A stretch of 64,000 bases of DNA from contig JAFQSY010000039.1 in NCBI GenBank assembly GCA_017409265.1, positions 1-64,000 of the forward strand, read 5' to 3'. Position numbers and translations under genes: made by a program. Source of the DNA: Clostridia bacterium. Lineage in GTDB: Bacteria; Bacillota; Clostridia; Oscillospirales; Acutalibacteraceae. The notes under the pieces are model-generated. The model ran no database searches, had not been told where the DNA came from, and saw only the letters and a program-made list of their open reading frames with translations. Shown here piece after piece: positions 1 to 64,000 of this stretch (position 1 is the first letter of the stretch; each line of letters opens with the position of its first letter).

Positions 1-124
1 GTGCAAACCCCCGGCTCAGCCGGGGGTTATGATTTGAAACTATTGATATGCAAGGGTTTGGGATAGCTGAATAAGAACCCCTCACGCATTGCGTTCGGGA
101 ACCTTGTTGCTTCGCAATAACAAT

Positions 125-156
125 ACCGCAGTCGACACTATTGTATCAACTGCGGT
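125..156 (-). terminator. Hairpin, possible terminator
   Basis: Arms 125-138 and 143-156 pair over 14 positions around a 4-nt loop. Read on the minus strand the two mismatches become G-U wobbles, and the stem is followed by an AUUGUUAUUG tail, so a leftward terminator or processed RNA end is the better reading. The tail is only moderately U-rich. Confidence 0.35.
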
Positions 157-162
157 TTCTTT

Positions 163-180
163 TCTGGCGGAGAGTTAGGG
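163..180. repeat. 18-bp direct repeat of tRNA-Ser 3' end (distal copy)
   Basis: TCTGGCGGAGAGTTAGGG at 163-180 is identical to 362-379, which covers the encoded CCA, the 3' acceptor strand and the start of the T arm of tRNA-Ser. The copy lies 199 bp beyond the 3' end of the tRNA, where the outer att copy of a tRNA-integrating element would sit. Only repeat debris lies between the copies, so this may be a scar. Confidence 0.6.
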
Positions 181-323
181 TAAATGCAGGTTGAATTTCT
201 CTTAAAGTTCGACATTCGGCTGCTTGTGCCGTATTTGGGCACGGAGCAACTCGACGGGCTAAAAACATTCCCCCGGAATGTTTTCTTAACGCCCTTTCGA
301 ATCCCAAACTCTTACTTATAAAT

Positions 324-361
324 TTTAAGAGCATAGCAACATATGTTGCTATGCTCTTAAA
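324..361. terminator. Perfect 38-bp palindrome after tRNA-Ser
   Basis: Arms 324-340 and 345-361 are perfect 17-nt inverted repeats around ATAT, which is itself palindromic. The structure begins 2 bp after the encoded CCA of the leftward tRNA-Ser, so it would fold in the tRNA precursor and may act as terminator or processing signal. On the minus strand it is followed by AATTTATAAG rather than a pure U tract. Confidence 0.5.
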
Positions 362-363
362 TC

Positions 364-451
364 TGGCGGAGAGTTAGGGATTCGAACCCTAGGTGAGTTT
401 CCCCACACAGCATTTCGAGTGCTGCACCTTCGACCACTCGGACAACTCTCC
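364..451 (-). tRNA. tRNA-Ser(CGA)
   Basis: The minus strand folds as a class II tRNA: acceptor GGAGAGT pairing with ACTCTCC, a D arm, an anticodon stem GCAGC/GCTG-type with loop CTCGAAA giving anticodon CGA, a long variable arm typical of serine tRNA, and a T arm containing GGTTCGAATCC. The discriminator is G and CCA is encoded at 366-364. It reads UCG codons. Identity is clear from the anticodon and the long variable arm. Confidence 0.95.
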
Positions 452-519
452 GGATATTGAATTTTTCAACTCAAATATTCTATCAAATTAAAAACGCTTT
501 GTCAATTGCTTTGACGAAA

Positions 520-1626
520 TTATTTTATGGCTGCCCAAAGCGCAAGGTTAAAAGCAAGGAAGATTATATTGACTGCCGTAAAAAAGAGGATATATCTGCC
601 GGCGGAAACTTTTTCTTTTATTACATATTTAAATGATATAAGGCTTGCCATTGAGGCGATAAGAGTGCCGAGGCCGCCAAGATTGACTCCGATAAGCAGG
701 TCTGCGGCGTTTTTCGTAAATCCCGAAAGAAGAATTGCGGCAGGAACATTTGAAAAAATCTGACTTGATGCCACTCCGACAAGAACCTCGTTTCCGTTTA
801 CGATTGAATGCAGAAAGTCGCTGACGGGTGCAATGTTTTTGAGATTGCCGATAAATATGAATAAAAATGTGAAGGTCAGAAGAAGTGAGTAATCGACCTT
901 TGTGAGTGTTTTGCGGTCAAAAATTAAAACGGCTGCAATAGAAACAGCAAGAGTGATTTCAAACGGAATAATGCGGAAAACCGTAAGAAGCGCTGCGATA
1001 AACAAAACGGAATAGATAATGCACAGCTTGTAATCTGCTTTTTCTTTGTTTGTTTCGGATGAAAATTCAATCTTTTCTTTTTTGATAAAGAGTGAGAAAA
1101 TAACTGTCAGAATCAGTGAAAGTGTAGCATAGGGTAGCAGGACTTTGAAAAATTCCGCGGTTTTCATTTCAAATGAAGAGAAAAGATAGAGATTCTGAGG
1201 ATTACCTACGGGGGTGAGCATGCTGCCGAGGTTTGCGGCTATTGTTTCGAGTGTTACAAGTGGAATGAGCAGATGGTTTTTATTTGAAAGATTCAGAATT
1301 ATAACCGAAAACGGAACAAAGGTTATCAGTGCAACGTCATTTGTTATTGCCATTGAGGAAAAGAAGCACAGCAGGCTTAATGTGAGGCAAAGGTTGCGCG
1401 AGGTTGATGCGAATGAAAGCAGCTTTGAGGCGAGCGTTTTAAAAATTCCGAGCTTATTAAAACCTGCCATGACTGCCATTAGGCAGAAAAGCAGGGCAAG
1501 AGTACGGAAATCTATGTAGCCGATATAATCTGTGCTTGGCTTTATTATAAAAGCCGATGCGGCTGCGAGAATAAACGAAATTATCAGCACAGCTTCATTT
1601 TTTAAGAAATTTTTGATTTTGCTCAT
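520..1626 (-). CDS. SLC13/ArsB-type anion permease
   Basis: A 368-residue polytopic membrane protein with about ten hydrophobic segments, of the citrate-transporter-like (CitMHS/ArsB/SLC13) ion transporter superfamily. Family-like features are the ITNDVALITFVP segment near residue 115, a typical pore-hairpin signature, and ANLGSMLTPVGNPQNL near 130, the conserved GNPQN motif. A second hairpin-like SNVPAAILLSG lies near 292. The substrate (dicarboxylate, arsenite or other anion) cannot be told from sequence. An AGGGTGAT site precedes the ATG. The gene stands alone between two tRNA genes read in the same direction. The family call is firm; a specific ArsB or citrate role is not supported. Confidence 0.8.
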   Translation of the reverse strand: MSKIKNFLKNEAVLIISFILAAASAFIIKPSTDYIGYIDFRTLALLFCLMAVMAGFNKLGIFKTLASKLLSFASTSRNLCLTLSLLCFFSSMAITNDVALITFVPFSVIILNLSNKNHLLIPLVTLETIAANLGSMLTPVGNPQNLYLFSSFEMKTAEFFKVLLPYATLSLILTVIFSLFIKKEKIEFSSETNKEKADYKLCIIYSVLFIAALLTVFRIIPFEITLAVSIAAVLIFDRKTLTKVDYSLLLTFTFLFIFIGNLKNIAPVSDFLHSIVNGNEVLVGVASSQIFSNVPAAILLSGFTKNAADLLIGVNLGGLGTLIASMASLISFKYVIKEKVSAGRYILFFTAVNIIFLAFNLALWAAIK

Positions 1627-1661
1627 GTAAAAATCACCCTAATGCGTTGCTTCTTTTTATT

Positions 1662-1696
1662 AAAAAAGGCTTAACGAAATTCGTTAAGCCTTTTTT
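1662..1696. terminator. Intrinsic terminator after tRNA-Thr
   Basis: AAAAAAGGCTTAACGAA and TTCGTTAAGCCTTTTTT form a long stem flanked by A and T tracts. It directly follows the CCA end of the leftward tRNA-Thr and precedes the permease gene, so it ends tRNA transcription. Confidence 0.85.
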
Positions 1697-1771
1697 GGAG
1701 CTACTGGTCGGACTCGAACCGACGGCCTGCGCATTACGAATGCGCTGCTCTACCAACTGAGCCACAGTAGC
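1696..1771 (-). tRNA. tRNA-Thr(CGT)
   Basis: A 76-nt cloverleaf on the minus strand: acceptor GCTACTG pairing with CAGTAGC, discriminator T, encoded CCA; D arm GGCTCAGTTGGTAGAGC; anticodon stem GCGCA/TGCGC with loop TTCGTAA giving anticodon CGT; T arm GTCGGTTCGAGTCCGAC. It reads ACG codons. The terminator begins at its last base. Confidence 0.96.
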
Positions 1772-1928
1772 TTATATTTCTTCGGTCTGCAGAATATTAT
1801 AAATGATAGACAAGGATTTTGCAAGAGTTTTTTATTAATTTTAATTTTTATACGTTATATCAGACGATTTGTTACAGTTTGGCAACAAAAGCTTTACAAA
1901 ATAGATATCATTTATTACAAAAGAAGTC

Positions 1929-1957
1929 TTGATTTTGCGGCTGAAATAAGATATTCT
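1929..1957 (+). promoter_or_regulatory. Sigma-A-like promoter
   Basis: TTGATT at 1929-1934 and TATTCT at 1952-1957 are separated by 17 bp, about 45 bp upstream of the lipoprotein start and its CGGAGGAG ribosome binding site. Confidence 0.5.
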
Positions 1958-2004
1958 ATATAAGGAAAGTTTATTCCGACACTAATCCTTTCGGAGGAGA
2001 ACAT

Positions 2005-3030
2005 ATGAAGAAAAATATAGTTGCAATAATTCTTGTTTTTACTCTTTTGATGAGCTTTGCCGCTTGCCGTAAGATTGAAAAGGCGCCGAACTTTGAGATT
2101 GAAAGTCAGGCATATATTGTTGATGCCGAAGGCGAAACAAGAAAGATTTATCAGAATAACGGCGAATATTTCTATTATGATGCAGACGGTAACAGACAGC
2201 CTGCAAATCCGAACGACGTTGTTATTGAAACAACAAAGGTTCCCAAAACCGAAGCTCCGACCCTGACTCCTGAAGCGCAGTCTTTCTTTGATTCTTTTGG
2301 AAATGTGGAGTCAATGGAAGACTTTGAGGACATGATTGAGGCTGACGTTACTCAACCCGAGCTCAACATTGACGAGGTTATTCCTGAGGATGCGTTCAAC
2401 GAAATTGACGTTGAGATGGGTTCCGACGGTAAGCCCGAGCATGAAAACAGCTCTGTTGACTATGAAGAAGTTCTGAAAAAAGAAACATTTACCATTGACA
2501 TCACCATGAAAACAAAGACCAACGGTGTTGAAATGGTTATGCCGATAGTGTTTATGCGCAACAATAAGGACCTTTTTATTGAAACCGCAATCCCGAAAGA
2601 GGATGGCAAGGGCAGTGTCAGGGTCAATATGATTTTCCTTGACGGCACTTGCTATATGGTAATTCCTTCGATGAGAGCGTATATGTCAATTCCCAAGGAA
2701 ACACTTGGTGAAATGATTCCCGAGGATGCTTTTGATATCATTGATGAAGAGATTACGGGTAATTATGTTTCAAGCGGTGAGGTTGTTTATGAAGGCGAGA
2801 AATACATCTGTGATGTTTATGAAAACGAAGGAACAACCGTAAAACGCTATTATCAGGACGGAATGCTCAAGAGAGAAGAGAGTGTTAACGGAGAGAATAT
2901 CACGATTATTGAATATAACGAAGTTACAACGAATGTTGACAAGTCGAAGTTTGCAGCTCCGAAGAATTATCTTGATTTGACAACCATGATGGGCAACAAC
3001 TTTGACCCTAATTCACTTGTTAACGGATAA
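2005..3030 (+). CDS. Putative lipoprotein
   Basis: A 341-residue protein with a lipoprotein signal: positively charged start, hydrophobic stretch to about residue 18, and FAAC placing the lipidated cysteine at residue 21. The mature part opens with an acidic, Pro/Thr-rich linker (about 30-155) and then a beta-rich domain (about 155-330) containing the conserved-looking IFLDGTCYMVIPSMRAYM. This outline resembles DUF-type extracytoplasmic lipoproteins of clostridia, but I cannot assign a function. A CGGAGGAG site lies 6-7 bp before the ATG. The stop codon overlaps the start of the SDR gene, so the two are translationally coupled. Confidence 0.75.
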   Translation: MKKNIVAIILVFTLLMSFAACRKIEKAPNFEIESQAYIVDAEGETRKIYQNNGEYFYYDADGNRQPANPNDVVIETTKVPKTEAPTLTPEAQSFFDSFGNVESMEDFEDMIEADVTQPELNIDEVIPEDAFNEIDVEMGSDGKPEHENSSVDYEEVLKKETFTIDITMKTKTNGVEMVMPIVFMRNNKDLFIETAIPKEDGKGSVRVNMIFLDGTCYMVIPSMRAYMSIPKETLGEMIPEDAFDIIDEEITGNYVSSGEVVYEGEKYICDVYENEGTTVKRYYQDGMLKREESVNGENITIIEYNEVTTNVDKSKFAAPKNYLDLTTMMGNNFDPNSLVNG

Positions 3031-3764
3031 TGATGAAAAAGTGTGCATTGATAACGGGAGCATCCGGCGGAATCGGCAGCGAAATTGCTCTTCGTCTGGC
3101 AAAGGACGGCTTTGAAATTGCCGCATGTTACTGCTCTGATGAAAACGGAATAAGAGAGCTTGAAGAAAAACTTTCGCAGACGGAAACACGTTTTAAAACA
3201 TATAAAGCGGATGTTGCCGATTATGAAGAAATCAAAAAAGTTTTTGCAGACGCCACCGAATATTTCGGCGGCGTTTCTGTGCTTGTCAATAACGCAGGAA
3301 TTTCCCAACAGAAGTTATTTACGGATATTACGCAAGAGGATTTTGACCGCATTACCGCGGTGAATTTCAAGGGCGTTTTCAATTGCTGTCAGTGTGCGGT
3401 GCCGTTTATGATAAGAAAAAAAAGCGGAAAAATTATAAATATCTCTTCAATGTGGGGTGTTTACGGAGCATCCTGCGAAACAGTTTATTCGGCAACGAAG
3501 GCGGCGGTTATCGGTTTTTCAAAGGCTCTTGCAAGAGAGCTTGCTCCGAGCAATATTCAGGTTAACTGTGTTGCCCCCGGTGCGGTTGATACCAAAATGA
3601 ACAACAATCTTCATGCGGATGAGAAAAAGGCTTTTGCAGAAGAGATACCTATGGGAAGGTTCGGAACGGCAGCAGAAATTGCGGGAGTTGTTTCATTTTT
3701 GGCAAGTGACGACTCAGATTATGTTACCGCACAGGTTATTACAGCCGACGGCGGACTTACATGA
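3030..3764 (+). CDS. SDR-family oxidoreductase (FabG-like)
   Basis: A 244-residue short-chain dehydrogenase/reductase. Visible family motifs: nucleotide-binding TGASGGIG (residues 8-15), NNAG (about 88-91), the catalytic serine in NISSMWG (about 138), YSATKAA with Tyr/Lys (about 152-156), and the PG motif in NCVAPGAV. Length and motifs match 3-oxoacyl-ACP reductases. With no other fatty-acid genes nearby and a lipoprotein upstream, the real substrate is open. The start overlaps the previous stop (TAATGATG); ATG at 3033 is the alternative. No separate ribosome binding site is evident, suggesting coupled translation. Confidence 0.85.
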   Translation: MMKKCALITGASGGIGSEIALRLAKDGFEIAACYCSDENGIRELEEKLSQTETRFKTYKADVADYEEIKKVFADATEYFGGVSVLVNNAGISQQKLFTDITQEDFDRITAVNFKGVFNCCQCAVPFMIRKKSGKIINISSMWGVYGASCETVYSATKAAVIGFSKALARELAPSNIQVNCVAPGAVDTKMNNNLHADEKKAFAEEIPMGRFGTAAEIAGVVSFLASDDSDYVTAQVITADGGLT

Positions 3765-3824
3765 TTTCAGGTCTAATGGTCATAATGCCGAAAATAAGCG
3801 TGTCATTTTAGTTATAGTTCACAA

Positions 3825-3853
3825 TTGATTTAGTGCTGTTTGTATGGTAGAAT
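3825..3853 (+). promoter_or_regulatory. Sigma-A-like promoter
   Basis: TTGATT at 3825-3830, 17-bp spacer, TAGAAT at 3848-3853, placed about 38 bp before the zinc-ribbon membrane protein gene and its TTGGAGGAG site. Confidence 0.6.
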
Positions 3854-3890
3854 AAATATTGTTATATAACCTTGATTTGGAGGAGAAAAT

Positions 3891-4751
3891 ATGGCTAACT
3901 GTCCGAAATGTGGTAGAAAGCTCACTATATTAGATTGGCGCCCCAATTGTCCGGAGTGCGGAGTCAACCTTGTTTATTACGGAATGGAAGAAAGACTACT
4001 TAACGAGGCTGACGCAGCAGAAGCAGAGCATGCCAGACTTCAGAAGAGAATTGACAGACTTAAGGCTTCGTTCATAGGCTCAAAGCTGACAATAATCAGA
4101 ATAGTTCTTTCAATTCTTCCCATTGCGGCGCTGTTGCTTCCGCTTTGTAACGTTACATACAGCGGTCCGTTTATTGAAGAGACAACAACGGGTGTTAATG
4201 CAATCGAGATTTATAATCTTGTTTCATCTCTTGATTTTGATGCGCTCTTCACCATGATTGGCTCGTCGCTTCTCGGAACAAGCTTTATCGGATACGCAGG
4301 CGCATTGGTCTGCATTCTTCTTTCGCTTGTTATGGTTATCGTAAGCCTTCTTATGCTTATGCTGGCTTGCTCGCCCAAGGGTAATCCCAGAAACATAACT
4401 CTTAATTCAATTGCAATTGTTTTGGCAGCAGCATCAGCCATTTTCTTTACTGTATTTTCAAACGGTATTTCAGCAGTATTCCCCGAGTTTATCAGCGGTT
4501 CGGTAGGCATCGGCATATTTGTTTATATTGCAGCACTCGTTCTCCTTCTCGGCATTAACATTGTTATTGCAAAGAAAGGCGTTGAGGTTAAGTATAAGCA
4601 GTGCTTTGTCGGCGGACTTCCTGCAGAAGAATATTTTGAGCTTGTTGAAAAAGGAACAGATATCAAAATAATCCGTGAAAAGATGGCTGTTGCTCTTGAA
4701 GCTAAAGAAGCGGAAAAGAACAAAGAGAAAAAAGAAGAAGTCAAAGCATAA
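3891..4751 (+). CDS. Zinc-ribbon membrane protein
   Basis: A 286-residue protein of unknown function. The N-terminus has a zinc ribbon, CPKCG (residues 4-8) and CPECG (about 20-24), followed by a charged helix (about 38-60) and four predicted membrane segments (about 65-85, 128-160, 168-190, 205-227). The tail is a Lys/Glu-rich coiled-coil-like region (about 250-286). The cytosolic zinc ribbon with a TM core suggests a membrane-linked regulatory or scaffold protein; this is inference. It has its own promoter and strong ribosome binding site and stands alone, facing the LCP gene. Confidence 0.7.
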   Translation: MANCPKCGRKLTILDWRPNCPECGVNLVYYGMEERLLNEADAAEAEHARLQKRIDRLKASFIGSKLTIIRIVLSILPIAALLLPLCNVTYSGPFIEETTTGVNAIEIYNLVSSLDFDALFTMIGSSLLGTSFIGYAGALVCILLSLVMVIVSLLMLMLACSPKGNPRNITLNSIAIVLAAASAIFFTVFSNGISAVFPEFISGSVGIGIFVYIAALVLLLGINIVIAKKGVEVKYKQCFVGGLPAEEYFELVEKGTDIKIIREKMAVALEAKEAEKNKEKKEEVKA

Positions 4752-4763
4752 ATAAATAGAATT

Positions 4764-4797
4764 TAAGCCCGCTGTCTGTGACAGCGGGCTTATTTTA
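4764..4797. terminator. Intrinsic terminator, convergent genes
   Basis: AAGCCCGCTGTC and GACAGCGGGCTT form a GC-rich stem followed by TATTTTAAT on the plus strand. It lies between the convergent zinc-ribbon gene and the LCP gene and may serve both; its distal edge overlaps the stop of the LCP gene. Confidence 0.8.
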
Positions 4798-6321
4798 ATA
4801 GTATTCTTCAGCATCAGGCAAAGTGGTTTCATCACCGTTAGTATTTTCTTCTGGATATTCATAGGATTCATCTGAAGAGTCTTGTGAAAAATATTCGGTT
4901 GTTTCTTCGTAATAATAGAAATCCTGGGTGGTTTCTTCTCCGTTAAAGTGAGGAAGGGTCGGCTTGCGGTTATCGTCGCCTATCCAATTGAAAATATTTT
5001 TTCTTGTTGTTTCCTCTTCTTCGTAATAATGAGTTTCGTATTCGGTTGATTCTTCCTCTGTTGTTTCTTCATAATTTCCGCCTGTGGAAACAGATCCCTT
5101 GGCGAGGTCAATTGCGGAAACATGGGTCAGCGGATTTATTTCTATATTTGTCTGATTGTAAAGTGCAAGCTGAAGATCTCTTGCGGCGGTTATATAATCA
5201 ACTATCCAGACGAAAAGCCTTCCCGTATAAGTCTGGAAATAATCAACGCCGTAGCGGTGCTGTTCATCGGGGTATGCCTGGCTTGCAATTTCATATTGCA
5301 GCCAGCCGTCGCTTAAGGCTTGAGTACCGAGAGAGATAATCTGGCTTGTTTTGAGATTTGTTGTAACATAAGGCAGGAAGGTCTGTATTGCGTTGTTAAG
5401 ATCGCCAACCGAGGATCCCTTCACCTGGTTTATCAGCGATGAGATAAGTTCACGCTGTCTTCTTGTTCTTTCAACCTCGCTGTCAAGCTTTCTGATTCTT
5501 GCGTAAATCAGAGCCTGTTCACCGTTGAGATGAACGCTTTCGCCACTTGTGAAGCCCTTGATTCGGGTTGTGCGGTTCATGTATCTCGCCTCTTCCTCGG
5601 TAATCGGAACAGAGATTCCGCCGAGAGCATCAACCGCCGCGACAAATGATTCATAATTAATTGAAACGTAATAATCAATTTTAACTTTATAGTTGTTTGA
5701 GAGAACCTCCATCAGCTTTGCAGCGCCGCCCCATGCGTAGGAGTGGTTGGTTTTGTCGAATCTTTCGCTGCCGTTGATATCCATATAGGTATATGAATCG
5801 CGGAGAAAGGATGTTATTGTTATTTTTTTGGTTTTCGTGTTGACGGAAACGAGCATTGTTGAGTCTGAACGGTGAGAACCGTCCTCGTTATCTTCACCGA
5901 TGAGAAGAACGTTGATAACCTTTTTGCTGTGGATTTTTTCGCCGTTGTTGGTTGCCCACGAACGGAGAAGGTCCTTGATTGAGTTTGCATATGCAATGTC
6001 TGCGATGCTGTTAAAAGACACATCCTCATCTTCGGCAATATCTTCAACAAAGGTTGCATCGGGATTTCCTGAGTGGCCTTCGTCGTGGTTAATGAGCGAG
6101 AACAGCTTACGTACATATGCTCCGCCGAGAGCGGAAACAACAAGTACAAGGCATATACAGATGCTCATAAGTGCCTTGAGATTGCGCTTATGATTTTTAA
6201 GAAAAAACGTTTTGAATTTAAAATTCCAGAAATGGCTCATTTTGTTTTTAAAGCCCTTTGGGGTGCTGTAACTGGAAATATCCTCGTAGCCGCCCGTGCT
6301 TTTTTTCTTTTTGGGGGACAA
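4795..6321 (-). CDS. LytR-CpsA-Psr (LCP) family protein
   Basis: LCP enzymes transfer undecaprenyl-linked glycopolymers to peptidoglycan outside the cell. This 508-residue protein has a basic cytosolic N-terminus, one membrane segment (about 48-68) and an LCP domain (about 115-340) with characteristic segments VLLIGEDNEDGSHRSDSTML (lipid phosphate/Mg binding Asp and Arg), SFLRDSYTY, and YARIRKLDSEVERTRRQREL (conserved Arg). The last 90 residues are a Glu/Thr/Tyr-rich tail, unusual in length. The start is TTG at 6321, chosen because AGGTGAT lies just upstream. A promoter is visible at 6382-6410. Substrate polymer unknown. Confidence 0.88.
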   Translation of the reverse strand: MSPKKKKSTGGYEDISSYSTPKGFKNKMSHFWNFKFKTFFLKNHKRNLKALMSICICLVLVVSALGGAYVRKLFSLINHDEGHSGNPDATFVEDIAEDEDVSFNSIADIAYANSIKDLLRSWATNNGEKIHSKKVINVLLIGEDNEDGSHRSDSTMLVSVNTKTKKITITSFLRDSYTYMDINGSERFDKTNHSYAWGGAAKLMEVLSNNYKVKIDYYVSINYESFVAAVDALGGISVPITEEEARYMNRTTRIKGFTSGESVHLNGEQALIYARIRKLDSEVERTRRQRELISSLINQVKGSSVGDLNNAIQTFLPYVTTNLKTSQIISLGTQALSDGWLQYEIASQAYPDEQHRYGVDYFQTYTGRLFVWIVDYITAARDLQLALYNQTNIEINPLTHVSAIDLAKGSVSTGGNYEETTEEESTEYETHYYEEEETTRKNIFNWIGDDNRKPTLPHFNGEETTQDFYYYEETTEYFSQDSSDESYEYPEENTNGDETTLPDAEEYY

Positions 6322-6381
6322 ATTATCACCTACAAACCGATTAATCTATATTAAGTACATAATAATCCATTATTAACTGAA

Positions 6382-6410
6382 ATTATATCATAAATAATCC
6401 TAAAAGTTAA
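6382..6410 (-). promoter_or_regulatory. Sigma-A-like promoter for LCP gene
   Basis: On the minus strand TTAACT (6410-6405) and TATAAT (6387-6382) are 17 bp apart, about 60 bp before the TTG start. Confidence 0.55.
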
Positions 6411-6492
6411 CAGTAATTAAAGAATTTGTTTGAAAAATTTTTGTAAATATATAAACATATTTTGTGTATTTTGTCATAATTAATAAATAATA

Positions 6493-6526
6493 CAGCCGCC
6501 TTTCTGTTTCGGGAAAGACAGCTGTC
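6493..6526 (-). terminator. Terminator after polysaccharide deacetylase
   Basis: Imperfect stem (ACAGC..CTTTC with GAAAG..GCTGT) around a TGTTTCGG loop just beyond the stop codon of the leftward deacetylase gene. Confidence 0.5.
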
Positions 6527-6531
6527 AAATT

Positions 6532-7578
6532 TTATTTTACAAGATATGCTGCGTTTACCCAGCCGCTTGCAAAGCTTGTATCAACGAAAGCCCAGCCGGG
6601 AACGGATTTGATAACCTTTACGGTATCGCCGCTTGAAAGCTTTGCGATGCTTTGAGAATCCTTTTTAGGCTCAATTCGGATATTGAGTGAGCCTCCGTTG
6701 GTTTTAACGGTGTATTCACCTGCTTCAAGGGTAACCGAAGAATCAGTCTGCGGTTGAACAAATTCAACGGAATAATAAACCTCTCCGTTTTTGAGCGGAA
6801 CACCGTAGGCTTCATACATTTCGCTGACGGTTACAAGCTTAAAACCTTTTTCGACAAGACCGGGTATAATTAACTCGCTCAAATCTGCGGTGAATCCGTA
6901 AATATCATGCATGAGAACAATGTCGCCTTTTTGGGCGTTGTTTACAACATCATCGGCAATTCTGTGAAGCTCCGCATTTCTTTCTTCGTCAGTTCTGCCT
7001 TCATGAGAAGCGTCCTTTGATTTCCAATCCTCGGTATCTATTGACCATTGAATCAGAGGCATCCCGATATTGTTGGTTACACCTTTGAATGCACCTCCGG
7101 GGGCTCTGAAAAGAACCGGTTTTATGCCTGTAAGCGAAAAAATAAGCTCGTTGGGCTTGTCCACCTGTTCACGGAGAACGGAAGAACTGCACTTTGTAAG
7201 ATTTTTGTGGCTGTCGGAGTGGTTTCCGATTTCGCAGCCGATTGACTGGGTGCGTTTGATTGTGTCAATATTTTTTTCAATATTATAACCAACAACAAAG
7301 AAGGTTGCGTGACTGTTGTGCTTTTCAAGAATATCAAGAATTTTGTTGGTTTGAGTCGGGTTTGGTCCGTCATCATAGGTGAGTGCGATGAGTTTATCCT
7401 CGCTTGAATACGGAGATTGAGCTTCAGTTTGAGAAACTGTTTGTTTTTCGGGTGTTACAGCTATATCGGAGCCACCCTCACCGTTCGGCAAAGGCTTGTC
7501 ATCGCCCATGCATCCTGTGAAAATCATCATGGCAGTCAGAAGTAAAACCATGACAGAAACGATTTTTGATTTCTTCAT
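6532..7578 (-). CDS. Polysaccharide deacetylase with SH3b domain
   Basis: A 348-residue secreted lipoprotein (lipobox FTGC near residue 23). The NodB-homology domain (about 65-245) carries the carbohydrate esterase 4 metal and catalytic motifs: LTYDDGP (Asp-Asp), HSDSH (metal His), FRAPGGA, and a downstream LMHDIYG (catalytic His). The C-terminal 65 residues form a bacterial SH3 domain (TVKTNGGSLNIRIEPK, SGWVNAAYL) typical of cell-wall binding. Predicted role: de-N-acetylation of peptidoglycan or another surface glycan. A longer frame begins at 7614, but GTGGGGA sits 8 bp before ATG 7578 and that start gives a clean signal peptide. Confidence 0.88.
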   Translation of the reverse strand: MKKSKIVSVMVLLLTAMMIFTGCMGDDKPLPNGEGGSDIAVTPEKQTVSQTEAQSPYSSEDKLIALTYDDGPNPTQTNKILDILEKHNSHATFFVVGYNIEKNIDTIKRTQSIGCEIGNHSDSHKNLTKCSSSVLREQVDKPNELIFSLTGIKPVLFRAPGGAFKGVTNNIGMPLIQWSIDTEDWKSKDASHEGRTDEERNAELHRIADDVVNNAQKGDIVLMHDIYGFTADLSELIIPGLVEKGFKLVTVSEMYEAYGVPLKNGEVYYSVEFVQPQTDSSVTLEAGEYTVKTNGGSLNIRIEPKKDSQSIAKLSSGDTVKVIKSVPGWAFVDTSFASGWVNAAYLVK

Positions 7579-7750
7579 TAAAAAATCCCCACATAATGTT
7601 ATTTTATACTGCAAATGGAATTATATTACTTTAACGGAAATTTAATTTTACAAATTAGAAAAAAGATGACATTTAAGAATTTATTAATTATTTTGTAATA
7701 AATTGTCGCAATAATTCATTTTTGACTGATAAAAAAGTGCATTCTTTTTC

Positions 7751-7779
7751 TTGAATATAGAGAAAAGATTTGGTATAAT
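7751..7779 (+). promoter_or_regulatory. Sigma-A promoter of murD-like gene
   Basis: TTGAAT (7751-7756), 17-bp spacer ending TGG, TATAAT (7774-7779); about 50 bp upstream of the start codon. Confidence 0.75.
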
Positions 7780-7831
7780 AATATGAAATGCAAATTTAAC
7801 GGCATGCCTGCGGCAAGGAGATGCAAAAATT

Positions 7832-9136
7832 ATGTTTCAGATGTTAATTGAATATCTCAAAGGCAGGGAAGTGCTTATTCTCGGCTTCGGCAGAGAAGGA
7901 CGCTCTACCTATGATATAATAAGAAGAAATCTGCCTGACAAAAAAATCGGTATTGCGGATATGCGTCAGATTGAGCTTGATGATCCGAATGTAACTCTTC
8001 ATTGCGGCGAGGATTATCTTGATGCGATAGAAAAATATGAAACAGTCATAAAAACTCCCGGTATTTCATTCAGGGATGTTGCTGTTTCAAGCAATATTGA
8101 AGTGACATGCCAGACGGATTTGTTTATGCGCTTTTCAAAGGGTGTCTGTATCGGCGTTACGGGCACAAAGGGCAAGACCACAACCTCAACCCTGATTTAT
8201 GAAATGATAAAGCAGGCAGGCAAAAAGGTTTGCCTTATAGGGAATATGGGTGTGCCTGTACTTGACAGCCTTGAAAGCGGAGATTCGCTTGCCGCGGTTA
8301 TTGAAATGTCGTCGCATCAGCTTGAGTATACAACTGCATCGCCCCATGTTGCGGTTATGACAAATATTTATCCCGAGCATCTTGACCATTACAACGGCTT
8401 CAGCGGCTATGTTACAGCCAAGATGAACATAATCCGCCATCAGGTCGGCTGCGATTATTTTATCTGTAATGCATGGCAGAATTTTGAAGAGAACTTCAAT
8501 TTTTCAAAGACGGAAACAACGGTTATCAAGGTCTGCGAAAATGGCGGAAATGGCGATGAGAAGCTTATCGCCGCGGCGGCTTCAAACGAAAGACTCAAGG
8601 GTGCGCATAACAAGCAGAATGTTTTGTTTGCGGCAACAGCGGCAAGATGCATCGGCATAAGCGACGAGGATATTCTTGAAGCTGTCAGAAATTTCAAGGG
8701 TATTGAAAACAGAATGGAGCCCATCGGCGAATATTACGGAATAAAATTCTATAACGATGCAATCGCAACAATTCCCCATGCCGTTGAATGCGCAATTGAA
8801 GCGCTTGATGATGTTGATACTCTCATTTTCGGCGGAATGGACAGAGGTATTGATTACTCGGGATTTGAAAAGTATCTTGAAAAATGCAAGCTTCGTACCA
8901 TAATCGGAATGCCTGACACGGGAATAAACATATGCAACGCACTTCTTGAAAGAGGCTGCACTAAAAATATCATTCTTGCGCAGACCATGGAGGAAGCTGT
9001 TGATGCGGCGTTCAGATTTACCGAAAAGGGCAAAAGCTGCATAATGTCGCCTGCGGCATCGAGCTACAATGTCTATAAGGATTTTGAACATAAGGGCAAT
9101 CATTATAAAGAGCTTGTAAAAGCTTGGAAAGAATAG
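7832..9136 (+). CDS. murD: MurD-like Mur ligase
   Basis: A 434-residue ATP-dependent ligase predicted to add glutamate to UDP-MurNAc-L-Ala in peptidoglycan synthesis. Domains: N-terminal Rossmann-like UDP-binding domain (LGFGREGRS, about 18-26), central ATPase domain with P-loop GVTGTKGKTTT (about 109-119), EMSSHQLE and PEHLDHYNG, then the C-terminal domain with ENRMEPIGEYYGIKFYND and FGGMDRGIDYS. The C-terminal motif that reads NDSKATN in classical MurD reads NDAIATI here, so the lysine normally contacting substrate is absent. An alternative is a MurD2-type enzyme using another amino acid. An AAGGAG site precedes ATG; the gene is monocistronic. Confidence 0.82.
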   Translation: MFQMLIEYLKGREVLILGFGREGRSTYDIIRRNLPDKKIGIADMRQIELDDPNVTLHCGEDYLDAIEKYETVIKTPGISFRDVAVSSNIEVTCQTDLFMRFSKGVCIGVTGTKGKTTTSTLIYEMIKQAGKKVCLIGNMGVPVLDSLESGDSLAAVIEMSSHQLEYTTASPHVAVMTNIYPEHLDHYNGFSGYVTAKMNIIRHQVGCDYFICNAWQNFEENFNFSKTETTVIKVCENGGNGDEKLIAAAASNERLKGAHNKQNVLFAATAARCIGISDEDILEAVRNFKGIENRMEPIGEYYGIKFYNDAIATIPHAVECAIEALDDVDTLIFGGMDRGIDYSGFEKYLEKCKLRTIIGMPDTGINICNALLERGCTKNIILAQTMEEAVDAAFRFTEKGKSCIMSPAASSYNVYKDFEHKGNHYKELVKAWKE

Positions 9137-9140
9137 TTTA

Positions 9141-9166
9141 ACGGACAGCTTTGGCTGTCCGTTTTT
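9141..9166 (+). terminator. Intrinsic terminator
   Basis: ACGGACAGC, loop TTTG, GCTGTCCGT, then TTTTT; directly after the murD-like gene. Confidence 0.9.
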
Positions 9167-9220
9167 GTATATGTTTCAGAAACCTGCGAATAATAAATTA
9201 TCAAAATTCGGAGGTTTGCC

Positions 9221-10648
9221 ATGGAATCGTTATGGAGCAGAAGTGTTGAAATGCCTGCGTTTGAGTGTCTTGATGAGGATTTGGAGGCTGAAACAGTCAT
9301 TATAGGCGGCGGAATGGCGGGACTGTTGACGGCATACAAACTGAAAGAAAAGGGAAAAGATGCCGTGATTCTTGAGGCAGACAGAATCTGCACGGGTCAG
9401 ACAGCGAACACGACCGCAAAAATCACCTGCCAGCACGGTCTGATTTATGACAGACTTATTGACGCATTCGGAGAGAGCAAAGCGGCGCAGTATGCAAGGG
9501 CAAATTTAAAAGCGGTTGATGAATATGAACGGATAATAAAAAAAGAGGGAATAGAATGTTCATTCAAACGTTTACCGTCATATCTTTACACACAGTCAGA
9601 TGAAAATGCGCTGAACAGAGAGTTTGAAGCAGCAAAAAGACTTGGTGTTTCTGCAATGCTTATGAACGGGTCGCCGTTGCCGTTTGTTGTTAAAAAATCG
9701 CTTTGTTTTGAAAGTCAGGCGCAATTTAATCCTCTTAAATTTACGTCGGCAATTGCAAAAAAGCTGAAAATATATGAAAAAACAAAGGTTTATTCTGCCG
9801 AAAACGGTGTTCTTAAAGCTAACGGAAAAACAGTCAGGGCAAAAAATGTTGTTGTTGCAACGCATTATCCGTTTATAAATGCACCGGGATATTATTTTCT
9901 GCGTCTGCATCAGGCAAGGTCATACGCAGTTGCTTTTGAAAATTGCGAAAAAATCAACGGAATGTATTATGGGATTGACCCTGACGCGCTGTCTTTGAGG
10001 GAATATGGTAATATGATAATTGCTGGTGGAGGTTCGCACATAACGGGAGAATGCAAAGGAAATGAGTTTTCGAATATTGCCAAAAGGGTCAAGGAAATAT
10101 GGAAAGATGCATCTGAAACGGCAAGGTGGTCTGCGCAGGACTGCATGCCGCCCGATTCCGTGCCTTATATAGGAAAATATTCAAAGAATACGAGCGGATT
10201 TTTCGTTGCAACCGGCTTTCAGAAGTGGGGAATGACAAATTCTATGGCTGCCGCAGAGATTGTTTCAGATATGATTTGCGGAATAAAAAACGAAAACGCA
10301 GAAGTGTTTTCTCCGCAAAGGAGTCTGTCAGCAGGTGCAGGAGAGCTTTGCAGTCATGCAATCCGCTCCGTCAACGGACTTGTTATAAAGAAGCTGAAAA
10401 TGCCGAAAAAAAGCTCCTCACAGCTCAAAAGCGGTGAGGGTGGCATAGTGAGGCATGAGGGTAAAACCGTTGCCGCATACAGAGATGAAAGCGGAAATCT
10501 GCATATTGCAAATCCGAATTGCTCACATCTCGGCTGCCGACTTTCGTTTAACAGCGAGCTTAACAGTTGGGATTGCCCGTGCCACGGCTCAAGATTTGAT
10601 GTTGACGGAAGACTGATTGATAATCCGTCGATAAGAAATTTAAAATAA
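9221..10648 (+). CDS. FAD oxidoreductase fused to Rieske domain
   Basis: A 475-residue two-domain protein. Residues about 24-370 form a DAO-type (glycine/D-amino acid oxidase-like) FAD domain: dinucleotide-binding VIIGGGMAGLLTAYKL, ADRICTGQTANTTAKITCQHG typical of this family, and a C-terminal FAD segment FFVATGFQKWGMTNSMAAA. Residues about 415-475 form a Rieske [2Fe-2S] domain: CSHLGC and CPCHGS supply the two Cys and two His ligands, followed by FDVDGR. The substrate is unknown; the fusion suggests internal electron transfer between iron-sulfur cluster and flavin. CGGAGG precedes the ATG. Monocistronic between two terminators. Confidence 0.88.
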   Translation: MESLWSRSVEMPAFECLDEDLEAETVIIGGGMAGLLTAYKLKEKGKDAVILEADRICTGQTANTTAKITCQHGLIYDRLIDAFGESKAAQYARANLKAVDEYERIIKKEGIECSFKRLPSYLYTQSDENALNREFEAAKRLGVSAMLMNGSPLPFVVKKSLCFESQAQFNPLKFTSAIAKKLKIYEKTKVYSAENGVLKANGKTVRAKNVVVATHYPFINAPGYYFLRLHQARSYAVAFENCEKINGMYYGIDPDALSLREYGNMIIAGGGSHITGECKGNEFSNIAKRVKEIWKDASETARWSAQDCMPPDSVPYIGKYSKNTSGFFVATGFQKWGMTNSMAAAEIVSDMICGIKNENAEVFSPQRSLSAGAGELCSHAIRSVNGLVIKKLKMPKKSSSQLKSGEGGIVRHEGKTVAAYRDESGNLHIANPNCSHLGCRLSFNSELNSWDCPCHGSRFDVDGRLIDNPSIRNLK

Positions 10649-10651
10649 AAA

Positions 10652-10684
10652 ATGACTCACGGAGAATTTTTCTTCGTGAGTCAT
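10652..10684. terminator. Bidirectional terminator
   Basis: ATGACTCACG and CGTGAGTCAT, extended inward by GAGAA/TTCTT, form a stem of about 15 bp between the convergent FAD/Rieske and UPF0210 genes. Confidence 0.8.
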
Positions 10685-10690
10685 CTTACT

Positions 10691-12049
10691 TTAGTTCTTT
10701 AAGCTCTGCATGGGAGCGGGGATTCTTCCGCCTCTGCTTATGAATTTTGCAGGGGAATAGGTTGAAAGCGGCATAACGGGACCGCTGCCGAGAAGTCCGC
10801 CGAAGCTTAACTCTTCGCCGATTCCTTTGCCGATAGCTGGGATAACTCTTACGGCGGTTGTCTTTGAGTTAACCATGCCGATGGCGGCTTCATCTGCGAT
10901 AATTGCAGAGATGACCTCTGCAGGAGTATCACCGGGAATATTAATCATATCAAGACCGACGGAGCAGACTGCTGTCATTGCCTCAAGCTTGTTGAGGGTC
11001 AAAGCACCGCATCTTGCCGCATCAATCATGCCTGCATCTTCGGTTACGGGAATGAATGCGCCTGAAAGTCCGCCGACATGCGAAGAAGCCATGACGCCGC
11101 CTTTTTTAACCGCATCGTTGAGAAGTGCGAGAGCGGCGGTTGTGCCGTGACATCCGCAGCATTCAAGACCCATTTCTTCAAGAATATGTGCGACAGAATC
11201 GCCGATAGCAGGTGTGGGTGCGAGAGAAAGGTCAACAATGCCGAAAGGCACACCGAGTCTGCGTGAAGCTTCGCTTGCAACAAGCTGACCCATACGGGTG
11301 ATTTTGAATGCGGTTTTCTTTATGAGATCTGCAACTGCGGTAAGGTCGCAGTCGCCTGCCTTGGCGAGAGCGGCTCTTACAACGCCGGGACCTGAAACGC
11401 CGACATTGATTACACAGTCGGGTTCGCCTGCACCGTGGAATGCGCCCGCCATGAACGGATTATCCTCGGGAGCATTGCAGAAAACAACGAGCTTTGCGGG
11501 ACCGATGCAATCTCTGTCCGCGGTAAGCTCTGCGCTTTTTCTGACAACATGACCCATAAGACCTACTGCGTCCATGTTGATTCCTGTTTTTGTTGAGCCG
11601 ATGTTGACCGAGGAGCAGATATGGTCGGTAACACTTAATGCCTCGGGAATTGCTTCGATAAGCTCTCTGTCACCGGGACCGAAGCCCTTCTGAACAAGGG
11701 CGGAAAAACCGCCGAGGAAGTTGACTCCGCAGGCAACGGCAGCCTTTTCAAGTGTCTTTGCGAGTTTTACGGCATCCTTGTTTTCGCAGGATGCGAGAAT
11801 CATTGCCGCGGGAGTAACCGAAATTCGTTTGTTTATAATGGGAATGCCAAATTCCTTCTCAATCTGTTCGCCTGTTGCAACAAGATTTTTTGCGTAACGA
11901 GTGATTTTATCGTATACTTTTTGACACATGACATCAACATCGCTGTGGCAGCAGTCGAGAAGGGAAATTCCCATTGTTATTGTACGCACGTCCAGGTGTT
12001 CATCCTGAATCATGGTTATTGTTTCAAGTATATCTCTTGCGTTAAGCAC
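10691..12049 (-). CDS. UPF0210/PFL family protein
   Basis: A 452-residue conserved protein of the UPF0210 (DUF711) family, whose structure is related to glycyl-radical enzymes but whose reaction is unknown. Characteristic stretches: [19 protein letters not shown] at the start, [22 protein letters not shown] and [15 protein letters not shown], and the C-terminal [13 protein letters not shown] longer GTG start at 12058 would overlap its own ribosome binding site (GAGGTG); GTG at 12049, 6 bp after that site, also fits the usual family N-terminus. It is the last gene of a leftward operon and is nearly always paired with the ACT-domain protein just upstream, as here. Confidence 0.9.
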
Positions 12050-12064
12050 GGGAATCACCTCACA

Positions 12065-12334
12065 TTATATAGTATGCATCGCGTTAAAAATATCCTCGTG
12101 CATTGCATGGATTGAAAGCCCCATATCGCTTCCGATTTTTTGGAGCATATCTGAAAGCTCTGTGAAGGGAATATCCGATTTTGAAATATCAACCATCATT
12201 ATCATTGCAAACATGTCCTGAAGAATTGACTGTGTAACCTCAAGCACGTTTATGTTGTGGTTTGAGCATTCGGTCGATACTTTTGCGAGAATACCGACCA
12301 TGTCTTTGCCGATAACTGTTATTACTGCACGCAT
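12065..12334 (-). CDS. ACT-domain protein (UPF0237)
   Basis: An 89-residue single ACT domain: MRAVITVIGKDMVGILAKVS forms the first strand and ligand loop (GKDMVGI), followed by NINVLEVTQSIL. ACT domains bind small molecules, usually amino acids, to regulate a partner. It lies immediately upstream of the UPF0210 gene, a conserved pairing in Firmicutes and Archaea, so it probably regulates or partners that protein. GGAGGC precedes the ATG. The ligand is unknown. Confidence 0.9.
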   Translation of the reverse strand: MRAVITVIGKDMVGILAKVSTECSNHNINVLEVTQSILQDMFAMIMMVDISKSDIPFTELSDMLQKIGSDMGLSIHAMHEDIFNAMHTI

Positions 12335-12352
12335 GATTTGCCTCCGTTTTAT

Positions 12353-12961
12353 TTAAAAATTCAAGACTTCCGAAATATCTTTGATTATAAAATCTGCTAA
12401 TGACTCAATGTTTTCTTTCTTTGTGAAAAGGCAGCCGAAGGTGCCTGCGTTTTTGCCTGAGAGAACATCAATTTCTCTGTCGCCGATCATCACGGTTTCG
12501 TTTCTGTTAAGTCCGTAGGTGTCGCAAATCCAATTTACCGCATCGGGTGAGGGTTTTGAGGGGAATTTCATTGAGGAATCAACAAAAGCGGTGAAGAATT
12601 TCTTCATACCGTAGATTTCAAGATAATGCTGTGAGGTTTCAAAGCCTCGGTGCGTATATAGAAAATGCTTTTTGCCGCTGTTGAAGAGGGCTTCAAGGGT
12701 TTTATATGTATTTTCAAACGGTACCGCAATCGGGCGCAGGGAATAATCGTGCTCGTAGTTGCGGAAAATCGCTTTTTCTTCTTCGCCGACATCATAATGC
12801 TCAAAGGCGTGTGCAAAGGTGATTTCGAGAAGTGCCTTTGCCTCGTCATAATCGGCATCTTTGCCGAAATCGCCGAGAGCTTTTAAAAAAGCAGATGTGA
12901 TGTGAGGATAGCTGTCAAACAGCATTCCGTCAAAATCCCAGATATAGTTCTGCATCTGCAT
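12353..12961 (-). CDS. HAD-superfamily phosphatase
   Basis: A 202-residue HAD subfamily IA hydrolase, phosphoglycolate-phosphatase-like. Motif I is DFDGMLFDS (nucleophile and acid/base Asp near residues 9 and 11), a helical cap follows, motif II lies in FLYTHRG, motif III lysine in KPSPDAVN, and motif IV is MIGDREIDVLSGKNAG. A longer open frame to 13018 overlaps galE; I choose ATG 12961 (or 12955) because it begins just after the galE stop with GAGG upstream and gives the usual short N-terminus. Substrate unknown; the galE linkage suggests a sugar phosphate, which is inference. Confidence 0.82.
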   Translation of the reverse strand: MQMQNYIWDFDGMLFDSYPHITSAFLKALGDFGKDADYDEAKALLEITFAHAFEHYDVGEEEKAIFRNYEHDYSLRPIAVPFENTYKTLEALFNSGKKHFLYTHRGFETSQHYLEIYGMKKFFTAFVDSSMKFPSKPSPDAVNWICDTYGLNRNETVMIGDREIDVLSGKNAGTFGCLFTKKENIESLADFIIKDISEVLNF

Positions 12962-12963
12962 GG

Positions 12964-13980
12964 TTATGCCTCGTATCCGTTGGGGTTCTGCGACTGCCAG
13001 CGCCATGAATCCTCGCACATTTCGTCGATGCCTCTGACAGCTTCCCAGCCGAGTTCTTCCTTTGCCTTGGAGGGATCGGAATAGCAGGTTGCAATGTCGC
13101 CGGGTCTGCGGGGTGCGATAACATATTTAACAGGCTTACCGCAGGCTTTCTCAAATGCTTTCACAACCTCAAGCACACTGTATCCGTTGCCTGTTCCGAG
13201 ATTGTATGTGAAGCAGCCGTTTTCGCCGAGAACCTTTTCAACTGCTTTGAGGTGTCCGAGTGCAAGGTCAACAACATGGATATAGTCACGCACGCCTGTT
13301 CCGTCGGGGGTGGGATAATCATTGCCGTTGACATTGAGATGGTCAAGCTTGCCGATGGCAACCTGTGTTATGTAAGGAACAAGGTTGTTGGGTATTCCGT
13401 TGGGGTCTTCGCCGATTCTGCCGCTCTTGTGTGCACCGATGGGGTTGAAATAGCGCAGAAGGCATGCGCTCCACTCGCTGTCGGATGCGCAGGTATCCTT
13501 GAGGATTCTTTCAATATAAAGCTTGGTTGTGCCGTAGGGGTTGGTTGTTTTTCCCTCGGGCATATCTTCTTTGAGAGGTGAGGGGTTTTCACTGCCGTAA
13601 ACGGTTGCCGATGAGCTGAAAACAATCTTTTTGCAGCCTGCCGCAGCCATTGCCTCGCAAAGAATAACCGAACCGCCGATATTGTTATCGTAATATTCGA
13701 GAGGGTTTGAAATACTCTCGGGTACGCACTTAAGACCTGCAAAGTGAATTACGGCATCAATCTTATTATCTGCAAAGACTTTGTCAAGTCCCTCGCGGTC
13801 ACGGATATCGCATTCATAGAATTTGACATCTTTCCCCGTAATTTCTTTTATTCGTTTTACACTTTCGCTCTTGCTGTTACAGAGATTATCGAGTATAATA
13901 GGGTCATAGCCTGCATTAAGAAGCTCAACGCAGGTGTGGGAACCGATGAATCCGGCGCCGCCGGTAACAAGAATAGACAT
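12964..13980 (-). CDS. galE: UDP-glucose 4-epimerase
   Basis: A 338-residue extended SDR enzyme interconverting UDP-glucose and UDP-galactose (Leloir pathway, surface glycan precursors). Visible motifs: NAD-binding [15 protein letters not shown] at the N-terminus, HFAGLKCV, the Ser of FSSSATVYG, the catalytic Tyr/Lys in [22 protein letters not shown], and [15 protein letters not shown] near the C-terminus. GGAGGG lies 8 bp before the ATG. It leads the operon galE-HAD-ACT-UPF0210. Confidence 0.95.
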
Positions 13981-14012
13981 TTACATATCCCTCCACAATA
14001 ATTCTGATAAAT

Positions 14013-14041
14013 ATTATAAATAGAATTTATTATAAAATCAA
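14013..14041 (-). promoter_or_regulatory. Sigma-A-like promoter of galE operon
   Basis: Minus strand TTGATT (14041-14036), 17-bp spacer, TATAAT (14018-14013), about 33 bp before the galE start. Confidence 0.65.
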
Positions 14042-14082
14042 CAGACGGATATACAATATTTTTAAAAAAGGACGTGCTTTTT

Positions 14083-14742
14083 TTGACAAGCTATGAAAAT
14101 TTGAGGCATGACAGCGAGATTTTGTCTTTAATAGATGCGGCAAACAATGTTCTTGGTGCAATCGGATATACGGAGCATGGTGTGGCTCATTGTGTAAAAA
14201 CCGGAACAGATGCAGGCAGGATTCTTGAACATCTCGGCTATTCCGAAAGGGAATGTGAGCTTGCAAAGATTGCGGGTTTGCTTCACGATATCGGGAATGC
14301 GGTGAACAGAAGCGGTCATGCTCAAAGCGGAGCTTTTCTGGCCTTCAGTTTGCTCCGTGAAAGAAATTTTCCGTTTCAGGAGGTTATTGCGGTAACAACG
14401 GCCATAGGTCATCATGATGAAAAAACCGCTGCTCCCGTAACTCCGCTTGCGGCAGCGCTGATTCTTGCCGATAAAAGCGACGTACGTACAACCAGAGTGC
14501 GTAACAAAAATACGGTTTACAATGATATTCATGACAGGGTTAATTATGCGGTAACTAATTCTGAAATTGATGTTGACAAAGAGAAAAAGCTGATTGTTCT
14601 TACGCTTAAAATTGACACGTTGATTTGTCCGGTTATGGAGTATTTTGAAATTTTTCTTGAACGAATGGTGCTCTGCAAAAAATCGGCGGAATTTCTTGGA
14701 TGTGATTTTGAACTTATTATTAATGATACGAGGTTGCTGTGA
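14083..14742 (+). CDS. HD-domain phosphohydrolase
   Basis: A 219-residue protein with an HD metal-dependent phosphohydrolase domain: an early His in YTEHGVAHCVKTG, the HD pair in LLHDIGNAVNRSGH, and GHHDEKT, followed by the conserved Asp of LADKSDVRTTRVRN. Such proteins hydrolyse nucleotides or cyclic nucleotides; the substrate here is unknown. An upstream GTG (14074) lies on top of the AAAAAGGAC ribosome binding site, so TTG 14083, about 9 bp after it, is preferred. Its stop overlaps the rsmA start (TGATG), suggesting cotranslation. Confidence 0.82.
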   Translation: MTSYENLRHDSEILSLIDAANNVLGAIGYTEHGVAHCVKTGTDAGRILEHLGYSERECELAKIAGLLHDIGNAVNRSGHAQSGAFLAFSLLRERNFPFQEVIAVTTAIGHHDEKTAAPVTPLAAALILADKSDVRTTRVRNKNTVYNDIHDRVNYAVTNSEIDVDKEKKLIVLTLKIDTLICPVMEYFEIFLERMVLCKKSAEFLGCDFELIINDTRLL

Positions 14743-15605
14743 TGTATAATTTAACGGATATCGGAACAATCAAAGAAATTCTCGGCAGACACGGCTTTCA
14801 TTTTTCAAAAGCGCTCGGTCAGAATTTTATAGTTAATCCTTCGGTTTGCCCGAGAATGGCGGAGGAAAGCGGTATTGACGAAAACTGCGGCGTTATCGAA
14901 ATCGGTGCAGGTATCGGCGTTCTTACTGCAGAGCTTGCAAAGAGAGCGAAAAAGGTTGTTGTTATTGAAATCGATACAAAGCTTCTGCCGATTCTTGACG
15001 AAACACTCAAAAACTTTGATAATATAGAAATCATCAATCAGGATGTTCTGAAAACCGATCTTGCCGCTCTTATAAAAGAAAAATTTGACGGAATGCCCGT
15101 GTATGTATGCGCAAATCTGCCTTATTATATAACCTCACCCGTTATTATGGCTTTGCTTGAAAGCAGGCTCCCGATTGAAGCGGTGACGGTTATGGTGCAG
15201 AAAGAAGCGGCGCAAAGAATCTGCGCTCCCGTTGGCAGCCGTCTTTCGGGTGCGGTGACTGTTGCGGTTGATTATTACGCGCATGCACAAAAGCTTTTTG
15301 ATGTTTCGGCAGGCTCGTTTATGCCTGCACCGAAGGTTGACAGCTGCGTTATCAGAATGGATATCCGCAAGCAGCCCGAAATCGAGATCCCCGATGAGAA
15401 TTTATTCTTCAGAATGGTACATGCCGCCTTTGGTCAAAGAAGAAAAACAGCCTCAAATTCCATAAGTGCAGGCTCGGGAATACCGAAAGATATTGTTATA
15501 AAAGCCATTGAGGAATGTGGATTTGAGCCTTCGGTGCGTGCAGAAGGACTTGATATGCAGGAGCTCGCTTTGCTGAGCACAAAGATATCGGAGCTTATGG
15601 GATAA
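14742..15605 (+). CDS. rsmA: 16S rRNA dimethyladenosine transferase
   Basis: A 287-residue SAM-dependent methyltransferase (RsmA/KsgA) that dimethylates two adjacent adenines in the 3' terminal helix of 16S rRNA during small-subunit maturation. Motifs: KALGQNFIVN near residue 24, SAM-binding IEIGAGIGVLT, VIEIDTKLLPIL, catalytic NLPYYITSP, and a C-terminal helical domain with FGQRRKT. Length matches the family. ATG 14742 overlaps the stop of the HD gene; GTG 14739 is the alternative. It is followed by a promoter for the next transcription unit. Confidence 0.96.
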   Translation: MYNLTDIGTIKEILGRHGFHFSKALGQNFIVNPSVCPRMAEESGIDENCGVIEIGAGIGVLTAELAKRAKKVVVIEIDTKLLPILDETLKNFDNIEIINQDVLKTDLAALIKEKFDGMPVYVCANLPYYITSPVIMALLESRLPIEAVTVMVQKEAAQRICAPVGSRLSGAVTVAVDYYAHAQKLFDVSAGSFMPAPKVDSCVIRMDIRKQPEIEIPDENLFFRMVHAAFGQRRKTASNSISAGSGIPKDIVIKAIEECGFEPSVRAEGLDMQELALLSTKISELMG

Positions 15606-15621
15606 CATTTCGTTTTTTCTC

Positions 15622-15650
15622 TTGACAAAAAATAATATATAAGTTAATAT
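15622..15650 (+). promoter_or_regulatory. Strong sigma-A promoter for riboswitch transcript
   Basis: Consensus TTGACA (15622-15627), 17-bp spacer, TAATAT (15645-15650). Transcription should begin near 15657, shortly before the lysine aptamer. Confidence 0.85.
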
Positions 15651-15670
15651 CAAAGAGTAAAAAAAGCAAA

Positions 15671-15827
15671 GATAGAGGCGCAAAAGTTAAGAGTATGCCG
15701 ATTTCTGACGGGAAAAAGGAGCGACTGAAAGGAGCTTTTGCCGAGGTTAGCAATTGCCTGCCCGGGGCGGTGCTTGCCGGTATTGCACATAACATGTGCC
15801 GTACTGTCACGGTTGTGGAGAGCTATC
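15671..15827 (+). ncRNA. Lysine riboswitch (L box)
   Basis: The leader has the core of the lysine aptamer: P1 strand GATAG (15671-15675) followed by AGGCGCAA and AGAGTATGCCG, then CTGAAAGGAGC, TTTGCCGAGGT, CCCGGGGCGGTGC, TACTGTCACGG and the closing TTGTGGAGAGCTATC, whose CTATC (15823-15827) pairs with GATAG. These are the conserved junction elements of Rfam L-box RNAs. It is followed by a terminator and an NhaC-family transporter gene, a known target class for this riboswitch. Lysine binding should repress expression. Confidence 0.93.
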
Positions 15828-15840
15828 GCAAAGGTTTTTC

Positions 15841-15880
15841 AAGCTTCGATATGCAGCCGTGCATATTGAAGCTTTTTAAT
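15841..15880 (+). terminator. Riboswitch-controlled terminator
   Basis: AAGCTTCGATATGCA, loop GCCG, TGCATATTGAAGCTT, then TTTAATATTTT. The stem starts 13 bp after the P1 stem of the lysine aptamer and ends just before the GGAGG of the transporter gene, the expected expression platform. Confidence 0.85.
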
Positions 15881-15899
15881 ATTTTACGGAGGTTTGATT

Positions 15900-17738
15900 A
15901 TGACAAACAAGAGAAAACTTGCGGCAATCTGTATTGTTATTGCCCTTCTCGGCTCAATGCTCTGCACATTCGGATTTGCAATTGCAGACGATTCGGCTGA
16001 TGCCGCTGTTACAACAGGCGAGGCTGTTATACTTGCAGCTCCTGTTGAATCGGCAGGCACCGTATTTTCGGTTGATGTTGACGGCGAGGCTGTTGAATAC
16101 GACCTTTCCGACGGCGACTCCGCTCATGCTTATGTTGATTCATATGCAGACAATCTTACAAACGACCCCGGCTTTAAAGAACATATTGTTGCGGCTATCG
16201 AAAAAGTTCGTGAAAGCATAGGCAAGTATGCGTCAATCTGGGCACTTGTTCCTCCCGTTATCGCTATCGTTCTTGCCCTTATCACCAAGGAAGTTTATTC
16301 TTCGCTTATCATCGGTATTATTGCAGGCGGCTTCATTTTTGCAGGCGGTAACTTTGAAACAGCTGTCAACCATGTTCTTTTCGACGGCTTTGTTGCAAGC
16401 CTTTCGGACAGCTACAACATGGGTATCATTGTCTTCCTTGTTCTTCTCGGAATGCTTGTTTCGCTTATGAACAAGGCAGGCGGTTCCGCAGCTTTCGGCA
16501 GATGGGCTTCAAAGCACATCAAGTCAAGAACCGGTGCACAGCTTGCAACAATCCTTCTTGGCTGCCTTATCTTCATTGATGACTATTTTAACTGCCTTAC
16601 AGTCGGCTCGGTTATGAGACCCGTATGCGACGAAAAGAAGGTTTCGAGAGCAAAGCTTTCATATCTTATTGATGCTACTGCGGCTCCCGTCTGCATTATC
16701 GCTCCCATTTCTTCGTGGGCAGCAGCTGTTGCAGGCTTTGCAAGAGGCGCAGGCGCCGAAAGCGGTATCAGTCTTTTTGTTCAGGCTATTCCTTATAACT
16801 TCTACGCTCTCTTCTCTATTCTTATGATGGTTGTTCTTGCAGTCTCAAAAGCAGATTACGGTCCCATGAGACTTCACGAAAGAAATGCTCTTGAAAAGGG
16901 TGACCTCTTCACAACAGGCGACAGAGTTGTTAATGACGATGCAGAAGTTAACCCCAAGGGTAAGGTTATCGACCTCGTTCTTCCCGTTGTTGTTCTTATC
17001 ATCACCTGCGTTATCGGTATGATTTATTCGGGCGGTTTCTTCAGCGGAGAAAGCTTCATTGATTCGTTCTCAAATTCTGATGCTTCCGTAGGTCTTGTTA
17101 TCGGCTCTGCAATCGCAATTGTATTTGCAGTTGTTTATTTCCTTATCAGAAGAGTTATCAGCTTCAAGGATATCATGTCTTCTCTTCCCGACGGATTCAA
17201 GGCAATGGTTCCCGCTATCCTCATTCTTACATGCGCATGGACTCTCAAGGCTATGACAGACAGCCTCGGCGCAAAGATTTATATTTCACAGCTTGTTGAA
17301 GGCAGCGCAGGTGCTTTCCAGGCACTTCTTCCCGCAATCATCTTCCTTATTGCTGTCGGTCTTTCATTCGCAACAGGAACATCATGGGGCACATTCGGTA
17401 TTCTTATCCCCATCGTTCTCAGCGTGTTTGAAGCAACAAATCCCCTTATGATTGTTTCTATTTCGGCATGTATGGCAGGCGCAGTTTGCGGCGACCATTG
17501 TTCACCTATCTCCGACACAACAATCATGGCTTCAGCCGGCGCACAGTGCAACCATATCAATCACGTTTCAACCCAGCTTCCCTATGCAATGACCGTTGCA
17601 GGAATCTCGTTTGTAACATATGTTGTTGCAGGTCTTCTTGCAAAGTCGGGTCTTGCAATTGTTGCTCTTCCCGTCGGTGCAGTTCTCACAGTTGCAGCTC
17701 TCCTCGTTATCAAGAGTGTTGCAAAGAAAAAAGCATAA
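15900..17738 (+). CDS. NhaC-family transporter, probable lysine uptake
   Basis: A 612-residue membrane protein. The first 33 residues look like a cleavable signal peptide ending near FAIADD, followed by an acidic extracytoplasmic region of about 80 residues, then the NhaC-type antiporter domain (about 115-605, 11-12 membrane segments). Family-like stretches include IDDYFNCLTVGSVMRP, FATGTSWGTFGILIPI and CMAGAVCGDHCSPISDTT. NhaC proteins are Na+/H+ antiporters, but riboswitch-controlled members (LysW type) have been inferred to import lysine; the upstream L box supports that reading. ATG 15900 is preferred over an upstream TTG because GGAGG lies 7 bp before it. The extra N-terminal region is unusual. 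Confidence 0.85.
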   Translation: MTNKRKLAAICIVIALLGSMLCTFGFAIADDSADAAVTTGEAVILAAPVESAGTVFSVDVDGEAVEYDLSDGDSAHAYVDSYADNLTNDPGFKEHIVAAIEKVRESIGKYASIWALVPPVIAIVLALITKEVYSSLIIGIIAGGFIFAGGNFETAVNHVLFDGFVASLSDSYNMGIIVFLVLLGMLVSLMNKAGGSAAFGRWASKHIKSRTGAQLATILLGCLIFIDDYFNCLTVGSVMRPVCDEKKVSRAKLSYLIDATAAPVCIIAPISSWAAAVAGFARGAGAESGISLFVQAIPYNFYALFSILMMVVLAVSKADYGPMRLHERNALEKGDLFTTGDRVVNDDAEVNPKGKVIDLVLPVVVLIITCVIGMIYSGGFFSGESFIDSFSNSDASVGLVIGSAIAIVFAVVYFLIRRVISFKDIMSSLPDGFKAMVPAILILTCAWTLKAMTDSLGAKIYISQLVEGSAGAFQALLPAIIFLIAVGLSFATGTSWGTFGILIPIVLSVFEATNPLMIVSISACMAGAVCGDHCSPISDTTIMASAGAQCNHINHVSTQLPYAMTVAGISFVTYVVAGLLAKSGLAIVALPVGAVLTVAALLVIKSVAKKKA

Positions 17739-17764
17739 TTTTCTGCACAGGTTGAATTGAAAAC

Positions 17765-17792
17765 AGAGCCTTCCGTCAAAACGGAGGGCTCT
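17765..17792 (+). terminator. Intrinsic terminator
   Basis: AGAGCC(T)TCCGT, loop CAAA, ACGGA(G)GGCTCT, then TGATTTTT. The T-run overlaps the -35 box of the next gene. Confidence 0.8.
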
Positions 17793-17819
17793 TGATTTTT
17801 AAGTGTGTAATGGTATAAT
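17792..17819 (+). promoter_or_regulatory. Sigma-A-like promoter for GH2 gene
   Basis: TTGATT (17792-17797), 16-bp spacer, TATAAT (17814-17819), about 38 bp before the start codon. Confidence 0.65.
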
Positions 17820-17857
17820 AAAAACAGAACAACAGGGAAAGCGAAGGTGACATAAAA

Positions 17858-20023
17858 ATGAGAAAAGTAACAAACATCAATCAGGGTTGGAATTTCATTA
17901 AAGACGGAATTTCGGAAAAGGTAGATTTGCCGCATACATGGAATGCGTTTGACGGTCAGGGCGGAGAAGAAACATATTACAGAGGCAGATGCGTTTACGA
18001 AAGAAACATTCCCTTTTTTGAGGGAAGAGTTTATCTTGAACTCAACGGTGTCAATACAGTCTGTGAGGTTTTTGTTAACGGAATTTATATCGGCAGTCAT
18101 GAAAACGGCTATTCGATGTTCCGCTATGAAATTACGGATTTTATCAAAGCAGATGAAGAAAATTCAATCAGAATTATTGTTGATAACAGCGCAAATGAAT
18201 ATCTCTATCCCGAAATGGCGGATTTTACATTTTACGGCGGAATTTACAGAGATGTCAACATAATCAGCGAAGTTTCAAAGTCGCATTTTGCGTTGCTTGA
18301 CATGAGCCTTTGCGGTATGTATATCACGCCCAAGGCAGACGGAAGAGTTTTTGTCAAGAGTCTTGTTGAGGGCAGCTGTATGGGTCTTACAAAGGAGTTT
18401 GTCATCACCGATGCCGACGGCAAAAAGATTGCAAAAACCGAGACAGATGCAGACAGAGATGCCGTTAAGCTCTTTATTGAGGAGCCGGTTCTCTGGAATG
18501 CAACCGAAAATCCGTATCTTTACACAATGACCGCAAGGCTTAAAAAAGACGGTGCGGTTATTGATGAGGTCAGCGACAGATTCGGCGTACGCGAATTTTA
18601 TTTTGACAGCGAAAAGGGTTTTTTTCTTAACGGAAAACATGTAAAAATGAAGGGCGTTTCAAGACATCAGGATTGGGAGGAACTTGGAAATGCGCTTACA
18701 ATTGAAGAACACAAAAAAGATATAGAATTAATCAAAGAGGTGGGAGCAAACTCAATCAGACTTGCTCATTACCAGCATGATGAAAAATTTTATGACCTTT
18801 GTGACGAAGCGGGCTTCCTTGTATGGGCGGAAATACCCGTTATATCAAAATTCAGCAAGAAAAAGCAGGAGCAGGCAAAGTTCATGCTTGAAGAGCTTAT
18901 AAGACAGAATTATAATCACCCTTCAATCTTCTGCTGGAGCGTTGCAAATGAAATTTCAATAGGTGGCGCAGGCGGAGGAGTTAACGATGGCATAAGAGAG
19001 CTTAACGCTATTGCCCATGCCCTTGATTCAACAAGACCCACAGCAACGGCGCAGGTTACTTTCAGTTCGGTTAATTCAAAGCTCAACGATATTCCCGATA
19101 TTCTCGGTTATAATCAGTATTTCGGCTGGTATGTTCAGACTGTTGAACAGATTGATAAGTGGCTCGATGATTTCCATGCAAAGAAGCCTGAAATCAAGCT
19201 CTGCATCTCCGAATACGGTGCGGAGGCTGTAACAACCCTGCATTCCGCAAATCCCGTTCAGGGTGACTATACAGAGGAGTATCAGGCATATTACCATGAG
19301 CATTACGTTAAGGCTCTTACCGAAAGAGACTGGCTCTGGGGCTCATATGTATGGAATATGTTTGATTTCGGCTCTGCGTTCAGAAATGAGGGCGGGGTCA
19401 GAGGCAGAAACAACAAGGGTCTTGTGACCTTCGACAGAAAAATCAAGAAGGATTCTTTTTATGTTTACAAAGCTCATTGGTCAGATGAAAAGTTCGTTCA
19501 TATTGCCGGTGAAAGATTTGCGGACAGACCTACGGGCGAGCAGAAAATCAAGGTTTATTCAAACTGTGACAAGGTAACTTTGACCGTCAACGGCGAAAAG
19601 GCCGAGCTTTCGGGTGATAAAATTTTTGTTTTTGATGCTGTTATCAAAGAGGGTAAAAACGTTATCACGGCAAAATCAGGCAAGTGCGCTCACAAAATTG
19701 TTATTAACGGAACAGATATCCCCAACCCCGATTACAGTCTTCCCGAGGGAGGACAGAGTTTCGTGAGGAATTGGTTTAATTCAAGCGAGGATATCAACCC
19801 CGATAATCTTTCACTCAACGACAGTCTCGGCGATATTCTTTTTAACGGCGAGGTTCAGAAGCTGATAAAGAATCATGCGGGCGTAACCCTTGATTCTCCC
19901 GTCCTTAAACCGCTCGGCAAAATTCCTCTCAAGCCTATCAGCAAGGCGGCGTCATTCCTCGGTGCAGATAATGTTATAAACCTTGCAAATCAATTCCTTC
20001 AGACAATTGAAAAAGATAAATAA
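17858..20023 (+). CDS. Glycoside hydrolase family 2
   Basis: A 721-residue GH2 enzyme (beta-galactosidase/beta-glucuronidase clan). Order: jelly-roll sugar-binding domain (about 1-160, with CEVFVNGIYIG), immunoglobulin-like domain (about 165-250), TIM barrel (about 255-545) and a C-terminal beta domain plus unassigned tail. The barrel begins FFLNGKHVKMKGVSRHQD; the acid/base Glu is in SVANEISIGG (about 366) and the nucleophile Glu in ISEYGAEA (about 451). No signal peptide is seen, so it acts on imported oligosaccharides. The first sugar cannot be named with certainty. It may share a transcript with the acyltransferase 26 bp downstream. Confidence 0.92.
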   Translation: MRKVTNINQGWNFIKDGISEKVDLPHTWNAFDGQGGEETYYRGRCVYERNIPFFEGRVYLELNGVNTVCEVFVNGIYIGSHENGYSMFRYEITDFIKADEENSIRIIVDNSANEYLYPEMADFTFYGGIYRDVNIISEVSKSHFALLDMSLCGMYITPKADGRVFVKSLVEGSCMGLTKEFVITDADGKKIAKTETDADRDAVKLFIEEPVLWNATENPYLYTMTARLKKDGAVIDEVSDRFGVREFYFDSEKGFFLNGKHVKMKGVSRHQDWEELGNALTIEEHKKDIELIKEVGANSIRLAHYQHDEKFYDLCDEAGFLVWAEIPVISKFSKKKQEQAKFMLEELIRQNYNHPSIFCWSVANEISIGGAGGGVNDGIRELNAIAHALDSTRPTATAQVTFSSVNSKLNDIPDILGYNQYFGWYVQTVEQIDKWLDDFHAKKPEIKLCISEYGAEAVTTLHSANPVQGDYTEEYQAYYHEHYVKALTERDWLWGSYVWNMFDFGSAFRNEGGVRGRNNKGLVTFDRKIKKDSFYVYKAHWSDEKFVHIAGERFADRPTGEQKIKVYSNCDKVTLTVNGEKAELSGDKIFVFDAVIKEGKNVITAKSGKCAHKIVINGTDIPNPDYSLPEGGQSFVRNWFNSSEDINPDNLSLNDSLGDILFNGEVQKLIKNHAGVTLDSPVLKPLGKIPLKPISKAASFLGADNVINLANQFLQTIEKDK

Positions 20024-20049
20024 AACTGTTTTTGAATTGAGGAGAAAAC

Positions 20050-21108
20050 ATGGTTATTTTTATTGTGATGCTTTTGTTGCTTTGCCTTTTCGAAATAAAA
20101 TTCACAGGCAAAAACGGCTTTGAGGACTATATGTCCCCGAAAAAAACGGGGGCAATAAAAGGCATTTTTGTTATCATAGTTGTACTTTCGCATCTTCGGC
20201 AGTATATAACGCTTGATGCATCATGGTATAATGTATCGTTTCAGAAATTCATGGTTTTTCTGGGTCAGCTTATGGTTGTCATGTTCCTCTTTTATTCAGG
20301 CTACGGAGTTTTGCTCGGACTTGAGAAAAAAGAGGGTTACGCAAAGTCAATCATAACAAAGCGAGTTCCGAAGGTGTTTATTCATTACGATATAGCGGTC
20401 GTTGTTTTCTTTGTTCTCGGTCACCTTACGGGAACAAAATACCCGATAAAAAGGCTGCTGCTCTCTCTCGTCGGCCTTGACGGAGTGGGCAACAGCGTGT
20501 GGTTTATTGTTGTTATTATTGCACTTTATATCGTAACGTTTTTTGCATTTATTATTGTCCGCAGGAATGTTGTTGTCGGAACGGCAATCACAACCGTTCT
20601 TTCGGTCGGACTTGTTGTGTTTTTCTGTTATTTCAGAGAAGGTCAGTATTGGTGGTATGACACGGTTATGTGTTACCCCTTGGGTATGTGGTATGCAATT
20701 GCAAAGCCCTATATTGATAAAAAGCTTATGCCGTCATTCGGCAAGTGGTTTGCCTGCACGGCGGTATCAATTGCGGCTTTTATCGCTTTGAGAGAGCTTC
20801 GTTTTTCGATGAACGGCTCGAGAACCGTATTTATATTTGAAGCGCTTGTGTTTGCTCTTGTGATTGTTTTTGTTTCAATGAGAATGAGTATCTGCAATCC
20901 CGTTCTTTGCTGGTTCGGAAAGCGTGTTTTCGGAATATACATTCTTCAGCGGATACCGATGATTGTTTTGAGTTATTTCGGGCTTAACGACAAGCCGTTT
21001 CTTTTCTCTGCGGCATGCTTTGCAATTACGATAGTCCTTGCCGAGATTTTTGAACGACTGACGGATAAGCTTGATATTGCGCTGAAACTGACAAAGAAAA
21101 ATTCATAA
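20050..21108 (+). CDS. Membrane acyltransferase (acyltransferase 3 family)
   Basis: A 352-residue polytopic protein with about ten membrane helices. The start of the core, GAIKGIFVIIVVLSHLRQYI, carries the conserved R/K-G-x-x-x-I-x-x-V-x-x-H pattern of acyltransferase-3 proteins, which O-acylate surface sugars; the His of SHLRQY is the likely catalytic residue. GVVGNSVWFIVVIIALYIV-like and FGIYILQRIPM segments also fit. Acceptor and donor unknown. A TTGAGGAG site precedes the ATG. The 26-bp gap after the GH2 gene suggests coexpression, though a functional link is not obvious. Confidence 0.78.
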   Translation: MVIFIVMLLLLCLFEIKFTGKNGFEDYMSPKKTGAIKGIFVIIVVLSHLRQYITLDASWYNVSFQKFMVFLGQLMVVMFLFYSGYGVLLGLEKKEGYAKSIITKRVPKVFIHYDIAVVVFFVLGHLTGTKYPIKRLLLSLVGLDGVGNSVWFIVVIIALYIVTFFAFIIVRRNVVVGTAITTVLSVGLVVFFCYFREGQYWWYDTVMCYPLGMWYAIAKPYIDKKLMPSFGKWFACTAVSIAAFIALRELRFSMNGSRTVFIFEALVFALVIVFVSMRMSICNPVLCWFGKRVFGIYILQRIPMIVLSYFGLNDKPFLFSAACFAITIVLAEIFERLTDKLDIALKLTKKNS

Positions 21109-21202
21109 TGCACCATTGAAGCAGTAACACATTTTTTACCGACGCATAAGATGTGAATGTAAGCGGTTGAAAAGCTGCTTAACCGGAAACGGAGGTAAGA
21201 TC

Positions 21203-21346
21203 ATGGGTTGCGGATGCAATAACAACTGGTGCCTTTTTATCATCCTTATTCTTCTCTTCTGTAACGGCGACTGCGGTAACAACAACTGCGGTTGCGGCTG
21301 TCAGGTGAGCAGAGGCAATGACTGCGGCTGTGGCTGCGGCTGCTAA
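21203..21346 (+). CDS. Cys/Gly-rich microprotein with one hydrophobic helix
   Basis: A 47-residue open frame, too short for most gene calls, with a strong ribosome binding site (ACGGAGGTAAG, 7 bp before ATG). It starts MGCGCNNNWC, has one hydrophobic helix LFIILILLF (residues 11-19), and ends in a Cys-rich tail with CGCGC and CGCGCGC motifs. Twelve of 47 residues are cysteine, so metal or cluster binding, or a disulfide-rich surface peptide, is possible. No known family is assigned; small Cys/Gly-rich membrane peptides of similar look occur in clostridial genomes. Its stop overlaps the stop of the convergent dehydrogenase gene. Confidence 0.65.
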   Translation: MGCGCNNNWCLFIILILLFCNGDCGNNNCGCGCQVSRGNDCGCGCGC

Positions 21347-22449
21347 AACTTAACCCCCGCAAGAATTTCCGCCGCCTCTCTCTGCGTTAATCCGCCGGGT
21401 GAGGCGGTAAAATTTCTCGGAATTACGCTCTGCCAGCGCAGGGCGTATTTTTTTGCATCTTCTTTGCTGATAACAGCGCCGTTGAGGTCGGTGAGAGAAG
21501 CTATAACAGCTTTTACTTTGCCGATTTCATCTGTCATCCGGATAAAATCGCCGAATTTTTCGTTTGAATATTCAGCGCACCTGTCGATGAACGGTGAGAA
21601 AAATGCGGCGCATGCCATGCCGTGGGGAATGCCGTAGTTTTCGGTCAGAACATAGCCGAGAGGATGGGGGAATGCCGTTCCGCAGGTGTTGATAACAAGC
21701 CCTGCATAAATTGATGTGTAATAGAGCTTTTCGCGGATGTTGCAGGGAATCTCATCTGTTTTTGAAAGAATTTCAAGGCATGAATAAAGCTCGGGAATGC
21801 ATTTCTCGGCAAAGAGGCGCAGAACGCCCTCACATTTTTGAGTGAAGAAACCTTCAACGGCATGGGCAAACGCATCGAGAGCGGTAGAAACAGTTGTTTT
21901 ATATGACATTGAGCAGGTGTATTTCGGGTCACAGAAAGAAACTGCTGCATAGCAGTCGGGGCCCGAAATACTCTTTTTTATTCCCGTTTTGTCGTTTGTA
22001 AGGACTGCAACTGCCGTAACCTCGCTGCCTGTGCCTGCGGTTGTACCGATAAGAGCAACGGGAAGAGCCTTGTTTGAATACTTCCTTTTGTAAATATCAA
22101 TTGGTGAAAGGTCGGAATTTGAGGCGTAGATTGCAATCGCTTTTGATGCGTCGAGAACCGAACCGCCGCCAATGCCGAGGATGAAATCCGCGTCTGCTTC
22201 TCTTGCTGCGGCTCCTGCTTTATGGCATGAGGAAATCAGCGGATTTTCACCGATTTCATCAAAAATACTGCATGAAATGTTTTCTTTTTCGAGTGCGGAA
22301 ATTGCATCATCAAGCGCGCCGCTGCATCTGGCGCTGTTTTTGCCTGTCACAATAAGACAGTTTTTGCCGAGCGAAAGCAATGAAGAATTGTCGGCAACGC
22401 AATTGTTGCCCCATACACATTTTACGGGCATATATATCGAATAAGACAT
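21343..22449 (-). CDS. Iron-containing alcohol dehydrogenase
   Basis: A 368-residue group III (Fe-ADH) NAD(P)-dependent alcohol dehydrogenase. Visible: NAD-binding GIGGGSVLDASKAIA, GTTAGTGSEVTAVAV, and the metal-binding pattern with His in DAFAHAVEGFF, FPHPLGY and GIPHGMACA. Closest in look to 1,3-propanediol/butanol dehydrogenase types, but the substrate is open. An AGGAG site precedes ATG 22449. Monocistronic, converging with the Cys-rich microprotein with a 4-bp overlap of ends. Confidence 0.9.
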   Translation of the reverse strand: MSYSIYMPVKCVWGNNCVADNSSLLSLGKNCLIVTGKNSARCSGALDDAISALEKENISCSIFDEIGENPLISSCHKAGAAAREADADFILGIGGGSVLDASKAIAIYASNSDLSPIDIYKRKYSNKALPVALIGTTAGTGSEVTAVAVLTNDKTGIKKSISGPDCYAAVSFCDPKYTCSMSYKTTVSTALDAFAHAVEGFFTQKCEGVLRLFAEKCIPELYSCLEILSKTDEIPCNIREKLYYTSIYAGLVINTCGTAFPHPLGYVLTENYGIPHGMACAAFFSPFIDRCAEYSNEKFGDFIRMTDEIGKVKAVIASLTDLNGAVISKEDAKKYALRWQSVIPRNFTASPGGLTQREAAEILAGVKF

Positions 22450-22549
22450 AGTGACAACTCCTTTAAAACTACTTTATAGAATATTACCATATTTTGCATT
22501 AAAATGAAACATTTTTCATATAATTTTATGATATATGTAACAAAAACTA

Positions 22550-22578
22550 TTGAAATGTGACACAATTAGGTGTATTAT
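22550..22578 (+). promoter_or_regulatory. Sigma-A promoter of apbE-rnf operon
   Basis: TTGAAA (22550-22555), 17-bp spacer ending GGTG, TATTAT (22573-22578), about 33 bp before the apbE start. Confidence 0.75.
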
Positions 22579-22610
22579 ATATTATTATAATTAATATGGG
22601 GAGGAAGGCG

Positions 22611-23609
22611 ATGAAAAAGACGGCTGCAGCCGTTGCCGTGATTCTTGTTGCGGTTCTGGCGGTGTTTGTTTTTTATGACGGAGTGCTTAACAAAACCTCC
22701 GATGCCGATTTCTTCTCAATGAATACCTATGTTTCGGCAAAGGTAACGGGTTATGAATCCGACCTGTGCACGGCGGAAATTCAGAAGATTGTTGAAAACC
22801 TTGACACGGAGATTCTTTCAAGAACAGCCGAAAATTCGCTTGTGTCGCAGATTAACAAAAACGGCGGCGGAGAGCTTGACCTTCAGACAGCGGCTTATTT
22901 TTCGCTTCTTCTTGATGTGTGCAGGCAGAGCGCAGGAGCATTTGATTTTACGCTCGGCGCGGTAAGCGATTTGTGGAGCTTCGGCTCAAGTCCGAAAATT
23001 CCCGATGAAAACGAGCTTTTGGAGGCTCTTTCTCACAGCGGATATGAAAAAATAGTCCTTTCGGGTAACAGCATTGAGCTGCAGGATAAATCAGCGGTGC
23101 TTGATTTCGGCGCATCGGGCAAAGGAATTTCGCTTGATTCGATAAAGGCTTGTCTTGAAACCCGTGATATCAAGAATGCGGTTGTCAGCGTCGGCGGCAG
23201 TTCACTTCTCTTCGGTGATAAAGATTTTACTGTCGGTATCAGAAACCCCGAAGGAAATGCGGGCAGCTATATTGCGAAGCTTCATATCGGTGAAGGCTGT
23301 GTTTCAACCTCGGGCAGCTATGAGCAGTCTTTTGAGGAAAACGGAAAAACCTATCACCATATTCTTGACCCCGAGACGGGATATCCCGTTGATAACGGTC
23401 TTGTCGGGGTAACAATCGTTTCCGAAAGCGGACTTTTGAGCGATGTACTTTCGACTGCATGTTTTGTACTTGGCGTTGAAAAAGGCTCTGCTCTTGCGGC
23501 TGAATACGGCTGCACGGCGATTTTTGTTACCGAAGATAAAAAAATTCATGTTGAGGGCAATTCCGATATCATTGAAATAACGGATTCCTCATATACTTTG
23601 GCGGAATGA
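22611..23609 (+). CDS. apbE: ApbE-family FMN transferase
   Basis: A 332-residue membrane-anchored FAD:protein FMN transferase. An N-terminal hydrophobic segment (about 4-22) exports it; the ApbE domain then shows SMNTYVSAKV, GAFDFTLGAVSDLWSFG, LDFGASGKGISLD and HHILDPETGYPVDN, plus DVLSTACFVLG with the Mg-binding Asp. ApbE attaches FMN to a Thr of RnfD and RnfG, both encoded downstream in this operon. A longer frame starts at 22557, but GGGGAGG lies just before ATG 22611 and that start gives the signal anchor. The stop overlaps the next start (ATGA). Confidence 0.92.
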   Translation: MKKTAAAVAVILVAVLAVFVFYDGVLNKTSDADFFSMNTYVSAKVTGYESDLCTAEIQKIVENLDTEILSRTAENSLVSQINKNGGGELDLQTAAYFSLLLDVCRQSAGAFDFTLGAVSDLWSFGSSPKIPDENELLEALSHSGYEKIVLSGNSIELQDKSAVLDFGASGKGISLDSIKACLETRDIKNAVVSVGGSSLLFGDKDFTVGIRNPEGNAGSYIAKLHIGEGCVSTSGSYEQSFEENGKTYHHILDPETGYPVDNGLVGVTIVSESGLLSDVLSTACFVLGVEKGSALAAEYGCTAIFVTEDKKIHVEGNSDIIEITDSSYTLAE

Positions 23610-23983
23610 GAATGAATGTTAAGCTTTTCAGAAAAGGGGATATTGCTGTTATCGCCATTATTATCATTGCGGCAATTGCGTTTGCATATTTCAGCTTTTC
23701 GGACAGCGAAAATCTGCAGGCGGTTATCACCGTTGACGGCGAAGTTGTCGAAACGCTTGATTTATCCTCTGTTAAAGAACGGATTGTTATAACTCCCGAA
23801 ACGGAGCCGAAGGTTGTTATCGTTGCAGAAAACGGAGAAATCCGATTTGATTCCGCCGAATGCGAGGACAGGCTCTGTGTTAATTCGGGAAGCCTTAAAA
23901 AAGGCGGAGATACGGCTGTCTGCCTGCCTGCGAAAACGGTTATAACCGTTATGGGCTCTGATGTTGATGCTGTGGTTTATTGA
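23606..23983 (+). CDS. NusG domain II-containing protein
   Basis: A 125-residue protein with one N-terminal membrane segment (about 11-28) and a small extracytoplasmic beta domain of the NusG_II type, including VVIVAENGEIRFDSAECEDRLCVNSG and CLPAKTVITV. Such proteins recur beside rnf and apbE genes in clostridia; a role in assembly or redox linked to Rnf is suggested only by context. The two-Cys segment CEDRLC is a feature of the family. ATGA overlap with apbE and close spacing to the next gene indicate tight coupling. Confidence 0.82.
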   Translation: MRMNVKLFRKGDIAVIAIIIIAAIAFAYFSFSDSENLQAVITVDGEVVETLDLSSVKERIVITPETEPKVVIVAENGEIRFDSAECEDRLCVNSGSLKKGGDTAVCLPAKTVITVMGSDVDAVVY

Positions 23984-23985
23984 TT

Positions 23986-24522
23986 ATGAAAAGAAATCCT
24001 GCTTATAAAATCGCGCTTCCTGCGATACTTTGCGCATTGGCGCTGTCACTCGGCTTTCTTGAAAGCTTGATTCCGCCTTTGCCGCTTTTCCCTCCGGGTG
24101 CAAAGCCCGGATTTTCAAACATAATAACCATGTTTGCCGCAGGCAATCTGGGATTGTCCTCGGCAGCCGTAATCGCACTTGTCAAAGGTCTTTTTGCATT
24201 TGTCACAAGGGGTGCAGCGGCAGGGATAATGAGCCTTTCGGGCGGCTTGATTTCAGCGCTTGCGATGTATTTGTTGATGCGGTTTGCAAGGAAATTTCTC
24301 GGCATGGTGGGAATATCAGTCATCTGTGCCGCTGTGCATAACCTCGGTCAGCTTGCGGCGGCTGTGTTTATCACAGGCACGGCGGATGTTATATATTATG
24401 CGCCGGTACTTCTGATTTTCGGTGTTATAACAGGAGCGCTGACGGGTATTATTCTCGGGTCGGTTACACCCGTGCTTAAAAAAATGAAAAAACACTTTTA
24501 CGGTTTGGATAATTTCAAATAA
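23986..24522 (+). CDS. Gx transporter family membrane protein
   Basis: A 178-residue protein with five or six hydrophobic segments, of the family once named heptaprenyl diphosphate synthase component I and now Gx transporter. Family-like stretches: LGFLESLIPPLPLFPPGAKPGFSN and ALVKGLFAFVTRGAAAGIMSLSGG. It resembles ECF-type S components. Found recurrently between apbE/NusG-II and rnfC in clostridia; a flavin- or quinone-related role is possible but unproven. ATG 23986 is chosen just after the previous stop; an upstream TTG overlaps it. Confidence 0.8.
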   Translation: MKRNPAYKIALPAILCALALSLGFLESLIPPLPLFPPGAKPGFSNIITMFAAGNLGLSSAAVIALVKGLFAFVTRGAAAGIMSLSGGLISALAMYLLMRFARKFLGMVGISVICAAVHNLGQLAAAVFITGTADVIYYAPVLLIFGVITGALTGIILGSVTPVLKKMKKHFYGLDNFK

Positions 24523-24540
24523 GATTCAGGAGGAGATATT

Positions 24541-25890
24541 ATGGTTAAAGCCGGAGTTGACGGCGTTTTAAAGGCTGTCAAAAAGGTCAGAGGCGGCGTT
24601 AAGGTTGACCATCACAAAAATACCGCCGAGATGGAGGTCGTCAGAATCCCGACCCCATCAAAGGTTGTTATCCCCATGCAGCAGCATATCGGTGCGCCCT
24701 GCGATCCCGTTGTCAAGGTCGGTGATGAGGTTGCTGTCGGTCAGCTTATAGGAGATACCGATAAATTCGTCAGCGCACCAATTCATGCATCTGTTTCGGG
24801 CAAGGTTACGGCGGTCGGTGATGTTAAGCTGCCCAACGGCGTTATGTCCAAGGCAGTTACAATAGAATCAGATGGCGAAATGAGACTTTGGGACGGTATT
24901 GAGCCCCCGAAGGTTGAAACAAAAGAGGATTTCATCAAGGCGGTAAGAGCATCGGGTCTTGTAGGCCTCGGCGGTGCGGGTTTCCCGACCCATATCAAGC
25001 TCAATTTCCCTGCAGATAAGAATATTGACACTCTTGTTATCAATGCCGCCGAATGCGAGCCTTACATAACGGTTGACTACCGCGAATGCATGGAAAATTC
25101 ATGGGATATCCTCTCAAGTGTTTATACACTCAAGGAAATTCTCGGATTCAAGAATGTTGTTATTGCCGCAGAGGATAACAAGCCCGAGGCATTTAAAATT
25201 CTTAAGAATATTGCAGACCACAAGGATGATATTGATGATTCCGTGAAACTTATGATTCTCGAATCGAAATATCCTCAGGGTGCTGAAAAAATGATGGTTC
25301 AGTCCGCAACGGGCAGAAGAGTTCCGCCCGGAAAACTTCCTGCTGATGTCGGTTGTGTTGTTATGAATGTTGCATCGGTTGCGTTTATCGCCCGTTATCT
25401 TAAAACAGGCAAGCCGCTCGTCAGCCGCTCGCTGACCGTTGACGGCTCGGCAATTGCAAATCCCAAAAACGTAAGAGTTCCCGTAGGTACAAATATCGGT
25501 GAAATTATTGATTTCTGCGGCGGATTTAAAACAGAACCCGCCAAAATCATAACAGGCGGTCCGATGATGGGTCTTGCAATAGTCGGAACGGATCTTCCTG
25601 TTCTTAAGCAGAACAACGCAATCCTCGCGTTTTCAAAGGATGATGCTGTTCTCAAGCCCGAAACAGACTGCATAAGATGCGGCAGATGTGCTATCGCATG
25701 CCCGATGAGTCTTATGCCTACAAATATTGTAAGAGCTGCAAAGGCGAAGGATGCTGACAGCCTTAAGCAGCTCGGAATCACGGTTTGCATGGAGTGCGGA
25801 AGCTGTGCATTTGCGTGCCCCGCAGGCAAGCCCCTTGTTCAGCATATGCGCCTTGCAAAGGCAATTCTCAGAGAGGAGGGCAATAAGTAA
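24541..25890 (+). CDS. rnfC: Rnf complex subunit C
   Basis: A 449-residue NADH-binding subunit of the ion-translocating ferredoxin:NAD+ oxidoreductase. It has an N-terminal barrel-sandwich region (about 40-120), a Rossmann-like flavin/NADH domain similar to NuoF (SGLVGLGGAGFPTHIK, ESKYPQGAEKMM), an SLBB region and two [4Fe-4S] motifs at the end (CIRCGRCAIACP and CMECGSCAFACP). AGGAGGAGA precedes the ATG. The stop abuts the rnfD start. Confidence 0.96.
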   Translation: MVKAGVDGVLKAVKKVRGGVKVDHHKNTAEMEVVRIPTPSKVVIPMQQHIGAPCDPVVKVGDEVAVGQLIGDTDKFVSAPIHASVSGKVTAVGDVKLPNGVMSKAVTIESDGEMRLWDGIEPPKVETKEDFIKAVRASGLVGLGGAGFPTHIKLNFPADKNIDTLVINAAECEPYITVDYRECMENSWDILSSVYTLKEILGFKNVVIAAEDNKPEAFKILKNIADHKDDIDDSVKLMILESKYPQGAEKMMVQSATGRRVPPGKLPADVGCVVMNVASVAFIARYLKTGKPLVSRSLTVDGSAIANPKNVRVPVGTNIGEIIDFCGGFKTEPAKIITGGPMMGLAIVGTDLPVLKQNNAILAFSKDDAVLKPETDCIRCGRCAIACPMSLMPTNIVRAAKAKDADSLKQLGITVCMECGSCAFACPAGKPLVQHMRLAKAILREEGNK

Positions 25891-26870
25891 TGGTAGACGG
25901 AAAAAAGCTTGTTGTCAGTGCGTCGCCACACCTTCGCACAAAAGATACAACAAGAGGAATTATGCTTGATGTTATAATTGCGCTTATCCCTGCGCTTATT
26001 GCAGCTGTTATACTTTTCGGACCGAGAGTGCTTGCGGTTACCGCAACAACCGTTGCAACAGCCGTGCTTTCGGAGTTTCTCGCAAGAAAGGTTATGAAGC
26101 GCCACAACACAATCGGTGATTTGAGTGCGGTTGTAACCGGTCTTATTCTTGCTTTCAACCTGCCCGTAAGCATTCCTCTGTGGATGGCTGCAATCGGCAG
26201 CTTCTTTGCAATCGTTGTTGTTAAGCAGATGTTCGGCGGTATCGGTCAGAACTTTGCAAACCCTGCAATCGTTGCCAGAATAGTTCTTCTTCTTTCATTC
26301 GGACAGGCAATGGGTAATTGGACTGCTCCTCTTTCATGGAAAACTGATGCGGTTTCAACCGCAACTCCGCTTGCAATTATCGGCGGCGAGTCAACAGAAG
26401 CTCTGCCCTCGCTTCTTGATATGTTCCTCGGTGTAAGAGGCGGATGCCTTGGCGAAACATGCTCTGTTGCGCTTATTATCGGCGGAATTTATCTCATGGC
26501 AAGAAAAGTTATTTCTTATAAAATCCCCGTTGCGTTTATCGGAACAGTTGCCGTTATTATGCTTATCGCAGGAAAATTTGACCTTGAATTTGTTGCGTAT
26601 GAGCTTATGGGCGGCGGACTTCTTCTCGGGGCTTTCTTCATGGCAACCGATTATTCAACAAGCCCCATCAAGTCAAATGCCAAAATCGTTTTCGGTATCG
26701 GCTGCGGTCTGCTGACCTGCGTTATCAGACTTTTTGCGTCTCTTCCCGAAGGCGTATCCTTTGCAATTCTTATTATGAATCTTCTTGTTCCTCATATCGA
26801 AAAAATTATGGCTCCCAAGCCCTTCGGAACAGTTAAAGAAAAAAAGACAAAGGCGGGTGAGGCGAAATGA
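25890..26870 (+). CDS. rnfD: Rnf complex subunit D
   Basis: A 326-residue integral membrane subunit with about nine helices. The flavinylation motif is visible as TDAVSTATPLA (about 151-161), where a Thr carries FMN attached by ApbE. Also typical are GGIGQNFANPA and MATDYSTSPI. It forms part of the ion-conducting membrane sector together with RnfA and RnfE. The start overlaps the end of rnfC by one base; the stop overlaps rnfG. Confidence 0.95.
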   Translation: MVDGKKLVVSASPHLRTKDTTRGIMLDVIIALIPALIAAVILFGPRVLAVTATTVATAVLSEFLARKVMKRHNTIGDLSAVVTGLILAFNLPVSIPLWMAAIGSFFAIVVVKQMFGGIGQNFANPAIVARIVLLLSFGQAMGNWTAPLSWKTDAVSTATPLAIIGGESTEALPSLLDMFLGVRGGCLGETCSVALIIGGIYLMARKVISYKIPVAFIGTVAVIMLIAGKFDLEFVAYELMGGGLLLGAFFMATDYSTSPIKSNAKIVFGIGCGLLTCVIRLFASLPEGVSFAILIMNLLVPHIEKIMAPKPFGTVKEKKTKAGEAK

Positions 26871-27421
26871 AAAGCTTAAAAGAATATCTTGTTCCCACAG
26901 TTACTCTTTTTGTTATCTGCCTTGTTGCAACCTTCCTTCTCGGAATGACAAACTCCGTTACTGCTCCTATTATTGAGCAGCTTGCAATCGAAACGGAAAT
27001 AAAGTCAAGACAGGTTGTGTTCCCCGATGCTGTCAACTTCGGCGATGCAAAGATTTCCGATGACGGAACAAGCGTTGTTGCCGCACTCGATGAGTCGGGC
27101 AGCACTATCGGTCATGTTGTTGTTAACACAACCAAGGGTTACGGCGGAGATATTTCCGTTATGACAGGTGTTGACATTGACGGCAAGGTTACAGGCGTTA
27201 ATATTCTTTCACATGCAGAAACAGCAGGTCTCGGTGCGAAGGCTGCGGAGCAGAGCTTCCGTGACAGATTTTTGGGTCTTGTTGAGGGAATTACGGTTTC
27301 CAAGGATAAGGCGGGCGATAATTCAATCGACGCCATTACAGGCGCAACAATAACATCAAGAGCGGTTGTTGATGCAGTCAATGCCGCAATTGAAGCAGCG
27401 GGAGGTGCAAACAATGGCTGA
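26867..27421 (+). CDS. rnfG: Rnf complex subunit G
   Basis: A 184-residue subunit with one N-terminal membrane helix (about 8-28) and an extracytoplasmic FMN-binding domain. The covalent FMN site is DAITGATITSRAV (about 148-160), a target of ApbE. GYGGDISVMTGVDIDGKVTGV and SHAETAGLGAKA are conserved in the family. ATGA overlap with rnfD, 8-bp overlap with rnfE. Confidence 0.95.
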   Translation: MKSLKEYLVPTVTLFVICLVATFLLGMTNSVTAPIIEQLAIETEIKSRQVVFPDAVNFGDAKISDDGTSVVAALDESGSTIGHVVVNTTKGYGGDISVMTGVDIDGKVTGVNILSHAETAGLGAKAAEQSFRDRFLGLVEGITVSKDKAGDNSIDAITGATITSRAVVDAVNAAIEAAGGANNG

Positions 27422-28190
27422 GAAAAAATCTCTCGGTAAGGAATTTACCAAAGGTCTTATCGCAGAAAATCCTGTTTTCAGACTTGTTCTCGGCACATGT
27501 CCCACTCTTGCTGTTACAACAAGCGTTGTAAATGCATTGGGCATGGGCGTTTCCGCAATGATAGTTCTTGTCTGCTCAAACATTGTTATTTCTCTTTTGA
27601 GAAAGGTTATTCCCTCAAAGGTGCGTATCCCTGCATATATTGTTGTTATTGCATCTTTTGTTACCATCGTTCAAATGATAGTTAAGGCATTTGTTCCCGC
27701 TCTTGATGCGGCTCTCGGTGTTTTCCTGCCGCTGATTGTTGTTAACTGCATCATTCTCGGCAGAGCAGAAGCATTCGCAGGCAAAAATTCCGTTATCGCA
27801 TCGGCTGTTGACGGTCTCGGAATGGGTGTTGGTTTTACAATCGCTCTTTGCTGCATGGCATCCGTCAGAGAAATTCTCGGCGCAGGCACATTCCTTGCAG
27901 GCGCACAGAATCTTCTTGTTCTTTTCGGTGATAACGTTCTTAACGGTTTTAACGGCTTTACTCTTCCCTGGACAGAATATCTGACTCCCATGACGGTATT
28001 TATTCTTGCTCCCGGCGGATTCCTTACTTTCGGTATTCTTATGGCTTGCGCAAACAAGCTTGCTGAAAGCAAAGGCAAGCCCAAGGCAGAGCTTGGCGGC
28101 TGTCAGGCATGCCCCATGGCTAAAAACTGCGCACTCCTTGCAGAGGGTAAGGACTGCAGTGAAGAAAAGAAGGAGGTCGAAACAGTATGA
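27414..28190 (+). CDS. rnfE: Rnf complex subunit E
   Basis: A 258-residue membrane subunit of six helices: GTCPTLAVTTSVVNALGMG, PLIVVNCIILGRAEAFA and DGLGMGVGFTIAL are family signatures. The C-terminus has an extra Cys-containing tail (CQACPMAKNCALLAEGKDC). I start at ATG 27414, within the end of rnfG and after GGGAGG; a longer frame from 27366 lies wholly within rnfG. Pairs with RnfA as the membrane core carrying an iron-sulfur cluster. Confidence 0.94.
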   Translation: MAEKKSLGKEFTKGLIAENPVFRLVLGTCPTLAVTTSVVNALGMGVSAMIVLVCSNIVISLLRKVIPSKVRIPAYIVVIASFVTIVQMIVKAFVPALDAALGVFLPLIVVNCIILGRAEAFAGKNSVIASAVDGLGMGVGFTIALCCMASVREILGAGTFLAGAQNLLVLFGDNVLNGFNGFTLPWTEYLTPMTVFILAPGGFLTFGILMACANKLAESKGKPKAELGGCQACPMAKNCALLAEGKDCSEEKKEVETV

Positions 28191-28786
28191 TTCTTGTTAA
28201 ATCATTTCTTGCAATAATTCTGACCTCGGTTCTTACCGAAAACTTCGTTCTTTGCAAATTCCTCGGTATCTGTCCCTTCCTCGGTGTTTCAAAGAAGCTT
28301 AACACGGCAGTCGGAATGTCGGCGGCGGTTATCTTTGTTATGGCTCTTGCAACGGCTGTTACTTATCCCATCAACAAGTATCTTCTTATCGCAAACGACC
28401 TGGAATATCTCCAGACAATCGTTTTCATTCTTGTTATTGCGGCTCTTGTTCAGCTTGTTGAGCTTATTCTTAAGAAGTTTATGCCTCCTCTCTATAACGC
28501 ACTCGGCATTTATCTTCCCCTTATCACAACCAACTGTGCTGTTCTCGGTGTTGTTCTTCTCAATCAGACCAAGGGCTACGGATTTGCAGAGTCAATGGTA
28601 AACAGCGTCGGTGCAGGTCTTGGCTTTATGGTTGCAATGGTCATTTTCTCGGGTGTACGCAGCAGACTTGAGGGCGCAGATATTCCCAAATTCCTTCAGG
28701 GTCTGCCCATCGTTCTGATTGCAGCATCAATTGTTTCGCTTTCGTTCATGGGCTTTACAGGTCTTGTTGACGGAATTTTCGGTTAA
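28187..28786 (+). CDS. rnfA: Rnf complex subunit A
   Basis: A 199-residue, six-helix membrane subunit homologous to RnfE. Features: LTENFVLCKFLGICPFLGVS, with the Cys pair that helps bind the membrane cluster, and PLITTNCAVLGVVLLN. AAGGAGG precedes ATG, which overlaps the rnfE stop (ATGA). Confidence 0.95.
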   Translation: MILVKSFLAIILTSVLTENFVLCKFLGICPFLGVSKKLNTAVGMSAAVIFVMALATAVTYPINKYLLIANDLEYLQTIVFILVIAALVQLVELILKKFMPPLYNALGIYLPLITTNCAVLGVVLLNQTKGYGFAESMVNSVGAGLGFMVAMVIFSGVRSRLEGADIPKFLQGLPIVLIAASIVSLSFMGFTGLVDGIFG

Positions 28787-28801
28787 GGAGGTAACGAAAT
28801 T

Positions 28802-29614
28802 ATGAACTCTATTTTGATTGCAGTTATAATCGTTGCCGCCATCGGTCTTATTGCGGGTCTCGGACTTTCAATAGCATCAAAGGTTTTTGCGGTGCCCGTT
28901 GACGAAAAGGCGGAGGCTATCAGAGAATGCCTTCCCGGTGCAAACTGCGGCGCCTGCGGTTTTTCAGGCTGTGACGGCTATGCTGCCGCACTCTCAAAGG
29001 GCGAAACAACAGACACCGCGCTATGCGCACCCGGCGGAAACGATACCGCAAAGGCTATCGGCGAAATCACGGGTCTTGCAGCGGGCGAGGTTAAACCCAT
29101 GGCAGCTGTTGTTCTCTGTCAGGGTCACAACGTAAATGCAGAAGTAAAGCTCGAATATCAGGGCGTTAAGAGCTGCAGAATGGCATCGCAGATTTTCGGC
29201 GGTCCCAAAGAATGCATCTACGGATGCGTCGGTTACGGCGACTGCGTTGAGGTTTGTCAGTACGATGCAATAAGCATCTGCGACGGTATTGCAAGAATTA
29301 ATCCTTATGTTTGTAAGGCTTGTAAAATGTGTGTTAAAACCTGTCCCAAGGGTCTTATCGAAATGATGCCTCTTGAGGAAACAAAAGCGGCTGTTCTCTG
29401 TAAGAATCACGACAAGGGCGCAGTTACACGCAAGGAATGCAAGGCGGGATGTATAGGTTGTATGAAGTGTGTTAAGGCTTGCGAAGCCGGCGCAATTACA
29501 ATTGACCGTTTCTGTGCAAAGGTTGACTACGAAAAATGCACAGGTTGCGGCAAATGCCACGCAGAATGCCCCGTCGGTGCAATTGATGTTGTTACTCTCG
29601 GCGTAAGAGCATAA
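28802..29614 (+). CDS. rnfB: Rnf complex subunit B
   Basis: A 270-residue ferredoxin-like subunit. One N-terminal membrane helix (about 4-26), then a Fe-S domain with CGACGFSGCDGYA (four-Cys motif, about 48-60), and several ferredoxin motifs: CVGYGDCVEVC, CKACKMCVKTCP, CIGCMKCVKAC and CTGCGKCHAECP. It takes electrons from reduced ferredoxin for the complex. GTTAAGGAGG precedes the ATG. Last gene of the operon. Confidence 0.95.
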   Translation: MNSILIAVIIVAAIGLIAGLGLSIASKVFAVPVDEKAEAIRECLPGANCGACGFSGCDGYAAALSKGETTDTALCAPGGNDTAKAIGEITGLAAGEVKPMAAVVLCQGHNVNAEVKLEYQGVKSCRMASQIFGGPKECIYGCVGYGDCVEVCQYDAISICDGIARINPYVCKACKMCVKTCPKGLIEMMPLEETKAAVLCKNHDKGAVTRKECKAGCIGCMKCVKACEAGAITIDRFCAKVDYEKCTGCGKCHAECPVGAIDVVTLGVRA

Positions 29615-29624
29615 ATAAAAAATC

Positions 29625-29656
29625 AAGGCTGTCACAAAACGTGGCAGCCTTTTTTG
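29625..29656 (+). terminator. Terminator of rnf operon
   Basis: AAGGCTGTCAC, loop AAAA, CGTGGCAGCCTT then TTTTT; also serves the convergent GH130 gene. Confidence 0.88.
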
Positions 29657-29659
29657 CGT

Positions 29660-30610
29660 TTATTTTATCAAATCGTTTTTCTTAATGAAATCAATTGTTT
29701 CGTCAACTGTTGTGAATGCGAGGGCAACTGTTGTGTCGGCAGCGCCGTAGTAGATGGCGATTTTGCCGCTTTCTGCGTCTGCAAGAGCTGCACATGGGAA
29801 AACAACATTCGGAACATCGCCGACAAATTCATAAAGCTCGTGGGGAGCAAGAAGGAAGCAATCGGCTCTGTGAAGAACTTTCCAGGGTTGATCTTTATCA
29901 AGAATTGCTGCGCCCATTGCATAGGTGAAGCCGTTGCAGCTTGTGAGGACACCGTGATAGAACATCAGCCAGCCTTCGTCGGTTTCAATAGGAGTGGGGC
30001 CTGCGCCGACCTTGGTCATTTCCCAATTCTTTTCGGGTTTCATAACGAATCTGTGTTTGCCCCAATATGTCAGATCCTTGCTGTGGCTTAAGAAAATATC
30101 GCCGTAGGGAGTGTGTCCTCTGTCGCAGGGACGGATAAGGAGAAGAAACTCATCGTTGACCTTTCTGGGGAAGAGAACGCCGTTTCTTGCAACGGGGTAG
30201 CATGCATCCTCAAGCTGCACCCAATCCTTGAAATCTGTGGTATATGCAATGCCGATGGTTGTGCCGTGAGGTGTGAGATTTACCCATGAAAGATAGTATT
30301 TGCCGTCGATTTTGCAGAGTCTGGGGTCGTAGCCTCTGAAAATAACTTTTTCTTCAAGCTCCCAATTGATTGCGTCCTTGCTGTAACCGACAACGAGTGT
30401 GTGGTCACGGCTCATAACGTCAACTCTGAAAACGCCTGCAAAGCCGTCGCCGTAAGGAACAACTGCTGAATTAAAGATGCTGTTTGCCATGTAGAGATTG
30501 TCACGGGTGATGATGGGGTTGCCGCTGTAACGCCACACGGGGTATTTATAGCCCTCGGGCTTATCCTGCCAGGGAATGTTGGGAATGTTCTGTCCGATAA
30601 TTTTAGCCAT
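29660..30610 (-). CDS. Glycoside hydrolase family 130 (mannoside phosphorylase-like)
   Basis: A 316-residue five-bladed propeller protein of GH130, whose members phosphorolyse or hydrolyse beta-mannosides such as mannosyl-glucose, mannobiose or mannosyl-GlcNAc. Family-like stretches: RYSGNPIITRDN near the N-terminus, FRGYDPRLCKIDGKYYLSWVN (catalytic Asp region), KVGAGPTPIETDEGWLMFYHG, and LPHELYEFVGDVPNVVFPCA. No signal peptide, so cytosolic. Start ATG 30610 is chosen over 30670 because AGAGGTAAAA lies before it and the protein then begins like its family. Phosphorylase versus hydrolase cannot be decided here. Confidence 0.87.
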   Translation of the reverse strand: MAKIIGQNIPNIPWQDKPEGYKYPVWRYSGNPIITRDNLYMANSIFNSAVVPYGDGFAGVFRVDVMSRDHTLVVGYSKDAINWELEEKVIFRGYDPRLCKIDGKYYLSWVNLTPHGTTIGIAYTTDFKDWVQLEDACYPVARNGVLFPRKVNDEFLLLIRPCDRGHTPYGDIFLSHSKDLTYWGKHRFVMKPEKNWEMTKVGAGPTPIETDEGWLMFYHGVLTSCNGFTYAMGAAILDKDQPWKVLHRADCFLLAPHELYEFVGDVPNVVFPCAALADAESGKIAIYYGAADTTVALAFTTVDETIDFIKKNDLIK

Positions 30611-30666
30611 AATTTTTACCTCTTGAATTTGATTATAATTAATTATATCAAACACCTGCGTATATA

Positions 30667-31359
30667 TCAATATCCGAGTTGCTGTTTTTTGGACATTCTG
30701 TGCCAGCTTATGAAGCCGTAGAGGTCGTTCACGAGAAAAACAGCAAAGCAGATAATGACCGAAACATAGGAAATATCATGCATTGCAGCCAGAATCCACA
30801 GTACGATTAAAACGATATCGTTTGCGGCATAGGCTATGGAATAATAGGCGCTGCGTCTGAAAGTCAGATAAACCGCAGCAAAGCTGGTTGTTACGGAAAG
30901 TGTGCTCGGAATGAGGTTTGCAGTATTGAAGTGCTCAAGTATAAAGTAAAAAACAACAGTCACAATCACAGTCAGAACGGTCATAAAACCGATTTCTTTA
31001 AGCTTGATGTGATTGACGGTAACTTCGGATTTTTTTCCTTTATACGGATTCTTCAGCCATGAAACAAGCGAAAAAAGTGACATCGGTCCCGTCATTCCGA
31101 TATAGGTTATCATCTCACCATAATAAGCGAAGGAATATGAGATTATTCCGTAAAGAACGCTGAAAATGACCATAAGGAGCATTCCGAGAGGATTACCTTT
31201 TGCGTTAATAATGATTGAGGTTGCTCCTATAAGAGAGGCGGCAAGAGTGAGATAATTTTCACGGTCAAAAACAATGAATGATGTTGTTATCAGAACAACC
31301 GACATGCTCCATAGAATGATTTCGGTTTTATTGAAATAGCTTATAATCTTTTTTATCAT
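30667..31359 (-). CDS. pnuC: PnuC-family vitamin transporter
   Basis: A 230-residue membrane protein with about seven helices of the PnuC family, facilitators for nicotinamide riboside and, in relatives, riboflavin or thiamine. Typical features are NAKGNPLGMLLMVIFSVLYGIISY near residue 50, MTYIG, WLKNPYKGK and the C-terminal ANDIVLIVLWILAA and DLYGFISWHRM. TTTTTAGGAG precedes the ATG. It lies downstream of the oadB gene beyond a strong hairpin. The cargo vitamin is not settled by sequence. Confidence 0.88.
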   Translation of the reverse strand: MIKKIISYFNKTEIILWSMSVVLITTSFIVFDRENYLTLAASLIGATSIIINAKGNPLGMLLMVIFSVLYGIISYSFAYYGEMITYIGMTGPMSLFSLVSWLKNPYKGKKSEVTVNHIKLKEIGFMTVLTVIVTVVFYFILEHFNTANLIPSTLSVTTSFAAVYLTFRRSAYYSIAYAANDIVLIVLWILAAMHDISYVSVIICFAVFLVNDLYGFISWHRMSKKQQLGY

Positions 31360-31375
31360 ATTGACTCCTAAAAAT

Positions 31376-31429
31376 AAAGCATCCGTGGATACATCTTCAA
31401 AGACCTAACGATGTATCTGCGGATGCTTT
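31376..31429 (-). terminator. Large hairpin between oadB and pnuC
   Basis: On the minus strand AAAGCATCCG, an internal loop, ATACATC, a 14-nt loop, GATGTAT, internal loop, CGGATGCTTT, then ATTTTT. It fits an intrinsic terminator of the decarboxylase operon and ends just before the AGGAG site of pnuC. The symmetric internal loop (CAG opposite CCA) is unusual for a plain terminator. A second short hairpin lies just upstream (31435-31450, GCTGCC/GGGTAGC). Confidence 0.65.
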
Positions 31430-31462
31430 GCATCTGCTACCCGGTGGCAGCATCATATTTAA

Positions 31463-32641
31463 TTATTTACCGAACATCATAAGCAGGAAGCCTGCCGCAA
31501 CGGCTGAACCGATAACACCCGCAACATTGGGACCCATGGCATGCATGAGAAGGAAGTTTGTGGGGTTATACTTTCTGCCCTCGGTTTGTGCAACACGGGC
31601 TGCCATGGGAACGGCGGAAACGCCTGCCGAACCGATGAGGGGGTTGATTTTGCCGCCTGTGATAACATAGAGCAGCTTTCCGAAAAGAAGACCGCCGATT
31701 GTTGAGAAGGAAAAAGCGACAAGTCCGAGAATAACAATCTTGATTGTGTCGAACTTTAAAAATTCTGTGCCGTTTGTGGTTGCACCAACGGTTACGCCGA
31801 GCATTATTGTTACGATGTTGGTAAGTGCGTTCTGTGCGGTATCGCTTAGTCTTTCCGTAACACCGCAGACCTTAAGAAGATTACCGAACATAAGCATGCC
31901 GATAAGCGGTGCGGCATCGGGAATAAGAAGCGAAACAACAATAAAAACAACTACGGGGAAAATGATTTTTTCGGTCTTGCTTACTGTGCGGAGCTGTTTC
32001 ATTTCAACCTTTCTTTCCTTCTCTGTGGTGAAAAGTTTCATGAGAGGAGGCTGAATGAGAGGAATGAGCGCCATGTAGGAATATGCTGCAAGAGCGATGG
32101 GTCCGAGAAGGTGACCTGCGAGCTTTGAGGCTACGAGGATTGCCGTCGGACCGTCTGCACCGCCGATGATTGCGATTGATGCAGCTTCCTGCGGAGTAAA
32201 GCCGAGAAGAATAGCAATAACAAAAGCAATATAAATACCGAACTGTGCGGCAGCGCCGAGAAGAAGGCTGACGGGGTTTGCGAGAAGAGGACCGAAATCG
32301 GTCATTGCGCCGATTCCGAGGAAGATAAGGCAGGGGAAGATGGAGCTCTTGACACCTGCGTAAATTAATCTCAAAACACCCGAATCATACCAATGTGCGC
32401 CTTCAACGATGTTAGATGTGTCCATAAGTCCGGTGGGGTCATCCATAAGACCTGCACCGGGCATATTTGCAAGAAGAATGCCGAATGCAATGGGAACAAG
32501 CAGAAGCGGTTCAAACTTCTTGACAATAGCAAAATAAAGGAATACGACGGAAACGAGAATCATCACGGCGTTCTGCCACTGGAGCAGGGCAAAACCTGAG
32601 CTTTCCCATATTCCTTTTAAAATTTCAACAATAAAATCCAT
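31463..32641 (-). CDS. oadB: Na+-translocating decarboxylase, beta subunit
   Basis: A 392-residue membrane subunit of the oxaloacetate/methylmalonyl-CoA/glutaconyl-CoA decarboxylase family; it decarboxylates carboxybiotin and pumps Na+ outward. Family stretches: PCLIFLGIGAMTDFGPLLANP, SIAIIGGADGPTAI (Asp near residue 180 required in homologues) and SAVPMAARVAQ near the end. GVAGMLPV-type opening is replaced by a related segment. The gene follows the biotin carrier closely in the leftward operon oadA-gamma-carrier-beta. Which acid is decarboxylated depends on the alpha subunit. Confidence 0.94.
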   Translation of the reverse strand: MDFIVEILKGIWESSGFALLQWQNAVMILVSVVFLYFAIVKKFEPLLLVPIAFGILLANMPGAGLMDDPTGLMDTSNIVEGAHWYDSGVLRLIYAGVKSSIFPCLIFLGIGAMTDFGPLLANPVSLLLGAAAQFGIYIAFVIAILLGFTPQEAASIAIIGGADGPTAILVASKLAGHLLGPIALAAYSYMALIPLIQPPLMKLFTTEKERKVEMKQLRTVSKTEKIIFPVVVFIVVSLLIPDAAPLIGMLMFGNLLKVCGVTERLSDTAQNALTNIVTIMLGVTVGATTNGTEFLKFDTIKIVILGLVAFSFSTIGGLLFGKLLYVITGGKINPLIGSAGVSAVPMAARVAQTEGRKYNPTNFLLMHAMGPNVAGVIGSAVAAGFLLMMFGK

Positions 32642-32652
32642 GCAGTATCACC

Positions 32653-33069
32653 TTAACCGATAACAGCAAGAACAGCGTCTGTTTCAACTGTTGAGCCTTT
32701 TGACACGAGAACCTGCTTAACAGTGCCTGCGCAGGGAGCAACGATTTCGTTTTCCATTTTCATGGCTTCGAGAATCATGATAACGTCGCCTGCGTTTACT
32801 GTTGAGCCGGGAGTTGCGTTTACGGAAAGAATTGTGCCGGGCATGGGAGCTGTGATGTTTGTTCCGCCTGCAACAGGAGCTGCAGGTGCTGCGGGTGCAG
32901 GAGCTGCTTCGGGAGCAGGTGCAGCGGCAGGTGCGGGTGCGGGAGCTGCAACGGGAGCTGCAACGGGAGCTGCGGCAACAGGTGCATCTGATACATTCAT
33001 AATAACTGCCTGGGTTTCTTCAACCTCTACTTCATATGCTTTACCGTTAAGGTTTACAACGTATTTCAT
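32653..33069 (-). CDS. Biotin carrier subunit of decarboxylase
   Basis: A 138-residue biotinyl carrier protein. N-terminal beta segment (about 1-30), a long Ala/Pro linker (about 31-70) and a biotinyl domain ending in the canonical [12 protein letters not shown], with biotin on the Lys. The linker, made of repeated APAPAA units, gives the carrier reach between carboxyltransferase and membrane sector. It lies between the gamma-like and beta subunit genes. Ribosome binding site AGGAATAATT precedes the ATG. Confidence 0.93.
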
Positions 33070-33074
33070 AATAA

Positions 33075-33575
33075 TTATTCCTCCACTTTTTTGATTGATT
33101 TAAAGTTGAGCCTGTCAAGCGGAATGCCGCTTTCTTTGCTTACGATTGCCATTATTGTTGCGGCTGTACGCTCGTCAACATCAACTAATTCTGTTTTGCC
33201 CTTGATGGATTTAAACATAAGTCTTTCAAGGGGGATGCCGCTCTGATTGCTTACAAGAGCCATAACAACAGCTGCGGTAGGTTCATCAACATCGACGAGC
33301 TGTATGCTGTTTGCCGGTACATAAGCAACGGGTGCCGCCGCAGGAACTGCGGGAGTGGCAGGGGCATTGATGACGACAGGCTTGGATTCAGCTTCGGGAG
33401 TTTCGTCGTTTCCTGATGTGAGCTTGCTTTCGATTGATCTCATTATCCTTGAAATACCGAGGATGAGAACGGTTATCAATGCAAGCTCGAGCATGACAAC
33501 TAAAATGCCTGCAACTGCAACGAGCAGTGTTTCGGGCAAGGTTAATGTGATTTTATCTGCAAACATATCTGTCAC
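33075..33575 (-). CDS. OadG-like gamma subunit with tandem repeat domain
   Basis: A 166-residue protein: one N-terminal membrane helix (about 15-38), as in decarboxylase gamma subunits, an acidic/Pro-rich linker and two consecutive near-copies of a 35-residue unit (about 91-126 and 130-164), the first reading [20 protein letters not shown] and the second [20 protein letters not shown], each followed by IPLxRLxFKSIK. Ordinary gamma subunits carry one such region. It probably anchors the carboxyltransferase to the membrane complex. The duplication is seen directly; its role is unknown. Confidence 0.85.
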
Positions 33576-33577
33576 CC

Positions 33578-34957
33578 TCAGTCAATTCTCGTGATTGTGT
33601 AAGTGAATGTGTTTTTCTTATCTGCTTCGCGCTTCTCAAAGAAAGCCTCTGCCTGTGTGGGGAATGCAATATAAGAAAGAACATCCTCTTCACTTGTTGC
33701 TTTGTCGCCGAGATAAGCCTTTGCTTCTTCCATGCCGGGCTCAAGAGTATCTGCAAATCTGCCTGTGAAGGGCTTTTCGTCGCCGAGAACGAGCTTCTGC
33801 AGCTCTTCGCTTACCTTGCCGGGAGCCTTGCCGTATTCTCCCTTGATATAGCTCTTGACTTCCTTGGAGATGTTCTTATATCTTTCGCCGGCAAGAACAT
33901 TGGCTGTTGCCTGAACGCCGACCATCTGGCTCATGGGTGTTACAAGGGGAGGATAGCCGAGGTCTTCGCGTACTCTGGGAGTTTCGAGAAGAACTTCATC
34001 GAGCTTATCGAGTTTGTTCTGTGCGGTGAGCTGCGCAACGAGGTTTGAAAGCATACCGCCGGGAATCTGATAAATGAGGGCATCGGTCTGTGTACCCATA
34101 ACAACGGGATTGAGAAGTCCGCTCTCAAGTGCCTTTGCACGGATGGGCTTGAAGAAATCGTTGATTTCCTTGCAAACGTTTTCGTCAACGTCAACATCAT
34201 AGCCGTACTGCTTGAGAGTGTAAACAAGAGTTTCTGTTGCAGGCTGTGAAGTACCGCCCGAGAAGCATGAGATAGCGGAGTCGATAACATCTGCACCTGC
34301 TTCAACGCACTTGAGAAGTGTCATGAAGCCTAGACCTGTTGTTGAGTGAGTGTGAACAACGATGGGAACTTTAACGTTAGCCTTGAGAGCCTTAGCAAGG
34401 TCATAACCCTCCTTGGGGCTCATGATGCCTGCCATATCCTTGATACAGATTGACTGAACGCCGAGAGCTTCAATCTCTTTTGCAAGCTTGACATAGCTTT
34501 CAAGGTTGTGGATGGGACTGATTGTGTAGCAGATTGTGCCTGATGCGTGAGCGCCGCACTTGAGGGTTTCGTCAACTGCAACCTCAATATTGCGAACATC
34601 GTTGAGTGCATCGAAAATTCTGATGATATCTATGCCGTTTTCAACGCTCTTTCTGATGAATGCGCGGACAACGTCATCGGGATAGTGCTTGTAGCCGAGA
34701 AGATTCTGACCGCGCAGAAGCATCTGGAGCTTGGTGTTGGGGCAAGCCTTTCTGATGTTGCGGAGTCTTTCCCAGGGATCTTCATTGAGGTAACGCAAGC
34801 ATGAATCAAAGGTTGCGCCGCCCCAGCATTCAAGTGAGTAATAGCCTGCCTTATCAAGCTTTTCAAGAACGGGCTTGAAATCTGAGAAAGGCATTCTTGT
34901 TGCGATAAGAGATTGGTTGGCGTCTCTGAGCACGGTTTCTGTGAAATTAACTTTCAT
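33578..34957 (-). CDS. oadA: Carboxyltransferase (oxaloacetate decarboxylase alpha-type)
   Basis: A 459-residue cytosolic subunit that moves the carboxyl group from a dicarboxylate, probably oxaloacetate, to biotin. Family features: TETVLRDANQSLIATRM (metal Asp), SLECWGGATFDSCLRYL, MLLRGQNLLGYKHY, IFDALNDVRN, SICIKDMAGIMSP with the carboxyltransferase Lys, and VVHTHSTTGL with metal His. The attached biotin domain found in many OadA proteins is absent because the carrier is a separate gene. A longer frame to 35080 runs into glyS; ATG 34957 after AAGGT is chosen. Pyruvate carboxylase-like use cannot be excluded, but the operon supports a sodium pump. Confidence 0.92.
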   Translation of the reverse strand: MKVNFTETVLRDANQSLIATRMPFSDFKPVLEKLDKAGYYSLECWGGATFDSCLRYLNEDPWERLRNIRKACPNTKLQMLLRGQNLLGYKHYPDDVVRAFIRKSVENGIDIIRIFDALNDVRNIEVAVDETLKCGAHASGTICYTISPIHNLESYVKLAKEIEALGVQSICIKDMAGIMSPKEGYDLAKALKANVKVPIVVHTHSTTGLGFMTLLKCVEAGADVIDSAISCFSGGTSQPATETLVYTLKQYGYDVDVDENVCKEINDFFKPIRAKALESGLLNPVVMGTQTDALIYQIPGGMLSNLVAQLTAQNKLDKLDEVLLETPRVREDLGYPPLVTPMSQMVGVQATANVLAGERYKNISKEVKSYIKGEYGKAPGKVSEELQKLVLGDEKPFTGRFADTLEPGMEEAKAYLGDKATSEEDVLSYIAFPTQAEAFFEKREADKKNTFTYTITRID

Positions 34958-35006
34958 AAAATACCTTGTTCCTTTCCATGATAAATAAGAATATTTTTGC
35001 CTGAAA

Positions 35007-36389
35007 TTAAAATTCAATGCGTGCAGCGATGTAATCTTCGAGAGCATCAATTGAAATTCTTTCCTGCTGCATTGTGTCACGGTCGCGGACTGTTACGCAG
35101 TTATCCTCGAGTGAATCAAAATCGAAAGTGATGCAGATGGGAGTTCCGATTTCGTCTTCGCGGCGGTAACGCTTGCCGATTGAGCCTGTTTCGTCAAAGT
35201 CAATCATGAACTTCTTCTGAAGTTTTTCATAAACTTTGAGAGCATCGGGTGAAAGCTTCTTTGAAAGAGGAAGAACTGCTGCCTTGAAGGGAGCAATTGC
35301 AGGATTTAAGTGAAGAACAACTCTTGTGTCATTCTTTTCTGCGTCAATAACCTCTTCGTCATAAGCTTCGCAGAGGAGAGCGAGAACCGTTCTGTCAAGA
35401 CCGTAGGTTGATTCTATGATAAAGGGAATGAACTTCTCGTTGGTTTCGGGGTCAAGATAATCCATCTTCTGACCGCTGTATTCCTGGTGTCTGGTAAGGT
35501 CAAAGTTTGTTCTGTTGTGGGTGCCGTTGACTTCGCCCCAGCCGAAGGGGAAGAGAAACTCAATATCGCAGGCAGCCTTTGCGTAGTGAGCAAGCTTTTC
35601 GTGGTCATGGTAACGGAGATTTTCAGCCTTGATGCCGAGATCCTGATAATATTTCATGCCGTATTCCTTGAAGTAATCGTAAAGCTCGCTGTCTGTGCCT
35701 TCCTTGCAGAATGTCTGGAACTCCATCTGTTCAAACTCGATTGTTCGGAAGGTGAAGTTACCGGGGGTGATTTCGTTTCTGAAAGCCTTGCCTATCTGAC
35801 CGATGCTGAACGGAAGCTTTGCTCTCATTGTTCTCTGAACGTTGAGATAGTTAACGTATTCACCCTGTGCATTTTCGGGGCGGAGATAAATGACATTCTT
35901 GCTGTCATTGGTAACGCCTCTGAAGGTCTGAAACATGAGGTTGAACTCTCTGATGTCGGTAAAGTCGTGTTTACCGCAATGGGGGCAGGGGATTGAGTTA
36001 GCCTTGATGTACTCAAACATTTCCTCTTTTGTCATGCCGTCTGCGTGTGCATCGGGGTTGAAATCGTCGATAAGATTGTCTGCTCTGTGGCGCTTTTTGC
36101 ATTCCTTACAGTCAAGAAGAGGGTCGGAGAAGCTTGCAACGTGGCCGCTTGCTTCCCATACTCTGGGATGCATGAGGATATCAGCATCTACCTCATAGCT
36201 GTTCTTTCTTTCCTGAATGAATCTTTTACGCCATGTGTCCTTGACGTTGTTTTTCATTCTTGCGCCGAGGGGACCGTAGTCCCATGTGTTTGCAAGACCG
36301 CCATAGATTTCGCTGCCTGCAAAGATGAAGCCTCTGCCCTTGCAGAGAGCAACAATTTTTTCCATTGTTTTGTCTGTGTTTTTCATCAT
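35007..36389 (-). CDS. glyS: Glycyl-tRNA synthetase (single chain)
   Basis: A 460-residue class II aminoacyl-tRNA synthetase of the alpha2 type. Motif-like stretches: GRGFIFAGSEIYGGLANTWDYGP at the N-terminus, RPENAQGEYVNY, FRNEITPGNFTFRTIEFEQMEF (motif 2), a zinc-binding CKECKK/CPHCG pair (about 95-145) and ESTYGLDRTVLALL (motif 3), then an anticodon-binding domain (about 365-460). ATG 36407 contains the GGGAG site of the next start, so ATG 36389 is preferred. It has its own promoter and is followed by the oad genes. Confidence 0.95.
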   Translation of the reverse strand: MMKNTDKTMEKIVALCKGRGFIFAGSEIYGGLANTWDYGPLGARMKNNVKDTWRKRFIQERKNSYEVDADILMHPRVWEASGHVASFSDPLLDCKECKKRHRADNLIDDFNPDAHADGMTKEEMFEYIKANSIPCPHCGKHDFTDIREFNLMFQTFRGVTNDSKNVIYLRPENAQGEYVNYLNVQRTMRAKLPFSIGQIGKAFRNEITPGNFTFRTIEFEQMEFQTFCKEGTDSELYDYFKEYGMKYYQDLGIKAENLRYHDHEKLAHYAKAACDIEFLFPFGWGEVNGTHNRTNFDLTRHQEYSGQKMDYLDPETNEKFIPFIIESTYGLDRTVLALLCEAYDEEVIDAEKNDTRVVLHLNPAIAPFKAAVLPLSKKLSPDALKVYEKLQKKFMIDFDETGSIGKRYRREDEIGTPICITFDFDSLEDNCVTVRDRDTMQQERISIDALEDYIAARIEF

Positions 36390-36426
36390 ATCCAAAACTC
36401 CCGCCATTATAATTTTTTACTCTGTT

Positions 36427-36456
36427 ATCATACCCTAAAATTGCCTTTAAAGTCAA
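36427..36456 (-). promoter_or_regulatory. Sigma-A promoter of glyS
   Basis: Minus strand TTGACT (36456-36451), 18-bp spacer, TATGAT (36432-36427), about 38 bp before the chosen glyS start. The short leader leaves no room for a T box. Confidence 0.75.
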
Positions 36457-36470
36457 TGATTACCGCAACT

Positions 36471-36499
36471 AAAAAAGACCGCGGAATGCGGTCTTTTTT
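36471..36499. terminator. Bidirectional terminator
   Basis: AAAAAAGACCGC, loop GGAAT, GCGGTCTTTTTT between the HTH-lipase gene and glyS, both leftward; ends the HTH-lipase transcript. Confidence 0.88.
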
Positions 36500-36546
36500 G
36501 GTGAAAAGTTATATATTATATACATTTATATCAATAAAAGTTGCGG

Positions 36547-38142
36547 TTATCTTTTCAGACTGTCAATCAGTTCAAAATGCTTAATGTAGAAATCCTGCGT
36601 TGCATCTGCTTCTGAGTTAAGTCCGATAACCTTGCCGTGGTCGCCGTCTTTGGTTTCTGCAACATTCCAGATTCCCTTCGGAAATTCTTCAATGTTTTCA
36701 AACGGTTCTGTGTATTCAGCGTAAGGCTCGTTGAAGGGATATCTTGCGGAAACAACACTTACAAGTCCGTCGTTTTCCTGCCAGGTTTCGTCAATTGCTA
36801 TTCCGCTGTCGGTTGTGCCCTTGTATGAGCCCATTGCAAGCGCAAAGGGTGAGAGAATAGGAAGGGTTGAAAGAGTCGGTACCTGACCTTTAAGAAATGC
36901 ACCTTCCTTGGTGGTGCTGTAAGAATATGAGAAATAATATACGTCTTCAACGGTCTGGATTGTTTCGTTAAGTTTTGCCGCACCGTCGGGCGTGAGATCA
37001 AAAGCGGCGTGATCGTTGCCTGCAGCGGTGATTTTGTCAATGGCGTTTTCGGCATCGCTGTTGCCTATTCCGAAATGGTCAAGCTTGAAATCATAAATGT
37101 TTTCGGCAGATGAAGCAATTCCCGCAACACCGAAGCAGAGAGTCATCAGCATATCCGTTGTGTCGCTTATTCCGACAAGTCCGCCGACGGAATTAAGAAC
37201 TTCTGTCAGCGATGAGCCGTTATGGGGAGCGCACAAAGCGGTTACGCTGTGCACCCAATTACCCTTGCCGCCTGCAAAAAGCGGAGATAAATTCTCGGGA
37301 GAAGCCGCTCTTTCATCTTCGCTGCCATATTCGAGAAGAGATGTCAGGAGTCTTACGGTTGCGCCGCCGAAGCTGTGACCGATAAGGTTGATTTTTACCC
37401 TCTGACCGCCGTTGATTTTTTCGCCCCAGTTTGCAACCAGAGGCTCGGTGTATTCTCTTCCGAAGCGTTCATGGTTATGCTCTTTTGAATGAGCCTCGCC
37501 GTAATCAACGGTTGTTCCCGTGAGCTGGGCATAAAGCTCGCAGGCTCTGTCCCACGTGCTTGAAACGGGGCCGACACTTGGCGCATGGACTTCGTAGCCT
37601 TGCTGCGTAAGATGTTCGGTAAGATTGCAAGCGGTAGCGCCCCAATACTGAACGGTGTCGTTAACGCCGTCACCCTCGCCCCAGCCACCGAGACCGTGAA
37701 CAAGAATATACGGATATTTGATTTTTCCGCCGTTGAGCTCCCACCATGCTTCGCGGATTCCGCCGTAATAAACAGGAACGGCAATTGCCGTAACCGCAAT
37801 GCAAAGAGCAAGAATCAATGCAATTATTTTAACAAATTTTTTGTTTGATTTTTTCTTCGGATTTTCAGGCGAGGGAGCATATTCATATACGGAAGCGGAG
37901 CTTGCGGGGTTTTCCGCCTCGGGGGTATTATGTATGGTTTCGGATATATCATCTTTCAGAAGATAATCCGTTGAAACTCCGAAAAGCTCACTCATGGCGA
38001 TTATTTTATCAGTATCGGGAAGTGCGCCGTCGGTTTCCCATTTTGAAACCGATTGGCGTGATACACCGAGAGCTTCTGCAAGTGTTTCCTGCGAAAGACC
38101 TTTTTCTTTTCTCAATTTTATGATTTTGTCTGAAATGCTCAT
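36547..38142 (-). CDS. XRE HTH - transmembrane - lipase fusion
   Basis: A 531-residue protein of unusual build. Residues 1-62 are a Cro/CI-type HTH (LSQETLAEALGVSRQSVSKWE). A low-complexity linker and KKKSNKK lead into one membrane helix (about 104-125). The rest (about 140-531) is an alpha/beta hydrolase like staphylococcal-type lipases: oxyanion-loop LVHGLGGWGEGDG, nucleophile elbow GHSFGG (Ser257), acid in ENDGLVSVVSA (Asp458) and His in DGDHGKVIG (His502), so the triad looks intact. By the positive-inside rule the HTH is cytosolic and the lipase outside. It might be a membrane-tethered regulator or an HTH-anchored enzyme. No frameshift or merged-gene junction is evident: the frame runs through. 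Confidence 0.87.
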   Translation of the reverse strand: MSISDKIIKLRKEKGLSQETLAEALGVSRQSVSKWETDGALPDTDKIIAMSELFGVSTDYLLKDDISETIHNTPEAENPASSASVYEYAPSPENPKKKSNKKFVKIIALILALCIAVTAIAVPVYYGGIREAWWELNGGKIKYPYILVHGLGGWGEGDGVNDTVQYWGATACNLTEHLTQQGYEVHAPSVGPVSSTWDRACELYAQLTGTTVDYGEAHSKEHNHERFGREYTEPLVANWGEKINGGQRVKINLIGHSFGGATVRLLTSLLEYGSEDERAASPENLSPLFAGGKGNWVHSVTALCAPHNGSSLTEVLNSVGGLVGISDTTDMLMTLCFGVAGIASSAENIYDFKLDHFGIGNSDAENAIDKITAAGNDHAAFDLTPDGAAKLNETIQTVEDVYYFSYSYSTTKEGAFLKGQVPTLSTLPILSPFALAMGSYKGTTDSGIAIDETWQENDGLVSVVSARYPFNEPYAEYTEPFENIEEFPKGIWNVAETKDGDHGKVIGLNSEADATQDFYIKHFELIDSLKR

Positions 38143-38320
38143 AAGATACCTCCTTTGTGATTCGTTAAGATTTTATCGTTTTTCCCTGCTGATTTCAACC
38201 AACTCGGGTGTGCATTTGATAAAATCCTTATGTAAACGCAGGTTTACAATGCCGGTGCAAATTAGAATTGATTATAAGTTAATAATAACATCTAATATGA
38301 TTTTAGTCAATAAAACAGAA

Positions 38321-38344
38321 AAAAGCACGCCGAAACGTGCTTTT
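38321..38344 (-). terminator. Terminator of mgtE
   Basis: AAAAGCACG, loop CCGAAA, CGTGCTTTT, immediately past the mgtE stop codon, with T-rich flanks on the minus strand. Confidence 0.8.
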
Positions 38345-38348
38345 AATA

Positions 38349-39713
38349 TCAGATGAGAAATGCTTTTGCAAGTCCGAAATATATAACGAGGGTTACTATG
38401 TCAACCAGAGTTGCAATCATCGGACCTGCCATTAGTGCGGGGTCGAGCTTAACGATTTTTGCAAAAATCGGCAGTGAACAGCCGATGAGCTTCGCAACAA
38501 CGATTGCACAGAACATTGCGAGCGAAACAACGAGAAACACTTCAAGAGTTCCGTCGGAGAAAAGATACATTCTTATGATGTTGGCAACGCCGAGAACAAG
38601 ACCGCAGATTGATGCAACACGCAGCTCCTTGAAAACGATTTTGAGATAATCCTTTATTTCAATTTCACCAACGGCAAGACCGCGGATGATAAGAGTCGAA
38701 ACCTGGCTGCCTGCGTTACCGCCAGTACCCATGAGCATTGGCATTGACGCTGTCAGGGCAACAAAGCCTGCGAGAAGTGTTTCGTAGCCCTCAATGATTT
38801 TACCTGTAAATGTACCCGAAATCATAAGAATCAGAAGCCAGAGTATTCTGTTGCGGGCAAGCTTGAATACGCCTGTTTTGAGGTATTCGTCGTCAGACGG
38901 AGCAAGCAAAGCCATTTTTTCAAAGTCCTCGGTGGTTTCTTCTTCGATAACGTCAACGATATCGTCAACCGTGATGATGCCGACAAGGCGGTTTTCGTTA
39001 TCGACAACGGGGACACTCAAAAGGTCATACTTTTTAACAACATCAACAACATATTCACGGTCATCAAGGGTGTTGACGGAAATAAGCTGTGCATCATCCT
39101 CCATAATGTCGCTGACAAGCGTGTTCTCATCACAGAGAAGAAGAGAGAGAAGCGGCACGCTGCCGAGGAGGTGATGCTGGCTGTCAATGCAGTAGCAGGT
39201 GTAGACGGTTTCTTTGTCTATGCCTGTTTTTCTTATTTTTTCAATTGCCTGTGCAGCGGTCAGGGATGTGCGCAGATGCACCATCTCGATGGTCATAAGG
39301 CTGCCTGCACAGTCCTCGGGATATTTGAGAAAGCGGTTGATAAGCTTTCTTGTTTCGGGGTCGGAATGCGCAAGAACTCTTGTTACAACGTTTGCGGGAA
39401 CTTCCTCAAGAAAGTCAACTGTATCATCAAGGAACATTTCGTCGAGAAGTCTTTCAAGCTCGGCATCGGTAATCATTCGGACTATATCTGCCTGCGTATC
39501 GGGCTCAAGATAAGAAAAGACTTCGGCTGAAATGTCTTTCGGCAGAATGCGAAAAACGGTAAGCCTGCTTTTATCTGTAAGCTCTTCCATAATCTGCGCC
39601 GTATCAACAACGTTCATTTCAGTAATGATTTCACGCAGAAATGATATTTCTCCTTTTGAAATATGCTCCTTGATCTGCTCAATAAGAGCTTCGTAAATTT
39701 CGTTTATTTCCAA
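38349..39713 (-). CDS. mgtE: Magnesium transporter MgtE
   Basis: A 454-residue Mg2+ channel. Cytosolic N-domain (about 1-125, superhelical repeats such as SYLEPDTQADIVRMI), two CBS domains (about 130-255, ending VGIITVDDIVDVIEEE) and a five-helix pore domain with PMLMGTGGNAGSQVSTLIIRG and DPALMAGPMIATLVDIV, which carries the ion-binding Asp. The longer ATG at 39737 includes the AAAGGAG site, so TTG 39713, 8 bp after it, is the likely start. A promoter and a long untranslated leader lie upstream. Confidence 0.93.
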   Translation of the reverse strand: MEINEIYEALIEQIKEHISKGEISFLREIITEMNVVDTAQIMEELTDKSRLTVFRILPKDISAEVFSYLEPDTQADIVRMITDAELERLLDEMFLDDTVDFLEEVPANVVTRVLAHSDPETRKLINRFLKYPEDCAGSLMTIEMVHLRTSLTAAQAIEKIRKTGIDKETVYTCYCIDSQHHLLGSVPLLSLLLCDENTLVSDIMEDDAQLISVNTLDDREYVVDVVKKYDLLSVPVVDNENRLVGIITVDDIVDVIEEETTEDFEKMALLAPSDDEYLKTGVFKLARNRILWLLILMISGTFTGKIIEGYETLLAGFVALTASMPMLMGTGGNAGSQVSTLIIRGLAVGEIEIKDYLKIVFKELRVASICGLVLGVANIIRMYLFSDGTLEVFLVVSLAMFCAIVVAKLIGCSLPIFAKIVKLDPALMAGPMIATLVDIVTLVIYFGLAKAFLI

Positions 39714-39897
39714 AAAAACATCTCCTTTGCGTAACACCGCAAAGAAGATGCATAAGTCAATATAAGCGATTTAAGGCTAAATCACTCTCGGTAACAGCTC
39801 CGTCAATGCGGCATATTTTTTTGAACTTCTACTTCGGGGGTTGGGTATATCGGAACTGCCCAAGATTTTCACCACTCTTTTTGAAAATTTTTTCTGC
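39714..39897 (-). promoter_or_regulatory. Long structured leader of mgtE
   Basis: From the promoter at 39904-39932 the mgtE transcript should carry about 184 untranslated nucleotides. On the minus strand these contain local hairpins: TTTTC/GAAAA near the start, TTGGG..CCCAA, GATTTA-GCCT-TAAATC, and a final TTTGCG-GTGTTA-CGCAAA whose 3' arm runs into the AAAGGAG ribosome binding site, so folding could hide it. I do not recognise the conserved ends of the M-box (ykoK) Mg2+ riboswitch, nor yybP-ykoY. A metal-sensing RNA is likely by position but unproven. Confidence 0.5.
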
Positions 39898-40145
39898 ATG
39901 TCTATGTTACACCTAAAAACGCATCAAGTCAAGCAAAATCTCAGAAAAATCCGAAATTCAAAAATATTTGACAAAAACAGAGAAAAACAGCGATTAGAGG
40001 GTAAAAACGGGCAAAAACGGGAGAAATCCTAGCATGAATTGCTGCGGATTTTCCGAAAAAGCCAACCTTTTCAGGTTAAGAATTTGCTGTGTTCCTCTTT
40101 AGGGTGAGAGGAGTTTTGAAATTCCTCTCGGAAAGGAGTGGTTGG
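39738..40145. other. Gap between mgtE and phage head module
   Basis: No open frame of note. It holds the mgtE leader and promoter (to 39932), an A-rich stretch with a TTGACA at 39968-39973 lacking a good -10, and a short AACCT/AGGTT hairpin at 40064-40077. No integrase, repressor or obvious att repeat is visible at this left edge of the phage-derived module. Confidence 0.6.
39904..39932 (-). promoter_or_regulatory. Sigma-A promoter of mgtE
   Basis: Minus strand TTGACT (39932-39927), 17-bp spacer, TAACAT (39909-39904), giving a transcript start near 39897. Confidence 0.75.
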
Positions 40146-40625
40146 TTGCCGAAAAAATTAACCGAAAAAGAAAAGCTGTTCTGCCTGTATTATGCGCAGG
40201 GCGGCGATGCAAGAGGCTGTGCGGCAAGGGCAGGCTTTTCCCTGACTCCGCAGCGAAGTGCGGCGAGGCTTCTTGCAAGGAACGAGGTCAGAGATGAGAT
40301 TGAAAAAATTGAAAAAGAGAGAAAAACGGCATATGCCGCCGAAAGAGGGCTTCACCGCCTTGCGTTCGGGTCAGTCACCGATGCTCTTAAGCTGATGTTT
40401 TGCGAGGAAACGATGAGTGCTGAAGAAATTGAAAAGCTTGATTTCTTTAATGTTTCCGAAATAAAGCGTCCCAAGGGCGGAGGGCTCGAAATCAAGTTCT
40501 TTGACAGACTCAAGGCTCTTGAACGGCTTGAAAAGCTTGTGCCATGCGCAGATAATCCGCAGAGCAGCTTTATTCAGGCTCTTTCGGAGGGTGCAAAAAT
40601 GCTTTCAAGGGAGGATGATGAGTGA
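40146..40625 (+). CDS. Phage terminase small subunit
   Basis: A 159-residue DNA-recognition subunit of a packaging motor. The N-terminus PKKLTEKEKLFCLYY and RGCAARAGFSLTPQRSAARLLARNEVRDEI form the helix-turn-helix region of TerS proteins of the XtmA/terminase_2 type; a coiled-coil (IEKIEKERK) and oligomerisation part follow. Start TTG 40146 is chosen because GAAAGGAG ends 7 bp upstream; longer frames read through this site. First gene of the head module; its stop overlaps the TerL start (GTGA). Confidence 0.85.
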   Translation: MPKKLTEKEKLFCLYYAQGGDARGCAARAGFSLTPQRSAARLLARNEVRDEIEKIEKERKTAYAAERGLHRLAFGSVTDALKLMFCEETMSAEEIEKLDFFNVSEIKRPKGGGLEIKFFDRLKALERLEKLVPCADNPQSSFIQALSEGAKMLSREDDE

Positions 40626-41914
40626 GCAAGTCCGATAAAAAGCAAGGTTTTGCTCCGTTTTCCGAAAAACAGATGAAAGCGCTGTGCTGGTGGCTGCCGC
40701 AAAGCCCGATGAGCGGATATGATGCAATAATCTGCGACGGTGCCGTTCGTTCGGGAAAAACACTTTGCATGTCCGTTTCATTTATAGCATGGGCATTTTC
40801 TGCTTTTTCTGACCGTTCCTTTGCTCTTTGCGGAAAAACGATTTCTTCTCTGCGCCGCAATGTTGTGACAGTTATTCTGCCTGTTTTGCGGGAGCTTGGT
40901 TTTGAATGCAACGAAAAGCATTCAAAAAACCTCATTGAGATTTCCTATGGCGGAGCAACAAATCGCTTCTATCTTTTCGGCGGCAAGGATGAGGGTTCTG
41001 CTGCTCTTATTCAGGGCATGACTCTTGCAGGTGTTCTTCTTGATGAAGTAACGCTGATGCCGCGTTCCTTTGTTGAGCAGGCGCTTGCAAGATGCTCCGT
41101 TGAGGGCTCGAAGCTCTGGTTTAACTGCAATCCCGAGTATCCCATGCATTGGTTCCATGAGGAATGGATAAAGAAAAGAGAAGAGAAAAACTGTTATTAT
41201 CTTCATTTCACCATGAAAGATAATCCGTCACTTACACCTGCTATTATCCGAAGATACGAAAAGCTTTATTCGGGCGCATTTTATGAGCGCTTCGTTCTTG
41301 GCAAATGGGTGGCGGCGCAGGGCTGTGTTTACCCGATGTTTTCGCAGGAAAAGCATGTGGTTCACCCTCCCGAATGCTTTGAGAAATACTATATTTCGTG
41401 CGATTACGGAACGGTGAACCCCTCGTCATTCGGCTTGTGGGGCGAAAACGGCGGAAAGTGGTACAGAATCAGAGAGTATTATTTTGATTCCCGTGCCGAG
41501 GGCAGGCAGAAAACCGACAGCGAGCATTATTCTTCGCTCTGTGAGCTTGCGGAAGGACTGCGGATTGAATCGGTCATTGTTGACCCGTCGGCGGCAAGCT
41601 TTATGGAATGCATAAGGCGTGACGGAAAATTCAAGGTTATTCCCGCAAAGAATGATGTCATTGACGGAATAAGACGGGTTTCCGACTGCCTGAAAGACGG
41701 GAAAATTCTCTTTTCATCCGAATGCAGGGCATCAATCAGGGAGTTTGGACTTTACAGATGGGAGAGCAGTTCATCAAAGGATGCTGTACGGAAAGAAAAT
41801 GACCACGCAATGGACGATATCCGTTATTTTGTTTCAACTGTTTTAACACAGGATGACGATATCGGATTCTTCGCCCTTGCAGCAGAAAGGAGGGGAAAAC
41901 ATGGGATTATTTAA
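40622..41914 (+). CDS. Phage terminase large subunit
   Basis: A 430-residue DNA packaging ATPase/nuclease. ATPase domain: Walker A-like DGAVRSGKT (about 41-49) and Walker B-like GVLLDEVTLM (about 138-147), then a coupling segment FNCNPEYPMHWF. Nuclease domain: ISCDYGTVNPSSFGLWG (first acidic residue), VIVDPSAAS and a late NDHAMDDIRY, so metal-binding Asp residues look intact. PBSX-type terminase. GTG start overlapping terS; its end overlaps the portal gene. Confidence 0.92.
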   Translation: MSKSDKKQGFAPFSEKQMKALCWWLPQSPMSGYDAIICDGAVRSGKTLCMSVSFIAWAFSAFSDRSFALCGKTISSLRRNVVTVILPVLRELGFECNEKHSKNLIEISYGGATNRFYLFGGKDEGSAALIQGMTLAGVLLDEVTLMPRSFVEQALARCSVEGSKLWFNCNPEYPMHWFHEEWIKKREEKNCYYLHFTMKDNPSLTPAIIRRYEKLYSGAFYERFVLGKWVAAQGCVYPMFSQEKHVVHPPECFEKYYISCDYGTVNPSSFGLWGENGGKWYRIREYYFDSRAEGRQKTDSEHYSSLCELAEGLRIESVIVDPSAASFMECIRRDGKFKVIPAKNDVIDGIRRVSDCLKDGKILFSSECRASIREFGLYRWESSSSKDAVRKENDHAMDDIRYFVSTVLTQDDDIGFFALAAERRGKHGII

Positions 41915-43031
41915 AAACCGAAAAGCTTCAAGAGTATCCGCACCTGTAACGCAAAACAAAAACAGACATCCTTTCGGAATCCTTGACGGCTATGTACCGC
42001 TGGGAGTGCCTCAGATGAGGCTTTATCTTGCGCTCCGTGAGGCTGTGCCTGTTATTGATGCGGCGATATTCAAGATTGTCCGTCTGACGGGCGGATTCAG
42101 AATCGAATGTACGGATTCTGCGGCTCAGGCGGCAATTAATGATTTTGTTGAAACCGTCCCCGTCGGCGGTAACAGGCAGGGTCTTTATGCCTTTGTTTCA
42201 ACTTATTTTGAGCAACTTCTGACTTGTGGAACCGCTATCGGCGAAATTGTGACGGATACCGAAGGCATTCCCCGTGCGCTTTTCAATTCTCCGCTTGAAA
42301 ACATTGAACTGAAAAGGCATAAAAACGGCTTTGACGTTGATATTTTTGTCAGAAACGGTGCGGAGCTCCGCAGGGTTACAAGACCAGAAATGTGCCTTTT
42401 AAGCGTGCTCAATCCCGATCCCGGAGCGCTTACGGGCAATTCAATGCTCAAGGGTCTGCCGTTTGTCAGCTCCGTTTTGCTCAAGATTTTCGAAAGCATT
42501 GGTGCGAATTGGGAAAGGGTCGGCAATCTTCGCTTTGCCGTTACCTATAACCCTAAAAATGATGCGGTTGACAGAGCATATGCAAAGGACAGAGCATTGC
42601 AGGTTGCAAAAGAGTGGGGAGAGGCGATGCAGAATGGCTCGGAAATCAGGGATTTTGTTGCTGTCGGCGATGTGCAGATAAAGGTCATCGGCGCAGACAA
42701 TCAGATTCTTGACAGCGAGGTGCCTGTACGCCAGATGCTTGAACAGATTGTCGCAAAAACAGGATTGCCGCCCTTCATGCTCGGTCTTTCATGGTCAAGC
42801 ACGGAGCGCATGTCATCGCAGCAGGCGGATGTGCTCACGAGCGAGCTTGAAGCTTACAGACAGCTTCTTTCGCCCGTTATAAGAAAAATCTGTACGGCGT
42901 TTCTGCGAGGAAACGGCTATCATTGCGGAGTGAAGGTGGTATGGGATGATATCACTCTTCAGGATGAGGTTGAGCAGAGCAGGGCGATGCTTTACAGAGC
43001 GCAGGCAGAAAAAATCAAAAGAGGTGAATAA
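41901..43031 (+). CDS. Phage portal protein
   Basis: A 376-residue protein with the outline of a siphophage portal, the dodecameric DNA entry ring at one capsid vertex. Visible: LREAVPVIDAAIFKIVRLTGG at the start, a wing region with GNSMLKGLPFVSSVLLKIFES, and LPPFMLGLSWSSTERMSSQQAD near residue 300. AAAGGAGGGG precedes ATG 41901, which lies inside the end of terL. Complete length for a compact portal. Confidence 0.87.
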   Translation: MGLFKNRKASRVSAPVTQNKNRHPFGILDGYVPLGVPQMRLYLALREAVPVIDAAIFKIVRLTGGFRIECTDSAAQAAINDFVETVPVGGNRQGLYAFVSTYFEQLLTCGTAIGEIVTDTEGIPRALFNSPLENIELKRHKNGFDVDIFVRNGAELRRVTRPEMCLLSVLNPDPGALTGNSMLKGLPFVSSVLLKIFESIGANWERVGNLRFAVTYNPKNDAVDRAYAKDRALQVAKEWGEAMQNGSEIRDFVAVGDVQIKVIGADNQILDSEVPVRQMLEQIVAKTGLPPFMLGLSWSSTERMSSQQADVLTSELEAYRQLLSPVIRKICTAFLRGNGYHCGVKVVWDDITLQDEVEQSRAMLYRAQAEKIKRGE

Positions 43032-43057
43032 TTACGGAAGGAAACAAAGTCAGTCAG

Positions 43058-43891
43058 TTGCCCGAAAATGAGCTTGAGCTCATCGGGCAGTTTGCAAGAA
43101 AAAAGCTCTCAAGCGAAGAGCTTTACACGTTTTCGCTTATTCTCTGCGATAACGAAATCGACAGGGATAACGAAAGATTTACGGTTTCCGCTCTCCATGA
43201 GCTTGCGAAGCTTTTTGTCGGCAAAACGGGAATTTTTGACCACAACATGAAGAGTAAAGATCAGACGGCGAGAATTTATATGGCACAGGTTGTTAGCGAT
43301 TCAAGCCGAAAAACCGCAGACGGTGAGGACTATACGTACATTCAGGCGAAAGCATATATGGTCAGAACCGAAAAGAATAAGGACCTTATTGCAGAGATTG
43401 ATGCAGGTATCAAAAAAGAAACCAGCGTCGGTTGCTGCGTGAGGGATATCAGCTGTTCAATCTGCGGCAAAAACATCAAAACAGAGGGCTGCGAGCACAA
43501 GAAAGGCAATGTTTACGGCGGAAAACTCTGCTGTTATCTGCTCTCGGAGCCGACAGATGCCTATGAATGGTCGTTTGTCGCAGTCCCTGCACAAAAGAAT
43601 GCAGGGGTTATCAAATCATTCAATCCCTCGCAGGAAAAGGAAAAGCTCGCACAGTGGGCAAAGGAATATACGGATGAGCTCAAGTCGGATATTGTCCGCT
43701 CGGCGGCATCGGTTATCCCTGGTCTTCAGAGCGACTCGCTCGGCGAAATCTGCTCTGCGCTTTCGCTCAAATCTCTCAAGGATTTGCGTGATGCCCTGCG
43801 CATGAGCGCAAAGAAAAATCTGCCTGTTATCAGACAGCTTGAAGTAAACGATGCTGATAACGGCAGCGAAAATTCCGAATATAAAATTTAA
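43058..43891 (+). CDS. Prohead protease-like protein with Cys/His insert
   Basis: A protein of 277 residues in the position of the capsid maturation protease/scaffold. N-terminal part (about 1-185) has FDHN (possible catalytic His), IKKETSVGCCV (possible Ser of an S78-like protease) and WSFVAVPAQKNAG. Between them sits a Cys/His segment CSICGKNIKTEGCEHKKG likely to bind zinc. The C-terminal part (about 195-277) is helical and may be scaffold. TTG 43058 is the first standard start, but AGAGGTGA lies 5-6 bp before an in-frame ATT at 43031, which may be the true, rare start. Confidence 0.72.
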   Translation: MPENELELIGQFARKKLSSEELYTFSLILCDNEIDRDNERFTVSALHELAKLFVGKTGIFDHNMKSKDQTARIYMAQVVSDSSRKTADGEDYTYIQAKAYMVRTEKNKDLIAEIDAGIKKETSVGCCVRDISCSICGKNIKTEGCEHKKGNVYGGKLCCYLLSEPTDAYEWSFVAVPAQKNAGVIKSFNPSQEKEKLAQWAKEYTDELKSDIVRSAASVIPGLQSDSLGEICSALSLKSLKDLRDALRMSAKKNLPVIRQLEVNDADNGSENSEYKI

Positions 43892-43903
43892 GGAGGATTT
43901 ACT

Positions 43904-44242
43904 ATGTCAGTATCATTCTGCGGATTTAACGAGAATACCGCAACATTTAAGTCAAACGAAGAAATCGCAGGCGGCGCAGCCGTCAAGATGAGCGAATCAA
44001 ACACCGTTGCAGCGTGTGAAAACGGTGATGTTTTCTGCGGCTTTGCAGTTGAATGCAGCGGCGGCTATGCATCGGTACAGCTCAGTGGTACGGTTACTGC
44101 GAATTACAGCGGTGCAGCTCCCGAGGTTGGTTATGAAAAGCTTGCATCCGACGGCGAAGGTGTAACCGCATCAGACAGCGGCAGAGAATATCTTGTCATT
44201 GCTGTTGATGAAACTGCAATGACAGTAACATTTCTTATGTAA
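43904..44242 (+). CDS. Capsid decoration-like protein
   Basis: A 112-residue beta-rich protein directly before the major capsid gene, where siphophages encode the head decoration protein. It has a repeated small-residue beta pattern (AGGAAVKMSESNTVAACENG, AVECSGGYASVQLSGTVTANY) typical of such trimeric proteins. No catalytic features. AGGAGG precedes the ATG. The role is inferred from position and fold-like pattern. Confidence 0.65.
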   Translation: MSVSFCGFNENTATFKSNEEIAGGAAVKMSESNTVAACENGDVFCGFAVECSGGYASVQLSGTVTANYSGAAPEVGYEKLASDGEGVTASDSGREYLVIAVDETAMTVTFLM

Positions 44243-44260
44243 GGAAAGGAGATAAAAACA

Positions 44261-45265
44261 ATGGCTAATTTTGATAATATCAAGCTCGAAAAGGGTCTTT
44301 ACGCAACAGGCAACTTTACAAAGGCGCTCGAAAGTATCGACCCTAACGAAAACTACAAGGGTACTTCTCTTGAGGGGCTTGACGCCTATCAGCGTCAGCT
44401 CAAGCGCTTCGGTATCAAGGTAGGCGGACCTTCAAGCGATGTTGTTGACAAGTTCTTCAAAAGCTCCGAAAGCGCCGTGCTCTTCCCCGAATATGTTTCA
44501 AGAGCAGTAAAGCGAGGTCTTGAGCAGGCGGATATTATTTCCGACGTTGTTGCATCAACAACAGTTATTGACGGTCTTGATTACCGCTCAATAAGCTCAA
44601 TTCCTACGGAAGAGGAAAAGGAAATCAAGGTTGTCAAGGAGGGCGCATTCATTCCCGAAACAACCATAAGAACAAAGGAAAATCTTGTGAAGCTCAAGAA
44701 GAGAGGCAGAAGCCTTGTTGCATCATATGAGGCAATCAGATTCCAGCGCCTTGACCTTTTCACCGTCACTCTCCGACAGATCGGCGCTTACATCGCAAGA
44801 ACTCTTCTCAAGGATGCGATTGACGTTCTTGCAAACGGCGACGGTAACGGCAATGCGGCTGAAATCGTGAACTGTGCACAGACGGGAACTCTTACATATG
44901 CCGACCTTGTAAATTTCTGGAACGGCTTTGACCCCTATGAGCTTAACACAATAGTTGCAGACCCCGCCGTTATGGCGCAGATGCTCAATATGGAACAGTT
45001 CAGGGATGCTGCGGCAGGACTTAATTTCCACGGTAAGGGCGATATGATTACACCGCTCGGCGCAAAGCTTCTCAAGTCATCGGCAGTAGGCGAGAACAAG
45101 CTTATCGGTCTTGATAAAACTGCTGCTCTTGAAATGGTCAAGGCAGGCGAAATCATGACTGAATATGACAAGCTTATTGACCGCCAGCTTGAGCGTGCGG
45201 TTATCAGCTGCACGGCAGGTTTTGCAAAGATTTTTGACGGCGCATCAAAGGTGCTTTCCGTCTGA
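44261..45265 (+). CDS. Phage major capsid protein
   Basis: A 334-residue HK97-fold capsid protein. An N-terminal arm (about 1-60) precedes a domain with LFPEYVSRAVKRGLEQADII (spine helix region), IPTEEEKEIKVVKEGAFIPE (E-loop-like), LARTLLKDAIDVLANG, and the A-domain segment NTIVADPAVMAQMLNMEQF with LIGLDKTAALEM. AAAGGAG precedes the ATG. Full length, no truncation. Together with terminase and portal it would allow assembly of a DNA-filled head. Confidence 0.87.
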   Translation: MANFDNIKLEKGLYATGNFTKALESIDPNENYKGTSLEGLDAYQRQLKRFGIKVGGPSSDVVDKFFKSSESAVLFPEYVSRAVKRGLEQADIISDVVASTTVIDGLDYRSISSIPTEEEKEIKVVKEGAFIPETTIRTKENLVKLKKRGRSLVASYEAIRFQRLDLFTVTLRQIGAYIARTLLKDAIDVLANGDGNGNAAEIVNCAQTGTLTYADLVNFWNGFDPYELNTIVADPAVMAQMLNMEQFRDAAAGLNFHGKGDMITPLGAKLLKSSAVGENKLIGLDKTAALEMVKAGEIMTEYDKLIDRQLERAVISCTAGFAKIFDGASKVLSV

Positions 45266-45279
45266 CGGGAGGTGAGGGC

Positions 45280-45645
45280 ATGATTGATTGCCTGAATGTT
45301 TTATCCGCGCTTCGCGAATATTATTCTCCCGAGGGTACGGATGAGGAGCTTGCTCCTGTTTGCACCCTGACGATTGATGAGCTTTTACCTAGGGTAAAAT
45401 CCGAGGAAGTGCATTCCGACGGACGTCTTATAAGCCTTGCGGCGGCAATGGTCAATTACCGCCTCTGCGCAAAGAAAGCGGCAAATTCGGACGGTGTAAC
45501 ATCCTTTAAGGCAGGCGATGTTACTGTGAGTATTTCACCGTCGGTATTGCTTGAACGTGCGGAAAAAGAGAAAAACTCCGCTCTTCTTGCGGCACTCCCG
45601 CTCTTAAAGGATGAGGAGTTTGTTTTCAGGCAGGTGAGTCTATGA
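45280..45645 (+). CDS. Head-tail connector-like protein
   Basis: A 121-residue helical protein right after the capsid gene, the usual place of the adaptor (HK97 gp6-like) that docks beneath the portal. It starts MIDCLNVLSALREYY and contains LISLAAAMVNYRLCAKKA. GGGAGGTGAG precedes the ATG. Stop overlaps the next start (ATGA). Function inferred from gene order, length and helical make-up. Confidence 0.65.
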   Translation: MIDCLNVLSALREYYSPEGTDEELAPVCTLTIDELLPRVKSEEVHSDGRLISLAAAMVNYRLCAKKAANSDGVTSFKAGDVTVSISPSVLLERAEKEKNSALLAALPLLKDEEFVFRQVSL

Positions 45646-45974
45646 ACATGACCGCTGTTTTCGGTTCTTACGGCAGACCTGCATCGTTTTCATCAAAAAG
45701 CGGAGAAAAGCTTGCCGAAATGAGTGCGTTTATAAGCCCTTTAAGATATAAAAACAAGATGTATCTTTACGGCGTGAATACGGAAATCGGTTATAATTCG
45801 CAGGGACATTATCTTTATATCGGCCCTCCGAATCCCGACCTTACTGCCGCCGAAGAGGGCGCCTATATTACCTGCATGGGTGAAAAATACAGAATTGACA
45901 GAGCTGAAAAGGTCTATAAAGGGAATGATGTGTTCTATATATGGGCGATTATCAGAGTTATTGTTGAGATTTGA
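45642..45974 (+). CDS. Head-closure-like protein
   Basis: A 110-residue beta-rich protein in the head-closure (stopper) position. It contains MYLYGVNTEIGYNSQGHYLY and ITCMGEKYRIDRAEKVYKGND, which fits small beta-barrel head-completion proteins. CAGGTGAG precedes the ATG that overlaps the preceding stop. Assignment is by synteny. Confidence 0.55.
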   Translation: MNMTAVFGSYGRPASFSSKSGEKLAEMSAFISPLRYKNKMYLYGVNTEIGYNSQGHYLYIGPPNPDLTAAEEGAYITCMGEKYRIDRAEKVYKGNDVFYIWAIIRVIVEI

Positions 45975-45987
45975 AGAGGTGTGATTC

Positions 45988-46830
45988 ATGAGTGAAATAA
46001 GCGCGTTGCCGTCAAATATCGTTGAGTGGCTTAAAGGGAGAGAAGAACTTTCCGAAATCAAGTTTCTCACCGAATTTCCGGCAATAAAAAAAGCCGTGCC
46101 GCTCAAAAACACAACGGTTGCGGTGGGAATTGAAAGCATGGAGATTGTTGATTCTTTTACGGAAAACGATGAAGGTGTTCTTGTTGAAAACGAATATTGC
46201 AGGCAGGCAAAAATAAAGCTCCGCCTGTCGATTCACGCGCCATATTCTTCGGGCGGTGAAGCCTGCCACGATGCGTTTACGGATATTATTGATTGCTTAA
46301 CCTTTGCTTCGGGACTTGATATTCTGACCTCGGGCTGTGAAGGAATTGTTTCGGACAGAGATACCGATGCCTTTGTATTAAGTGCATGGGCAACGGTTAA
46401 TGCCTCTCTCTGTCCTGCGACAAGTTCAAGCCTTGATTTTCCGTCGTTTATCAGCAAAGAACTGCTCTGCGGCTCGCACATAAACGATGCGAACATTCAT
46501 CTTTCCGAAGAACAGCAGACCTTTCTCAACACGCCTTTTGTTACCGGCTCATATCTCGGAACAGGCACAAGCGCAAGAAGCGTTTCTCTCGGATTCAAGC
46601 CGAGTGTTGTTATTGTTCTCGGCTATGATTTGCCGATGATTTATTATGATTCGGCGGCAAGCAAATATTATGCCATGGCAGCTGTCGGACTGCCGAAGGG
46701 CGGAACAATCGGAATAGAGGTTACTTCAACGGGATTCAAGGCAAAAAGCAGCGAATCCGTAACCGCGAGAAACTGTTCGCCATTGCTCAACGAGGCAGGT
46801 ACAACTTATTACTACATAGCTTTCAGATAA
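45988..46830 (+). CDS. Tail-terminator-like domain fused to fibre-like domain
   Basis: A 280-residue two-part protein. Residues about 1-160 look like a neck/tail-completion protein (VAVGIESMEIVDSF, AKIKLRLSIHAPYSSGGEACHDAFTDI), fitting its place after the head-closure gene. Residues about 185-280 (FVTGSYLGTGTSARSVSLGF, PSVVIVLG, ending TTYYYIAFR) resemble a repeated beta domain found near the ends of tail fibres and other surface phage proteins. The fusion and its place as the last gene before a terminator are unusual, because tail tube and tape-measure genes normally follow. AGAGGTG precedes the ATG. Confidence 0.6.
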   Translation: MSEISALPSNIVEWLKGREELSEIKFLTEFPAIKKAVPLKNTTVAVGIESMEIVDSFTENDEGVLVENEYCRQAKIKLRLSIHAPYSSGGEACHDAFTDIIDCLTFASGLDILTSGCEGIVSDRDTDAFVLSAWATVNASLCPATSSSLDFPSFISKELLCGSHINDANIHLSEEQQTFLNTPFVTGSYLGTGTSARSVSLGFKPSVVIVLGYDLPMIYYDSAASKYYAMAAVGLPKGGTIGIEVTSTGFKAKSSESVTARNCSPLLNEAGTTYYYIAFR

Positions 46831-46835
46831 AAACA

Positions 46836-46865
46836 GCCCCGAATCTGCAAATACAGGTTCGGGGC
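46836..46865. terminator. Bidirectional terminator ending phage module
   Basis: GCCCCGAATCTG, loop CAAATA, CAGGTTCGGGGC: 12 bp with one G-T wobble, between the last phage gene and the convergent deacetylase gene. Confidence 0.85.
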
Positions 46866-46871
46866 GATTGA

Positions 46872-47771
46872 TTATTTTCTCATTTCAGCAAGGTCACGGT
46901 AGTTGATAAGCTTGATACCGTGAGCTTCGATATGCTGTCTTGTCTGCGGGTCGTTCATGATTTTGTATTCCCATACTCTGCGTTCCCATGCGCCTGTTGT
47001 GCCCTTAAGGTCGTCAGTTTCGATTGAAGGGTGGAGATAGGTTTCTGTGATGCCGTTGGGAATGTTTGCGTAGAGATTGTAGAGATATTCCTTGAAATTC
47101 TCGTAGCTTTCGTCCTGAGGACCGCCCCATTCATTGGGAATGAGATAGTCGGGGATTGCAACACCGTTTGCCTTTGCAAATTCAACGATTTTTCCGAACA
47201 CCATGTCGATAAGGCTCTTGTCAACATTAATGTCGAGCATTGAATTGCCGAGCATTTCGTCGGTGAATGTGCCCGGCATGCGGAACGGAAGTCCGTATTC
47301 GCCTGCGAGAGCGAGTGTTGTCTGAAGAAGCTCAAACCTGCCGGTTTCAATGCCGTAAAGCGAGCCCATGTGGTTATCAAGATGCGACGGATTGGTAAGA
47401 CCGAGCTTTTTGCAACGCTCAATCTGTGCTCTGATTTCGCCTTCAACTTCGTCAATGTCAACATTCTTTTCAACCTGATCGCTTTCATGCCACATGAAGC
47501 CCTCTTCGTCACGAAGAGAATCTGTGTTGCTTGAATTTACGGGTGCCCAGCGGTATTTTGACCACTCGCTGGTGAGTGTGAGATGAACACCGATTGCAAA
47601 CTGCGGATTTTCGCCTGCAAATTTACATGCTTCGGGTGCCCACGCGCAGGGAGTCATGACTGTTGAAGAAGTAAGTGCGCTTTTTTCGTTCTTGAAAAGC
47701 TCCATTACTGCGAGGTTTGCTCCTCTGCACATGCCGAAATCGTCTGCGTTGATAATGAGATATCTGTCCAT
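46872..47771 (-). CDS. ChbG/YdjC carbohydrate deacetylase
   Basis: A 299-residue YdjC-family protein that removes acetyl groups from N-acetylated oligosaccharides such as diacetylchitobiose. Motifs: LIINADDFGMCRGAN (metal Asp), FAIGVHLTLTSEW (metal His) and NPSHLDNHMGSLYG (His), forming the Mg/Zn site. No signal peptide. It lies just downstream of the GH92 gene on the same strand, so the pair may process host N-glycans: mannose removal and handling of the GlcNAc core. That link is inference. Confidence 0.88.
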   Translation of the reverse strand: MDRYLIINADDFGMCRGANLAVMELFKNEKSALTSSTVMTPCAWAPEACKFAGENPQFAIGVHLTLTSEWSKYRWAPVNSSNTDSLRDEEGFMWHESDQVEKNVDIDEVEGEIRAQIERCKKLGLTNPSHLDNHMGSLYGIETGRFELLQTTLALAGEYGLPFRMPGTFTDEMLGNSMLDINVDKSLIDMVFGKIVEFAKANGVAIPDYLIPNEWGGPQDESYENFKEYLYNLYANIPNGITETYLHPSIETDDLKGTTGAWERRVWEYKIMNDPQTRQHIEAHGIKLINYRDLAEMRK

Positions 47772-47789
47772 AATTATTTTCCTTTCCGA

Positions 47790-49838
47790 TTATTTTATAT
47801 CATCATAGTTGATTTTGTTGCCTTTGAATTTGTTGACATCAAGCTCTTTATCGCCTATGAAAGCTTTATCAACCTGCTTTATGCCCTTGACAAATTCTTT
47901 CTTGCCGGGGCAGAAGGGGTAAAGACCGAGAACGCCGAAAATATACCAGATTGCGGTTGTGCCGTTATCCTCGTCGCCGGGGAAGCCGTCATCTTCATAT
48001 GAGAACGCTTCTTCGCAGATTTTCTTAACCCAATATGCGGTTTTTTCAGTATCGCCGAGTGCAGAATAAATATACGGAATATGGAAGCTCGGCTGATTGT
48101 TCATGCCGCACTGACCGAAGTCAGCCGCTGCCATTTCTGTTATTTCGTGTATTTCACAGCCGTAGCCGATTATTTCGTAATGGGGCGGGGTTGCGAAAAG
48201 CTCGTCGATTTTTGCAATCAGCTTATCTTTGCCGCCGTATAGGTCCGCAAGGCCTTCAATGTCATGAGGCACGGCAAAAGAGTTTTGCCATGCGCTGCCC
48301 TCTGTGTAATCTCTGCCCCAGCCGATGGGTGTGAAATCGGGTCTGAAATTACCTTTTTTATCTTTGGCACGCATGAAGCCTGTTTCGGGGTCGAAAAGAT
48401 TTTTATAGTTGAGCGCACGCTTTCTGTATTCTTTTTCAATGTCGGATTTGCCGAGAATTTTTGCGATTTCAGCTATGCACCAGTCGCCGTAAGCGGCATC
48501 GAGAGTAAGGTTAACGGTTTCTTTTTCTTCTTCATAAGGAACGTAGCCGAGCTTGCAATAGCTCTCTGCGCCGTTTCTGCCGAAGCGGCTATGGGGAGCA
48601 TTTTTAACCGAATGCTTAATCATGCCTTCAAGTGCGACTTCAAGAAGATCTTTTTCGATGAAACCTTTGACCGCACCGTCGCAGATAACGGCATCGACAA
48701 GTGTGCTGGGCATACAGCCGCATTCGCCGATTGAAAGCCATCTCGGCAGCCAGCCGCTTTCTTTGTATTCGTTGATGAAAGCCGCAAGCATTTCCTTCAT
48801 TTCGTCCTTTGCAACGAGTGAGAAGAAAGGATAAACCGTTCTGTATGTATCCCAGAAGCCGTTGTCCGTGTATCTCGGGCCGTTCTTTATTGAGCCGTCA
48901 TGCGGACAGTAATGGATTGCGTTGCCCTTTGCATCATATTCGTGGCATTTGTGGGGATAGAGAAAAGCTCTGTACATGCAGGAATAGAATGTTTTAAGCA
49001 GTTTTTTGTTTTTTGTTTCAATTTTGATTCTTGAAAGATAGCTTTCCCATTTTTCTTCGGCAAAGTCCTTGACGGATTTGAGATTTTTATCTGAAAGCTC
49101 TGTTTCAAGATTCAGAAGAGCCTGATTGAAGCTTATATAAGAGGTTGCGAGTTTGATTTCGGTTGATTTGTTTTTGAGTGCTATATGAATGCCTGCTTTT
49201 TTACCTCTGCATTTTGTTCCGCTGCGGAACTTATCGTCATTGCTTATGAGAATTTTCTCAACATTAACGCTATTCTCGGGGAATTTGAGAACTATATAGT
49301 TCTTGAAGCTTACAGCCTCGCCGCTCATGTGCATATCCGTTGAAGCATAGAGTGTGTTGGTCTTTTCGTCAAAGCGGAAAGAGTTGTTACCTTTTACAGG
49401 CGTTACGGAAAAATAATTATCGATGTTTTCATCAAAGATGACTTTTATAACAGCGCCTCTTTCTGTGGGCGCAAGCTCGAAATTCGCTCTGCAGCGCAGA
49501 AAACGGAATTTAAGGTAATAAGGAGTGAGAATTGCATCCTCGGGTCTGAATCCCGACCATCTGTCCTCGCCGTCAAATCCGCCCATTTTTTTGTTCTGAA
49601 GGCTGAAAAGCATTGCACCGTAGTCTGCAATCCACGGTGAGGGCTGATGGGTGAGTCTTATGCCCTCAAGGCTTCTGCTGTCGGGGTGGTAATACCAACG
49701 GATGTTGTCCTCGACTGTCTGCGGTGCAAAAGCTGCCATGCCGAAGGGCAACTGAACAAGGGGCAGGGTGTTGCCGTTTGAAAAACGGTGAACGGATTTA
49801 CTGCCCTGCTTTGTGTTAACGAGATTACAGTATTTCAT
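47790..49838 (-). CDS. Glycoside hydrolase family 92 (alpha-mannosidase)
   Basis: A 682-residue GH92 enzyme; this family holds Ca2+-dependent exo-alpha-mannosidases acting on N-glycans and yeast mannan. The N-terminal beta-sandwich has VQLPFGMAAFAPQT and GIRLTHQPSPWI; the helical barrel has DNGFWDTYRTVYPFFSLV, RWLSIGECGCMPSTLVD, GMNNQPSFHIPYIY and DGFPGDEDNGTTAIWYIFGVLGLYPFCPG, which carries the conserved acidic pair. No signal peptide, so it is probably cytosolic, unlike most Bacteroides enzymes. Start ATG 49838 follows GGGAG; an upstream TTG covers that site. Confidence 0.93.
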   Translation of the reverse strand: MKYCNLVNTKQGSKSVHRFSNGNTLPLVQLPFGMAAFAPQTVEDNIRWYYHPDSRSLEGIRLTHQPSPWIADYGAMLFSLQNKKMGGFDGEDRWSGFRPEDAILTPYYLKFRFLRCRANFELAPTERGAVIKVIFDENIDNYFSVTPVKGNNSFRFDEKTNTLYASTDMHMSGEAVSFKNYIVLKFPENSVNVEKILISNDDKFRSGTKCRGKKAGIHIALKNKSTEIKLATSYISFNQALLNLETELSDKNLKSVKDFAEEKWESYLSRIKIETKNKKLLKTFYSCMYRAFLYPHKCHEYDAKGNAIHYCPHDGSIKNGPRYTDNGFWDTYRTVYPFFSLVAKDEMKEMLAAFINEYKESGWLPRWLSIGECGCMPSTLVDAVICDGAVKGFIEKDLLEVALEGMIKHSVKNAPHSRFGRNGAESYCKLGYVPYEEEKETVNLTLDAAYGDWCIAEIAKILGKSDIEKEYRKRALNYKNLFDPETGFMRAKDKKGNFRPDFTPIGWGRDYTEGSAWQNSFAVPHDIEGLADLYGGKDKLIAKIDELFATPPHYEIIGYGCEIHEITEMAAADFGQCGMNNQPSFHIPYIYSALGDTEKTAYWVKKICEEAFSYEDDGFPGDEDNGTTAIWYIFGVLGLYPFCPGKKEFVKGIKQVDKAFIGDKELDVNKFKGNKINYDDIK

Positions 49839-49840
49839 AA

Positions 49841-50920
49841 TTATTTCTCCCAAATAAGATTTATAAGATTTTGAATGCTGTAAAAGCGGCTTTTTTTCAT
49901 TGATTTATGAAGATAATCCATGTTATCCGCCGAATGCTCAACCTCTTTTGAAAAACGCTGCGTGATTTGTGTGCGTCTTTCTTTTTCTGCGTTTTCGCAA
50001 GCATGAAGCTTTCGGATTATTATGAAAGATGCGGCGGCAAATTTTGCTTTTGTCAGCAAATCTTTATCAAAAACCGCCGTCATAAAATATCGGAACACGA
50101 AATATACCATGAGGTGTTCGTATTCCCATTCAAAGGATTTCGTTTCGTATGCAGAACATGAGATGTCTTCGTCTTGAGCCGACAAAAGAGCATCTTTCCA
50201 TGACGGTTCAAGCATCTCAAGATTCGTAAAATCCGAAAAATATTTTTTGATTGCACCGTTTGCTCTTCTTTGAGAGTAAGCGGACTTTTCTTTTGTGAAA
50301 TAATCTGTGTTTATCGCATTTTTGATTTGCTTATATCCCGAATGTTTTATATGCGGTGCGATATCCTGCGAAAACAGAAGAAAAGCGCAGATACGTTGGT
50401 TGATTGAAAAATCTCTGTTTTGTAGTATATCAATCGCCTTTTTTCGTGCATCAAGGAGTGTAAAATAAAGCTCCGGTTCGATATCGGTCGGTTGAGGAAA
50501 ATCAAGGGTGTTTTCGGTTTCAAAGGTTATCGGTTCGCTGCTTTGCATGATAATTCTTGCAGCCTCGGGGCAGGAAAGAGAAAGTCCTGTTTCGCTTCTT
50601 GCACCGAAATAAGTTATATGCCTCGGGTATTGGCGGCAGGTGCAGCACAGCGATTCATGCCCAAGCTCAATATACATTTCACAAAGTCCGCTGTCAAGAA
50701 GAAACGGACAGCGGTTGTTGACGGGCGTGAATACGGTATCTCCGTCGCAGTCAACTGAAATGACGTCTGTAATTTTTTGCCCGAAAGCTCCGCTTACATT
50801 TTTATATTTCTTAAGGCTTTCCTCATCGGCAACAACTGCCCAGCCCGCACAGCAGGTGTCGGGACATTTATCGGCAATGCAGGAAAACGATTTGTAATAA
50901 TTCGGGAAAGTATTTTTCAT
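49841..50920 (-). CDS. FliB-family lysine N-methylase-like protein
   Basis: A 359-residue protein of the FliB family, named for flagellin lysine-N-methylase. The N-terminal Cys cluster CIADKCPDTCCAGW (Cys 14, 19, 23, 24) and CPFLLDSGLCEMY plus SLCCTCRQYPRH match the iron-sulfur motifs of this family and of YkgJ-type proteins. No flagellar gene is in the window, so its target may be another protein. It ends 3 bp before the GH92 start and the two may be coexpressed. An upstream terminator separates it from the kinase-like gene. Confidence 0.82.
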   Translation of the reverse strand: MKNTFPNYYKSFSCIADKCPDTCCAGWAVVADEESLKKYKNVSGAFGQKITDVISVDCDGDTVFTPVNNRCPFLLDSGLCEMYIELGHESLCCTCRQYPRHITYFGARSETGLSLSCPEAARIIMQSSEPITFETENTLDFPQPTDIEPELYFTLLDARKKAIDILQNRDFSINQRICAFLLFSQDIAPHIKHSGYKQIKNAINTDYFTKEKSAYSQRRANGAIKKYFSDFTNLEMLEPSWKDALLSAQDEDISCSAYETKSFEWEYEHLMVYFVFRYFMTAVFDKDLLTKAKFAAASFIIIRKLHACENAEKERRTQITQRFSKEVEHSADNMDYLHKSMKKSRFYSIQNLINLIWEK

Positions 50921-50935
50921 TTTTGCTCCAAAAAT

Positions 50936-50964
50936 AAAAGGACAGCCTGTGTGACTGCCCTTTT
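50936..50964 (-). terminator. Terminator after pseudokinase gene
   Basis: Minus strand AAAAGGGCAG, loop, CTGTCCTTTT, then ATTTTTGG. Lies between the pseudokinase stop and the FliB-like gene. Confidence 0.75.
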
Positions 50965-50973
50965 GAATAATGA

Positions 50974-52704
50974 TTATTCCTGTTCGGGAGAATCTTCCTC
51001 GGTTAACTCTTCGGAAGGAATGATTTCGCCGAACTCATCGGTTACAACCTCTGTTTCGGGCACATAAACGATGAGATATACGGTCGTTCCGGGCGAATAT
51101 GCTTTTTCAGAGGCGGGTGACATTGAGATTATTTCATTCTCTCTGTAATTGCCGTGGGATGTTTCGCTTTTGCTGCAGACAAAACCCAATTCTTCAAGGC
51201 GTGCAACGGCTTCTTCATAATCGGAGCCGATAACGTTGGGAAGAACAATTTCTTCCTTGCCTTTGCTGACATAGAGAGTGATTTTTGTGCCGGGCTCAAC
51301 CATTTCTTCGGGCTGAACGCTCTGACCAACGATGTAGCCTTCCGCAACTTCGTCGTCATAAACATATTCTGGGTCGCCAAATTCAAAATTCTGCATAAAT
51401 ACGGGGTTTGATGAAATATCAAGATAGCTTCTGCCGATAAAATTGGGAACGGCAATCGGCTCTGCTTTTGTCTGCTCAACGGTTACGGTGGTATTATTTC
51501 CACCGACATTTATTGAAAGTCTGTCACGGAATACCGTGAAAGCAAGAATAATGAAAACAACAAGGCAGATTGCAAAGCTGATAACAGCGGATGTAATGAT
51601 AATCTGTGCATTACCCTTGCTGTTTTTGTTGGCTTTTTTCTTTGCAGGGGGAGCCGAAACAGGCTTTTTGGGAGCGGGATTGCCCGTCGGCGCTGTGGGT
51701 GCGGCGGGTCTTTGCTGATACTGACCGCTGACTGCGGTTGCAACGGGTGAAGCGGAAAGCTCTGCGCGAAGCTGTTCAACGGTTCTTGTTCTGTCCTCGG
51801 GCAGAATCTGCAGGGCGTTGATAAGTCCGTTGATAACATACGCAGGCAGAGCCTCGGCAAATCTTCCGGGCACCATGAGTCTGTCGTTTGACATTCTTTC
51901 TTTAGCGGAAATCGGGTCGCTGCCGATAAGAGTGCGGTAAAGCACGGCCGCAAAGGAATAGATATCCGTCCATGTTCCCTGACTGCCGTCAAAGCCATAT
52001 TGCTCAATAGCGGCATAACCATCAAAAAGCTGGCTGTTGAGGTCGCTTCTCGCGGTTCTTGCGGCTCCTGTGCAGAAGCCTGTTATTTTTATTTTTCCGT
52101 CAGACGAAATAACAAGCGTTGACGGTGAAATTCCTTTATGAATTATACCTGATGAATGGAGAGTTCCGAGCGTTGAGAGAATGGGCATAAGCAGCTGCCT
52201 TGCCTTTTCCCAGGGGATATATCCCGTTTTGCTGCGAAGGAGAAAATCTCTTAAAGTAACGCCTTCAAAATGCTCGTAAATTGCATATGACGTTCCGTAA
52301 TCCTCAACAACATTTGTTACGCTGATAAGCGCGGAAAGCCCCTTGAGCCTTGCAAGCTTTGTCCAAAGCTCTTCAAAACTCTGGCGAAGCTCGGCAAAAA
52401 CATCCTCGCTGCCCCTCATAACCTGAAGATTGAGATTTGAGGTTGTTCTTGTTGTGAATGAATCGGGAATAAACTCTCTGATTTTAACAGCTTTTTTCTC
52501 TGTGAGATCCCAGCCGATGTATGTTGCGCCTTCGCCGTTATATTCAAGCATTTTTCCGACGAGATATCTGTTTGAAATAACGGTTCTTATGGGAAGATAG
52601 GGCGGGATTTGGGCAGATTCCGAGTGGAATCCGCAATGGGGGCACTGTTTCTTTTCACCGATTTCACGCATGCAGCTCATGCATAAATTATCTGAACTTA
52701 TCAT
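50974..52704 (-). CDS. Zinc-ribbon, pseudokinase, PASTA membrane protein
   Basis: A 576-residue relative of PknB/PrkC Ser/Thr kinases. Order: N-terminal zinc ribbon (CMSCMREIG..CPHCG), kinase-like domain (about 45-325), Pro/Ala linker, one membrane helix (about 375-400) and two extracytoplasmic PASTA units (VPNFIGRSYLDI and VLPNVIGSDYEEAVARLEEL) that bind peptidoglycan in homologues. The ATP-anchoring Lys may survive (AVKIREF), but the catalytic loop reads HKGISPSTL instead of HRDLKPxN and DFG reads GFC, so it is predicted catalytically dead. Start ATG 52704 follows AAGGAG; a longer frame to 52785 is not supported. Confidence 0.85.
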   Translation of the reverse strand: MISSDNLCMSCMREIGEKKQCPHCGFHSESAQIPPYLPIRTVISNRYLVGKMLEYNGEGATYIGWDLTEKKAVKIREFIPDSFTTRTTSNLNLQVMRGSEDVFAELRQSFEELWTKLARLKGLSALISVTNVVEDYGTSYAIYEHFEGVTLRDFLLRSKTGYIPWEKARQLLMPILSTLGTLHSSGIIHKGISPSTLVISSDGKIKITGFCTGAARTARSDLNSQLFDGYAAIEQYGFDGSQGTWTDIYSFAAVLYRTLIGSDPISAKERMSNDRLMVPGRFAEALPAYVINGLINALQILPEDRTRTVEQLRAELSASPVATAVSGQYQQRPAAPTAPTGNPAPKKPVSAPPAKKKANKNSKGNAQIIITSAVISFAICLVVFIILAFTVFRDRLSINVGGNNTTVTVEQTKAEPIAVPNFIGRSYLDISSNPVFMQNFEFGDPEYVYDDEVAEGYIVGQSVQPEEMVEPGTKITLYVSKGKEEIVLPNVIGSDYEEAVARLEELGFVCSKSETSHGNYRENEIISMSPASEKAYSPGTTVYLIVYVPETEVVTDEFGEIIPSEELTEEDSPEQE

Positions 52705-52888
52705 TTTATGGCACTCCTTGCCTCTCAAAACCTGATGGTTTGCTGCTAATTTAAAGTACATTATAAACCAAAGCAATGATATCAAATATGTGCATTTTTG
52801 TCAATGAAGGTGACATAATTGTAACCTTTATCGTCAAAATGTTTAACAAAGAGCAGAATAATTTGGTACTAATATTTATGATATATAC

Positions 52889-52917
52889 TTGAAAATATAA
52901 ATCATAATTGATATAAT
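52889..52917 (+). promoter_or_regulatory. Sigma-A promoter of glycogen operon
   Basis: TTGAAA (52889-52894), 17-bp spacer, TATAAT (52912-52917), about 33 bp before glgB. No operator or riboswitch is evident in the 150 bp upstream. Confidence 0.8.
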
Positions 52918-52949
52918 TAAACTAATTAGAAAGCGGAGGCTTGTTTTTT

Positions 52950-54830
52950 ATGAAAAAGAATGAAGGCAACATCCCTCTTTATCTCTTCCACGAGGGTTCA
53001 AACGCCAAGGCATATGAATATCTCGGCTCTCACCCCTGCGAAAACGGCGTTGTTTTCAGAGTATGGGCTCCGAATGCGGAAAGCATAGGAGTTGCGGGTG
53101 ATTTCAACGGCTGGCAGGCGGAAAATGCCCCGATGAAAAAAATCAGCGACGGAATATGGGAATGCACGGTTGAAAACGTCAAAAAATTCGACTCATATAA
53201 ATACTGCATTCGCACAAAAGACGGACGTGATATTTATAAGAGCGACCCTTATGCTTTCCATGCAGAAACAAGACCCGACACCGCATCAAAATACTATGAT
53301 TCACTTGATTTTAAGTGGACCGATAAATCTTGGCTTAAAAAGCGCAAGAGCAAAGATATCTATTCATCACCCGTTAATGTTTATGAGGTTCATGCAGGCT
53401 CATGGAAGCTTTATGATGACGGAAACCCGCTTTCTTACAGAGCTCTTGCAGATGAGCTTATCCCCTATGTCAAGGAAATGGGATATACCCATATCGAGCT
53501 TCTTCCGATTCTCGAGCATCCGTTTGACGGATCATGGGGATATCAGGTAACAGGTTATTTTGCTCCGACCTCACGCTACGGTACTCCCGATGACTTTGCA
53601 TATTTTGTAGATAAAGCCCACAGCATGGATATCGGAATTATCCTTGATTGGGTGCCCGCTCACTTCCCGAAGGATGCTTTCGGCCTTTATGAGTTTGACG
53701 GCACTCCCTGCTATGAATATCCCGACCCGAGAAAGGGGGAGCATTATCAGTGGGGAACAAGAGTCTTTGACTACGGCAGACCGGAAGTTCAGAGCTTTCT
53801 GATGTCCAGCGCAATGTTCTGGATTGAGAAATACCATATTGACGGTCTGCGTGTTGATGCTGTTGCGTCAATGCTTTATCTCGATTACGGCAGAGATGAC
53901 GGTCATTGGGTAGCAAACGTTTACGGCGGCAACGAAAACCTTGAAGCCGTTGCGTTTATTCAGAAGCTGAATGAAAGCATATTCAGAGAATACGGCGACG
54001 TTATGATGATTGCGGAAGAAAGCACGGCATGGCCGATGGTTTCAAAGCCCACTTTCATGGGCGGACTCGGCTTCAACTTTAAGTGGAACATGGGCTGGAT
54101 GAATGACTGTCTGCGCTATTTCTCACTTGACGGCATCCACAGAAAGTATCATCACGATTGTCTGACCTTCTCGTTCTTCTATGCATTTTCGGAGAATTTT
54201 GTTCTTCCGATTTCGCATGATGAGGTTGTTCACGGCAAGTGTTCTCTTATAAATAAAATGCCGGGCAGCTACGAAGAAAAGTTTGCGGGTGTTCGCTCAT
54301 TCCTTGGATATATGATGTCCCACCCGGGCAAAAAGCTTCTTTTTATGGGCAGCGAGTTCGGTCAGTTCATTGAATGGAATTATAAGCAGCAGCTTGACTG
54401 GATGCTCCTTGACTATGATGCTCATAAGCAGCTCAAAAACTACGTTGCGTCGCTCAACGCATTCTATCTTAAAAATGCACCTCTTTGGGAGGATGATTAC
54501 AGTTGGGACGGTTTCAATTGGATAGTCAGCGACGACAGTTCAAACTCCGTTGTTGCATATATCAGACGTGACAAAAGTCAGAACGAGCTTATTTCCGTCT
54601 GCAACTTCACTCCCGTAACAAGGCAGAAATATTGCTTCGGTGTTCCGAAGGCAGGAACCTACAGAGTTGTTTTCAGCTCGGCTTTACCCGAATGCGGCGG
54701 CAAGGGTGAAAGCACCGTCGGCTCGGTCAAGGCAAAAAAGAAACCCATGCACGGATATGATTACAGCATTGAGATTGATATTGAAGGACTCAGCTGTATG
54801 TATATAAAAAACACATCACGAAAAAAATAA
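52950..54830 (+). CDS. glgB: 1,4-alpha-glucan branching enzyme
   Basis: A 626-residue GH13 enzyme that makes alpha-1,6 branches in glycogen. N-terminal CBM48 ([22 protein letters not shown]), then the barrel: [28 protein letters not shown] (nucleophile Asp), [11 protein letters not shown] (acid/base Glu) and [12 protein letters not shown] (transition-state Asp), ending with a beta domain. ATG 52950 is preferred over an in-frame TTG at 52941 that nearly abuts the GCGGAGG site. First gene of glgB-glgC-glgD-CAP-glgA. Confidence 0.95.
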
Positions 54831-54855
54831 CCTGATATAAAAGGAGGAACCCCCT

Positions 54856-56070
54856 ATGGCAGTAAAACCCGAATGCATAGCAATGCTCCTTGCAGGCGGT
54901 CAGGGCAGCCGTCTTGGCATTCTGACGAAAAACATCGCAAAGCCTGCCGTGCCCTACGGCGGCAAATACCGCATTATTGACTTCCCTCTTTCAAACTGTG
55001 TCAACTCCGGCATTTATACCGTCGGTGTTCTCACCCAGTATCAGCCTCTTGAGTTGAATGATTATATCGGTAACGGTCAGCCGTGGGATCTCGACAGAGC
55101 CAACGGCGGCGTACATATTCTTTCCCCCTATCAGCAGATAAAAGGCACCGAATGGTATAAAGGTACTGCAAACGCAATTTATCAGAATATCAATTTTATT
55201 GAAAGATATGACCCCGAATATGTTCTCATTCTTTCGGGCGACCATATCTACAAGATGGATTATTCAAAGATGCTCGATTTCCACAAGGAAAAGAATGCAG
55301 ACTGCACCATCGCAATGCTTGAAGTTCCCTGGGAAGAGGCAAGCCGTTTCGGTCTTATGATTGTCAACGATGACGGCTCAATCAGCGAGTTTGAGGAAAA
55401 ACCCAAGAATCCCAGAAGCAACAAGGCATCAATGGGTGTTTATATCTTCAATTGGAAAAAATTGAGAAAATACCTTATCGAGGACGAGGCAAAGGAAGGC
55501 TCGGGAAACGACTTCGGTCATGATGTTATTCCTGCAATGCATTCTGCAGGCGAGAGAATGTTTGCTTATCAGTTTGACGGTTATTGGAAAGACGTCGGAA
55601 CTATAAGCAGCCTCTGGGATGCAAATCTTGACCTTCTTAATCCCAAGGTTGACCTTGACCTCAATGATGACAGCTGGAGAATTTATTCCCGTTCGCCCGC
55701 ATCGCCTCCTCACTATGTCGGTGCAGATGCGGTTGTTGAAAATTCAATGATAACCGAAGGCTGCGAAATCAACGGTAAGATTGATTTTTCCGTTCTTTTT
55801 GCAAACGTTACCGTTGAAGAGGGAGCAGAGGTTAAATATTCAATCGTTATGCCCGGAACAGTTATCAAAAAGGGCGCGGTTGTTCAGTATTCGATAGTTG
55901 CCGAAAATGCCGTAATTGAAGAGGGCGCAGTAGTAGGTGAAAGCCCCGAAAACATGGAAAAAATCGAGGATTGGGGTGTTGCCGTTATCGGTAACGGCGT
56001 AAAAATCGGTAAGGGTGCAAAAATTGCTCCCGACACAATGACAGATAGCGATGTAGGAGGTGCTGAATAA
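54856..56070 (+). CDS. glgC: Glucose-1-phosphate adenylyltransferase
   Basis: A 404-residue enzyme making ADP-glucose, the glycogen precursor. Nucleotidyltransferase domain: [49 protein letters not shown], and [10 protein letters not shown]; the C-terminal part is a left-handed beta-helix (about 280-400). AAAGGAGG precedes the ATG. The stop shares bases with the glgD start. In Gram-positives GlgC works with GlgD, encoded next. Confidence 0.96.
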
Positions 56071-57182
56071 TGTCTGCAAAAAATGTTCTCGGCATTATCT
56101 TTTCAAATGCCTATGATGAAGCTCTTCCCCAGCTTACCGCATTGAGAACCATGGGTTCAATTCCTTTTGCGGCTCGTTACCGCCTTATTGACTTTCCTCT
56201 TTCAAACATGGTCAATTCCGGTATAACACAGGTCGGAGTTATCACCAAGAGCAATTACCGCTCACTTATGGACCATATCGGAACAGGCAAGCCTTGGGAC
56301 CTTTCAAGGAAAAGAGAAGGCATGACCCTTCTTCCGCCTTATGATACTCCCGGTGCAGGCATAACAATCGGCAAGGCTGATGCACTTTACGGCTGCATCG
56401 ACTATATAAGCGATTCAAAGAAAGAGCATGTTCTTCTTACCGACTGCAATCTTATTTGCAGCATGGATTATGAAAAGCTTATCAAGGCTCATGCCGCAAA
56501 CGATGCGGATGTTACAATTGCTTATGCAAAGGGTACACCCGCACAGCTTGAGAACGGAACAGAGCTTATCATGGATGAAAGCGGAAGAGTTTCCTCAACA
56601 GGACTTATTGACTGTTACAGCGGAAGCACCAACTATTCCATCAAGGTTATGGTTATCAGAAGAACTCTTCTTGAAAGACTTCTTCATGAGGCTCACAGCG
56701 CAAAGATTGTTGACCTTGAAACTCTCATTTCGAAGAACGTCAAGCATCTGAAAGTTTACGGCTATGAGGAAAAAGGTTTTGTCAGAGTTCTCAGTTCGCT
56801 TCAGAGCTATTATGATATCAGCCTTGAGCTTCTCAAGCTCGAAAACAGAAAAGAACTGTTTGCGGCAGGCAGACCTGTTTACACAAAGGTCAGAGATCAG
56901 GTGCCTGCAGTTTACGGCATCGGAGCAAATGTTAAAAATTCTCTTATTGCCGACGGCTGTCATATTTACGGTGAGGTTGAAAACTGCATACTCTTCAGAG
57001 GAGTAACGGTTGAAAAAGGCGCAAAAATAAAAAATTCAATCATTATGCAGGATACATTTGTAGGAGAAAATTCATCTCTCAACTGCGTCATAATTGATAA
57101 GGCAGCAGTTGTTAAACCCAATAAAACTCTTTGCGGCGATTCAAACTACCCCGTCTATATAGGAAAGGGAATCGTTATATAA
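56070..57182 (+). CDS. glgD: GlgD, regulatory ADP-glucose pyrophosphorylase subunit
   Basis: A 370-residue paralogue of GlgC. It keeps the fold (FAARYRLIDFPLSNMVNSGI, LTDCNLICSMDYEKL) but lacks the catalytic GGxGxRLxxLT loop: its start reads VLGIIFSNAYDEALPQLTALR, as in known GlgD proteins. It raises GlgC activity as a heteromer. A C-terminal beta-helix is present. TAGGAGG precedes ATG 56070. Confidence 0.95.
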   Translation: MSAKNVLGIIFSNAYDEALPQLTALRTMGSIPFAARYRLIDFPLSNMVNSGITQVGVITKSNYRSLMDHIGTGKPWDLSRKREGMTLLPPYDTPGAGITIGKADALYGCIDYISDSKKEHVLLTDCNLICSMDYEKLIKAHAANDADVTIAYAKGTPAQLENGTELIMDESGRVSSTGLIDCYSGSTNYSIKVMVIRRTLLERLLHEAHSAKIVDLETLISKNVKHLKVYGYEEKGFVRVLSSLQSYYDISLELLKLENRKELFAAGRPVYTKVRDQVPAVYGIGANVKNSLIADGCHIYGEVENCILFRGVTVEKGAKIKNSIIMQDTFVGENSSLNCVIIDKAAVVKPNKTLCGDSNYPVYIGKGIVI

Positions 57183-57198
57183 GAAAGTGTGAAATCCA

Positions 57199-58143
57199 AT
57201 GTCCAGTAAAAACATTCTAACAGGTATCGTCTGCGCGCTGGCACTTATTCTTGTTGTTGTAGTCATTCTCGTCAAGACAGGTGTCATTGACGGCGCAGAA
57301 AGAGCCACAGAGGTTGAAACCGTTATCGAATCCTCGGTTGTTGTCGAAAGCCAGACGGATGAAGAGGGCAGCATTAAGTATATTACATGGGTACATAAAT
57401 ACCCAAAGCCCAAGTATTCTTCAAATCATACCTACCCCACAACCAAGAAAAAGACAACGGTGCCTCAGTCCACCACAACGACAGTTCCGATGCTCGAGAT
57501 GTCCAGTTTTGTTGCCGTGACAGACGAAAACGGTATTCCGCAGTTTGATGAAAACGGCAATCCGTTTACCGAGGTTGTAACATATACCGTTCCTGCCGAC
57601 AGCACAACGACTACCGAGCCTACCACCGAGTTTGTTCCGAGAACCTCGGGCGTTGTTATCACCAACATTTTCGGCAAGCCTGAAAAGGATGAAAACGGCA
57701 ACCCAAAAACAGAGGTTGTAACTCTTGATGCTCCTCCGTCAACAAAGGCGGATATATGGAGCGAAAATCTTCAGAGCGGAACAACGGTGCAGGGCGGAAT
57801 GAATGTTGAAACCAATATCAAGCGCGACGATAATCTTGCACAGGCAGTTGTTGACCAGATAAACAGCGACAGAGAAGCGGCAGGTCTGCCCGCTCTTGAG
57901 CATGCAACGGGTCTTAAGGCAAGCGCAAGAACAAACAGCATGGCTCTTGCTCTTCCTGAGGTTTACGGCGAAGAAACCGTTTCAGGTGCGTATACACTTG
58001 TCACAACATACGGCGGAAATCCCGTTTATCAGACGGTCAAGGCAGCAAACAATAACACCGTTATGAGCGCAGATACAACTCAGATCGGTGTCGGTATTGT
58101 TGTTTACGAAGGCAAATATTACACAACAGTTCTTTTTAGTTAA
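57199..58143 (+). CDS. Membrane-anchored CAP-like protein within glg operon
   Basis: A 314-residue surface protein. One membrane helix (about 7-27), a Thr/Ser/Val-rich stalk (about 30-200) holding two related units built on DENGxPxxxENGNPxTEVVT, and a C-terminal domain (about 215-314) resembling CAP/SCP proteins (AVVDQINSDREAAGLPALEH, LKASARTNSMALALPEVYG, end QIGVGIVVYEGKYYTTVLF). The CAP domain is short and lacks the usual paired His, so it may be degenerate. It sits between glgD and glgA with only 16-19 bp gaps, an odd place for a surface protein. Confidence 0.72.
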   Translation: MSSKNILTGIVCALALILVVVVILVKTGVIDGAERATEVETVIESSVVVESQTDEEGSIKYITWVHKYPKPKYSSNHTYPTTKKKTTVPQSTTTTVPMLEMSSFVAVTDENGIPQFDENGNPFTEVVTYTVPADSTTTTEPTTEFVPRTSGVVITNIFGKPEKDENGNPKTEVVTLDAPPSTKADIWSENLQSGTTVQGGMNVETNIKRDDNLAQAVVDQINSDREAAGLPALEHATGLKASARTNSMALALPEVYGEETVSGAYTLVTTYGGNPVYQTVKAANNNTVMSADTTQIGVGIVVYEGKYYTTVLFS

Positions 58144-58161
58144 GAAAGGGAATGTCATAAA

Positions 58162-59580
58162 ATGAAAGTACTTTATGTTGCAAGCGAAGCTCTTCCTTTT
58201 GCAGCAAGCGGCGGTCTTGCCGATGTTGCCGGCTCTCTGCCTCAGGCGCTCCGACGCCGCAAGGTTGCATGCAGAGTTGTCATGCCTCTTTACGGCACAA
58301 TCAGCGATGAAATGCGCTCAAGCATGAAATTCATAACCAGCATCATGGTTCCGGTTTCATGGCGCAGACAGTATTGCGGTATTTTTGAAGCCAAGGCAGG
58401 TGGAGTTATTTATTACCTCATTGATAATGAATATTATTTCAAGAGAGGTACCCTTTACGGTCATTATGACGACGGAGAAAGATTTGCTTTCTTCTCAAGA
58501 GCAGTTCTTGAAATTCTTCCTTATATTGACTTCAAGCCCGACATCATCCATTGCAATGACTGGCAGTCGGCTCTTGTTCCTGTTTATTATTCAACAATTT
58601 ACGGCAACAAAGAGGGCTATACGGGAATCAAAACCGTGTTTACAATTCATAATATTCAATATCAGGGTAAATACGGCACCGAAATTCTCGGCGATGTTTT
58701 CGGTCTCGGAGAGGAAACAACCTCTCTTCTTCAGTTTGGCGACTGCCTTAACCTCATGAAGGGCGGTATTGAATGCTCGAACAAGGTAACAACCGTCAGC
58801 AACACCTATGCTGGCGAGATTCTTGACCCTTGGTTCAGCCACGGTCTTGATCCGATTCTCAAGGAGCGCAGCTATAAATTGAGCGGCATTCTCAACGGTA
58901 TCGACACAATAAATTATGACCCCGAAAAGGATAAGGATATTTTTGCAAATTATTCCGCAAAAGAGCCCGAAGGCAAGAAGGCAAATAAAGCTGCTCTTCA
59001 GGAGTTGTTCAATCTTCCCGTAAGAGAAGATGTTCCCGTTATGGGCATCGTAACAAGGCTTGTTGCCCACAAGGGTCTTGACCTTATCAAGAGAATAATG
59101 TGGGATCTGCTCTCATCAACGGATATGCAGCTTGTAGTCCTCGGCTCGGGCGATTGGGAATATGAAGCATTTTTCAAAGAGCTTGCTTCAGCCTTCCCCG
59201 ATAAGGTTGGTCTGCGTCTCGGATTTGTTCCTGACCTTGCAAGAAAAATCTATGCAGGCAGCGATTTGTTCCTTATGCCCTCAAAGAGTGAGCCCTGCGG
59301 CCTTTCGCAGATGGTCGCTCTGCGTTACGGTTCAATACCCATCGTAAGAGAAACCGGCGGTCTTAAGGATACCATCACCGACAGCGGCGACGGCAAAGGC
59401 AACGGCTTTACCTTTAAGAGCTATGATGCTTATGATATGCTTGATGCAATAAGACGCGCACTCGGTGCATACAGCGACAAGGAATACTGGCAGAAGCTTG
59501 TCTTGAGAGCACTCAAATGCGATAACAGCTGGGGTCGTTCCGCAAAAGAATATATCAAGCTTTATGAATCAATAATGTAA
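58162..59580 (+). CDS. glgA: Glycogen synthase
   Basis: A 472-residue GT5 enzyme extending alpha-1,4-glucan from ADP-glucose. N-terminal KVLYVASEALPFAASGGLADVAGSLP contains the K-x-G-G-type donor site (here SGGLADV), then HCNDWQSALVP, VFTIHNIQYQG, LNGIDTINYDPEKD, and the C-terminal SKSEPCGLSQMVALRYGSIPIVRETGGL with the catalytic Glu. AAGAAAGGGAA precedes the ATG. Last gene of the glycogen operon. Confidence 0.96.
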   Translation: MKVLYVASEALPFAASGGLADVAGSLPQALRRRKVACRVVMPLYGTISDEMRSSMKFITSIMVPVSWRRQYCGIFEAKAGGVIYYLIDNEYYFKRGTLYGHYDDGERFAFFSRAVLEILPYIDFKPDIIHCNDWQSALVPVYYSTIYGNKEGYTGIKTVFTIHNIQYQGKYGTEILGDVFGLGEETTSLLQFGDCLNLMKGGIECSNKVTTVSNTYAGEILDPWFSHGLDPILKERSYKLSGILNGIDTINYDPEKDKDIFANYSAKEPEGKKANKAALQELFNLPVREDVPVMGIVTRLVAHKGLDLIKRIMWDLLSSTDMQLVVLGSGDWEYEAFFKELASAFPDKVGLRLGFVPDLARKIYAGSDLFLMPSKSEPCGLSQMVALRYGSIPIVRETGGLKDTITDSGDGKGNGFTFKSYDAYDMLDAIRRALGAYSDKEYWQKLVLRALKCDNSWGRSAKEYIKLYESIM

Positions 59581-59587
59581 AAACAAA

Positions 59588-59609
59588 GGGCGTACCCAAC
59601 GGTACGCCC
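59588..59609. terminator. Bidirectional terminator after glgA
   Basis: GGGCGTACC, loop CAAC, GGTACGCCC between the convergent glgA and XRE genes; the following bases are only moderately T-rich. Confidence 0.75.
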
Positions 59610-59619
59610 ATACATTATA

Positions 59620-60273
59620 TTATTTAAGAAATTCAAACGGAACAGGCGGACATTGCTCTGTTGCTGCTTTGACAATGAAATCCTCTGCTTCGGCAACAAG
59701 CGTTTTTATCGCTTCGGGGACAGGCATTTCAGGCACGGGTTTCTTGTTCTTGTTTGGTATTATTGCTTTGTATGCGGCAAGTTCAGCTATTCCGAGATAC
59801 ATTGAATTGCAACAGACCTCACCGTTTACATATGCTCTTCCGCACCAGTTTTTCGGAAGATTGCCTGCTTTTGCCTGAATAAGAATGATTTTGTAAAGTG
59901 CAATGGCATAAAGCATATCAAGCTTCATGCTGCCGCCGTTTTCAAGATCTTTGATAAGCTGCGTAAGAAGAGTTCCCGCTTTTATAAAGGTTTTTCTCGT
60001 GGGATTTGAATCCGAAGAAGAATTATCGCTTAAGATTTCATTTGCGATTATATCCAATTCGTTTCGTTCTTTTGTACGGCCGAGAAGATAGTCGCAGCTG
60101 ACACCGTAGAAGTCCGCAACCTTTATCAGAAAGCTCTGACCGCATTCCCTTATTCCTTTTTCGTAATGTGAAAGCAGAGCCTGCGATATACCAAGCTTTG
60201 CAGCAGCTTCTTTCTGGCTCATACCCTTTTCTTTTCTTAAATTGCTTAATATAACAGGAAAGCTTCTGTCCAT
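59620..60273 (-). CDS. XRE-family transcriptional regulator
   Basis: A 217-residue protein with an N-terminal Cro/CI HTH (MSQKEAAAKLGISQALLSHYEKG, about 17-40) and the usual GVSCDYLLGRT end of the domain near residue 66. The C-terminal 140 residues are an uncharacterised helical region (VEVCCNSMYLGIAELAAYKA-like). GAGGAG precedes ATG. It is divergent from the histidine-phosphatase-fold gene, and an inverted repeat lies in the shared region, so it probably controls itself and that gene. Confidence 0.82.
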   Translation of the reverse strand: MDRSFPVILSNLRKEKGMSQKEAAAKLGISQALLSHYEKGIRECGQSFLIKVADFYGVSCDYLLGRTKERNELDIIANEILSDNSSSDSNPTRKTFIKAGTLLTQLIKDLENGGSMKLDMLYAIALYKIILIQAKAGNLPKNWCGRAYVNGEVCCNSMYLGIAELAAYKAIIPNKNKKPVPEMPVPEAIKTLVAEAEDFIVKAATEQCPPVPFEFLK

Positions 60274-60305
60274 AAAAATCTCCTCAAAGTATTATTCGGA
60301 GGTTA

Positions 60306-60344
60306 ATTATACAACAATTTATACAGTTTGTATATTGTTAAAAT
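60306..60344. promoter_or_regulatory. Divergent promoter region with inverted repeat
   Basis: For the leftward XRE gene, TATAAT (60311-60306) with a poor -35 TATACA 17 bp upstream. Between the two divergent genes AACAATTTATAC (60313-60324) and GTATATTGTT (60330-60339) form an imperfect inverted repeat covering that -35 and the presumed rightward promoter (TAAAAT at 60339-60344). It is a good candidate operator for the XRE protein. Confidence 0.5.
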
Positions 60345-60377
60345 AGACGAAAAAATTCACCTTTTTTTGGAGGAAAA

Positions 60378-61010
60378 ATGAAGTCCTATACCATTCATTT
60401 CATAAGAAATGCCCTGACAGACGAAAATCTTGAGGGACGATATATCGGTCATACAAACGTTGAAATAAGCGAAGAGGGCAAGGAACAGCTCCGTCAGATG
60501 AGAAACGAGCTTATCTATCCGCCCGTGGAGGCGCTTTTTACAAGTCCGCTTAAACGCTGTGTGCAAACGGCGGAAATAATTTATCCCGACAACAAGCCCA
60601 TCGTAATTGATGGCTTTATCGAATATAATTTCGGAGAGTTTGAAAATAAAACAGCCGAACAGCTTGAAAAATATGAGGAATTTCCGCGATGGCTTGCAGG
60701 CGAAAAGGGCGTAAAGCCGCCTTACGGCGAAAGCAATGAGGAGTTTTCAAAAAGAGTATGCGACACCTTTGAAAAGGTTGCAGAGGGTCTTATGAAAACA
60801 GGCACAACCTCTGTCGCAATTGTTACACACGGCGGAGTTATCATGACTGTTCTTGCCGCTTACGGAATCCCCGAATATCCCATGCACGAGTGGCTTACTC
60901 CCAACGGCTGCGGATTTACCGTAAAGCTTAACCCCTCTCTCTGGATGAGAGCAAAGAAATTTGAAGTTTTCAGCGAGTTCCCTTATGAACGCGAAGAATT
61001 ACCTGACTAA
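60378..61010 (+). CDS. Histidine-phosphatase-fold protein lacking RHG motif
   Basis: A 210-residue protein with the phosphoglycerate mutase-like fold: GRYIGHTNVEISEEGKEQLRQM, SPLKRCVQTAEII (conserved Arg), EYNFGEFENKTAEQLEKY and IVTHGGVIMTVL (second His). The diagnostic N-terminal RHG(E/M)T reads IRNALT: the phospho-accepting His is Asn and the Gly is Ala. It is therefore predicted inactive as a standard phosphatase, perhaps a binding protein, unless another residue serves. GGAGG precedes ATG. 15 bp upstream of the GH35 gene, so probably co-transcribed. Confidence 0.85.
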   Translation: MKSYTIHFIRNALTDENLEGRYIGHTNVEISEEGKEQLRQMRNELIYPPVEALFTSPLKRCVQTAEIIYPDNKPIVIDGFIEYNFGEFENKTAEQLEKYEEFPRWLAGEKGVKPPYGESNEEFSKRVCDTFEKVAEGLMKTGTTSVAIVTHGGVIMTVLAAYGIPEYPMHEWLTPNGCGFTVKLNPSLWMRAKKFEVFSEFPYEREELPD

Positions 61011-61025
61011 TAAAAGGAGAAAAAC

Positions 61026-62774
61026 ATGAATACTTTTGCAATAGAAAAAGACGGATTCAAACTGAACGGCGAGCCCTTCAGAATAATTGCAGGCGCAATT
61101 CATTATTTCAGAGTACCTGCCGAATATTGGCGCGACAGACTCATAAAGCTCAAGGCGTGCGGCTTCAATACGGTTGAAACCTATGTTGCCTGGAATCTCC
61201 ACGAGAAAAAAGAGGGCGAGTTTGATTACAGCGATATGCTTGATATTGAAAAGTTTCTTGATATTGCGGCTGAACTCGGGCTTTATGCAATTGTGCGCCC
61301 GGGCCCCTATATCTGTTCGGAATGGGATTTCGGCGGTCTGCCCTGGTGGCTTCTCAAAAACGACTCAATGGCTCTCCGCTGTATGGATAAAGATTATCTT
61401 GCTGCGGTTGACAGATTTTTTGACGATTTTATTCCGCGAATCGCAAAGCACCAGATAACAAAGGGCGGCAATGTTATTCTTGTTCAGGTTGAGAATGAAT
61501 ACGGCAGCTACGGCGATGACAGCGAATATATCCGCTATCTTGCCGACGGAATGACAAAGAGGGGAATAGATGTTCCTTTCTTCACATCCGACGGTGCGGA
61601 ATATCAGATGCTTACAGGAGGAACCGTTCCGGAGATACATAAAACCGCAAACTTCGGTTCAAGAGCAAAGGAACAGTTCGCAAGGCTCCGTGAATATCAG
61701 CCCGACGGTCCTCTTATGTGTACTGAATTCTGGAACGGCTGGTTTGACCATTGGACCGAAGAGCATCACAGCCGCGACCCGCAGGATGCGGCAGATGCTA
61801 TGGATGAAATTCTTTCAATGGGTGCAAGTCTTTCGGCATATATGTTCCACGGAGGAACAAACTTCGGTTACATGAACGGCGCAAACGACTATGACGTATA
61901 TGAGCCGACCGTTTCAAGCTATGATGACGATGCTCCTGTTAATGAAAGCGGTGAGCTTACCGAAAAATACTATAAATTCAGAGAGGTTATCTCAAAATAT
62001 GCTCCGATTCCCGAGGTTGAGATGCCTGAACCGATAAAAAAGAAAAAGTACGGCGAAATTGAGTTTACGCATCACGCAAAGCTTTTTGATAATCTTGATG
62101 TGCTTTCAACTCTTGTTGAGTCTGTCATGCCCATGACCATGGAAAAGCTGGGTCAGGGATACGGTTTTGTGCTTTACAAAGCATTCGTCAAAGGTCCCAG
62201 AGACCCACAGAAGGTAAGACTTCAGGATGTCCATGACAGAGGATATATCTATCTCAACGGTGAATTTGTCGGTATTCAGTACAGAAACGATAAGGAGCCG
62301 CAGAATATTGTTGCAATCGAAAAAGAAGGTGCAGAGCTTGCTGTCCTTGTTGAAAACATGGGCAGAGTCAATTACGGCGCAAAGCTCAAGGATGCAAAGG
62401 GAATCACGCAGGGCATCGGCTTCGGCAACAACTTTGTTTATCATTGGAAAAACTATCCGCTGCCGCTCGATGATGTTTCGGGGGTTGACTTTAAAGAAGG
62501 CGTTCCTGAATTTGACGGCACACCTGTTCTTCTCAAGGCTGAATTTGAAATTGACGAATGCTACGATACATTTGTAAAGCTTCCCGAATTTAAAAAGGGT
62601 ATCATAATTATCAACAACAGAGTTCTTTCAAGGCATTGGGAGGTTGGTCCGCAGCGCTCGGCCTATCTTCCTGCACCCTTCCTCAAAGAGGGCAAAAACG
62701 AAATTGTAGTTCTTGAACTTGAAGGTTATAAAAAGCCTGCCGTTTTGTTTGACGGCGAACCCGATATAGGATAA
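61026..62774 (+). CDS. Glycoside hydrolase family 35 beta-galactosidase
   Basis: A 582-residue GH35 enzyme removing terminal beta-galactose. Barrel: IIAGAIHYFRVPAEYWRDRL, GFNTVETYVAWNLHE, VRPGPYICSEWDFGGLPWWL, acid/base Glu in VQVENEYGSYG (about 158), nucleophile Glu in CTEFWNGWFDHW (about 234), and MFHGGTNFGYMNG. Two C-terminal beta-sandwich domains follow. No signal peptide, hence cytosolic. AAAGGAG precedes the ATG. Confidence 0.95.
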   Translation: MNTFAIEKDGFKLNGEPFRIIAGAIHYFRVPAEYWRDRLIKLKACGFNTVETYVAWNLHEKKEGEFDYSDMLDIEKFLDIAAELGLYAIVRPGPYICSEWDFGGLPWWLLKNDSMALRCMDKDYLAAVDRFFDDFIPRIAKHQITKGGNVILVQVENEYGSYGDDSEYIRYLADGMTKRGIDVPFFTSDGAEYQMLTGGTVPEIHKTANFGSRAKEQFARLREYQPDGPLMCTEFWNGWFDHWTEEHHSRDPQDAADAMDEILSMGASLSAYMFHGGTNFGYMNGANDYDVYEPTVSSYDDDAPVNESGELTEKYYKFREVISKYAPIPEVEMPEPIKKKKYGEIEFTHHAKLFDNLDVLSTLVESVMPMTMEKLGQGYGFVLYKAFVKGPRDPQKVRLQDVHDRGYIYLNGEFVGIQYRNDKEPQNIVAIEKEGAELAVLVENMGRVNYGAKLKDAKGITQGIGFGNNFVYHWKNYPLPLDDVSGVDFKEGVPEFDGTPVLLKAEFEIDECYDTFVKLPEFKKGIIIINNRVLSRHWEVGPQRSAYLPAPFLKEGKNEIVVLELEGYKKPAVLFDGEPDIG

Positions 62775-62780
62775 AAATTA

Positions 62781-62805
62781 ACCGGCTCACATCTTGTGAG
62801 CCGGT
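62781..62805. terminator. Bidirectional terminator
   Basis: ACCGGCTCAC, loop ATCTT, GTGAGCCGGT, then AATCTTTT; between convergent GH35 and the repeat protein. Confidence 0.85.
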
Positions 62806-62811
62806 AATCTT

Positions 62812-64000
62812 TTAGTATTTTTTATATCTTCCGACATATCCTGCGATACTGTCCGAATATGCGTTATCTGCAAAGCTGCCGTCAGATGAATCTGTTCTTC
62901 CTGCAACGAGAAGTTCTTTGTTACTGTCAGAATAAGTAAGACAAAGTGCCGCGTCATCGCCGGAGCCGGCATGGGAGAGAACTTTAACAATGTTTCCGTT
63001 TGCATCAAGGTAACATATAAATCCGTCTGTTCCGCCCTTGTTGCCGATTGAGGCAAATTCACGGTTGGAGGAGCTTGTATATCCCGTCAGAGCAAAGCCG
63101 CTTCCGGTGTAAACAACATCGGTAATGTAATCGCTATAGAAGCCCGAAATGATTTTGTACCATTGTCTTTCGCCGTTTTGGTCAAGGCGGATTGCCAGGG
63201 CATCCGTTTCTCCGCAATTGTGTATTCCCTCAAGTGTTCCGTCGGGACCAACGCTTGAATTGAGTGTGTAGTTACCTGCAACAACGCATCCTCCGTTGCC
63301 GTCCGCAGTAATGGCTTTGAAAATATCCGTACCCGAGGTTGCAAGAACATGGTGCCACTGATATTCACCGACATGATTATACTTGATAACAACAGTATCG
63401 GCATAGCTTCCGATAAGTCCGTTGAATGAAGCAAATCTGCCGTCGGTTGCGGTTGTTATACATGAGATGAAGATGTTTCCATCACTGTCCGCATCTATGC
63501 CGTCAATGCTGCTACCTGTGCTGCCGTTAAGATAGTCTTTCCAAAGAACGGCATTGTTAAGGTCAAAGCTGATAACTATTGAACTCATTTTTGGGATTCC
63601 GTCAAAGTCTCCGTTTGTTGAGGTTGTTTTTCCGCCAACTGCATAGCCGCTCGGAGTGGCGGTTACGCAGTATAAAAAGTCGTCGCCCGAGCCTTCAAGA
63701 ATGTTTTTGTAAAGTTCGGCGCCGTTTGGTGAAAGTCTGATTATAACAGCATCAATTTCGCCCAATTGGCTGTCGGTTGCAGGGCGTTCGTAAGTTCCGA
63801 CAGCAGCGATGCTTCCGTCATTGAGAACAGAAACGCCATAGAGGAGAACAGATGCGGAGGTATCGCTGAAAAGTCTTATCCATTCAACTGTTCCGTATTT
63901 TGTGAATTTTGCAACATACGAATACGGTATTTTTAAATTGAGAGAAGAATTGCAAAGATAGTCAAAGCTGCCGTCTGATGATGCTGTTGTACCGCAGGCG
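62812..64000 (-). CDS. Propeller-like repeat protein, partial (5' end off window)
   Basis: The frame stays open from its stop at 62812 to the right edge, so the N-terminus is missing; about 396 residues are visible. It consists of repeats of roughly 50-60 residues with a pattern of W/Y..hydrophobic, DGxF, and AVGGKT/VAGNYT/LTGYTSS/VAGRTDS strands, as in beta-propeller delta-60 or SBBP-like repeats: YGVSVLNDGSIAAVGTY, YCVTATPSGYAVGGKTTSTN, KAITADGNGGCVVAGNY, DVVYTGSGFALTGYTSSS. It is probably a secreted or surface adhesive protein; the function is unknown. A TTG at 63765 is not the true start. Confidence 0.7.
   Translation of the reverse strand, partial: ACGTTASSDGSFDYLCNSSLNLKIPYSYVAKFTKYGTVEWIRLFSDTSASVLLYGVSVLNDGSIAAVGTYERPATDSQLGEIDAVIIRLSPNGAELYKNILEGSGDDFLYCVTATPSGYAVGGKTTSTNGDFDGIPKMSSIVISFDLNNAVLWKDYLNGSTGSSIDGIDADSDGNIFISCITTATDGRFASFNGLIGSYADTVVIKYNHVGEYQWHHVLATSGTDIFKAITADGNGGCVVAGNYTLNSSVGPDGTLEGIHNCGETDALAIRLDQNGERQWYKIISGFYSDYITDVVYTGSGFALTGYTSSSNREFASIGNKGGTDGFICYLDANGNIVKVLSHAGSGDDAALCLTYSDSNKELLVAGRTDSSDGSFADNAYSDSIAGYVGRYKKY

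Follow-up and report, generated by a model that had tools for sequence, protein, structure and literature searches.

The nine genes at positions 40146-46830 of the 64,000-nucleotide stretch analysed here (the window) form a block that, on well-supported grounds, appears to be derived from a phage, fixed in the host chromosome and mostly vertically inherited, often at one chromosomal site. It probably specifies a particle that packages DNA and belongs to the host, not a virus. The block is reasonably likely to encode a tail-reduced, host-owned particle resembling a gene transfer agent (GTA), a mostly vertical descendant of a GTA-like element found across much of the order. Gene comparison bears out the evolutionary part of this reading, namely relatives that combine head and baseplate, loss of the baseplate, fusion of a fibre domain to a tail terminator, and purifying selection on head, packaging and neck genes.

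The ORF listing of the window gave nine open, tightly packed reading frames, all on the plus strand. An initial annotation, made from the sequence without database searches, had claimed nine tightly packed head genes, and Pfam and PHROG matches indicated that these are real and intact. The same matches backed its assignment of both terminase subunits, a portal and an HK97-type capsid. The terminase small subunit (TerS; 40146..40625, TTG start) matched PF03592 (1.5e-13) and phrog_51, the large subunit (TerL; 40622..41914) PF03237 (2e-16) and phrog_2 (4.9e-48), the portal (41901..43031) phrog_30703 (2.3e-129, 432 bits), and the major capsid protein (44261..45265) the major head protein family phrog_3922 (1.4e-100) and PF25209 (4.5e-15). 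The protease and decoration labels held with less precision. The gene at 43058..43891 (TTG start) is a probable prohead protease according to its position, a match to phrog_16951 (1.4e-98), which is a family without a named function, and in part motifs that we take to be those of a protease. The probable decoration protein (43904..44242) lies in the decoration position and matched phrog_4588 (7.2e-24), described only as a virion structural protein. Gene c7 (45280..45645) had no Pfam or PHROG match and was designated a head-tail adaptor-type connector by position. For c8 (45642..45974) we found no clear family; its position, together with relatives in both tailed and tailless loci, suggests a stopper-type connector. 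Pfam, PHROG and profile searches gave no match to a tail family in the block.

The ninth gene, c9, had been counted among three connector-type proteins. It is not merely a connector, as a tail-terminator domain is fused to a tail-fibre-type domain, and this fusion had been overlooked. The N-terminal domain (residues 1-142; 45988..46413, plus strand) has the fold of a terminator and is assigned to the tail terminator or neck. The C-terminal domain (residues 164-280; 46477..46830, plus strand), modelled by AlphaFold2 with a pLDDT of 91, is a tail-fibre-type beta domain. By blastp it matched the stand-alone terminal genes of tailed relatives (best 3e-16), where its counterpart is a separate terminal gene, and its matches in BFVD include tail fibre proteins (best 2.2e-5). 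When the domain alone was compared with the PDB, no significant match was obtained (best E 0.05). The fusion is present in 27 of the 29 carriers of the block in the genus, and the other two sequences stop at contig edges. The C-terminal domain has the look of a binding domain that once sat at a tail tip.

A leader of two covarying hairpins (40046..40145, plus strand) precedes the genes, the second hairpin stopping just upstream of the TerS ribosome-binding site. The covariance model of this leader (R2), of which the window sequence itself is part, matched positions 40046-40148; 84.6% of the pair counts were paired, with 34 double-change cells against a shuffle mean of 11.2. An earlier model with an automatic structure retained only four pairs and was not used. 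Searches against Rfam gave nothing above threshold. After the last gene, between convergent genes, lies a terminator-like hairpin (46836..46865) with a GC-rich stem of 12 pairs; the "strong terminator" of the initial annotation is accurate as to the stem, but the T tail is weak. Host genes had been claimed directly on both sides, and Pfam confirmed an MgtE magnesium transporter on the left (38349..39710, minus strand; PF01769, 4.3e-39) and a YdjC-like protein (46872..47771, minus strand; PF04794, 1.3e-56) followed by GH92 on the right. Further out are carboxylase, tRNA synthetase, lipase, kinase-PASTA and GlgB-type genes, and one flanking ORF had no Pfam match. Among the block and flank genes scanned we found none of the tail, lysis and integration modules of an intact prophage, including an integrase, as had been proposed, and the Pfam scan of the flanks gave no gene for autonomous replication or integration beside the structural genes.

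The capsid gene was found in 28 of 36 other species of the genus, one copy each, and in 34 of 42 sampled genomes from other genera of the family, of which G346 has two matches and G429 two fragments. Gene order and content were repeated in the genus loci to the limit of each contig, and this recurrence of identical genes in identical order argues that the block is not a chance assembly. Neighbours in close relatives are the same as in the window. A search for the block between conserved host genes in relatives, proposed at the outset, showed that mgtE adjoins it in 18 further fetched loci after removal of duplicates. The block tree had 15 of 34 splits in common with that of SecY, against a maximum of two in shuffles. 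For the genus alone, block distances correlated weakly with SecY distances (rho 0.25; 106 of 1000 permutations were as high). The eight of 36 relatives without a capsid match are scattered on the SecY tree, requiring six changes; the block is therefore either dispensable or missed in incomplete assemblies. Seven of these eight genomes carry an mgtE 58-61% identical to that of the window, and G032 carries none. Five block carriers likewise have only an mgtE copy of this kind, and we therefore did not read a clean empty site. These absences, the weak correlation within the genus and the lack of a lysis gene adjoining the block do not sit easily with a GTA-like particle.

Purifying selection acts on all nine genes, with median dN/dS of 0.046-0.202 at dS often near 1; the capsid and terminase, for which the initial annotation had suggested this measurement, are included. 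Key residues of the terminase large subunit, which we take to be the Walker and nuclease residues, are the same in all 54 copies. Where genes appeared short or absent among the 34 genus-level loci checked, the cause was a contig end, one of three TerS matches that covered the C-terminal part only, or one of two decoration genes that a profile search did recover. The earlier view that intact terminase and capsid motifs argue against simple decay was thus strengthened, and the proposed domesticated head module is well in line with conservation across species, mostly vertical inheritance, purifying selection and a chromosomal site that is often the same. As both terminase subunits and the portal are present and the key terminase residues conserved, selection seems to act on DNA packaging itself.

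In 24 of the 34 loci from other genera, the head genes run on into a baseplate module, and in 16 of these tailed loci a small fibre gene was recognised at the end. Clusters in this order that combine head and baseplate, such as L117, L113 and L140, have homologues of the window block's TerS, TerL, portal, protease, decoration, capsid, connector and neck genes. Unlike that block, they also encode a LysM protein, a hub, a spike-like protein, a gp25-like protein, Baseplate_J, Gp48 and, in many cases, a fibre protein with a gene of its own. Of the 24 tailed loci of the family, one has a sheath, against 16 of 24 fetched from other families. The window's genus lacks the baseplate, as do two sister genera. 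A Baseplate_J profile that detected nine of nine positive controls, and would miss unlike tails, matched none of 37 genus genomes; it matched none of the eight intact head-only genomes of the two sister genera and gave one weak match (1.3e-11) in G429, where the block is fragmentary. The tape-measure family PhageMin_Tail was matched in one of 29 block carriers. The fusion of fibre domain and tail terminator is found in the window's genus and one of the two baseplate-less sister genera. The initial annotation had asked whether relatives carry the block within complete tailed prophages, the remainder having been deleted recently here. Relatives do join it to baseplate genes, but the neighbours, where ORFs were listed, resembled host rather than prophage genes, and the loss, common to three genera, is not recent. 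We also considered a tidy tail-loss series and set it aside: of the 24 tailed loci of the family, only 10 had a recognised tube gene and only 10 a recognised neck gene, and the sister genus is not alone in having short gaps into which a tube would hardly fit, as several tailed genera have them.

Seven records of a phage collection contain a related capsid. Two are Caulobacter phage Seuss (28%), and five are human faecal scaffolds (MT835508, MT836604, MT835952, MT835769 and MT838993), which probably come from a study of DNase-treated particles (PMC8361208). MT835508 has a head-only block in what looks like plain chromosome. We did not count it as evidence for packaging, as similar records match ordinary bacterial chromosome widely. 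Three 8-kb chromosome stretches of a sister genus matched 33, 13 and 25 records, of which 30, 13 and 20 were named "Bacteriophage sp."; among the 71 best places, 69 were at 60-80% identity and two at 80-90%. SecY is present in three such faecal scaffolds.

Several other explanations were weighed. The missing tail and the relatives without a match would suit a slowly decaying prophage remnant, but the dN/dS values and the invariant terminase residues contradict it, and the short or missing genes were accounted for as above; we rejected this very unlikely explanation. A capsid-forming satellite borrowing the tails of helper phages, one of the options initially raised, would account for a block of head genes only, with a terminator that could accept foreign tails. 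This is extremely improbable, taking into account that no integrase was present among the scanned flank genes, that each genus genome has a single capsid match and that 28 of 29 carriers had no tape-measure match; the splits common with SecY and the recurrent mgtE neighbour also disfavour it. The GTA-like or tailless particle, the other options raised, is favoured instead.

It is also unlikely that the head and neck are as described here while the tail or baseplate is supplied by an unlinked, unrelated operon. A terminator domain normally docks a tube, and c9 has the fold of one. The published Faecalibacterium element is divided between two operons, the second of which holds the baseplate and lysis genes, and in one strain about 125 kb separates FpGTA I from FpGTA II (PMC12946183). 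Against it, Baseplate_J was matched in none of 37 genus genomes and PhageMin_Tail in one of 29 block carriers, and the neck bears the fused fibre domain in every carrier except the two cut off. The capsid may have been kept for a use without gene transfer, as a tailless compartment sequestering or destroying DNA, in phage defence by interference, or for host cargo. Cells have reused phage capsids, as in encapsulins, there is no tail for injection, and the retained fibre domain could be structural. Retention of both terminase subunits and the portal with conserved terminase residues makes such a use rather doubtful.

For the GTA-like particle that we favour, induction would lead the terminase to load an icosahedral head with chromosomal DNA, and the portal, adaptor and stopper would shut the filled head. 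A ring of c9 terminators would then cap the neck and present the fibre domains directly, resulting in a tailless, DNA-filled particle able to bind a surface. More tentatively, this may be a tail-free GTA in which, with the baseplate removed and the tail-tip binding domain moved to the neck ring, the head itself docks on the recipient, the DNA leaving through the portal without a tail or being freed at the surface for uptake by competence.

To our knowledge, little is known of GTA genes outside the Alphaproteobacteria. In gut viromes, apparently random chromosomal DNA is packaged in Ruminococcaceae, Oscillospiraceae and Christensenellaceae, and a candidate operon was found only in Faecalibacterium (PMC12946183). 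The block and its tailed relatives provide a testable candidate family for the packaging cases still without an operon. Within one order they display graded tail reduction, from sheath plus baseplate, through baseplate without sheath, to no tail with a fibre domain on the neck. If active, the tailless form would show how little of a phage suffices to package, and perhaps move, DNA.

Among known systems, encapsulins are HK97-fold shells without terminase and portal, both of which are present here. A cf-PICI carries an integrase and its own regulatory and replication genes beside the head genes, whereas the flank families of the window are of host type. RcGTA of Rhodobacter (6tba) has a full tail and baseplate, and the window block has neither; it likewise lacks the delivery tail of the characterised alphaproteobacterial GTAs. 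It would be unusual for a GTA to have no tail genes at all. In common with GTAs, the block has structural genes that appear fixed and vertically inherited, purifying selection, and no adjoining replication or integration genes. PBSX of Bacillus subtilis differs from the window block in its complete contractile tail, lysis genes and regulation. Like the block, PBSX is chromosomal and derived from a phage; it is a defective phage that packages host DNA, as the block may, and is mentioned also in PMC12946183. GTA-like packaging has been reported in related families (Borodovich et al. 2026, PMC12946183); FpGTA particles are about 40 nm, without visible tails, and hold about 9 kb of DNA, and their authors did not find FpGTA in Gemmiger or Subdoligranulum (PMC12946183). 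Among the genomes available for comparison, a Faecalibacterium probe sequence matched none of 394, and a stretch of a Faecalibacterium phage gave no near-identical prophage in 297 genomes of one family. Compared by description only, FpGTA differs from the window block in having ten genes in its operon, among them head scaffolding and some components of a tail, and in a further operon that contains baseplate, fibre and lysis genes (PMC12946183). On the other hand, FpGTA I/II and the window block both occur in gut Clostridia as an operon of head genes borne by the host, which includes TerS, TerL, portal and capsid and no replication genes (PMC12946183).

The phage-derived head and packaging block consists of nine ORFs on the forward strand (40146-46830), bounded on one side by mgtE and on the other by ydjC, both pointing leftward; the ORF calls bore out the nine genes, and Pfam both neighbours, as given in the initial annotation. 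Pfam and PHROGs back both terminase subunits (TerS and TerL), the portal and an HK97-type major head protein, and support a virion structural protein at the decoration position. The protease was assigned from its position and motifs, and both small connectors were labelled by position. A GC-rich stem lies directly 3' of the last gene. The portal and capsid families each gave one match in the window's genome. A Pfam scan of six additional flank genes identified host-type families in five, and no Pfam match in the sixth.

A search of 60 genomes for the capsid gene was positive in the window's genome, in 28 of 36 other species of its genus and in one of 23 genomes from other families, once per positive genome. 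Of 394 genomes from the order, 71 matched a profile built from 17 capsids: the genome of the window, 34 of 42 further family members and 36 genomes of other families. In a draw across the class, 7 of 321 genomes were positive; two of these lie outside the order and scored more weakly (3e-55 and 5e-27). Within the genomes drawn, the element belongs mainly to a single order. The eight same-genus genomes without a capsid match are scattered on the SecY tree, requiring 6 changes, a pattern consistent with repeated loss or with gaps in the assemblies. Genomes G346 and G429 each gave two profile matches, both fragments in G429, a sister-genus genome. The first 57 residues of its capsid gene occur at the ends of two contigs (L162 and L163); an assembly break, a duplication and an insertion are candidate readings.

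From the family's other genera, loci were fetched for each of the 34 genomes that had a capsid match, excluding the second match of G346, which lies away from head and baseplate genes. Of these loci, 24 contained a baseplate module, 8 were head-only and 2 were cut or fragmentary (G283, G429). The head genes were followed in all 24 tailed loci by a LysM protein, hub, spike-like protein, gp25-like protein and Baseplate_J; Gp48 was present in 23 of them, a terminal fibre gene was recognised in 16, and one had a sheath. Pfam and PHROGs confirmed LysM, hub, sheath initiator/gp25, Baseplate_J (5e-48) and Gp48 in locus L117, and the sheath in L140. Among 24 loci fetched from the 36 positive genomes of other families, a sheath was present in 16 and Baseplate_J in 13. 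No tape-measure-size ORF was seen in the tailed clusters whose ORFs were listed. PhageMin_Tail matches in G225 and G346 sit on contigs other than the cluster's, and G308 and G423 had none. The tube and neck profiles each matched in only 10 of the 24 tailed family loci, and several tailed genera had gaps with too little room for a tube. Genes beyond the tailed clusters are usually host-like, as judged from ORF lists rather than family by family. A shorter, more divergent version of about 7 kb, running from TerS to the adaptor-type connector c7 plus a hub-like gene, was observed in another family of the order (L142, L169, L170), with no Baseplate_J found adjoining it in these three loci.

The Baseplate_J profile matched none of 37 genus genomes and all nine tailed genomes used as positive controls. 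PhageMin_Tail was detected in 3 of the 37, and just one of these three is a block carrier. An unlinked tail of unrelated type is possible. The most economical reading is that a host-owned packaging module would build DNA-filled heads, packaging being inferred because terminase and portal are conserved. The heads would be closed by the connector proteins and a terminator ring, which may display the fibre domains.

After removal of duplicates, the block adjoined the same mgtE in 18 further loci fetched from close species, and ydjC and GH92 often lay on the opposite side; flanks differ in more distant members. The block tree (57 rows) and the SecY tree (46 rows), both made by a quick method, had 15 of 34 splits in common (shuffle mean 0.17, maximum 2), and 6 of 14 in the genus-only comparison (shuffle maximum 2). 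Distances correlated strongly across the whole set (rho 0.74, a value reached by 0 of 1000 permutations) and weakly within the genus (rho 0.25, reached by 106 of 1000). Median dN/dS over ten close pairs, rough values because many dS were near 1, was 0.046 for the capsid, 0.055 for TerL and 0.121 for TerS, genes for which the initial annotation had proposed this check; portal (0.062), protease (0.080), the stopper-type connector c8 (0.094), c7 (0.117), the terminator-fibre fusion c9 (0.124) and decoration (0.202) made up the remainder, and seven flanking host genes gave 0.014-0.143. Key TerL residues were invariant in 54 of 54 copies.

Two covarying hairpins precede TerS (40046-40148), with a TTAGG/TATRRGTGARAGG-like motif between them and the TerS ribosome-binding site. 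The leader model also matched upstream of two RepA_N, two HTH_36 and one CHC2 zinc-finger gene at other places in the loci of five relatives (E 1.7e-6 to 4.8e-4). The sites at RepA_N replication initiator and CHC2 (primase-type) genes (L249:418-511, L248:2002-2139 and L250, reverse strand) gave E values of 1.7e-6 to 6e-6; a third RepA_N gene gave 0.02, and weaker matches preceded unrelated genes. These matches suggest a regulatory signal common to the block and mobile elements, maybe a regulatory RNA or promoter shared by mobile elements of the group. Between mgtE and the leader, a stretch at about 39832-39880 is strongly conserved when the window is aligned with 13 relatives; an Rfam search of it gave nothing above threshold.

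In a viral collection, the 30.8-kb IMG/VR contig 3300001598_003442 shows the same identities to the block, gene by gene, as the host locus L046, and is probably host chromosome labelled as virus. Many faecal 'Bacteriophage sp.' scaffolds (MT83xxxx) of a phage collection resemble bacterial chromosome; 30 of them matched a single 8-kb stretch of host DNA that has glycogen-type genes, and ribosomal protein genes occur on MT835508.

A literature search, mostly of open-access articles without preprints, found no description of this order-wide element. One study reports gene transfer agent-like packaging for Ruminococcaceae, Oscillospiraceae and Christensenellaceae, with Faecalibacterium the only group in which a candidate operon was found, and particles of about 40 nm with no visible tails (PMC12946183). 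The Faecalibacterium agent and the block are compared here by that published description.
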